34,355 bases of DNA from Burkholderiales bacterium. GTDB taxonomy: Bacteria; Vulcanimicrobiota; Xenobia; Xenobiales; Xenobiaceae. Position numbers and translations under genes: made by a program. Shown here one piece after another: positions 1 to 34,355 of the stretch; within the stretch, counting starts at the first letter, position 1, and each line of letters begins with the position of its first letter. The notes below the pieces were generated by a model, which saw only the letters and a program-made list of their open reading frames with translations, did not search any database and was not told the origin of the DNA. The DNA lies in contig JAAZKF010000038.1 in assembly GCA_012799975.1 (NCBI GenBank), forward strand, positions 1-34,355. Reading direction: 5' to 3'.

Positions 1-497
1 AGATCGTCGGAGGCGGCATGCCGATCGGCGCCTACGGCGGACGTCGGGAAATCATGGAGCACGTAGCTCCGCTGGGTCCGGTGTACCAGGCGGGAACGCT
101 TGCGGGCAATCCCCTCTCGGTGGCTGCTGGCCTGACCACCCTGCGCCTCCTGCGGCAGAGTCCAGAAATCTATCGCCACCTGGAAGAAGTCGGGGCCAGA
201 CTGGAGGCCGGTCTGCAGCATAGTGCCCGGCGGCACGGCGTGCCCGTCCGGATGCAGCGGGTCGGTTCGATGCTGACCTGGTTCTTCAGCGACAAACCGG
301 TCCGCAACCTCTCCGAAGCCCGAAACTGTGACACCCGAGCCTTCGGCCGCTTCTTCCGGGGGATGCTGGATCGGGGAGTCTATCTTCCCCCCTCGCAGTT
401 CGAGGCCGCCTTCCTGTCTACGGCCCTGGGCGAGGCCGAAATCGAAAGACTGCTCAAGGCCGTCGATGAGACCTTGGCGGAAATAGCCAGCTCGTGA
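1..497 (+). CDS. hemL: Glutamate-1-semialdehyde 2,1-aminomutase, C-terminal part (5' end outside window)
   Basis: The reading frame is open from the left edge (codons from base 3) and ends at 497. The first visible residues, IVGGGMPIGAYGGRREIMEHVAPLGPVYQAGT, match the stretch just after the PLP-binding lysine in HemL, and the YQAGTLAGNPLSVAAG block is characteristic of this class III aminotransferase. HemL converts glutamate-1-semialdehyde to 5-aminolevulinate for tetrapyrrole synthesis in the cytoplasm. About 165 C-terminal residues are visible; the catalytic lysine lies upstream of the window. The stop overlaps the GTG start of the polyprenyl synthase (GTGA), so the two are translationally coupled. 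Family assignment is firm; a different class III aminotransferase is unlikely. Confidence 0.9.
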   Translation, partial: IVGGGMPIGAYGGRREIMEHVAPLGPVYQAGTLAGNPLSVAAGLTTLRLLRQSPEIYRHLEEVGARLEAGLQHSARRHGVPVRMQRVGSMLTWFFSDKPVRNLSEARNCDTRAFGRFFRGMLDRGVYLPPSQFEAAFLSTALGEAEIERLLKAVDETLAEIASS

Positions 498-1483
498 GCG
501 ACTCGTTGTCGTTGAACACCCTTTTCAAATCCCTGGAGGAGGACCTGCGCCAGGTCGAGACCTGCCTGCAGGAAATCCTGCGGAACAAGGGGGGCGCAAT
601 TCGTCCGGCCGGAGAAGCATTGTTCCGGGGGGGCGGCAAGAGGATCCGTCCGGCGCTGGTGCTGTGGTCATCGCAAATCCTGGGAGCCCGTCCCCCCCAG
701 ACGGTCTACCCCATAGCGGCGGCCATCGAAATGGTGCACGGAGCCTCGCTGTTGCACGACGACGTGATCGACCAGACGATGTTGCGACGCGGCCAGAAAA
801 CGCTGAACGCCCTGCACGGGAACCACTACACGGTGCTCCTGGCAGACTTCCTCCTGACCCAGGCCCTGGAGGCGATCTGCGAGCTGGACCAGGTCCGACT
901 GGTCCGAGTGGTCTCGAACGCCGTCGCCGAAATGACCTTGGGACAGATCCTGGAGCTTCAGCACCAGGGCGACCTGCAGACCCGCCCCGAGGACTACATG
1001 CGCATCATCGACGGCAAGACCGCCTCGCTGATGGCAGCCGGTTGCATGCTGGGTGGAGTGATGGCCGGAGCCGATAAGACCCAGGTCCAGGCCCTGGAGA
1101 AGTATGGGCGCCACGTGGGACTGGCCTTCCAGATCATCGACGATATCCTGGACTATTGGGGAGACCCGGCTACACTGGGAAAGCCCGTGGGTTCAGACCT
1201 TTCCGAGCGGAAGTTCACGCTTCCCTTCCTGCTGGCCCTGGAAGAAGCCGACTCCATCCAGAGGGGACGATTGGCCAGGCTTCTGGAAGGATCGCTTGGG
1301 GAAGGAGAGGCCTTCGCCGAGATCCTGGCGTTCATGGAGGGCATGGACTCCCGAACCCGCTCGCAGGAGATGGCTCAGGACCAGGCCCGGCAGGCCCTGG
1401 AGGCGTTGGACCACCTGCCCGCGGGGTGGGTCCGCGAGGACCTTGCCCTGCTGCCCGACGTCCTGACCCACAGGGATCACTGA
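494..1483 (+). CDS. ispB: Long-chain polyprenyl diphosphate synthase (IspB/HepT type)
   Basis: This 329-residue trans-isoprenyl diphosphate synthase extends allylic diphosphates with isopentenyl diphosphate. The substrate region GGGKRIRP (46-53), the first Asp-rich motif DDVID (D89, D90, D93) and the second motif DDILD (D216, D217, D220) are all present. The residue five positions before the first motif is alanine (A84), a small residue typical of long-chain (heptaprenyl to decaprenyl) enzymes rather than farnesyl synthases; this is inference from the family. The GTG start overlaps the hemL stop. Its position directly ahead of the complex I operon fits a role in making the quinone side chain. 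Exact product length cannot be read from sequence, so the symbol is by analogy. Confidence 0.85.
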   Translation: MSDSLSLNTLFKSLEEDLRQVETCLQEILRNKGGAIRPAGEALFRGGGKRIRPALVLWSSQILGARPPQTVYPIAAAIEMVHGASLLHDDVIDQTMLRRGQKTLNALHGNHYTVLLADFLLTQALEAICELDQVRLVRVVSNAVAEMTLGQILELQHQGDLQTRPEDYMRIIDGKTASLMAAGCMLGGVMAGADKTQVQALEKYGRHVGLAFQIIDDILDYWGDPATLGKPVGSDLSERKFTLPFLLALEEADSIQRGRLARLLEGSLGEGEAFAEILAFMEGMDSRTRSQEMAQDQARQALEALDHLPAGWVREDLALLPDVLTHRDH

Positions 1484-1525
1484 AGCGGTTCCTCCCGCTG
1501 ATGGCCCTCTGGGGGCCGGTACTCT

Positions 1526-1604
1526 GCGCGAGATCATACCTCGCGCTCGGGCAAACAAAGAGAATACTTGTTCAGACGAGGGGTCTCCGCTTGGCGGCGA
1601 CCCC
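1526..1604 (+). promoter_or_regulatory. Two hairpins in the nuoA 5' leader
   Basis: Two inverted repeats lie in the 138-nt gap between the polyprenyl synthase and nuoA. The first is GCGCGAG/CTCGCGC with a 7-nt loop (1526-1546). The second is GGGGTC/GACCCC (1580-1604) enclosing CCGC-TTG-GCGG. Neither is followed by a U-tract, so a classical terminator is not supported for the first; the second ends just before the candidate Shine-Dalgarno AGGGAG (1605-1610). They could mark a structured leader controlling the nuo operon or stabilise processed mRNA. Function is inferred only from structure and position. Confidence 0.4.
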
Positions 1605-1621
1605 AGGGAGCAGAACTGGAA

Positions 1622-1996
1622 ATGAACAACGACAACGGCGCATACATCGCCCTCTTCCTGGTGGCGGGAGTGCTCTTCGTCCTGAGCGTGGTCACCCTGT
1701 CCCAGTTGCTGGCACCATCTCGCCCCGGAGTGACCAAAATGCGGCCCTACGAGTGCGGCGAGGTCCCCACCTCCGGCGCCTGGGTCCAATACAACGTCCA
1801 CTACTACCTGTTCGCGATGCTCTTCCTCCTCTTCGACGTGGAGGCCGCCTTCCTGATCCCCTGGGCGGTGGCCTTTCGCACGATGATCATGGACGGGAAA
1901 CTGCTCCTGGCCGTGGCGGACGTAGTGGTCTTCCTCGGAGTGCTGGGCTCGGCCCTGGCCTACGCCTGGAGAAAGGGGGCCCTGAAATGGGTCTGA
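1622..1996 (+). CDS. nuoA: NADH-quinone oxidoreductase subunit A
   Basis: Membrane subunit of complex I that helps close the quinone chamber at the junction of the two arms. The 124-residue product has three predicted membrane helices and the family blocks YECGEVP and NVHYYLFAMLFLLFDVEAAFLIPWA. The start at ATG 1622 is preceded by AGGGAG; an upstream in-frame TTG at 1568 would add 18 residues unlike the family. The last codons overlap nuoB by 10 nt. It opens an operon running through nuoN. Confidence 0.9.
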   Translation: MNNDNGAYIALFLVAGVLFVLSVVTLSQLLAPSRPGVTKMRPYECGEVPTSGAWVQYNVHYYLFAMLFLLFDVEAAFLIPWAVAFRTMIMDGKLLLAVADVVVFLGVLGSALAYAWRKGALKWV

Positions 1997-2583
1997 TGGA
2001 TCGAATCCCGGCCTACGTCGACCGACTGCCTGGAGGCAGCGTGTTGATGGCCCCTATTGACTGGGCCATCAACGAGATCCAGGCCTCGTCGATGTGGTAC
2101 ATGCTTTTCGGACTGGCTTGTTGCGCCATCGAATTGATGGCCACGGGGGCAGCCCGCTACGACTTCGACCGCCTGGGGATGATCTACCGGGCCACTCCAC
2201 GTCAGTCGGACCTGATGATCATAGCGGGAACCCTGACCCTGAAGATGGCCCCGCGAGTGAAGCTCCTGCACGAACAGATGGCGGAGCCCCGCTACGTGAT
2301 CGCCATGGGCGGTTGCACCACCTACGGAGGCCCCTTCTATCACGACGGGTACTCAGTGCTGAAGGGCGTGGACAAGATCATCCCGGTGGACGTCTACATC
2401 GCCGGCTGCCCTCCCCGACCCGAGGCCCTGCTCAACGGCTGTCTGGCCATGCAGGACAAGATCCGCAGGAACAAGCTGGGACAGCCTCGTGGTGCCGCCA
2501 TCCACATCCCGCCCACGGCCAGACGATTCGCGTTGCCCACGGAAACAGCCGAAGCCGGCCACGACCCGCAGCCCCCCGTTTGA
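1987..2583 (+). CDS. nuoB: NADH-quinone oxidoreductase subunit B (cluster N2 subunit)
   Basis: This subunit carries the terminal 4Fe-4S cluster N2 that passes electrons to quinone. The 198-residue product has the family cysteines C45 and C46 (ACCAIE), C110 (GGCTTYGG) and C141 (AGCPPRP). The start is ATG 1987 inside the nuoA 3' end. The C-terminal tail of about 30 residues after RNKLG is Pro/Ala-rich and poorly conserved. All N2 ligands are present, so electron transfer to quinone should be intact even though other Fe-S subunits are not encoded nearby. Confidence 0.93.
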   Translation: MGLMDRIPAYVDRLPGGSVLMAPIDWAINEIQASSMWYMLFGLACCAIELMATGAARYDFDRLGMIYRATPRQSDLMIIAGTLTLKMAPRVKLLHEQMAEPRYVIAMGGCTTYGGPFYHDGYSVLKGVDKIIPVDVYIAGCPPRPEALLNGCLAMQDKIRRNKLGQPRGAAIHIPPTARRFALPTETAEAGHDPQPPV

Positions 2584-2597
2584 GACAAGGAGCGGCG

Positions 2598-3062
2598 ATG
2601 AGCCCCGACGAATTCCTCCCCATCCTTCAGGCCAAATTTCCCCAGGTCGAGTTCCGGCTCGACCCGCTCAATCCCCAGGCCCTGATCATGTCGGCATCGG
2701 GGGTCCCGGAGGTCTTCAGTTGGTTGCGGGACGCCCCCGAGGCGGCCATGGAGTATCTGGAATTCAGTACGGCTGTAGACCGGCCCCCGGACCGCCTGTG
2801 CGTGGTGTATTCCCTGTATTCCTACACCCACCGTCACCGCCTGATGCTGAAGGTGGATCTGCCCCGCTATGCCCCCACTATCCCTACCGTCTCCCATCTG
2901 TGGGAGAACGCCGACTGGAATGAACGGGAGATCTATGACCTGTTCGGGGTCTTCTTCAGCGGACATGAGGACCTGCGCCGCTTGATGATGCCGGAGGACT
3001 GGGAAGGTCATCCGCTGCGCAAGGACTACAACCACCCGAACCTGACCCCCCGCCCTGATTGA
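2598..3062 (+). CDS. nuoC: NADH-quinone oxidoreductase subunit C
   Basis: 30-kDa-type subunit of the complex I peripheral arm that braces NuoD and NuoB. The 154-residue product contains the diagnostic region WNEREIYDLFGVFFSGHEDLRRLMMPEDWEGHPLRKDY near its C-terminus. ATG 2598 follows ACAAGGAGCGGCG, which contains a good Shine-Dalgarno. It lies 14 nt after nuoB and 12 nt before nuoD. NuoC is separate from NuoD here, not fused. Confidence 0.92.
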   Translation: MSPDEFLPILQAKFPQVEFRLDPLNPQALIMSASGVPEVFSWLRDAPEAAMEYLEFSTAVDRPPDRLCVVYSLYSYTHRHRLMLKVDLPRYAPTIPTVSHLWENADWNEREIYDLFGVFFSGHEDLRRLMMPEDWEGHPLRKDYNHPNLTPRPD

Positions 3063-3074
3063 CAGGATGATGCT

Positions 3075-4202
3075 ATGAAGAGACAGTTTCCAGCCAATCC
3101 CGACCTGACACTTGAAGAGTTCGAGCTGAACATGGGTCCCCAGCACCCATCCACCCACGGGGTGCTGCGTTTGAAACTGACCTTGGATGGCGAGAGGGTG
3201 GTCCGCTGCAAACCAGAGATCGGCTACCTGCACCGTTCGATCGAGAAGATAGCCGAAAACCGCACCTACACCCAGATCATCCCGATCACCGACCGCCTGG
3301 ACTACTGCACATCGATGACCTCCAACTATGTGTACGTCATGGCAGTCGAGACTCTGGCCGACATCACGGTGCCCCCCCGAGCAGAGTATATCCGGGTGAT
3401 CATGAGCGAGCTCAACCGCATCGCCTCCCACCTGCTGTGGTATGGCACCTTGGCCCTGGAACTCGGGGGCACTACCCCCTTCATCTACGGTTTCCGGGAC
3501 CGTGAGAAGGTGCTGGACCTCTTCGAGGCCACCTGCGGGGCCCGCTTGTTATACAACTATCTCCGCTTTGGCGGGGTTTCCAGGGATCTTCCCGAGGACT
3601 TCTGCGAACGGATGCTGGCCTTCCTGGACGAGTGGGAGCCCCTGATCCGGCGGGAATACGAGGACCTGCTGGACGAAAACCCGATCTTCTACAACCGGAC
3701 CAAGAAGGTCGGTTTCCTCTCGGCCGAGAAGGCCATGGCCTACGGGGTGAGTGGGCCCAACCTGCGCGCCTCGGGAATCGCCCGGGATGTCCGCCGCGAA
3801 CATCCCTACTCGGTCTACCCCGAGCTGGAGTTCGATATTCCCGTGCGCACCGAGGGAGACGTCTTCGCGCGCTATCGGGTCCGTATGGAGGAAATGCGCC
3901 AGAGCGCCCGGATCCTGCGGCAATGTGCCGAGAAGCTTCCGGGAGGCCCCTACCTGGAACCCCAACCGTTGCGCATGGTGATTCCCGAAGGCGAGACCTA
4001 CGTGCATCTGGAGTCTCCTCGAGGAGACATCGGCTGTTATCTGGTCTCGCAAGGCACCGACAAACCCTACCGGTGCAAGTTCCGGACCCCTTCATTCCAC
4101 CATATCGAGGTCTTCCAGCACCTGGTCCACGACTGCCTGATCCCCGACATCGTGTCAATCTGCGGCAGTTTCGACGTGGTGCTGCCAGAGACCGACCGTT
4201 AG
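3075..4202 (+). CDS. nuoD: NADH-quinone oxidoreductase subunit D
   Basis: 49-kDa-type subunit that forms the quinone-binding cavity with NuoB. The 375-residue product begins with the conserved GPQHPSTHGVLRL, including the cavity histidine, followed by EIGYLHRSIEK and the SNYVYVMAVE segment that carries the quinone-site tyrosine of the family. The C-terminal FDVVLPETDR replaces the usual DIVFGEIDR and keeps the terminal Asp-Arg. It has no hydrogenase-type Ni-binding cysteines, so it is complex I and not a hydrogenase large subunit. In canonical operons nuoE, nuoF and nuoG come next; here nuoH follows. Confidence 0.93.
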   Translation: MKRQFPANPDLTLEEFELNMGPQHPSTHGVLRLKLTLDGERVVRCKPEIGYLHRSIEKIAENRTYTQIIPITDRLDYCTSMTSNYVYVMAVETLADITVPPRAEYIRVIMSELNRIASHLLWYGTLALELGGTTPFIYGFRDREKVLDLFEATCGARLLYNYLRFGGVSRDLPEDFCERMLAFLDEWEPLIRREYEDLLDENPIFYNRTKKVGFLSAEKAMAYGVSGPNLRASGIARDVRREHPYSVYPELEFDIPVRTEGDVFARYRVRMEEMRQSARILRQCAEKLPGGPYLEPQPLRMVIPEGETYVHLESPRGDIGCYLVSQGTDKPYRCKFRTPSFHHIEVFQHLVHDCLIPDIVSICGSFDVVLPETDR

Positions 4203-4217
4203 GTTCAAGAGATTACG

Positions 4218-4234
4218 GGCCGCCCCGGGCGGCC
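4218..4234 (+). other. GC hairpin in the nuoD-nuoH gap
   Basis: A 7-bp perfect stem GGCCGCC/GGCGGCC with loop CCG lies in the 51-nt gap between nuoD and nuoH. No U-tract follows, and transcription presumably continues into nuoH. This is the place where nuoE-F-G stand in the canonical gene order. It could be an mRNA processing or stability element, or a scar of gene loss; neither can be decided here. Confidence 0.45.
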
Positions 4235-4253
4235 GGGAACTGCAGGGACAAGC

Positions 4254-5420
4254 GTGGAGCCGATTTTTGAACAATTCGTCCGAGACCTGACCGGAGGCTT
4301 CCAGGTGCCTGTCTGGGTCACGATGCTGGTCAGCCTGGGTCTGGTCCTGGTCTTCATCGCCCTGAACGCGATGTTCATGATCTGGCTGGAACGGAAGATC
4401 TGCGGCCGGATCCAGCGGCGCATGGGACCGATGCTGACCGGGCCCAAGGCCTGGGGTCGTTTCTCGATGTGGACCGGCGGCTGGTTCCAGACGCCCTGCG
4501 ACTCGGGCAAGCTCCTGTTCAAGGAAGACATCGTCCCAGCCCAGGTCGACCGTTTCGGCTTCATGCTGGCGCCGGTCCTGGTCTTCATGGGCGCCCTGGC
4601 CGTGTACGTACCGCTGCCTATTTCCAGCACCTCCTACGCCCAGCCGGGGCCCACCGTGGTCTCCGTAGCCGACCTGGATATCGGCCTGCTGTACATAGTG
4701 GCCATAACCACCTTTACGGTTCTGGCAATCCTCACGGCCGGATGGTCCTCCAACAACAAATACAGCCTTCTGGGAGGGATGCGGGCCGGGGTCCAGCTCC
4801 TCTCCTACGAGCTCCCCATGCTCTTCGCCCTGATGGGACCGATGGTATTGGCAGGTTCGCTGTCCTTGGGCGATCTGGTCCAGGTCCAGCAAGCGGGGCT
4901 ATTCGGAATACCCCTCCTGGGCTGGTTCCTGGTGCCCAGCTTCCTGGGGGCCGTGGTCTACCTGATCTGCGCGGTGGCCGAGACCAACCGCCCGCCCTTC
5001 GACATGCCCGAGGCCGAGCAGGAGCTGGTATCCGGCTTCAACATCGAATACACGGCCATGCGCTTCGCCATGTTCTACCTGGCCGAATTCTCGAACACCT
5101 TCGTGGTGTGTATGATCTTCACAGCCGTATTTCTGGGGGGATGGACCCTGCCCGGATTCACCCCCCCCTCATCCTTGAACCTCGGCTTCTTCTCTCTGCC
5201 CTATTTCGACCTTCTGGCCGGCATGGCCATCTTCTTCGCCAAGGCCTATGCCATGGTGCTGTTGCTGATGTGGATCCGCTGGACCTTCCCCCGGCTGCGC
5301 CCCGACCACCTGATGACCTTCGGCTGGAAGTTCCTGCTGCCGCTCTCCTTCGTGAACCTCTTGGTCTGCATCGTCCTGGCGGCGATCCAGCAGATCTACT
5401 TTGGAGGCAACCCCGGATGA
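4254..5420 (+). CDS. nuoH: NADH-quinone oxidoreductase subunit H
   Basis: Membrane subunit that forms the quinone entry channel and links the redox arm to the proton pumps. The 388-residue, multi-helix product has the conserved ERKICGRIQRRMGP loop (about residues 44-57) and the acidic loop ETNRPPFDMPEAEQELVSGFNIEY. The start is GTG 4254, with TGCAGGGACAAGC upstream as a possible ribosome site. The stop overlaps the nuoJ start (ATGA), leaving no space for nuoI, which normally stands between them. Confidence 0.93.
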   Translation: MEPIFEQFVRDLTGGFQVPVWVTMLVSLGLVLVFIALNAMFMIWLERKICGRIQRRMGPMLTGPKAWGRFSMWTGGWFQTPCDSGKLLFKEDIVPAQVDRFGFMLAPVLVFMGALAVYVPLPISSTSYAQPGPTVVSVADLDIGLLYIVAITTFTVLAILTAGWSSNNKYSLLGGMRAGVQLLSYELPMLFALMGPMVLAGSLSLGDLVQVQQAGLFGIPLLGWFLVPSFLGAVVYLICAVAETNRPPFDMPEAEQELVSGFNIEYTAMRFAMFYLAEFSNTFVVCMIFTAVFLGGWTLPGFTPPSSLNLGFFSLPYFDLLAGMAIFFAKAYAMVLLLMWIRWTFPRLRPDHLMTFGWKFLLPLSFVNLLVCIVLAAIQQIYFGGNPG

Positions 5421-6004
5421 TCTACGACCCCAACCCCTGGGCCTTCTGGTTGCTGGCGGCCATGGCGGTCGGCTGCGCCCTGGCCGTGGTCCGGGCCCGA
5501 AAGCTCTTCCACGCCGCTCTGGCCCTGGTGGGCACGCTCTTCGCCGTGGCCGGCCTGTATGGGCTCCTACAGGCCTGGTTCCTGGCAGCCGTGCAGGTCC
5601 TGGTATATGTGGGGGCCATCGCGATAATGATCTTGTTCGCGATCATGCTGACCCACAACATGATGAAACCCGACCTGAAGACCCTGACCACCCAGCCCTG
5701 GACTGCTGCGGCCTTGTGCCTGATGCTGCTGGCCATCCTGCTGGGAGGCACGCTGAATTCCACCTGGCAGACCGCTCCGAACACCACGCTGAGCTCCACC
5801 TGGACACCGAAGTGCGGGTTCCAGGTCGCCGAGGCCATCCCCAGCGTCCAAGCCCTGGGCTTCCGCCTGCTGGACCCCTTCACGCTCCCCTTCGAAATGG
5901 TCTCGGTGCTGATCCTGGTGTCGCTGATCGGAGCCCTGGTTCTGGCGCACAGGAATCCGGCCCCGCTGGAAGCCTCTGAAGGACGCGAGGATAAGGCCCC
6001 ATGA
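5417..6004 (+). CDS. nuoJ: NADH-quinone oxidoreductase subunit J
   Basis: Small membrane subunit next to NuoK and NuoA. The 195-residue product has five predicted helices and the family segment QVLVYVGAIAIMILFAIMLTH, which corresponds to the pi-bulge helix that rearranges during turnover. The ATG at 5417 overlaps the nuoH stop (ATGA), and the stop overlaps the nuoK start. A loop of about 35 residues after TLNSTWQ contains a hydrophilic, Thr-rich stretch. Confidence 0.9.
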   Translation: MIYDPNPWAFWLLAAMAVGCALAVVRARKLFHAALALVGTLFAVAGLYGLLQAWFLAAVQVLVYVGAIAIMILFAIMLTHNMMKPDLKTLTTQPWTAAALCLMLLAILLGGTLNSTWQTAPNTTLSSTWTPKCGFQVAEAIPSVQALGFRLLDPFTLPFEMVSVLILVSLIGALVLAHRNPAPLEASEGREDKAP

Positions 6005-6309
6005 ACGCCATCGGACTAAACCACTTCCTGACCCTGGGTGCCGTCCTCTTCTGCCTGGGTACCTACGGGGTGCTGACCCGGCGCAACGCCATAGCCGTCC
6101 TGTTGAGCCTGGAACTGATGTTCAACGCGGTCAACCTGAACCTGGTAGCCTTCGCCCGCTTCATGCCCAACCTCGACGGGGTGGTCCTGGCGGTCTTCGT
6201 AATCGCCGTGGCCGCCGCCGAGGCCGCCGTCGGCGTGGCCCTGATACTCTCGCTCTACCGCAACTTCCGCCACATCGACCTGGAACAGGTCGATACGATG
6301 AAAGGCTAG
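6001..6309 (+). CDS. nuoK: NADH-quinone oxidoreductase subunit K
   Basis: Three-helix membrane subunit of the proton path (102 residues, the usual size). It has the two membrane glutamates expected for the family, in LLSLELMFNAVNLN and AAAEAAVGVALILSLYR. The ATG overlaps the nuoJ stop by four bases. The stop is four bases ahead of the nuoL GTG. Confidence 0.93.
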   Translation: MNAIGLNHFLTLGAVLFCLGTYGVLTRRNAIAVLLSLELMFNAVNLNLVAFARFMPNLDGVVLAVFVIAVAAAEAAVGVALILSLYRNFRHIDLEQVDTMKG

Positions 6310-6313
6310 CCCC

Positions 6314-8512
6314 GTGCACGAACAGGTCGCCGTTGCTGCCCTGGAGGGGGCCGCCGCCAATGTCTGGCTGGTCCCGCTGCTCCCCTTCCTGGCCTTCCTG
6401 ATCATCTCATTCCTGACCCGGCCCTGGGGACGGGTTTCGGCCGCCGTCTCGATCCTGGCCCTGACCGGCTCCCTGGGAATCTCGGCCCGGATCTTCTGGC
6501 AGCGCTTCACCCAGGACCTTCCGCCCATGCAGGTAGCCCTGCCCTGGATAACGCTGGTTCCGGATCACCCGCTGGGCACCATCGAAATCGGGCTGCTGGT
6601 CGATAACCTCTCGGCCCTGATGCTCTTGATGGTCTGTTTCGTGGGCCTGTGCATCCAGATCTACTCGACGGCCTACATCCAGACCGAGATCGCCCACTTC
6701 CCGACCCAGGGCTCGGCCTCGATGTCCCGCTTCTTCGGCTGGCTTTCCCTGTTCACGTTCTCGATGCTGGGCCTGGTCCTGTCCCATAACCTGCTGGAGA
6801 TGTACATCTTCTGGGAGCTGGTCGGCCTGTGCTCCTACCTGCTTATCGGCTTCTGGTATTTCAAACACAGCGCCGCCGAGGCGTGCAAGAAGGCCTTCGT
6901 GGTCACCCGCTTCGGCGACCTGGGCTTCCTGATGGGCATCCTGATGCTGGGTATAGCCCTGAAGGGCTTTGATTTCCCGGGCCTTACCGAGAAATTCGCC
7001 CAGGGGATCCCCCAGGGCCTTACCGCAGGCTTCGTGGCCCTGGCCTCCGTCCTGATCTTCTGCGGCGCCATCGGCAAGAGTGCCCAGTTCCCCCTGCAGA
7101 TCTGGTTACCGGACGCCATGGAGGGCCCCACTCCGGTTTCCGCGCTGATCCACGCCGCCACGATGGTGGCCGCCGGCGTGTACCTGGTCGCCCGGCTCTT
7201 CCCCATCTTCCACCCGGCCGGCCACGCCGGGGAAGCCGCCCTGGTCGTGGCCTGGATCGGCGGGTTCACGGCCTTCCTGGCCGCGACCATCGCCGTGGTC
7301 CAGAACGACATCAAACGCGTCCTGGCCTACTCGACCATCTCACAGTTGGGGTTCATGATGGCCGGATTGGGCATGGGCGCCTACACGGCCGGCAGCTTCC
7401 ACCTGATCACCCACGCCTTCTTCAAGTCGCTGCTCTTCCTAGGCTCGGGCGCCGTGATCGTGGCCTGCCATTCCAACGACCTGTGGCAGATGGGCGGCCT
7501 GCGCAGGCGCATGCCCTTCACCTGGTTCGCCTTCCTGATGGGCTGCCTGGCCCTGGCCGGGGTGCCCCCGCTGGCCGGCTTCTGGTCCAAGGACGAAATC
7601 CTGGGCTACGTGCACGCGGCCCCTGGAGGAATGGCCCTGTATCTGGTCCTGACCTTCTCCGCCTTCCTGACGGCCTTCTACGTCACCCGGATGTACTTCC
7701 TGGCTTTCGAGGGGCCCTTCCGGGGAGTCCAGAAGGCCCCCGCCGACCTGGCGGGCCCCGTGCCTCCCCCCTCGCTGCCAGCTCCCTTCCCCACCTCCCA
7801 GGCCCTGGGCGTGACGCCGGAATGGACCGAGGAGATGGTCGATTCAAGTCAGACCGAACTGCCGGCAGCCTGCCGGGGAGCCAGGATGGAGCAGCCCCCC
7901 CACGGCGAGCACCTCCCCCACGAGGTCAGTCCCTGGATGTGGGTTCCCCTGCTGGTCCTGGCCTTCTTTGCCGTCTTCCTGGGCTTCACTGGGGTCCCGA
8001 CGGGAGTCGGCCTGGGTCTTCCCAACTTCTTCGAAGAATTCATCCACCTTTCCGGTGCGGGCCACCCTCACGAGTTCCACTGGACCCCGATGATCCTCAG
8101 TGTGGTCGTAGCCCTGGCCGGCATCGCCCTGGGGGCCTGGTTCTTCGCCGGCGACCCCGAGCGCGGCGAGCGCCGTCTGCGTTCCGGGTTGGGGCGGGTC
8201 TGGCCCTTCCTGCAGCAGAAGTGGTACATGGACCACCTCTGGGCTCGAGCCTTGGCCGGAACCATGTACGCCGGAGCCCGGGCGATGGCCTGGGTGGAAG
8301 TCCATCTGGTGGATCACGTGGTCCTCGGAGTGGCCACCAGCTTCCGCAGTTGGGGGGACTGGCTGCGCGCGGAGCACTCCGGCAAGGTGCAGCACCATGC
8401 CCTGATGATCCTGCTGGCCCTGATCCTGCTGGCCGTGGGGATCGGCCTGGTCGAACCGGGCTTCTTCACCAGCCGCCACTTCTTCTTCAACCTGCTGGAG
8501 GGCGGACGGTGA
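6314..8512 (+). CDS. nuoL: NADH-quinone oxidoreductase subunit L (with long Pro-rich loop)
   Basis: Distal Mrp-type proton pump of the membrane arm. The antiporter core is clear: EMYIFWELVGLCSYLLIGFWYF holds the pump glutamate, SAQFPLQIWLPDAMEGPTPVSALIHAATMVAAGVYLVAR the broken helix and conserved His/Lys region, and a hydrophobic C-terminal segment ends the protein. At 732 residues it is longer than the usual 610-660. The extra length is mainly a hydrophilic Pro- and Glu-rich loop at about residues 467-535, between the ARMYFLAFEGPFRG-type segment and HEVSPWMWVPL. The start is GTG 6314. Confidence 0.93.
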   Translation: MHEQVAVAALEGAAANVWLVPLLPFLAFLIISFLTRPWGRVSAAVSILALTGSLGISARIFWQRFTQDLPPMQVALPWITLVPDHPLGTIEIGLLVDNLSALMLLMVCFVGLCIQIYSTAYIQTEIAHFPTQGSASMSRFFGWLSLFTFSMLGLVLSHNLLEMYIFWELVGLCSYLLIGFWYFKHSAAEACKKAFVVTRFGDLGFLMGILMLGIALKGFDFPGLTEKFAQGIPQGLTAGFVALASVLIFCGAIGKSAQFPLQIWLPDAMEGPTPVSALIHAATMVAAGVYLVARLFPIFHPAGHAGEAALVVAWIGGFTAFLAATIAVVQNDIKRVLAYSTISQLGFMMAGLGMGAYTAGSFHLITHAFFKSLLFLGSGAVIVACHSNDLWQMGGLRRRMPFTWFAFLMGCLALAGVPPLAGFWSKDEILGYVHAAPGGMALYLVLTFSAFLTAFYVTRMYFLAFEGPFRGVQKAPADLAGPVPPPSLPAPFPTSQALGVTPEWTEEMVDSSQTELPAACRGARMEQPPHGEHLPHEVSPWMWVPLLVLAFFAVFLGFTGVPTGVGLGLPNFFEEFIHLSGAGHPHEFHWTPMILSVVVALAGIALGAWFFAGDPERGERRLRSGLGRVWPFLQQKWYMDHLWARALAGTMYAGARAMAWVEVHLVDHVVLGVATSFRSWGDWLRAEHSGKVQHHALMILLALILLAVGIGLVEPGFFTSRHFFFNLLEGGR

Positions 8513-8573
8513 GCCGACGCCAGCCGACCTCGACGACTCCATCCGACCCCGTTCGACAAGGGACTTCGTATCC

Positions 8574-10115
8574 ATGGACACGCTCGTAACCCAACTCGAC
8601 CGGCTCCCCTTGCTGAGTCTGGTCACCCTGGCGCCCCTGGCCGGGGCCCTGATAATCCTGTTCCTTCCCGAGCGCTCGGTGCGCGCCATCCAGACCGTGG
8701 CGCTCCTGGCTACGGGCTTCTCGCTGGCCCTGGCCGGATGGCTCTACGCCCGGATGAGTGCCTTCCCCGACTCCACCGGCTTCCTCTGGCAGGAACTCCA
8801 TCCCTGGGTGCCAGAGCTCGGCATGCAATACCACCTGGGAGTAGACGGGTTGTCGATGCCGATGGTCCTGCTCTCTGGGATCATCTGTTTCACTGCAGCC
8901 TTCATCTCGCTGCAGATCGATTTCCGCCACAAGGAATACTTCGCCCTGGCCTTGACGGCGATGACCGGGGTCTTCGGGGTCTTCACCTCACTGGATCTCT
9001 TCTTGCTGATCCTGTTCTATGAGATGGCCAGCATCCCGATGTTCTTCCTGGTCGGGATCTGGGGTTCGGACAAAGCCGGGCTGGGCAAGCCCATCCGCCG
9101 CCAGGACGCGGCCATGAAACTCCTGCTCTATCTGCAGTTGGGCGGTGGCCTGGTCCTGCTGGGCATCTTCGGGCTGTACTTCCTGTCGGGTCTGAAGACC
9201 TTCGACTATCCCGAACTGCTGCGCGCCACCCTGGCCCGCGATCACCAGTACTGGCTCTTCCTGCTTATCTTCCTGGGCTTCGCCATCGAAGCGGGGCTGG
9301 TCCCCTTCCATACCTGGCTTCCCGACGGTCACTCCTCGGCACCCACGGCCTTGTCCATGCTGCTGGCCGGGGTGCTGCTGAAGATGGGTGGCTACGGCAT
9401 CCTGCGCGTGGCCGTGGGCCTGCTGCCCGAGGGAGCCCGGATCTGGCTTCCGTTGATCGGGGTCATGGCGGTCGTGAACATCCTGTACGGGGCCCTATGC
9501 GCCCTGAGACAGACCGACATCAAGCTGATGATCGCCTACTCGTCGGTAAGCCACATGGGCATCGTCTTCCTGGGCACCTCCAGCATGGCCTGGCCCGGGG
9601 TCGGCACCGGAGCCATCTTCGGCGCCACCGGAGCCGTCTTCCAGATGTTCTCGCACGGCGTGATCACCGCACTCCTCTTCGGCCTGGCCGGAACGGTCTA
9701 CCTGATCACCCACTCCCGCGACATGACCCGCTGGGGCGGACTGGCCAGCCGGATGCCTTGGCTGGCCACGGTCTACACCCTGGGCGCCCTGGGCTCGCTG
9801 GGCCTGCCCGGGATGTCGGGCTTCGTGGCGGAGTTGATGGTTTTCCTGGGGACCTGGCAGCAACGCCCGGTCCTGGCGGCCCTGGCCATCTGTGGGCTGG
9901 TGATCACCGCCACCTACCTGCTGCGCTCGGTACAGTTTGCTTTCTATGGACCGCTGAATCCCCGGTTCGCCGAGGTCCGCGACGCGCTCCCCACCGAGAA
10001 ACTGCCCCTGGGTCTGCTGGCCCTGACCACCCTGGTCCTGGGCCTGGCCCCCCGTCTGCTGACCGACGTCACGACGCCGGCCCTGCAGGCCCTCCTCGAG
10101 CGGCTGGCTTCCTGA
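8574..10115 (+). CDS. nuoM: NADH-quinone oxidoreductase subunit M
   Basis: Second Mrp-type proton pump of the membrane arm, 513 residues, the normal length. It has FYEMASIPMFFLVGIWG with the pump glutamate and PFHTWLPDGHSSAPTALSMLLAGVLLKMGGYG, a signature that separates NuoM from NuoL and NuoN. The ATG 8574 start lies 61 nt after nuoL. That gap could hold a weak site but shows no clear hairpin. Confidence 0.94.
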   Translation: MDTLVTQLDRLPLLSLVTLAPLAGALIILFLPERSVRAIQTVALLATGFSLALAGWLYARMSAFPDSTGFLWQELHPWVPELGMQYHLGVDGLSMPMVLLSGIICFTAAFISLQIDFRHKEYFALALTAMTGVFGVFTSLDLFLLILFYEMASIPMFFLVGIWGSDKAGLGKPIRRQDAAMKLLLYLQLGGGLVLLGIFGLYFLSGLKTFDYPELLRATLARDHQYWLFLLIFLGFAIEAGLVPFHTWLPDGHSSAPTALSMLLAGVLLKMGGYGILRVAVGLLPEGARIWLPLIGVMAVVNILYGALCALRQTDIKLMIAYSSVSHMGIVFLGTSSMAWPGVGTGAIFGATGAVFQMFSHGVITALLFGLAGTVYLITHSRDMTRWGGLASRMPWLATVYTLGALGSLGLPGMSGFVAELMVFLGTWQQRPVLAALAICGLVITATYLLRSVQFAFYGPLNPRFAEVRDALPTEKLPLGLLALTTLVLGLAPRLLTDVTTPALQALLERLAS

Positions 10116-10161
10116 AACCGGCCATGCTCCGAATCGACACCGACCGAAAAGAGAGACCGTC

Positions 10162-11673
10162 GTGACAAACGCGCTGACGATGCTGCAGGCCCTGGCCCCG
10201 GAGGCGGTGGTGGCCACCACGGCCTTCCTGGTGCTGGGCCTGGACCTGCGCCGCAATCCGAACCCCCGGGCCCAGTCCACGGTGGCCATCCTGGGCCTTC
10301 TGGCCGGAGCCCTGGCCACCATCCCGGACTGGCTGGACACCACCGCCAGCGGCACCGCCTTGACCCTGTGGGGTGGTATCTTCCTGGCCGACCCCCTGTC
10401 GGTGGTCTTCCGGTCCCTGGCCTGCGTGACCGGGGCAGTGGTCCTGCTCTTCTCGATCGATCCGGTGGAAGCCGAACGGCGGAATCCCGGAGACTTCGTC
10501 ACCCTGGTCCCCTTCGTGGTCCTGGGGCTGATGCTCTCGGTCTCGGCCGGCGAACTCCTGACCTTCTTCGTGGCCTTCGAAATCATCTCTTTGCCCCTCT
10601 ACCTGATGGCTGCCTGGAACAAGGACGAAAGGGCCTCGGCAGAGGCCGGAATCAAATACTTCGTCACCGGTGCGGTCTCATCTGCGGTGATGTTGTACGG
10701 CATCAGCCTGGTCTTCGGGACCCTGGGGACCACCTTCTTCAGCCAGATCGCTACGCGCTATGAGGCCCTGGTCGACCCGCCCCAGGCCTTCGTCCTGGGA
10801 AGCCTGATGATCCTGGCCGCCCTGGGCTTCAAGATCGCCGCCGTTCCTTTCCACGTCTGGGCTCCAGACGTCTACCAGGGTGCCCCGCGACCCTCGGCGA
10901 TGTTCATCTCCACCGCCCCCAAGGCCGCCATGGTAGCCGTCATGCTGCGCCTCTTCTGGGGGGCTCTGGCCCTGCAAGGCCGCGACTTCCGGCTGGCCGA
11001 AACCTGGATGGTGCTCCTGGCGGTCATGGCCATCCTCTCGATGTTCTGGGGGAACCTGGTGGCCCTGGTCCAGAGCGATATCCGACGCCTGATGGCCTGC
11101 TCGGGAATCGCCCACATCGGCTACACCCTGCTGGGCGTACTGGCCGCCTCCCGAGCCGGAGCCGAGCTGGAAGGCGCCGCAGCAGCCATCTACTATGTGG
11201 TGGTCTACAGTTTCGCGAACCTGGCGGCCTGGGGCGTGATCGTGCTGGTCGGATGGCGCACCGGCAGCGACCGGATCGAGGATTATGCGGGCCTGGCCCG
11301 GCGCAGCCCGTTCCTGGCCTTCGCCTTGTTGATCTCGTTGCTGTCGCTGGCGGGGGTCCCGCCCCTGGCCGGGTTCCTGGGCAAGTTCTACCTGTTCCGC
11401 GCTCTCTGGGAAGCCCAGCCAGCCTGGTGGTGGATGGTCCTGATCGGCATCGTCAACTCTGTGATCTCGCTGTATTACTACTTCGGAATCCTCAAGCCCG
11501 TCTACTTCGGGGAACCCGGGGCAGAGGACTCTCCCCTGCCTGTACCCTGGCGGTTCCGGGCGGGTCTGCTGGTCTGCCTGGCCGTGATCATGGTCCTGGG
11601 GCTCTGTCCCGAGTTGACCCACATGACCATGGAAGCCGGTGCCGCCGTGCTGGCCCAGCCCGGGACTCACTGA
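10162..11673 (+). CDS. nuoN: NADH-quinone oxidoreductase subunit N
   Basis: Third Mrp-type proton pump, 503 residues, last gene of the nuo run. It has FEIISLPLYLMAAWNKD with the pump glutamate and PFHVWAPDVYQGAPRPSAMFISTAPKAAMVAVMLR, diagnostic of NuoN. The start is GTG 10162, preceded by AAAAGAGAGACC. The next gene starts 72 nt downstream without an obvious terminator, so read-through is possible. Confidence 0.94.
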   Translation: MTNALTMLQALAPEAVVATTAFLVLGLDLRRNPNPRAQSTVAILGLLAGALATIPDWLDTTASGTALTLWGGIFLADPLSVVFRSLACVTGAVVLLFSIDPVEAERRNPGDFVTLVPFVVLGLMLSVSAGELLTFFVAFEIISLPLYLMAAWNKDERASAEAGIKYFVTGAVSSAVMLYGISLVFGTLGTTFFSQIATRYEALVDPPQAFVLGSLMILAALGFKIAAVPFHVWAPDVYQGAPRPSAMFISTAPKAAMVAVMLRLFWGALALQGRDFRLAETWMVLLAVMAILSMFWGNLVALVQSDIRRLMACSGIAHIGYTLLGVLAASRAGAELEGAAAAIYYVVVYSFANLAAWGVIVLVGWRTGSDRIEDYAGLARRSPFLAFALLISLLSLAGVPPLAGFLGKFYLFRALWEAQPAWWWMVLIGIVNSVISLYYYFGILKPVYFGEPGAEDSPLPVPWRFRAGLLVCLAVIMVLGLCPELTHMTMEAGAAVLAQPGTH

Positions 11674-11745
11674 ACTACCACCTCCCCCTGTGAGCTCCGG
11701 GCCCGGAAAGGGCTCCAGCCCACCACCGGAAGAAGCGGGGCCTCA

Positions 11746-12963
11746 ATGGCAGAGCAGAACGTCGCCATCGTGGGAGGCGGACCGGCCGGCCTGATGGCGG
11801 CCGAGGTCCTGAGTCAACGCGGGCTTGGAGTCGAGGTCTTCGACCGGATGCCCACGATGGGCCGGAAGTTCCTCATGGCTGGTCGAGGCGGTTTGAACCT
11901 GACCTCCGGCCAGCCACTGGACCTGTTCCTGGAACGATTCCACCCCCCTTGCAGGCAACTCCGGGATGCGCTGCGAGCCTTCGGTCCCGAGGCCGTGCGC
12001 CACTGGGCCAAAGGCCTCGGTATCGAGACCTTCGTAGGCACCTCGGGGCGGGTCTTCCCCCTCGACATGAAGGCGGCTCCCCTGCTGCGCGCCTGGGTGA
12101 ACCGCCTGCGGCGGGACGGCGTCCGGTTCCACACCCACCACCGATGGGTGGGCTGGAGCCCGGGGTTGGATCTGCACTTCGAGACGCCCGCGGGCCCCAG
12201 ACTCAGCAGACCGTCGGCAGCCATCCTGGCCACCGGGGGGGGCAGTTGGAGTCGGCTGGGTTCGGACGGTACCTGGGTCCCGTTGCTGGCCGACCAGGGC
12301 ATCGGGGTCTCTCCCCTGCGCCCCTCCAACTGCGGCTTCGAGGTTTCCTGGAGCCCGCACTTCTGCGAGCGCTTCGCCGGCGTCCCGGTCAAGTCGGTAA
12401 CGGCTCGAATCCCCGGAGGCAAACCTCGCCAGGGCGAATTCGTGGTCACGAAATTCGGGGTGGAGGGGAGCCTGATCTACTCGTTCTCAGCGGCCCTACG
12501 AGACGAAATCGAAAGGTCGGGCCAGGCCCGGCTACTGCTGGACCTCCTTCCTGGCCGCGACCTGCGCCGCCTGAAACAGGAGTTGTCGGTCCCGCGGGGC
12601 TCGCGTTCCTTCTCCGAGCACCTGCGCCGGCGTACGGGACTCCGGGGGGTCCAGGCGGGGCTGCTCCGTGAAGGGCTCTCCCCGGAGGAACTGAGCCATC
12701 CCGAGAGGCTGGCCCGAGGTCTCAAGGAACTGCCCCTGGTGCTGATCGCCCCCCGCCCCCTGGAGGAGGCGATCAGCACCGCCGGAGGGGTCCGCTTCGA
12801 AGAGTTGGACGAGCGCCTCATGCTGCGAGGGGTTCCCGGTCTCTTCTGCGCCGGGGAGATGCTGGACTGGGAGGCTCCGACCGGAGGCTATCTCCTGACC
12901 GGTTGCCTGGCCACGGGGCGCCGGGCCGGAGAGGGGGCGGCCGACTGGCTGGAAGGCCGGTAG
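11746..12963 (+). CDS. FAD-dependent flavoprotein, HI0933/PP_4765 family
   Basis: The 405-residue product starts with a Rossmann FAD-binding motif VAIVGGGPAGLMAAE and the family block GRKFLMAGRGGLNLTSG. SGRVFPLDMKAAPLLRAWVNRLRRDGV resembles the PP_4765 subgroup (TIGR03862) more than BaiN/YhiN proper. The C-terminal GLFCAGEMLDWEAPTGGYLLTGCLATGRRAGEGAADWLEG closes the FAD site. The physiological substrate of this subgroup is not established as far as I know; it is predicted to be a cytoplasmic oxidoreductase. It follows nuoN by 72 nt in the same direction and converges on the lipoprotein gene. Confidence 0.82.
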   Translation: MAEQNVAIVGGGPAGLMAAEVLSQRGLGVEVFDRMPTMGRKFLMAGRGGLNLTSGQPLDLFLERFHPPCRQLRDALRAFGPEAVRHWAKGLGIETFVGTSGRVFPLDMKAAPLLRAWVNRLRRDGVRFHTHHRWVGWSPGLDLHFETPAGPRLSRPSAAILATGGGSWSRLGSDGTWVPLLADQGIGVSPLRPSNCGFEVSWSPHFCERFAGVPVKSVTARIPGGKPRQGEFVVTKFGVEGSLIYSFSAALRDEIERSGQARLLLDLLPGRDLRRLKQELSVPRGSRSFSEHLRRRTGLRGVQAGLLREGLSPEELSHPERLARGLKELPLVLIAPRPLEEAISTAGGVRFEELDERLMLRGVPGLFCAGEMLDWEAPTGGYLLTGCLATGRRAGEGAADWLEGR

Positions 12964-12994
12964 GTCCGTAGCCGAGGCCTCCCCCCCAAAGGCA

Positions 12995-13026
12995 GGCGGC
13001 CCCACCTCCGCAGAGGCAGGGCCGCC
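12995..13026. terminator. Bidirectional terminator-like hairpin between convergent genes
   Basis: An 8-bp GC stem GGCGGCCC/GGGCCGCC encloses a second stem CCTC-CGCA-GAGG, within the 97-nt gap between the flavoprotein (plus) and the lipoprotein (minus). There is a C-run before it (12980-12987) but no U-tract on either strand. The position between convergent stops supports a terminator role; the missing U-tract leaves some doubt. Confidence 0.55.
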
Positions 13027-13060
13027 GGGGGAGTCCCGGAATGGCCGATGGGCCTTCGGG

Positions 13061-14677
13061 CTACCAGCCGTAGAAGGACTCGGTCTGTCCGTCCCTCTCC
13101 AGCTTGCGCGACCAGGTATTGCTGTGTTCCTGACCGGCCTCGTTGCGCCAGGTGACCTTGATGTTGTAGGTCCGGCCCAAGATGGCGCCGCCCGCCGTCA
13201 ACTGGTTATAGGCGTTGCCGGTATCGCTGTACCAGGAGTTGGACCAGCGCTCCGAGTAATTGCCCTGCTCGAAGATCTCGATCCTGCTGACCCAGTAGCG
13301 GGTGTCCCCATAGTAGGGATAGCCGCGGACAATCAATTTCCCGGTGGCCTCCCCTCCGTCGCCGCCGCCGCCCGCGGTGGGAGCCAGTTCGACCAGGACC
13401 GAGCGGGTGGTTCCGGCCATGATGGTGACCTGTCCGACGGCGGTCTGGTGACCGATGAGGGTGACGTAGACCAGGTGGTCTCCAGCGGGGATACCATCGA
13501 TGCGGAACTCCCCGTTGGCGTCCGAAACCGCGTTATGACCGCTGTCTATCATGACCTGGGCCCCAGACAGGGGGACGCCTGAGGTATTCCGGACCAGGCC
13601 GGTCAGCGACCCGGTAGAGCCGTACCCGGCGTTGCCCACAGTGACGGGCATCCTATTGCTGGGGTAGCGGTTGACCATGACCACGAGGTTGCCGGCTGAA
13701 AGGCCTGCCGGAACGGTGAAGCGGATCCGGTTGGGCGCCCAGCTCAGGATGTTGTCGTTGGGGATGGCCACACCCCGGACCGACACGACCCCGGTAGCTG
13801 CATCACCCAGGCCCGTCCCGACGACTTCGATGGCATTCCCGGCCGTGAGCACCGTGGTGGAGAGTGAAGTGATGTTGGGCAGCGGGTTGGGCGGAACCAC
13901 GTTCATGTTGAGCTCCGCCTCGGTCCAGGCGAAGATCCAGCAGCCGACCTGGGGTTGGAGGACCACCGCAGGCCCCATCAGGTCCTGGAGGGCGTAATTG
14001 TCTCCCTGCCGGAAATACAGGTAACGGTAGATCCAGGCCGCGCCCGCCGTCAAGTCGTCCGTGGCGGCCTCTTCGAGAACCCGGGTGGAGCCGGCCTGAC
14101 GCGTCACGGTCATCGAGCGGGTCGCCAGGTTGTTGACCGAGGGGCAGCCCAGCAGGTTCCAGCCCGCCTGCAGATGGGCCGTGGTCACCGAACCGGTGTT
14201 GTCCGGTCCCTGCACCGACACGGCGATGGGCTGATCCGCATAGGCCCAGTAGGCGCGAGTGGTGTCCAAGGAACCCGGGTTGTTAACCGGGTCCACGTAG
14301 ACGTAGCCGGTTCCCTCGTAGGTGCACAACTGGTAGGTGAACCCGAAGGCCGAAGTCACCGATTCCAAGGGGAAGGAGATCAGACTCCAACCAGCGGGCA
14401 GGTTGTAGTTGACCTGGCGGCCCAGGACCTCTTCAGGCGACGCTTCCCGGGTCTGTCGGGTCATGGGAGGCGGGGCTGCAGGAGGTCCGGGAGCCACGGC
14501 CGGCGAGAGCGGATCGATCACTCCGCCGCCACCGTCGGGGAGTGGAATCTGGGGGATCTCGGCCATGCCGACGCCGCCTCCTCCTCCTCCACCGCAACCG
14601 GAGAGGAACAGTCCCGCTGCCAGGAAAAGCAGGACCGCCACAACACGAAATGCCAGATGCGTGAACCTCAAGGCCAT
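13061..14677 (-). CDS. Large secreted lipoprotein with TIG-like and carboxypeptidase-regulatory-like domains
   Basis: Starting at ATG 14677 the product has 538 residues. It opens with a lipoprotein signal (MALRFTHLAFRVVAVLLFLAAGLFLSGC) whose lipobox LSGC is followed by a Gly-rich spacer and a Pro-rich linker. Two related segments, LPAGWSLISFPL and LQAGWNLLGCP, sit in the N-terminal half. They are followed by a TIG/IPT-like beta domain (about 265-350) and a carboxypeptidase-regulatory-like beta-sandwich (about 360-440, GLVRNTSGVPLSGAQVMI...DANGEFRIDGIPAGDHLVYVTL), and a C-terminal beta-rich domain. The role is unknown; surface binding or adhesion is plausible. A GTG at 14701 would add eight residues. 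GGAGGT lies only one base before ATG 14677, which leaves the start uncertain. A -10-like TACAAT occurs on this strand at 14756-14761. Confidence 0.8.
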   Translation of the reverse strand: MALRFTHLAFRVVAVLLFLAAGLFLSGCGGGGGGGVGMAEIPQIPLPDGGGGVIDPLSPAVAPGPPAAPPPMTRQTREASPEEVLGRQVNYNLPAGWSLISFPLESVTSAFGFTYQLCTYEGTGYVYVDPVNNPGSLDTTRAYWAYADQPIAVSVQGPDNTGSVTTAHLQAGWNLLGCPSVNNLATRSMTVTRQAGSTRVLEEAATDDLTAGAAWIYRYLYFRQGDNYALQDLMGPAVVLQPQVGCWIFAWTEAELNMNVVPPNPLPNITSLSTTVLTAGNAIEVVGTGLGDAATGVVSVRGVAIPNDNILSWAPNRIRFTVPAGLSAGNLVVMVNRYPSNRMPVTVGNAGYGSTGSLTGLVRNTSGVPLSGAQVMIDSGHNAVSDANGEFRIDGIPAGDHLVYVTLIGHQTAVGQVTIMAGTTRSVLVELAPTAGGGGDGGEATGKLIVRGYPYYGDTRYWVSRIEIFEQGNYSERWSNSWYSDTGNAYNQLTAGGAILGRTYNIKVTWRNEAGQEHSNTWSRKLERDGQTESFYGW

Positions 14678-14857
14678 ACCTCCAAAGGATGAGCCGGTCA
14701 CCGGTCGGCCAGGCGTGACTGTCCGGGTCCCGAGTCGGCGATTCCCCCCCAGGGAATTGTACGCATCCCCCGGGATTACCTGGTTTCCGGATCATGAACT
14801 CCCCGTCCCGAAGGAGCATCGGGCCTGCCCACAAGCGTCAAACCCCGGAGCATGGCA

Positions 14858-15073
14858 CCTGAATCCGCTGCCTGGCGTGAGAACCGAGGCCATCGAGGCG
14901 GGTCCGGATGCCAGGAAGGCGTGCGTTCTGAGGAGCGGAGCGTAGTTGGAAACTACGTGAGCACCGCAGAGGTGCGCCTGACGACGCAGACGGGCCCTTC
15001 CCACCCGCACCCAGGTGTGGGTGGGACCTCAAGGGATCGACGGCCGAATGCCACGCCAGGCGGCGGATTCAGG
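14858..15073 (+). repeat. Dispersed 216-bp inverted-repeat element, copy 1
   Basis: The element begins CCTGAATCCGCTGCCTGGCG and ends with its near-perfect inverted complement (CGCCAGGCGGCGGATTCAGG). Between the ends are hairpins at GTAGTTGGAAACTAC, GCACCGCAGAGGTGC and CCCACCC...GGGTGGG. Two other copies in the window share most of the sequence in the same orientation. The bases flanking this copy are ATGGCA on both sides (14852-14857 and 15074-15079), a possible 6-bp target duplication. No transposase is encoded. It lies in the 630-nt region between the lipoprotein and pgpH starts. A non-autonomous mobile element or a mobile structured RNA are the main readings; see findings. Confidence 0.9.
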
Positions 15074-15091
15074 ATGGCAGGAGGGTTCTCG

Positions 15092-15121
15092 TTGCCATGC
15101 TCTCCGAGCTTCTGCTAGACT
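15092..15121 (+). promoter_or_regulatory. Candidate sigma70-type promoter for the pgpH-ybeY-dgkA-corC operon
   Basis: TTGCCA (15092-15097) and TAGACT (15116-15121) are separated by 18 nt and match the consensus at 5 and 4 positions. The site starts 19 nt after repeat copy 1 and would give a leader of about 180 nt before ATG 15308. The leader contains GC-rich inverted repeats (CCAGGCCCTGG). In a GC-rich genome such a match is suggestive only. Confidence 0.33.
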
Positions 15122-15307
15122 GACCCCAGGCCCTGGGGGGGCCTCCAGCCTGGGACCAAGGCTGTACCCCCGGTGGCAGCCAGGGTCTGTGACAGGGATT
15201 CCTGGATGCGCAGTCACCAGATGCCCGCTGATCGGCGTGCCTGGTATGCGAAGCCTCTGGTTGCTGGAGTTGCTGACAACGTGAACATCGACAGGCCGAG
15301 GAGTTTG

Positions 15308-17395
15308 ATGGCCCGAGCCTTCCGGAACCAATCGCTGGCCAGGATGAGCATCGCACTTCTCGCCTTCGGAACCCTGGTCCTGATCCTGACCTTGGGAGAC
15401 CTGCCCTCCTCCACCAAGATGGAGGTAGGCAAGCCCGCTTCCCGCGATGTCAAGGCCACCAGCCGGGTCGAGGTCATCGACGAGGACAGCACCCGAGAGG
15501 CCCGCCTACGCGCCGCCGAACAGGTTCCGATCATCGAGGCCTATAACCCCTTCGCCTCGAACCTAAGCGAAGAGAAGGTGATCGAGACCTTCCGTATTGT
15601 CGCCGAGATGGCGCGCTTGCGGGCCTCCGCCCGACCCGACCTGCAAAAGCTGAAGAAGCTGGAGGATCGCCTGCCCCTGGATCTGGCGCCCAATACTTTG
15701 GCGACCCTTTCCAAAGCAGCGCCCCCGGCGCTCGAACAATTGCAGAACACGACCTTCCACCTCCTGCGGGTGGTCCAGAAGGATGGAGTCCGCGAGGATA
15801 CCCTGGACCACGCCCGCCAGAGGATCCGCGAGGAAGCGGACCAATTGACCTTCCTCTCGCCTGATTACCGCGAAGCCTCCGTCCAGATCGCCTCCAAGGC
15901 CCTGGTGCCCAACACCTTCCCCGATCTGGAAGCCACCAAACAGGCTCGTCGCGCGGCTGCCGAGAAGGTCGAACCCAGCAAGAGGGTGGTCCTGCCGGGC
16001 GAAATCGTCATTCGCGAAGGCGACATCGTAGGCGAGAAGGACCTTCCCATCCTCGAGGCCCTGGGCTTCTACAAGCCTCGCCTCACCTTGCGCGGCCTGG
16101 TCTCCTACGGACTGCTGGCTGCACTCCTGGTCACCCTGGTGGCCTCCTACGCGCGGGCCTACGTGCCTCGGGTCTACCAGTCCAACATGCTGCTCTTGTT
16201 GTTGGCCTTGGTGATCCTGACCATCCTGGGGATCTCGCGCTACCTGACCACCATCTCGGTCTATCTGGCTCCCATCGCCACGGCTGCCATGCTTATCGGG
16301 ATCCTGCTGGACGGCAGTCTGGCCCTCCTGGTCACGGCCCTCTTGTCGATGTTCATCGGCATCGACACCGGCAGCCTGCCCGCCGCGGTCGTGGCCCTTA
16401 TGACCGGGACGGTGGCGGTCATGGCCGTCAACAAGGTGTGCCGCCGTTGGGATCTGGTCAAAGCCTCCCTGCTGGTCTGGGCCACCAATATCCTGGCGGT
16501 CCTGGTCTTCAGCCTGCTGGGTCATGATGGCCTGGATGGGATCGTCCGTGACACCCTCTTCTTCGGCGGACTGAACGGCCTGACCGCAGCCCTGGTGGCC
16601 ATCGGAGCCTTGCCCTTCCTGGAGAGTTTCTTCGGCATCACAACGCACATCAAACTCCTGGAACTGTCCAACCCGTCGGAGCCCGTCCTGCACCGCCTGC
16701 TGACCGAGGCTCCGGGCACCTATCAACACTCGATCATGGTCGGGAACCTGGCCGAGGCCGCTGCCCAGGCCATCGGAGCTGACGCCCTGTTGTGCCGGGT
16801 TGGAGCCTACTACCACGACATCGGCAAGATCCGCCGACCCCGCTTCTTCGTCGAAAACCAGGTCGGCCAGGAGAACCCCCATGACCGCCTGGCTCCCTCG
16901 CTCTCCAGCCTGATCATCATCTCCCACGTGAAGGACGGGCTGGAACTGGCCCGCCAGTACCGCCTGCCCGAGATCCTGACCCGTTTCATCCCCGAGCATC
17001 ACGGAACCAACCTGGTCTCCTACTTCTACCACCAGGCCCGTTCCCGTTCGACCGAGCCGATCTTCGAAGAGGACTTCCGCTACCCCGGACCCAAACCTCA
17101 ATCAAGAGAGACCGCGGTGGTCATGCTCTGCGACGGGATCGAGGCTGCCTCCCGCACCCTGCCCTCGCCGACCTCCGAGAAACTCGAGGAACTGATCAAC
17201 AAGATGGTGGATCAGGCCGTGAAGGACGGGCATCTCGACGAATGCGACCTCTCCTTGAAGGACCTCACCAACGTCAAGGAAGCCCTGGCCCGAACCCTGG
17301 CCTCGCACTATCATGGCCGGATCGAGTATCCCGACGCCGCACAGTTGGCCCCAACGCGCAAGGCCAAGGTGACCAAATTGGTGAAGAACGCGTGA
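15308..17395 (+). CDS. pgpH: 7TM-HD family cyclic-di-AMP phosphodiesterase-like protein
   Basis: Membrane-bound HD hydrolase of the PgpH/YqfF family, known to degrade c-di-AMP in Listeria and relatives. From ATG 15308 (GAGGAG four bases upstream) it has 695 residues. The order is an N-terminal helix, a periplasmic 7TMR-HDED-type region (about 40-250), seven predicted helices (about 255-445) and a cytoplasmic HD domain. HD residues include H474 (YQHSIMVGNLAEAAA), H503-D504 (YYHDIGKIRRPRFFVENQ) and the EHHG region. In-frame upstream starts exist (GTG 15281) but lack a good ribosome site. It is followed with overlap by ybeY, an arrangement common in several phyla. Confidence 0.87.
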   Translation: MARAFRNQSLARMSIALLAFGTLVLILTLGDLPSSTKMEVGKPASRDVKATSRVEVIDEDSTREARLRAAEQVPIIEAYNPFASNLSEEKVIETFRIVAEMARLRASARPDLQKLKKLEDRLPLDLAPNTLATLSKAAPPALEQLQNTTFHLLRVVQKDGVREDTLDHARQRIREEADQLTFLSPDYREASVQIASKALVPNTFPDLEATKQARRAAAEKVEPSKRVVLPGEIVIREGDIVGEKDLPILEALGFYKPRLTLRGLVSYGLLAALLVTLVASYARAYVPRVYQSNMLLLLLALVILTILGISRYLTTISVYLAPIATAAMLIGILLDGSLALLVTALLSMFIGIDTGSLPAAVVALMTGTVAVMAVNKVCRRWDLVKASLLVWATNILAVLVFSLLGHDGLDGIVRDTLFFGGLNGLTAALVAIGALPFLESFFGITTHIKLLELSNPSEPVLHRLLTEAPGTYQHSIMVGNLAEAAAQAIGADALLCRVGAYYHDIGKIRRPRFFVENQVGQENPHDRLAPSLSSLIIISHVKDGLELARQYRLPEILTRFIPEHHGTNLVSYFYHQARSRSTEPIFEEDFRYPGPKPQSRETAVVMLCDGIEAASRTLPSPTSEKLEELINKMVDQAVKDGHLDECDLSLKDLTNVKEALARTLASHYHGRIEYPDAAQLAPTRKAKVTKLVKNA

Positions 17396-17907
17396 CCTCC
17401 CCCGAGCCGGAACCAGACGACGCCCCGAGGGTGCAGGTGCGGGTCAGTCAGAGCGATCTGCCAACCCAGAGCCGCCTCCCCCTGGGCTTCCTGCGCCGGG
17501 TGGCCCGCTTGGCAGTCAGCCAGGGGAACCCATCGGGCCAGACCGGCCCGGTCGAGATCAGCCTGATCCTGACTGGGGACCGCCGGGTCCAGGAGCTCAA
17601 CCGCGACTATCGTGGGCAAGACCGACCCACGGACGTGCTTTCCTTCTCGTTGTGGGAAGGGCAGGTCCCCCCACCTCCTCCCCCCGGCCAACCGCGCCTG
17701 TTGGGCGACGTGGTGATCAGCCTGGAAACCGCCCGACGCCAAGCCTCCGAGCAGGGGCACGACCTTCGGCGTGAGGTGGCCTGGCTCATCAGCCACGGCG
17801 TCCTGCACCTGCTGGGTTACGACCATCCCGATCCCAAGTCACGAAAAAGCATGCAGTCCATTGAGGAACGGGTCCTGGCCGCGCTGGAAAGGGATGGCGC
17901 CCTGTGA
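17392..17907 (+). CDS. ybeY: Endoribonuclease YbeY (rRNA maturation factor)
   Basis: Single-strand endoribonuclease involved in 16S rRNA 3'-end maturation and ribosome quality control. The 171-residue product has the zinc-binding motif HGVLHLLGYDH with H135, H139 and H145, and the upstream family segment LNRDYRGQDRPTDVLSFSL. The start is GTG 17392 overlapping the pgpH stop (GTGA). It carries an N-terminal extension of about 30 residues and a Pro-run loop (PPPPPPGQP) in place of a short loop. The stop overlaps the dgkA start. Confidence 0.93.
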   Translation: MTSPEPEPDDAPRVQVRVSQSDLPTQSRLPLGFLRRVARLAVSQGNPSGQTGPVEISLILTGDRRVQELNRDYRGQDRPTDVLSFSLWEGQVPPPPPPGQPRLLGDVVISLETARRQASEQGHDLRREVAWLISHGVLHLLGYDHPDPKSRKSMQSIEERVLAALERDGAL

Positions 17908-18713
17908 GTTCGCGTTCCAGTCTGCTGGCCCGCCGACACAGCGGGGGAGCGGCGCGCCGCCCCCGGTCGGGGAACCCGCCGCCCTTGCCGGGGAAGAGTC
18001 GGAACCTTCTGGACAGCGTTCAGTTCGCTTTGGACGGGATCGTCTATGCCGTCCGACACGAACGCAACGTCAAGATCCACTTCGTGGCGGCGGTGGTCGT
18101 CCTGGTAGCCTGCCTGATCCTGCCCCTGGACCCGCTGGGAGTCCTGATGGTCTTGGGGGCCACCAGCCTGGTCCTGGTTGCCGAACTGATCAACACCGCC
18201 ATCGAATCGGTGGTGAACATGACCATCCAAGGGCACCATCCCCTGGCCCGAATCGCCAAAGACGTCGCCGCGGCCGCCGTCCTGGTCTCTGCCTTCTTCT
18301 CCTTGGGAGTCGCCTGGCAGATCCTGATTCCTGCCCTGTCTGCGGTGTACTGGGAACTTCAGGACTCGGGCTGGTCGCGGCTGGCCGGAGATCCCGTTCC
18401 CCTGCTCTGCTTTGGGGTAATCCTCCTGACCCTGGGGGTAGTGGTGGTCCTGGCCGTCTCGCATCGCGGCCCCTTCCCTCCGAGCCGGCTGGTCCTGGGC
18501 CACGCCGCCCTGGCCTTCGGGGTCTCGGCCGCGGTGCTCTCGGTCACCCGCGAGCCCCTGGCCAGTCTGCTGGCCATTCCCTTCGCAGCGATGGTATCGC
18601 GTCGCCATGTCCACACGGGGATCCACGGCTGGCCCCAGGTTCTGGGGGGGGCGACCCTGGGCGTCTTGCTGAGCCTCTGCCTGCTTATGGCGGCCCGAAA
18701 GGTGATCCCCTGA
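17904..18713 (+). CDS. dgkA: Diacylglycerol/undecaprenol kinase fused to a degenerate PAP2-like domain
   Basis: Integral membrane lipid kinase of the DgkA family. Residues about 33-140 hold the kinase: SVQFALDGIVYAVRHERNVKIHF, then LVLVAELINTAIESVVNM with the catalytic glutamates and the KD pair IAKDVAAAAVL. Single-domain DgkA ends near there, but this protein continues to 269 residues with four to five more helices. That part resembles PAP2 phosphatases: PPSRLVLGHAALAFG (motif 2-like, with an insertion) and VHTGIHGWPQVLGGATLG (motif 3-like). The motif 3 aspartate is replaced by glutamine, so phosphatase activity is doubtful. A basic, Pro-rich tail of 30 residues precedes the kinase. GTG start overlaps ybeY; the stop overlaps corC (TGATG). 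Confidence 0.85.
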   Translation: MSSRSSLLARRHSGGAARRPRSGNPPPLPGKSRNLLDSVQFALDGIVYAVRHERNVKIHFVAAVVVLVACLILPLDPLGVLMVLGATSLVLVAELINTAIESVVNMTIQGHHPLARIAKDVAAAAVLVSAFFSLGVAWQILIPALSAVYWELQDSGWSRLAGDPVPLLCFGVILLTLGVVVVLAVSHRGPFPPSRLVLGHAALAFGVSAAVLSVTREPLASLLAIPFAAMVSRRHVHTGIHGWPQVLGGATLGVLLSLCLLMAARKVIP

Positions 18714-19981
18714 TGAGTACCTGGAATCATTGCGGGGTCATCGAGGTCCAACTGCTCTGCGGGGTGACCGCTGCCATCCTGGTATCAGGGCTCTTGGAAG
18801 CCGCCAGCACGGCCATCTCACAGTTCAGCCAACTGCGCCTGGCGGCCTTGGTCGAGGAGGGGCGTGCGGACCTGCGCCCCCTCCAGGACCGTTGGGGGGT
18901 TCTGACCGCGGTGATGGGGGCCCAGGCGGTAGCCTTGATGCTGGTGGGCAGTCAGACCACCATCCTGGCCGGGCGCATCCACCAGGGGTTCTGGACTCTT
19001 CTGGCGGCCCTGGCCCTGGCCACGCTGCTGATCGCGCTGGCCAGCCTGCTGGGACGGCTGGCCGCCCTGCGCCACCCCGAATCGATGTTCCTGCGCATGG
19101 CCCTGCCGCTGCGCCTCCTCCATGCCGTATCCACCCCCCTGCTGGCCGTGCTGGTATGGACTGCCCGTCCCCTGGCCCAGGGTTCTCCGTCGGAAACCCC
19201 GGCCTCACCCCTGGTGACCGAAGGCGACGTCCTGCAAATGGTGGAGGCCAGCAAGGCCCAAGGAGTCCTGGAACAGGACGAGGCCGAGATGATCCACTCG
19301 ATCATCGAGTTCGGCGAAACCATCGCCCGGGAGGTCATGGTGCCGCGGGTGGACATCGCGGCTGTTCCGCTGGAGATGCCCCTGGAAGAGGTGGTGGACC
19401 GGATAATCGAAAAGGGTTTCTCACGCCTGCCCGTCTTCCGCGACAGCATCGACCATGTGGTCGGCCTGGTCTACAGCAAGGACCTTCTGGCCGCCGAACG
19501 CCAGAACCGCACAGACACCCCCCTCCAGGACCTGATCCGTCCCGCCAAGTTCGTTCCGGGAAGCAAGACGGTCGACCTGATCCTTCGCGAGCTGCAACAA
19601 GAGAAGGTGGCCATGGCCATCGTCGTCGATGAGTATGGAGGTACGGAAGGCCTTCTGACCATGGAGGATATCCTGGAGGAGATCGTCGGAGATATCGTCG
19701 ACGAGTATGATCCCGAGAATCCTCCAACCGTCATCCGCGAGCAGGACGGATCGACCCTGGTCGATGCCAAGATGATCCTGGAGGACGTGAACTCCACCCT
19801 TTCCCTGAACCTTCCCGTCGACGAATATGAGACCCTGGGCGGATACGTCTATGGCCTTCTGGGCCGGGTCCCGGCGCAGGGCGAATCGATCGAGGTGGAC
19901 GGCCTGCGCCTGGAGGTAGCCGGGGTAGACCGGCAGCGGATCACCAGCGTCCGGCTGAGCCGAATCCCCCCTCCGGCCTGA
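18713..19981 (+). CDS. CNNM/CBS-domain transporter-associated protein (CorC/HlyC, UPF0053)
   Basis: The 422-residue product has an N-terminal membrane domain of the CNNM (DUF21) type (about 1-165). It is followed by the linker MVEASKAQGVLEQDEAEMIHSIIEFGETIAREVMVPR and two CBS domains (about 200-325) containing SRLPVFRDSIDHVVGLVYSKDLL and MAIVVDEYGGTEGLLTMEDILEEIVGDIVDEYD. A CorC/HlyC C-terminal domain (about 340-420) ends the protein. The family is linked to Mg2+/Co2+ efflux and metal homeostasis. ATG 18713 overlaps the dgkA stop. It closes the four-gene run and converges on a minus-strand gene with only 3 nt between the stops. Confidence 0.87.
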   Translation: MSTWNHCGVIEVQLLCGVTAAILVSGLLEAASTAISQFSQLRLAALVEEGRADLRPLQDRWGVLTAVMGAQAVALMLVGSQTTILAGRIHQGFWTLLAALALATLLIALASLLGRLAALRHPESMFLRMALPLRLLHAVSTPLLAVLVWTARPLAQGSPSETPASPLVTEGDVLQMVEASKAQGVLEQDEAEMIHSIIEFGETIAREVMVPRVDIAAVPLEMPLEEVVDRIIEKGFSRLPVFRDSIDHVVGLVYSKDLLAAERQNRTDTPLQDLIRPAKFVPGSKTVDLILRELQQEKVAMAIVVDEYGGTEGLLTMEDILEEIVGDIVDEYDPENPPTVIREQDGSTLVDAKMILEDVNSTLSLNLPVDEYETLGGYVYGLLGRVPAQGESIEVDGLRLEVAGVDRQRITSVRLSRIPPPA

Positions 19982-19984
19982 GGC

Positions 19985-20350
19985 TCACCCCCAGGAACCC
20001 ATCTCCCCTCCGTCGGCCCCCGGCAGCGGAAACTTGCGTAGGCCGTGGGAAGGCGTCACGATCGGTTCCTGTCCGCTCTGCAACTCGATGCGCAAATCGG
20101 AGCGGACCCCAGCCTGAAGTTCGCGCTCGGCATGAGGCCACCCCCCCTCGACCAGACGGTCGAAATCCGGGCCCATCCGGGGGATCAGACTGGTGGGGAT
20201 CGAGACCAGCATGGTGAACCTAGGGGAACCATCGTGGGGACGGAACATATAGAGCAAGGACTCGCCGATGAATCCCGGCACGTACTTGCGTTCGGATCGC
20301 CAGGTGAAGACTTCGCCTGAGGCGAGCGAAATTTGATGATTGCGCTGCAT
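19985..20350 (-). CDS. Small hypothetical protein
   Basis: A 121-residue reading frame that fills the gap between corC and the RNase H-NUDIX gene. I do not recognise the family. The composition is soluble and mixed, with no signal peptide or membrane segment; the middle, GFIGESLLYMFRPHDGSPRFTMLVSIPTSLIPRMGPDFDRLVEGGWPHAERELQAGV, reads like a folded beta-alpha protein. The ATG at 20350 has only a weak ribosome site. It is divergent from the next gene with 45 bp between starts. Filling an otherwise empty gap and natural-looking composition support it as real. Confidence 0.55.
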   Translation of the reverse strand: MQRNHQISLASGEVFTWRSERKYVPGFIGESLLYMFRPHDGSPRFTMLVSIPTSLIPRMGPDFDRLVEGGWPHAERELQAGVRSDLRIELQSGQEPIVTPSHGLRKFPLPGADGGEMGSWG

Positions 20351-20395
20351 GCCTGATTATTCGGCCAACAGAGGACGCCAGACCTGCCGGGAGAA

Positions 20396-21289
20396 GTGGC
20401 GGGGGTGCCTGGAATTCTGAACATCCACCTTGACGGCGCCTCCCTGGGGAATCCAGGGCCCGCTGGGATCGGTCTAGTGCTGCGCCCAGAAGGGGGGCCG
20501 GCCCAGGAGATCGCCGAGGCGATCGGCCAGGCCACGAGCCACCAGGCGGACTATCGGGCCCTGTTACGCGCCCTGCACCTGGCCCGCGATCTCGGCCACA
20601 CCCGGGTGCACATCTACTCCGATAACCCCCTGATGATGCGACAGATGCGTGGCGAATCCCGCGTGCGCGATCCCCTGTCGCGGCCCCTCTTCCGAGAGGC
20701 CATGAGACTGACCCGCGAGCTCGACGTCCGCTTCAACAAGGTGACCCGCGAGGCCAACCGCCAGGCTGACCAACTGGCCCGCAGGGCAGCACGTGGCCAA
20801 ACTCCGCCTCCCCCCCCGATTCAGGAGCCCCCCCCCGACCAGCCGAAAGAAGGTCGACTTGAAGCGGTCCAGCGCTCTGCGGGTGGGGTCGTCTACAAGA
20901 AGGAGGGGAGAGCCCTGAAGGTCTGCCTGATCGCCAAACGCGGCGGGCTGGTCTGGGCCCTGCCCAAGGGCCGGGTCAACCCAGGCGAGACCTCCGAAGA
21001 GGCCGCGGTCCGAGAAATCCTGGAGGAGACAGGCCACCTGGCAGCCATCGCTGAGCAGATCGACCATATCAACTACGACTTCTACTGGAAGGAAAACCGG
21101 ACCCTGTACCACAAAGTGGTCGTCTTCTATCTGATGCCCCTGGTGCAGGAGGCGGTTGGACCTCGAGATGATGAAGCCGACGCCGTGGGCTGGTTCACCT
21201 TGGGGGAGGCCTGCCGCAAGCTGTCCTACCTCAACGAAAAGAAGGTCCTGCACCAGGCCAGACGGATCCTGCAAATGACCAGGGCCTGA
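20396..21289 (+). CDS. RNase H-like domain fused to a NUDIX hydrolase
   Basis: A 297-residue two-domain protein. Residues 1-134 resemble RNase HI: HLDGASLGNPGPAGIGLVL holds the first aspartate (D13), HQADYRALLRALHLA carries D52 where the family has glutamate (AEY), YSDNPL holds D76, and ANRQADQLA has the fourth acid. A Pro-rich linker (about 135-155) joins it to a NUDIX domain with the full box at 192-214 (GRVNPGETSEEAAVREILEETG). Possible roles are RNA/DNA hybrid cleavage plus nucleotide or RNA-cap-like hydrolysis; substrates cannot be predicted. The start is GTG 20396 or GTG 20405; the second fits the GGGAG at 20389-20393 slightly better. Confidence 0.82.
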   Translation: MAGVPGILNIHLDGASLGNPGPAGIGLVLRPEGGPAQEIAEAIGQATSHQADYRALLRALHLARDLGHTRVHIYSDNPLMMRQMRGESRVRDPLSRPLFREAMRLTRELDVRFNKVTREANRQADQLARRAARGQTPPPPPIQEPPPDQPKEGRLEAVQRSAGGVVYKKEGRALKVCLIAKRGGLVWALPKGRVNPGETSEEAAVREILEETGHLAAIAEQIDHINYDFYWKENRTLYHKVVVFYLMPLVQEAVGPRDDEADAVGWFTLGEACRKLSYLNEKKVLHQARRILQMTRA

Positions 21290-21439
21290 TCGCCCGGTCT
21301 TTTCCCTCTTCCCGATGACCACCCTCCTCGGCATGCCCAGGATGTCGATTACTGGAATCCCCATGATGTCTGGGGCTGCCAGAACGGGAAGGACCGCTCG
21401 GCCCCGGGCGGAAGACTGGTCCCTTTCCGGAGGTCATTG

Positions 21440-23104
21440 ATGCCTGAATCCACTGTCTGGCATGAGAACCGAGGCCGTCGAGGCGGGTCTGGATGCAAGG
21501 AAGGCGTGCCTCGAGGAGCGGAGCGTGGTTGGAAACTACGTGAGCACCGCAGAGATGCGCCTGACGACGCAGACGAGCCCTTCCCACCCGCACCCGGGTG
21601 TGGGTGGGACCTCAATGGAGCGGCGGTCGAATGCCACGCCAGGCGGCGGATTCAGGCGATACGCCAAGCTTTGCTGTTCATCGTCTTCCTGCTTGCGCTC
21701 GCCATGTTACCAGCAAGCGTGAAGGCAGAGCCGGGAGGGGTCTCGGGGGTCTGGTTGTCTCCCGACTGGATCCTGCCGGGAACGAGATCCTATACCGAAA
21801 ACGAGGTGCGCCGGGTGGCCCGCCAGACCCTGGAGAGCCTGGCAGCCGAGGGCATCAACACTGTCTTCCTGGAGACCTGGCTGCGCGGCTACTCGATCGC
21901 ACCTGGAATCCAGACCAGGAACTACCGCGCCACTATCCAGCCTTTCCGTCCCGGGATCGAGGGTCTGCCGGTCTACCGGCACCTGCGCTGGGACTACCGC
22001 GTGCTGGCGGACGAGGTTCAGGACCCCCTGCAGATCTTCATCGACGAAGCCCGCCCCCTGGGGATTGAGATCCACGCCTGGTGCCACGCCTTCTACTGGA
22101 AGATGGACAACACGTCGGTGATGCTCCCCTGGCATTCAGGACCGAGCCTCTGGAACGACCTGCTGGCCACCTGGCTGCGAGAGGAGGCCACCCGCCTGCA
22201 GGACTCGCCGGTCGCGGCCCCGGCTACCCTGACTCTCATGTCCGAAGCCGCGGAACTCTTCGATCACACCGACGAGCCTCGGGAGTTGGAGAAGATCCTG
22301 GCCCGGCACGGTGTCCCCCATAGAGGGAATCCCCTGGGCGCCCTGGTGCGTCAGGTCCTGCGCGCCGGAGCCCGCGAACCGGGATTCCTCCTGATCTCTT
22401 CGAGCGAGGACCCCTTCCCTGCCCCCCGCAACAAGCAACTGCGCCCCGTCTTCCTAAACCCCGAAAACCCCGAGGTGGCCCGTCGCCTGGAAGCCGCCCT
22501 GCTGAACCTGGCTGCCGGGCACCCGGGTCTGGCCGGTCTACACCTGGACCATATCCGCTTCCCGGTGGATGGCCAGGGCCTGCCCGAAGAGTTGGGGATC
22601 CAGAGCGGAACGTACAGCTACTACAACCCAGCCGACCCAGCCCAGATGGAACGCTATCAGCGCTGCCGGGAGATCATCGAGCGCCGTCTGACGGCCCTGA
22701 CGACGCTGGTCAACCGGATCCGGGAAGGACTCGATCGGCGGATCGCCCTCTCGGCAGCCGTCCTGCCCCTGTACTACCGGGAGCGGGACAACGGCCGGCG
22801 CCGTCTCTCCGGCTATGATTTCTCCTGCCAGGACTGGTATGCCTGGAAGGTGGATTTCGTGGTCCCGATGATGTACGACTTCAACCCCTATGTCATCCGC
22901 AGTATCCTGAGGGAATTCGCCGAGGACCAGGAGCGCCTGCATGGGCGCCGGACCATCGCCGTCTACCCGGGAATCAGCCACCTGCAACTGGCCCGCTCGG
23001 GAGCCCTGGCGGCGAGCGACTGGGTCTTCTTCGACCTGACCCTGGCCCGGGATTTGAAATTCGAAAGACAGCCTGTCGAAGACCTGGACTTCGAGCCGGA
23101 ATAA
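21440..23104 (+). CDS. GHL10-type secreted glycoside hydrolase, start region invaded by repeat copy 2
   Basis: A protein of the GHL10 (DUF187, family-10-like glycosyl hydrolase) group. The segments SGVWLSPDWILPG, EGINTVFLETWLRG, GLHLDHIRFP and VDFVVPMMYDFNPYVIR fit the TIM-barrel family. GGAGGT (21429-21434) stands five bases before ATG 21440, but the next 213-214 bases are repeat copy 2, read in frame without stops for 71 codons. A normal signal peptide (AIRQALLFIVFLLALAMLPASVKA) begins right after the repeat. The mature enzyme would act outside the cytoplasm on cell-wall or polysaccharide material. The 554-residue product now has about 71 foreign residues before the signal, which may impair export. 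The active-site acid cannot be assigned with confidence. Confidence 0.8.
   Translation: MPESTVWHENRGRRGGSGCKEGVPRGAERGWKLREHRRDAPDDADEPFPPAPGCGWDLNGAAVECHARRRIQAIRQALLFIVFLLALAMLPASVKAEPGGVSGVWLSPDWILPGTRSYTENEVRRVARQTLESLAAEGINTVFLETWLRGYSIAPGIQTRNYRATIQPFRPGIEGLPVYRHLRWDYRVLADEVQDPLQIFIDEARPLGIEIHAWCHAFYWKMDNTSVMLPWHSGPSLWNDLLATWLREEATRLQDSPVAAPATLTLMSEAAELFDHTDEPRELEKILARHGVPHRGNPLGALVRQVLRAGAREPGFLLISSSEDPFPAPRNKQLRPVFLNPENPEVARRLEAALLNLAAGHPGLAGLHLDHIRFPVDGQGLPEELGIQSGTYSYYNPADPAQMERYQRCREIIERRLTALTTLVNRIREGLDRRIALSAAVLPLYYRERDNGRRRLSGYDFSCQDWYAWKVDFVVPMMYDFNPYVIRSILREFAEDQERLHGRRTIAVYPGISHLQLARSGALAASDWVFFDLTLARDLKFERQPVEDLDFEPE
21443..21656 (+). repeat. Dispersed inverted-repeat element, copy 2 (214 bp, inside a gene)
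   Basis: Same element as copies 1 and 3, beginning CCTGAATCCACTGTCTGGCA and ending CGCCAGGCGGCGGATTCAGG. It is two bases shorter, the difference falling near base 21510. The left arm has diverged from the right arm, so the terminal stem here is less perfect. It sits immediately after the ATG of the GHL10 gene. No target duplication is visible. Confidence 0.9.
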
Positions 23105-23219
23105 CCGGGCAGGCGGCGCGCCCGACCCTTCAGGACCACGGGGAGTAACAGGGAGGAACTCTCCCGGAGACTGCCAAACAAACGTTCTTCTCCAGGAATC
23201 CAGAAGCGAGGTGCGCCAC

Positions 23220-23945
23220 GTGGACTCGACCATCTTCCTTTCTGAAGTCGTAGGAACGGCCCTGCTCATGTTGTTAGGCTGCGGAGTGGTGGCCAACGTA
23301 GTGCTCAAGGGCACCAAGGGGAGCGGGGGCGGCTTCCTGATGATCAACGTAGGCTGGGCCCTGGGAGTCTACTGTGGAGTCCTGACCGCCTACAAGTCGG
23401 GAGGACACCTTAACCCGGCGGTAACCTTGGGGCTGATTGCTGCGGGCGACCCCACGGCCAAGGCCCACCTGGGCACCTACCTGGTGGCCCAGATGCTGGG
23501 TGCGATGATCGGGGCCGGGTTGGCTTGGCTCTCCTACAAGGACCACCTCGATGCCGAGCCCGATCCCGTCAGCAAACTGGCCGTCTTCTCGACCTTCCCG
23601 GCCATCCGCAACCCATGGATGAACCTCATCACCGAGATCATCGGCACCTTCGTGTTGGTCTTCGTGGTGCTGGCCTTCGGCAAGCACGGCGACGCCAAGG
23701 GTCTGGCCTCCCTGGGTGCCCTGCCGGTGGCCTTGCTGATCCTGGCCATCGGCGCCTCGCTGGGAGGCCCCACGGGATACGCCATCAACCCAGCCCGTGA
23801 CCTGGGTCCGCGCCTGATGCACGCCATCCTGCCGATCCAGGGCAAGGGCAGCAGCGACTGGAGCTACGCCTGGGTCCCGATCGTCGGCCCGATCCTGGGA
23901 GGCATCCTGGCGGGTCTTCTGGCCGCCCCCCTCCTGCCGGTCTGA
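23220..23945 (+). CDS. glpF: Aquaglyceroporin (glycerol uptake facilitator, MIP family)
   Basis: Inner-membrane channel of the major intrinsic protein family with six predicted helices and both NPA boxes: GGHLNPAVTLG and GYAINPARDLGPR. The aspartate after the second NPA (NPARD) is typical of glycerol-conducting rather than water-only channels. About 241 residues, slightly short for GlpF. GTG 23220 has GAGG eight bases upstream; a second in-frame GTG at 23211 would add three residues. No glycerol kinase or glycerol-3-phosphate dehydrogenase is adjacent, so the physiological solute is open. Confidence 0.87.
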   Translation: MDSTIFLSEVVGTALLMLLGCGVVANVVLKGTKGSGGGFLMINVGWALGVYCGVLTAYKSGGHLNPAVTLGLIAAGDPTAKAHLGTYLVAQMLGAMIGAGLAWLSYKDHLDAEPDPVSKLAVFSTFPAIRNPWMNLITEIIGTFVLVFVVLAFGKHGDAKGLASLGALPVALLILAIGASLGGPTGYAINPARDLGPRLMHAILPIQGKGSSDWSYAWVPIVGPILGGILAGLLAAPLLPV

Positions 23946-24313
23946 CCCCTCCACCCTGCTCGGCGATACTCGCCCGCCGGCCATCGGCTGCGGCTGGCTG
24001 CAGCCATGTCCGATATCGATCCGCATCTTCCGCCCTATGCGCTTCCGAGAATTCGCGGTGGAATCAGGCGGTGACCCGAGCGGAAAGCCAATGACCAGCC
24101 TGTCTACGGGAGAGGAAGGCCAGGAGATCAGCAGGTAAACTCGAGCGCCCCCTGACAAGTTTTGGCACCTCCCCCATCGTATACTCAACCTGCACTGCAG
24201 TTCCGCGGGAATCCTCAGGCGCAAGCGGGAGCCGCTGCACTGCGGCAGGAACCATAGACCTTCAGGGTTAGAGCCCAGGACATATTGAACAACAAACAGG
24301 GAGGCGCCCACGC
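23946..24313 (+). promoter_or_regulatory. 368-nt gap upstream of the cas operon
   Basis: No gene is seen. The stretch is less GC-rich than its surroundings near 24150-24200. A -10-like TATACT occurs at 24180-24185, but no good -35 stands 16-18 nt upstream (TTGGCA at 24162-24167 is too near). AGGGAGG (24298-24304) is the ribosome site of cas7. The cas operon promoter most probably lies here. Confidence 0.35.
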
Positions 24314-25582
24314 ATGGCCAGCACCGTTATCAATCTGAGTCTCCTGGAAGACGCCGTGGCAGGACAGTATGCTGCGATCCGCAGCATCACGCGATTGCAG
24401 CCGGCCGGAGGCGCCGGCGACAAGGTCTTCCCGCCGACCTACGTCAAGGAGGGCCGCAGCACTACCAAATACGCAGTCGAGAATCGCAAGATCGATGGCC
24501 GCGAAGTGATGACAGTGCTCCTGGATTCTGTGCCTTCTCAAGCCAATCGGATGGAGGAGGCTTTGCTCGATGGTTGGCGCCGCGGGGAACTGAATGTCTT
24601 CCCGCTCATCGAGGTCGACTTCAGTGAGTACGAGGATCTGGCCGACCTGGACCGCCTCACCTCTCTGCAGACCCCCCATCGTATCGCGGATGCCCTGCTC
24701 CGAGACAGCGTCGACCACGATGGTGTCCCCTTCCGCCAGACCGACTACGGACGCGCCTTCAGCGAAAGCAGGACCAACCACGCCACGGGCATGTTCCGGA
24801 CATGTCCAACCGCCCTGATTTTCGGCTGCTGGGATTCAACGGGTCCCAAGGGCGGGCTGGGTTCGAAATTCCAACGGTGCGTGGTCTCCGAGATCGTCGG
24901 CTATGATGTGGTCTTCGGCGTGAAGACGGCAAGCCGCATCGACCCCACCGGCATCGAGCGCAAGGCCGGCACCGTTTATGAATCGAAGTCGGACCCGAAT
25001 GAGTGGACCACCATCATTGCAGAGGCTGCTGTGGACGCCAAGGGCAACCCGAAGCTCTTCAGCCGCAAGGGAGCCGGCGACAAGGGAACCCCCGCAGTCA
25101 TCAACCACGGGAATATCCCTCCGTCCATCGATGCGGAAGCCGGTGGCGTCACCATCGACCACGCCATCCAGACAACCGTGCTTTCCCTGCCAGGCTTGCG
25201 GCGGCTGCGCTTCCAGACCGACGTCAAAGGCCAACGACTGGACGATTCTGCACGTCCTGCCGCCGAACTGGCTGCCAGGACCGCGCTGGCCGCACTCGCC
25301 CTGGCCGCGATCGTGTATCTCCGTGAGAACGACTATGATCTCCGGTCACGTGCCCTCCTGGTGCCGACCGAGCCGCTCGTCTTCCAGTTCGTCGGGCGCG
25401 ATGGCTTGGTCGAGGAATACACCTTGGACCGCGAAGGAGCGGTTGCCTTGCTGCGCGAGGCGGCTCGGAAGGCTGAGGCGGCGGGTATGGGCTGGACCCC
25501 CGGGCCACTTTCCCTGAAGCCCTCACCGAAGTTGGCGAGACTGATCCAGGTCAGCCGGTCCACCGTCGCCGGGGCTGAGTAA
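24314..25582 (+). CDS. cas7: Type I-G Cas7 (Csb1, GSU0053 family)
   Basis: Backbone subunit of the type I-G (I-U) CRISPR interference complex, which coats the crRNA. The 422-residue product matches the Csb1 pattern: KVFPPTYVKEGRSTTKYAVE near the N-terminus, VLLDSVPSQANRMEEALLDGW, then SLQTPHRIADALLRDS and ALIFGCWDSTGPKGGLGSKFQRCVVSEIVGYDV in the middle. ATG 24314 has AGGGAGG nine bases upstream. It opens the cas operon; csb2 starts one base after its stop. Confidence 0.92.
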   Translation: MASTVINLSLLEDAVAGQYAAIRSITRLQPAGGAGDKVFPPTYVKEGRSTTKYAVENRKIDGREVMTVLLDSVPSQANRMEEALLDGWRRGELNVFPLIEVDFSEYEDLADLDRLTSLQTPHRIADALLRDSVDHDGVPFRQTDYGRAFSESRTNHATGMFRTCPTALIFGCWDSTGPKGGLGSKFQRCVVSEIVGYDVVFGVKTASRIDPTGIERKAGTVYESKSDPNEWTTIIAEAAVDAKGNPKLFSRKGAGDKGTPAVINHGNIPPSIDAEAGGVTIDHAIQTTVLSLPGLRRLRFQTDVKGQRLDDSARPAAELAARTALAALALAAIVYLRENDYDLRSRALLVPTEPLVFQFVGRDGLVEEYTLDREGAVALLREAARKAEAAGMGWTPGPLSLKPSPKLARLIQVSRSTVAGAE

Positions 25583-25583
25583 A

Positions 25584-27245
25584 GTGTTCGCCATCGAAGT
25601 CTCGTTGCTGACAGGAAGATACGTCGCCACTGCCTACAACGATCGCCGTGCTTCAGAATGGCCACCACACCCCGCTCGGCTCTTCTCGGCCTTGGCCGCC
25701 ACCTGCCTGTCCAACGAAGAGGTCGACCCCTTCGAGAGCGAAGCACTCGAATGGCTGGAGTCCCTGCCCGCTCCGGAGATCGCGGCGAGCGAGGCTGCAG
25801 TGCGCGACGTGGTCACGGTCTTCGTGCCCGTGAACGACGCACACCAGACCGGGGATGTCGAGGCCGAGGTCCAGGCCCTGGACAATGCCCGCGAGGAGCT
25901 GGAGGCTGCCGACACGCCCAAAGCGCGGGCGGCAGCGCTCAAGAAGGTCGGCAAGGCCGAGAAAAAGCTGGCTGAGAGCATGGCGCGTGCTGTCGCGATT
26001 CCGGCCCGACCGCCCACCATCAAGGTAGCCCTGAACGGAGAACGAGTCCTCCCGGAGTTTCGTGTCCGCCAGCCCCGCACGTTCCCGTCCGTGAGTCCGG
26101 TGGATCCGGTAGTGACCTTCATCTGGAAGGGCAGCCGTCCGGCCGAGGTCCATCGGCGCGCCCTGGACCGCCTCCTGGCCCGGGTCGTCCGGCTGGGGCA
26201 CTCCTCGTCGCTGGTTTCGGCCCGGCTGGTGGACTCGGCACCTGCTTCTACCTGGTTCCCTTCCCAGACTGGAAGAACAGTTCTGCGCACCACCCGCGCC
26301 GGCCAGTTGGACGCCCTGATCGAGGCCTATTCGCGACACAAGGAGACCGAGCCCCGGGTCATGCCTGCTGGTTTTACCACCTACACCAATATCCGCGAAC
26401 CGGTCCCCAAACCAGCCCCCTCGACCTGCTTTGAGTCCGACGGGCTGGTGCTGCAACGCGTGGGCGGTCCCCGCCTGCCCATCACTGCGGCTGCGGGCCT
26501 GGCGGGAACCCTACGCCGCCTCATTTTGAGCACCGCGGCCGAACCGATTCCCGAGGTTATCTCCGGACATCTCCCGGATGGTTCTGCCAGCGGCCGAGAC
26601 CATCTGGCCATCGTCCCGCTCCCCTTCGTGGGGTCAAGCCACGCCACGGGTCACCTCCTGGGTGTCGCCCTCCTCCTCCCCAAAGATTCGACCCCCGAGG
26701 ATCGCCGGGCTCTCTATCTGGCCATCGATGCCTGGGAAAAGGAGGCCCGAACTCCCGGAGACGAAGAAGACACTCCAGCGGTCCCCATCCACCTGGGACG
26801 GCTGGGAAGTTGGCTTGTACGCCGACTGGAAGACCAGGAACGGCAGGCGACCTTGAAATCAGGGACCTGGACCCGCCCGTCCCGGGTCTGGTATTCGGTG
26901 ACGCCTGTCGCCTTGGACCGCCACCCGGGCGATCTGAGATCGAGAAATGCCAGGAAATACGCCACCGCCGTGGCCAAGGCCGAACGCAGCCTTGAAGCCG
27001 CCGTGCAACGGGTCGGACTCCCCCGCCCCGTCCGCATCCTCGTCGAGCCCAATCCGGTCCTGGCAGGATCCGTACCCGCACGAGCCTTCGGTAGATTCCC
27101 GGAAGACCTGAAGAAGAATCCCCGGGTACTCACACACGCAATACTCGAATTTCCAGAGCCGGTCCAAGGGCCCATCCTGATAGGCGCCGGCCGCTACCTG
27201 GGGCTAGGACTTTTCCGCCCCGGACCGTCCCCGGAGGGATGTTGA
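25584..27245 (+). CDS. csb2: Type I-G Cas5-Cas6 fusion (Csb2, GSU0054 family)
   Basis: A 553-residue Cas5-Cas6 protein. The N-terminal LLTGRYVATAYNDRRASEWPPHPARLFSALAATC is the Cas5-like start of Csb2; a charged helical segment (about 90-135) follows. The C-terminal part ends with the Gly-rich loop ILIGAGRYLGLGLFRP typical of Cas6. By family knowledge it binds the crRNA 5' handle and processes pre-crRNA. The start is GTG 25584. Its TGA overlaps the cas3 ATG (TGATG). Confidence 0.9.
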   Translation: MFAIEVSLLTGRYVATAYNDRRASEWPPHPARLFSALAATCLSNEEVDPFESEALEWLESLPAPEIAASEAAVRDVVTVFVPVNDAHQTGDVEAEVQALDNAREELEAADTPKARAAALKKVGKAEKKLAESMARAVAIPARPPTIKVALNGERVLPEFRVRQPRTFPSVSPVDPVVTFIWKGSRPAEVHRRALDRLLARVVRLGHSSSLVSARLVDSAPASTWFPSQTGRTVLRTTRAGQLDALIEAYSRHKETEPRVMPAGFTTYTNIREPVPKPAPSTCFESDGLVLQRVGGPRLPITAAAGLAGTLRRLILSTAAEPIPEVISGHLPDGSASGRDHLAIVPLPFVGSSHATGHLLGVALLLPKDSTPEDRRALYLAIDAWEKEARTPGDEEDTPAVPIHLGRLGSWLVRRLEDQERQATLKSGTWTRPSRVWYSVTPVALDRHPGDLRSRNARKYATAVAKAERSLEAAVQRVGLPRPVRILVEPNPVLAGSVPARAFGRFPEDLKKNPRVLTHAILEFPEPVQGPILIGAGRYLGLGLFRPGPSPEGC

Positions 27246-30112
27246 TGTCCACGCTGGATGCGCCACGCTTTGCCGAATTCTTCGCAGCCCTCCACGACTG
27301 CAGACCTTTCCCCTGGCAGACCCGGCTGGCCGAGCAGGTCTTCCGGGACGAGGCCTGGCCCGCGATCCTCGACCTCCCCACGGGATCGGGGAAGACCGCG
27401 ACGCTTGACGTCGCCGTCTATTACCTGGCCTCGCAGGCCTGCCGCCCCGACCGCAAGGCGGCACTCCGAATCGTGTACGTGGTCGACCGCCGTACCATCG
27501 TCGACCAGGCCTTCGAAAGAGCGCGGGCCATCGCCGGTCGCATCCAGAAAGCTTCGAACGGCATCCTGCGCGAGGTACGCGAGGCTCTCGGTCACCTTCC
27601 ATCGGTGGGAACCTGCCCTCTCGAGGTGGCCTTGCTCCGCGGCGGGATCCCACGCGGAGATGCCTGGGCCAAGCGCCCCGACCAGCCCTTGATCGCCGTC
27701 TCCACCGTCGACCAGGTCGGTTCAAGACTGCTCTTCCGTGGGTATGGTGTCTCCCCCTCGATGCGGCCGATTCACGCCGGCCTGCTCGGGAACGACGTGC
27801 TTTATCTCCTGGACGAGGTGCACCTCTCGGCTCCGTTCTGCGAGACCCTGGAGCAGATCGGTGGACGCTACCGTTCCTGGGGCTCGCACGCCCTGCGCAC
27901 CCCGTTCTCGGTGGTCCAGATGTCCGCCACTCCCGGCGCGACGGGCACCGATCCTTTCGCTCTGGACGAGGCCGACTGGTCCCATCCGCAACTACGCCGA
28001 CGCCTGGAATCATCCAAACCCACCCGTCTCATCTCGCTTCCGGCCTCAAAACTCGTCGCCGAACTGAAGAAAGAAGCCCTCGACTTCTGCGCCCGGGAAG
28101 GCTCCACGGTCCTGGTCGTGGTCAACCGCGTCGACACCGCACGCCGTCTGGCCTCCTCCCTACAGGCGGATTCGAAGGACCACTTCGATGTGCGTCTGTT
28201 GACGGGCCGTATGCGGCCACTGGACCGGGAGGTTGCCGAAGCCGAGATCCTGCCCCGCGTGCGGGCGGGCCGCGAACGAAAGCCAGACCGGCGTTCCCTG
28301 GTGGTGGTCTCTACCCAGTGCATCGAAGCCGGTGCCGATTTCGACTTCGACTCCCTGGTTACCGAGTGCGCCAGCCTGGACGCCCTGCGCCAACGCTTCG
28401 GGCGCCTGGACCGCCTGGGCACGCAGGGTAGCGCGCCGGCCGTGATCCTGGCCTCCACCGACAATTTGAAGGATGACCCCATCTACGGACCTGCCCTGGG
28501 ACAGACATGGGCCTGGCTGAACGAGCAGGACCCCCTGGACTTCGGTCACACCCACCTGCAGCTCCCGGAAGAGAGCATCCTGACCAACCTGGTCCCGCCA
28601 CGACCTCACGCCCCCATCCTGCTGCCCGCCCACCTGGACTCGTGGGTGCAGACCAACCCCGAACCCTGGCCCGACCCTGACGTGGCCCTCTGGCTGCACG
28701 GGCCGGGCCGCGGGACGGCGGACTGCCAGGTGGTGTGGCGAGCCGACCTGTCCGAAGACTTGCTTCGCGCGGCCGAAGATGCCGTGATGGCAGAAGCCGT
28801 GCTGGCCCTGGTCGGCAGCGTCCCTCCGTCTTCCGGCGAAGCGGTGGCCATTCCCCATGCAGCCGCCTCGCGATGGCTCCGCGGAATTCCCGAAGGGACT
28901 GTAGCGGACGTCGAAGGGACCAGGGAGACCGAGGACCAGAAACCAGACCAACCACCCCGGCCGTGCCTGGTCTGGCGCGGCGACGACTCGCTGGTGGTCC
29001 AAGGCGAAGACCTCGACCGAACCCTGCGGCCCGGAGACACGATCGTGGTGCCCGCCACCTACGGGGGGCTCCTTCAGGGTACCTGGGATCCCTCCAACCC
29101 TACCGCCGTGCGCGACCTGGGAGACCTGGCCGCCTTCCGCCTCCGGGGACGCCTCGCGCTGCGGCTGCACCGAGATGTCCTGCAGAGCCTGACCAGGGAT
29201 CCTCAGGCTTCTCCACCCGCCTTCCCGCCAGAAGAGGAGACACCTGTGGATGAGCGGGAGATCGTCGCAGCCTGGTTGCATGAAGCCGCCAGGCGTGACT
29301 GGCCGGCCGACATCGTCGCCCTGGTCAAAGCCCTCGCCAAAGAAGGCTCGCGCCTGGTCATCGACCGGGTCGAGGTTCCCGGCCAGGAACCCCATCGGGT
29401 CGTCCGGTCACGCCGTCGGTTGCGCTTTGATGGCGAGGAGGTCAACTCGGAGGATGATTCCTCCTCCTTCACGGGGGTACCCATCCCGCTCACCCACCAC
29501 TTGGAGGGAGTGGCGCAGCGGGCGGGGGAATTTGCCGCCCGGGTCGGCTTGGACCAGGAGTTGACCAAGGACCTCAGGCTGGCAGGCTTCTGGCACGACA
29601 TCGGCAAGGCAGACCCGCGCTTTCAATGCCTACTGCACGGAGGCAGCTCCTTCCGCGCCTCGGTAGCGCCCCAGCCGCTTGCCAAGTCGCAACGGATCAG
29701 CTTGCGACGAGATGAACGGATGCGTGCGGCCCGGCGCTCGGGTTATCCGTCCGGCGCACGGCACGAGCTTCAGTCCGTAGCCCTGCTGCAAGGGGCTGGA
29801 GCCCTGCTGGACCAGGCCCACGACGCCGATCTGGTATTGCATCTCGTGGCCTGCCACCACGGTCGATGCCGGCCCTTCGCTCCTTGGGTGCCTGACCCGC
29901 AACCACTAGAAGTGTGCTTCTCCCTGGATGGCACAACACTGACCTCGACCAGCGACCACGGCCTGGCCCGCCTCGACTCGGGCATCCCGGAACGCTTCTG
30001 GCGACTGGTGCGTCGCTACGGCTGGTGGGGGCTGGCCTGGATTGAAGCCCTCCTGAGGCTGGGCGACCACCTCCAAAGTGAAATTGAACAGAAAACGGAG
30101 CACCCCTCGTGA
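27245..30112 (+). CDS. cas3: Type I-G Cas3 helicase-nuclease (HD domain at C-terminus)
   Basis: Target-degrading helicase/nuclease of type I CRISPR. The order of domains is helicase first and HD last, as in subtype I-G. Walker A is LPTGSGKT with K50; motif II is DEVH (190-193); helicase C-terminal motifs include STQCIEAGADFDFDSLVTE and RQRFGRLDRLG. The HD nuclease has H751/H752 (THHLEGV), H784-D785 (FWHDIGKADPRFQ), H840 and a CHHG segment. The start is ATG 27245, with GGAGG seven bases upstream; ATG 27239 is only one base from that site and less likely. About 955 residues. Confidence 0.93.
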   Translation: MSTLDAPRFAEFFAALHDCRPFPWQTRLAEQVFRDEAWPAILDLPTGSGKTATLDVAVYYLASQACRPDRKAALRIVYVVDRRTIVDQAFERARAIAGRIQKASNGILREVREALGHLPSVGTCPLEVALLRGGIPRGDAWAKRPDQPLIAVSTVDQVGSRLLFRGYGVSPSMRPIHAGLLGNDVLYLLDEVHLSAPFCETLEQIGGRYRSWGSHALRTPFSVVQMSATPGATGTDPFALDEADWSHPQLRRRLESSKPTRLISLPASKLVAELKKEALDFCAREGSTVLVVVNRVDTARRLASSLQADSKDHFDVRLLTGRMRPLDREVAEAEILPRVRAGRERKPDRRSLVVVSTQCIEAGADFDFDSLVTECASLDALRQRFGRLDRLGTQGSAPAVILASTDNLKDDPIYGPALGQTWAWLNEQDPLDFGHTHLQLPEESILTNLVPPRPHAPILLPAHLDSWVQTNPEPWPDPDVALWLHGPGRGTADCQVVWRADLSEDLLRAAEDAVMAEAVLALVGSVPPSSGEAVAIPHAAASRWLRGIPEGTVADVEGTRETEDQKPDQPPRPCLVWRGDDSLVVQGEDLDRTLRPGDTIVVPATYGGLLQGTWDPSNPTAVRDLGDLAAFRLRGRLALRLHRDVLQSLTRDPQASPPAFPPEEETPVDEREIVAAWLHEAARRDWPADIVALVKALAKEGSRLVIDRVEVPGQEPHRVVRSRRRLRFDGEEVNSEDDSSSFTGVPIPLTHHLEGVAQRAGEFAARVGLDQELTKDLRLAGFWHDIGKADPRFQCLLHGGSSFRASVAPQPLAKSQRISLRRDERMRAARRSGYPSGARHELQSVALLQGAGALLDQAHDADLVLHLVACHHGRCRPFAPWVPDPQPLEVCFSLDGTTLTSTSDHGLARLDSGIPERFWRLVRRYGWWGLAWIEALLRLGDHLQSEIEQKTEHPS

Positions 30113-31032
30113 GTGAACTCAAACTCGCCGGTCTGGATGGTTCCAATCCACTGGCTTTCCTCGCCGCACTGGGCGTGCTTCGCGCAGCCGACGACCAGGT
30201 CCGGGGAGTTCGCCTGTCGTGGCGGGAGGAAGGGATTTGGTTCCCCGTCCTGCACGATTTTGACGGAGACCTGGACGCCCTCCTCGACCTTCTTGAAGCG
30301 GATCTACAGGACTGTGCCGACGACCCCGCCCTGGCCTTGATCTATGCATCCAAAGAGGAAGAGGTCCCGACCGAGCGGGACCTCAAGCCACCGCCCGCCG
30401 TCTTTCGTCAGTACCTCGAGACCCTGGTCGAGGGGGCGACGGCGGACCACCGGCGTAGCGTCGACTGGGCGGCGGCCTTCGCGAGCGACGTGGTCACCGA
30501 CCTGGGGGGCAAGACCAAGCCGTCGGCCCTGCACTTCACGGCCGGCCAACAGAAATTCCTCGGCATGGTGCACCAGATCCTCGAGCAAGGGCAGCGCGAA
30601 GATCTCGAAGAGGCCATCTGCGGCCCCTGGCTATATGACCGGAACCTGCCTGTCCTGGGATGGGACAATACCGTGAGCAGAGACTACGCCCTTCGCGCCA
30701 GGGATCCGTCCACAGACCAAAAGTGTGGAGTCCCGGGCGCCGACTGGCTGGCCCTGCGAGGGCTCAGTTTCCTGGTCGTCGTACCGCGAGGCGACCGCCT
30801 TCTGACCACATGCTGCACGGGCGGATGGAAGTCGGGCCTTTTTCGTTGGCCTCTATGGACCCCACCGCTCCCCAGTGAGGTCATCGGCAGCCTGCTGCGG
30901 TGTGACATGACGAGGATGTCCATCCAAGAACGACTTGCCCGCGGGGTCGGGGTGACCTTCGAGTGCTCAATCCGCCGGTCCGACCAAGGGGGTTACGGCA
31001 GCTTCACTCCGTCCCGACCGCTGGTCGGCTGA
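30109..31032 (+). CDS. cas8: Type I-G Cas8-like large subunit (Csb3/GSU0052-type)
   Basis: The 307-residue product starts SELKLAGLDGSNPLAFLAALGVLRAAD, the N-terminal hallmark of the Cas8u2/Csb3/Csx17 group of type I-G effectors. It also has FTAGQQKFLGMV and PLWTPPLPSEVIGSLL, segments found across the group. It probably recognises the PAM and target in the effector complex; at about 300 residues it is far shorter than Csx17 and matches Cas8u2. GTG 30109 overlaps the cas3 stop; ACGGAG precedes it. A 481-nt gap follows, interrupting the operon. Confidence 0.82.
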   Translation: MSELKLAGLDGSNPLAFLAALGVLRAADDQVRGVRLSWREEGIWFPVLHDFDGDLDALLDLLEADLQDCADDPALALIYASKEEEVPTERDLKPPPAVFRQYLETLVEGATADHRRSVDWAAAFASDVVTDLGGKTKPSALHFTAGQQKFLGMVHQILEQGQREDLEEAICGPWLYDRNLPVLGWDNTVSRDYALRARDPSTDQKCGVPGADWLALRGLSFLVVVPRGDRLLTTCCTGGWKSGLFRWPLWTPPLPSEVIGSLLRCDMTRMSIQERLARGVGVTFECSIRRSDQGGYGSFTPSRPLVG

Positions 31033-31513
31033 GGGGGGCCGGTCACCGACACGTTTTGAACGGGACCCGGCGAGAGGCACCTGGTCAGCACGGCCGACAC
31101 CGCGTCGACCCGCCCATATTCCAGACCACGGTGACATATCCTGACACCGACAACCTTCACAATGAAGGGAATCCGTCCCGCATCCTGTTGACAATGCCGT
31201 CAACCGACTGCACCCGGCCTGAATCCGCCGCCTGGCGTGAGAACCGAGGCCATCGAGGCGGGTCTGGATGCCAGGAAGGCGTGCGTTCTGAGGAGCGGAG
31301 CGTAGTGGGAAACTACGTGAGCACAGCAGAGGTGCGCCTGACGACGCAGACGGGCCCCTCCCACCCACACCCTGGTGTGGGTGGGGTCTCAACGCCTCGA
31401 CGGCCGAATGCCGCGGTAGGCGGCGGATCCAGGCCCGAGGCCGCGACTCCTGACGTGCGCCTTCCCAGCGCACTGAATGCGGGTTGGATTGATCGTGAAG
31501 GGAGGAACCGCCG
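31033..31513 (+). other. 481-nt gap in the cas operon with repeat copy 3
   Basis: No gene is seen. Bases 31187-31204 form an inverted repeat GTTGAC-AATGCC-GTCAAC whose left half contains a perfect -35 hexamer TTGACA (31188-31193). No -10 lies 16-18 nt after it: repeat copy 3 starts at 31218, so the insertion may have separated promoter elements. Between 31434 and 31513 is an 80-nt stretch ending with GGGAGG, the ribosome site of cas4-cas1. Confidence 0.5.
31218..31433 (+). repeat. Dispersed 216-bp inverted-repeat element, copy 3
   Basis: Same element as copies 1 and 2. It starts CCTGAATCCGCCGCCTGGCG; its right end has diverged (GCGGTAGGCGGCGGATCCAGG region), so the terminal stem is interrupted. 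The 12-bp internal hairpin (CCCACCCACACC/GGTGTGGGTGGG) is perfect in this copy. It lies between cas8 and cas4-cas1, 80 nt ahead of the latter, in the same orientation as the operon. No clear target duplication is seen. Confidence 0.88.
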
Positions 31514-33205
31514 ATGCAGACCCGCACCGCCCTGCCGGAACTGCTGCCGGCCCGCATGCTCAACGAATTTGTCTATTGCCCCCGCCTCGGATTTCTGGAG
31601 TGGGTCGAAGGCGAATTCGCAGACAACCAATACACCGAGGATGGTCGCTATCAACACCGCCGGGTGGACCGCAAGTCGGGGTTCCTGGAGGCGCCCCCAG
31701 AACCCGAGGATGCCGAGGCCCCCGAACGTCCCCAGGTTGCCCGCTCGGTCATGATGTCCGCCCCGGTGGAAGGACTCATCGCCCGTATGGACCTGGTGGA
31801 AGCCACCGGGGCTGAGGCGACCCCGGTGGACTACAAGCGCGGCAAGGTGCCAAATGTACCGGCCAATGCCTACGACCCCGAACGCGTCCAACTCTGCGCT
31901 CAGGGCTTGATCCTGCGTGAGAACGGTTTCGTCTGCCGGGGCGGTTGGCTGTATTTCGCAGCTTCCCGGCGCCGGGTCTGGGTGGAGTTCGAGCCGGAAC
32001 TGGTCGAAATGACCCGCCAGGCTGCGCGGGACTTCCGTCGCATGGCGGATGACGGTGTACGACCCCCTCCCTTGCACCACAGCCCTAAATGTGGAGGTTG
32101 CTCGCTTTCCGGTATCTGCCTGCCCGACGAGATCGAATTGCTGCGGGGAGATCCGCAGGCCCCCGAGTCCCCAGAAGAAGAGGTCCGCCGGCTGATGCCC
32201 GCTCGAAACGAGGCCCTTCCCCTCTACCTGCAGCGCCACGGCCTCTCGCTGGGGCTCAGCGGAGAGACCCTGCAGGTTCGCGAAAAGGGAGAACAGGTAG
32301 CCGAGATCCGACTGCTGGACCTCTCTCAAATCAACCTCATGGGGAATATCCAGATCACTACCCAGGCAGTCCGCGAACTCTGCAGCCGCGGTATTCCGGT
32401 CAGCTACTTCTCGTTCGGCGGATGGTTCTCTGGGATGACCCAGGGGCCGGGGCACAAGAACATCCTTCTGCGCCAGACCCAGTTCCGTGCTGCCTTCGAC
32501 CCCGACCGATGCTGCACCATCGCCCGAGAGTTGGTGGCGGCGAAGATCCTCAATTGCCGGACCATGCTGCGCCGGAACCTAGAAGAACCGGCTCCCGATC
32601 TGTTGGTCGAATTGAAGGAATTGGCAGGTCAGGCCCGCCGGACTAAAAACCTCGAGAGCCTCCTTGGCGTTGAAGGCTACGCTGGCCGCCTTTATTTTGG
32701 GGCATTCCCAGGCATGTTCAAGAAGCAGGGCCTATCCTTCGACTTCCAGGGCCGCAACCGCCGCCCTCCGCTGGACCCAGTCAATGCGATGCTTTCTTTT
32801 GCCTACTCCCTGTTGACCCGAGACCTGACCATCACTCTGCAAAGCGTGGGCTTCGATCCCTTCCAGGGTTATTACCATCAGCCCCGCTATGGACGGCCCG
32901 CGCTGGCCCTGGACCTGATGGAGCCCTTCCGTCCCCTGATCGCCGACTCCACCGTGCTGTGGTGCCTGAACAACGGCGTGATCGGCCCTGATGATTTCGT
33001 GACCGCGGCCAATGCCTGCAATCTCTCGCCTTCGGGCCGCAAGTCCTTCATCCAGGCCTATGAGCGCCGGATGGATGAACTTATCACCCATCCCACCTTC
33101 GGATACCGCCTCAGCTACCGCCAACTGCTGGAGGTACAGTCCCGCCTTTTCGGCCGCTACCTGGCGGGAGAGGTTCCCGAGGTCCCTACTATCCGGACCC
33201 GCTGA
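31514..33205 (+). CDS. cas4-cas1: Cas4-Cas1 fusion protein
   Basis: Spacer-acquisition protein of 563 residues, a fusion typical of type I-G. The Cas4 part (about 1-215) has iron-sulphur cysteines C22 (VYCPRLGF), C193, C196 and C202 (CGGCSLSGIC) and the RecB-type nuclease motif VDYKRGK (D106, K108). The Cas1 integrase (about 225-563) has catalytic E387 (GVEGYAGRLYFGAF), H455 (YYHQPRYGRPALALD) and D467. All catalytic residues expected are present. ATG 31514 has GGGAGG upstream. Cas4 of such fusions selects and trims PAM-containing prespacers. cas2 follows after 12 nt. Confidence 0.94.
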   Translation: MQTRTALPELLPARMLNEFVYCPRLGFLEWVEGEFADNQYTEDGRYQHRRVDRKSGFLEAPPEPEDAEAPERPQVARSVMMSAPVEGLIARMDLVEATGAEATPVDYKRGKVPNVPANAYDPERVQLCAQGLILRENGFVCRGGWLYFAASRRRVWVEFEPELVEMTRQAARDFRRMADDGVRPPPLHHSPKCGGCSLSGICLPDEIELLRGDPQAPESPEEEVRRLMPARNEALPLYLQRHGLSLGLSGETLQVREKGEQVAEIRLLDLSQINLMGNIQITTQAVRELCSRGIPVSYFSFGGWFSGMTQGPGHKNILLRQTQFRAAFDPDRCCTIARELVAAKILNCRTMLRRNLEEPAPDLLVELKELAGQARRTKNLESLLGVEGYAGRLYFGAFPGMFKKQGLSFDFQGRNRRPPLDPVNAMLSFAYSLLTRDLTITLQSVGFDPFQGYYHQPRYGRPALALDLMEPFRPLIADSTVLWCLNNGVIGPDDFVTAANACNLSPSGRKSFIQAYERRMDELITHPTFGYRLSYRQLLEVQSRLFGRYLAGEVPEVPTIRTR

Positions 33206-33217
33206 GAGGAGGCCAGG

Positions 33218-33508
33218 ATGCGACGCGATTATCTTGTGGCCTACGATATCTGCGAACCGGGACGCCTGCGCAAGGTCTTCCAGATCATGCGCGGTTTCGG
33301 AGACCATCTGCAGTATTCGGTATTCAGATGCGCCCTGACTGATCGGGAGAAGGTTCAACTCCTGGCGAAACTAAGCGAAGCGATCCACCACGGCGAGGAC
33401 CAGGTCATGCTGGTTGATCTGGGCGGAGTCAGCCCCCGCTCTCGCCGCCGGTTCCGCACTCTCGGCCTCCCCCTGACCAATACCGAGAGGAGCGTCCTGG
33501 TCTTCTGA
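33218..33508 (+). CDS. cas2: CRISPR-associated Cas2
   Basis: Structural partner of Cas1 in spacer integration; 96 residues, the normal length. The ferredoxin-like fold starts RRDYLVAYDICEPGRLRKVFQIMRGFGDHLQYSVFRC with the conserved aspartate D10 after the first strand. ATG 33218 follows GAGAGGAGGCCAGG. A 7-bp inverted repeat GGTCTTC/GAAGACC (33499-33505 and 33523-33529) overlaps the stop codon and could be a weak transcript end. Confidence 0.95.
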   Translation: MRRDYLVAYDICEPGRLRKVFQIMRGFGDHLQYSVFRCALTDREKVQLLAKLSEAIHHGEDQVMLVDLGGVSPRSRRRFRTLGLPLTNTERSVLVF

Positions 33509-34225
33509 GTTCTTTGAAAATCGAAGACCCCATAAGTTGATCGGCTCAAACCAAAGCCAGGTGCCTGTTTGTCAGCTATCTGACACCCGGGCGACTGGCA
33601 GCGGCTCCAGTTTGTCGGCTGCAGGCGGGGGTCTGGGTGCCCTGGCATCCAGACCTGCCGCCTGCACCCTCTGATGTCGTGGTCCAGCAGGTATCCGAGC
33701 CTACCGTGGCACGGTCCCATAGAAACACGCACGCCCATCGCCATCTGCATCCGGCCAAGCCCACCAGACGCTGAGATGCGGGTTCTTGGGCTGGTTCAAC
33801 AGCTTACCCCTACCACCGACACGCGCGTGTCAGGAGCGTCCCTCGACCCAGCGACAACCACGGCGCCCCAGCGCCTACCCGGGCCAGCTCGACCTTCTCC
33901 TGGTCCTTTCACCGCTCCGGTCCCAGGGTGACGGCTTTAGCAATTCCTGCCTCGAGAGTTCCTTGACCCCAACCGATCAAGGCCCTAAAATCTCACCGTT
34001 GCGTGGTCTCCACCAGATACAGAGGCGAAGACCCCTCGCGAGCGCCTCGGTGGTCGCAACTTCCCGCGGTGTGCTCGCCTCCGCCCAATTCCCCACCAAA
34101 CCAAGCTTCAGCGCACCTCAGGATGCAGGGATCCAGACTCGATCAGCAGAATACGCTAAGATACCCGGCACCCCTCGCACGATGAAACCAAAGCACCGAG
34201 ATGACCGGCTTAAGAAAGCGAGGGA
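33509..34225 (+). other. 717-nt non-coding region between cas2 and the CRISPR array (contains the leader)
   Basis: No credible gene is present; the short open frames here have poor composition and no ribosome sites. The segment begins with an A/T-rich GTTCTTTGAAAATCGAAG. The last 100-150 nt before the first repeat, richer in A, are the most likely leader, because the array is read left to right away from cas2. The region is longer than the 100-300 nt leaders often seen next to cas2. Its central hairpin is listed separately. Confidence 0.6.
33621..33665. repeat. Long imperfect hairpin between cas2 and the CRISPR array
   Basis: Two arms of about 21-22 nt pair almost fully: GCAGGCGGGGGTCTGGGTGCC and, after CT, the complementary GGCATCCAGACCTGCCGCCTG arm. 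There are two or three mismatches or a one-base bulge near the middle and one near the tip. No U-tract follows. It could be a terminator, a remnant of a mobile element, or a small structured RNA. Confidence 0.6.
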
Positions 34226-34355
34226 GTATCCACGCCAATCACGGCGTGGCCCCATTGAAGCATCCATCATCGTCCTGGACCAGCAGGCCGAGGCCCGTAT
34301 CCACGCCAATCACGGCGTGGCCCCATTGAAGCAACAACAACGAGAGGGGGGAGCC
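34226..34355 (+). CRISPR. CRISPR array, first two repeats (continues past window)
   Basis: Two identical 36-nt repeats stand at 34226-34261 and 34297-34332, separated by a 35-nt spacer (34262-34296). A second spacer (34333 on) is cut by the window edge. Each repeat starts GTATCCACGCC and ends CCCCATTGAAGC; the inner CCACGCC-AATCAC-GGCGTGG forms a 7-bp hairpin, and the last eight bases ATTGAAGC would be the crRNA 5' handle if cleavage follows the type I rule. Identity of the repeats and adjacency to the type I-G cas genes make the call firm; total array length is unknown. Confidence 0.95.

Follow-up and report, generated by a model that had tools for sequence, protein, structure and literature searches.

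The window, a stretch of 34,355 nt that is contig C127 in the genome of an uncultured bacterium (452 contigs, 3.65 Mb), carries a gene for a putative exported protein whose start codon and signal peptide are separated by a short repeat (Table 1). The match of the window protein to the GHL10 domain (Pfam PF02638) is weak (16.1 bits, below the cut-off of 27.9), and searches against NCBIfam and PDB sequences gave no match. Since two distant orthologues (L036 and L041) pass the GHL10 cut-off with 33.6 and 35.6 bits, the predicted product is best named an exported glycosyl-hydrolase-like protein. For comparison we used the genomes of three sister species of the same genus (G001, G002 and G003), in which the orthologues of the host gene are 81% (G001), 89% (G002) and 91% (G003) identical. 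Upstream of the gene, G001 and G002 have an ORF with QGYGPQG repeats (L033 and L034, before position 1500); in the window this ORF is mostly gone, with an RNase H-NUDIX gene in its place, and a short stretch before the host gene (21300-21400) is related to its end.

A first-pass annotation of the window had described GGAGGT, a 5-nt spacer and ATG at 21440-21442, with the repeat beginning at the next base and a stop-free frame through the repeat to the signal peptide, and we found this arrangement as described, within a 555-codon ORF. The same annotation proposed that the repeat had been inserted in frame after the start codon of a gene encoding an exported protein, and named beforehand a comparison with orthologues, which might start elsewhere, as a possible refutation. 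The repeat is absent from all three orthologues, each of which starts ATG-CGC after a similar ribosome-binding site (ggaggtcgttgATG-CGC in G003, gaggtcgtccATG-CGC in G002 and ggaggtcgtcgATG-CGC in G001). The same ATG is thus used without the element, and the proposal stands. Side by side, G003 reads ccggaggtcgttgATGCGCC and the window ccggaggtcattgATG-[element]-cgataCGCC.

The empty sites, with ATG directly followed by CGC, and the 5-bp target duplication give a net gain of 219 bp (21443-21661), or 73 codons, composed of a 214-bp element and one copy of the duplication. This revises the proposed geometry, in which an element of 213 bp (21443-21655) accounted for 71 codons. Removal of 213 bp would keep two foreign codons, GCG ATA, and the product deduced in that way, MAIRQ, owes the AI after its methionine to the last element base and the second duplication copy; the native N-terminus is M-RQALLFIVFLLALAMLPASVKA (MRQ). 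The two duplication copies flanking the repeat match at only 3/5 bases, a weak agreement attributable to the probable age of this copy.

Table 1. Features at the start of the host gene (positions in the window).
Feature	Positions	Strand	Remarks
Shine-Dalgarno sequence GGAGGT, ancestral	21429..21434	+	Sequence and spacing identical in element-free G003 and G001
Left target-duplication copy TGATG	21438..21442	+	Empty site ttgATGCGCC in G003; 5-bp rule
Ancestral start codon ATG, split from codon 2 by the insertion	21440..21442	+	Starts the orthologues in G001, G002 and G003
MITE copy 2, IS1380-type ends	21443..21656	+	214 bp
Left terminal inverted repeat, imperfect, 22 bp	21443..21464	+	
GTG, second-best possible in-frame start, within the element	21506..21508	+	Shine-Dalgarno pairing -6.9 kcal/mol
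Right terminal inverted repeat, imperfect, 22 bp	21635..21656	-	
Right target-duplication copy CGATA, decayed from TGATG	21657..21661	+	
Predicted native signal peptide after the start Met (RQALLFIVFLLALAMLPASVKA)	21662..21727	+	Orthologues MRRALLVVVFLLALSLLPLGVKA etc.; cleavage site by eye
Target motif TTGCTG	21671..21676	+	14 bp outward of the right end, family rule
Mature exported GHL10-like protein (putative) and stop codon	21728..23104	+	

The first-pass annotation had also called the repeat a multi-copy element, in line with at least 134 core matches in its own genome, compared to 8, 7 and 6 in the three sister species and 0 for a reversed-pattern control. Among 292 candidates, 40 full or partial copies were scored. 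Copy 2, with the ends CCTGAATCC...GGATTCAGG, contains no transposase gene within its 214 bp and has no family match; an Rfam search likewise gave no match, and the core was not found in viral contigs. Target duplications were counted in the 36 complete copies that have both flanks (33 from the own genome, 3 from the sister genomes), after flank alignment with anchored ends; they are 5 bp long, identical at 5/5 bases in 16 copies and at 4/5 in 8 more. The duplications of the IS1380 family have a length of 4-5 bp. In G003 and G001 the IS1380 transposase domain (PF13701) scores above cut-off; the elements that contain it, 2232 and about 2257 bp long (L094 1-2232 and L095 661-2917), have the ends CCTGAATCCGCC in common with the repeat, and the IS copy of G001 is flanked by a perfect 5-bp duplication, GGACC. 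By its 5-bp duplications and the ends it shares with these PF13701 elements, the repeat is, as judged from sequence, a miniature inverted-repeat element (MITE) of IS1380 type.

No complete IS1380 transposase was found in the own assembly, only fragments (G000 C29, C69, C60 and C338; L102, L104, L106 and L107), one of which matches the G001 enzyme at 96% identity over 67 residues, and the assembly may lack a recent full copy. A derivative of about 92 bp (L017 146-238) has the same ends and lacks the middle, with similar matches in G001-G003. The ends and flanks of this form give 44-49 matches per sister genome, indicating that the genus commonly carries other subfamilies. Two further copies lie in the window. 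The element tree places copy 1 (14858-15073), which has ATGGCA on either side, closest to copy 2 (support 0.97). Copy 3 (31218-31433), with a CCCGG/CCCGA duplication and a GTCAA target motif, sits inside a CRISPR-Cas locus recognized from Csb1 (PF09617, 24314-25579), the remaining genes being assigned by eye; a 37-bp sequence occurs twice, in identical form and 71 bp apart (34226-34333), and probably marks the start of a CRISPR array that the contig end truncates.

Insertions of the family are associated with TTG (best TTGAC) at offset 14, at times 13, reading outward from one element end. The motif is present in 51/146 flanks of the own genome and, counting either side, at 24 of the 36 complete insertions, copy 2 included (binomial p about 1e-41). 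The right flank of copy 2 reads cgata-cgccaagct-TTG, and its insertion point is explained by this rule. We also observed a TATAAT-like hexamer (at least 4/6) 16-18 bp after the target TTG in 14/56 cases, versus 19/775 for other TTGs in the flanks. Such promoter-like pairs number 4 at offset 13 and 10 at offset 14, where the mean per offset is 0.18; they face away from the element (for example in L017, L136, L140, L144, L010, L061, L094 and L095), and a similar pair was noted by eye next to the IS copies of G003 and G001. At L017, the target is the putative promoter of an apparent tRNA gene; the site is empty in G002 and G001, where the promoter is intact, and the promoter is thus older than the insertion. 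The majority of target TTGs, that of copy 2 among them, have no clear -10 hexamer, so that the TTG sequence may equally well be recognized directly. We are evenly divided on the proposal that the IS1380 lineage and its MITEs target the -35 hexamer, inserting about 14 bp upstream (around -50), in which case the start-codon insertion would have followed a TTG that occurs by chance in coding sequence.

The open frame through copy 2 is by itself unremarkable: about 14% is expected from composition, and the frame in question is open in 19/34 copies. It is already open in the consensus of the 214-bp subfamily, so read-through needed no repair. We rejected the idea that selection built the open frame, given this consensus and the 35-38% of random substitution placements that stay open, and also a restoration of the frame by a later 2-bp deletion, as the 214-bp form is a subfamily present at other sites. 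Changes within the insert amount to 17 nonsynonymous and 4 synonymous, compared to 13.5 and 6.5 expected without constraint, and the remaining gene has a dN/dS of 0.17-0.21 to the three relatives and no frameshifts, which together indicate an unconstrained insert in a gene that has been kept. Copy 2 is the most diverged of 34 copies and has the longest terminal branch (0.086), and thus probably is old, an age that is rough since some of its 21 differences to the subfamily consensus are common to copy 1. Some relaxation of selection on the window branch is possible, with nonsynonymous changes in 27/68 lineage-specific codon changes compared to 3/23 for G003 (p 0.02). Over all insertions, ORF-span statistics gave no excess in long ORFs, in a G+C-rich genome where genic and intergenic sequence are poorly separated.

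Initiation at ATG 21440 is favored since the ancestral Shine-Dalgarno sequence and ATG are intact, accessibility of the start region (0.56) is within the range of the relatives (0.24-0.59), and the second ATG created by the duplication has decayed to ATA. Read-through of the element from ATG 21440 with export kept is the most likely outcome, as we infer from these features. The predicted tail, which includes the peptide DAPDDADEPFPPAPGCGWDLNGAAVECHAR, leads into a hydrophobic core with a hydropathy peak of 3.28 at residue 78, directly preceded by the arginine-rich residues HARRRIQAIRQ. According to the positive-inside rule, positive residues before the core favor the normal Sec orientation, and this stretch would thus favor insertion with the tail inside.

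Translation might instead begin within or after the element, at GTG 21506 or TTG 21671, leaving the tail partly or wholly unmade and the signal peptide nearer the N-terminus. GTG 21506 has an AAGGA-type ribosome-binding site, and the insert codons are unconstrained, with an open frame surviving by chance in about 35-38%. We nevertheless regard an internal start as unlikely: ATG 21440 is the stronger site (-10.2 kcal/mol), ancestral and unchanged, the better-placed ATG of the right duplication was lost, and neither a promoter-like sequence nor a terminator was found in 21280-21780. TTG 21671, suggested as an alternative start in the first-pass annotation, has no usable site (-2.9 kcal/mol, at -18) and corresponds to the target motif. 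An end to export, or decay of the gene to a pseudogene, is less probable again. A 73-residue tail ahead of a signal peptide is unusual, and the window branch has relatively more nonsynonymous changes than G003, but a complete 481-codon frame, with 81-91% identity to the three relatives and dN/dS of about 0.2, has persisted despite the probable age of the copy.

We give little credence to a role acquired by the tail, for example in inner-membrane retention or in mRNA regulation through a hairpin. The + strand of the insert as RNA has a strong predicted fold (-113 kcal/mol, z -6.1), and frame and start are preserved; this fold, however, is shared by the palindromic family as a whole, and no purifying selection is seen on the insert codons. 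An assembly chimera at the repeat is the most improbable of these alternatives and can nearly be dismissed: many copies of the family stand at contig ends, showing that the MITE breaks assembly, but in each of the three relatives a single uninterrupted locus matches both flanks of copy 2, and this copy, as the most diverged of 34, is the easiest to assemble.

Our preferred explanation, read from sequence throughout, is that a non-autonomous MITE was mobilized by a transposase of the IS1380 family and landed across the start codon of the exported GHL10-like gene, at the place preferred by the MITE family, with TTG 14 bp outward of one end. With a subfamily whose reading frame is open here and a gain of 219 bp, a multiple of three, the gene would have acquired 73 codons in frame. 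The gene would have kept its own ribosome-binding site and ATG, from which ribosomes would still start and read through the element. The product would most likely be exported by Sec and cleaved normally, its tail staying on the cytoplasmic side; the tail would have no function of its own, the insertion being tolerated and nearly neutral. We consider this explanation, taken as a whole, probable.

Like MITEs in general, the element has no transposase gene, a high copy number, a short target duplication and terminal inverted repeats in common with a complete element, here one of IS1380 type, the family of ISEcp1 and IS1247. It differs in its preference for a TTG or -35-like sequence at a fixed distance. 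In the open-access literature we found no report of IS1380-derived MITEs of this kind or of an IS1380 preference for -35 boxes, an absence that is weak evidence, and nothing on promoter-guided transposon targeting; the targeting rule looks unreported. MITEs in frame within genes are known, among them Rickettsia palindromic elements, ERIC and Yersinia repeats (PMC10969869, PMC2229807). Rickettsia palindromic elements are likewise small palindromic mobile repeats found in frame in conserved, seemingly functional genes (PMC10969869, PMC2229807), but their sequence is unrelated, and the case here is a single one at the very start of a gene; the insert is only incidentally open, and a preference for coding regions is not apparent from the ORF spans, which separate genic from intergenic sequence poorly. 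In Yersinia YPO1552, also a putative exported protein, a 168-bp repeat is fused to the N-terminal region and forms part of the signal peptide (PMC2229807), whereas here the whole native signal peptide has been moved 73 codons inward. In-frame MITE fusions thus are known, and this layout is what is unusual.

The locus constitutes a natural experiment, in which one exported protein exists with and without a 73-codon extension before its signal peptide, with three empty-site controls, and which tests the length of N-terminal tail tolerated by Sec export. If the preference for TTG or a -35-like sequence holds, it would show how a MITE can rise above 100 copies, its insertions often falling just outside promoters, and a promoter-guided transposon, if the proposal is true, would be a new mode of target selection in bacteria.
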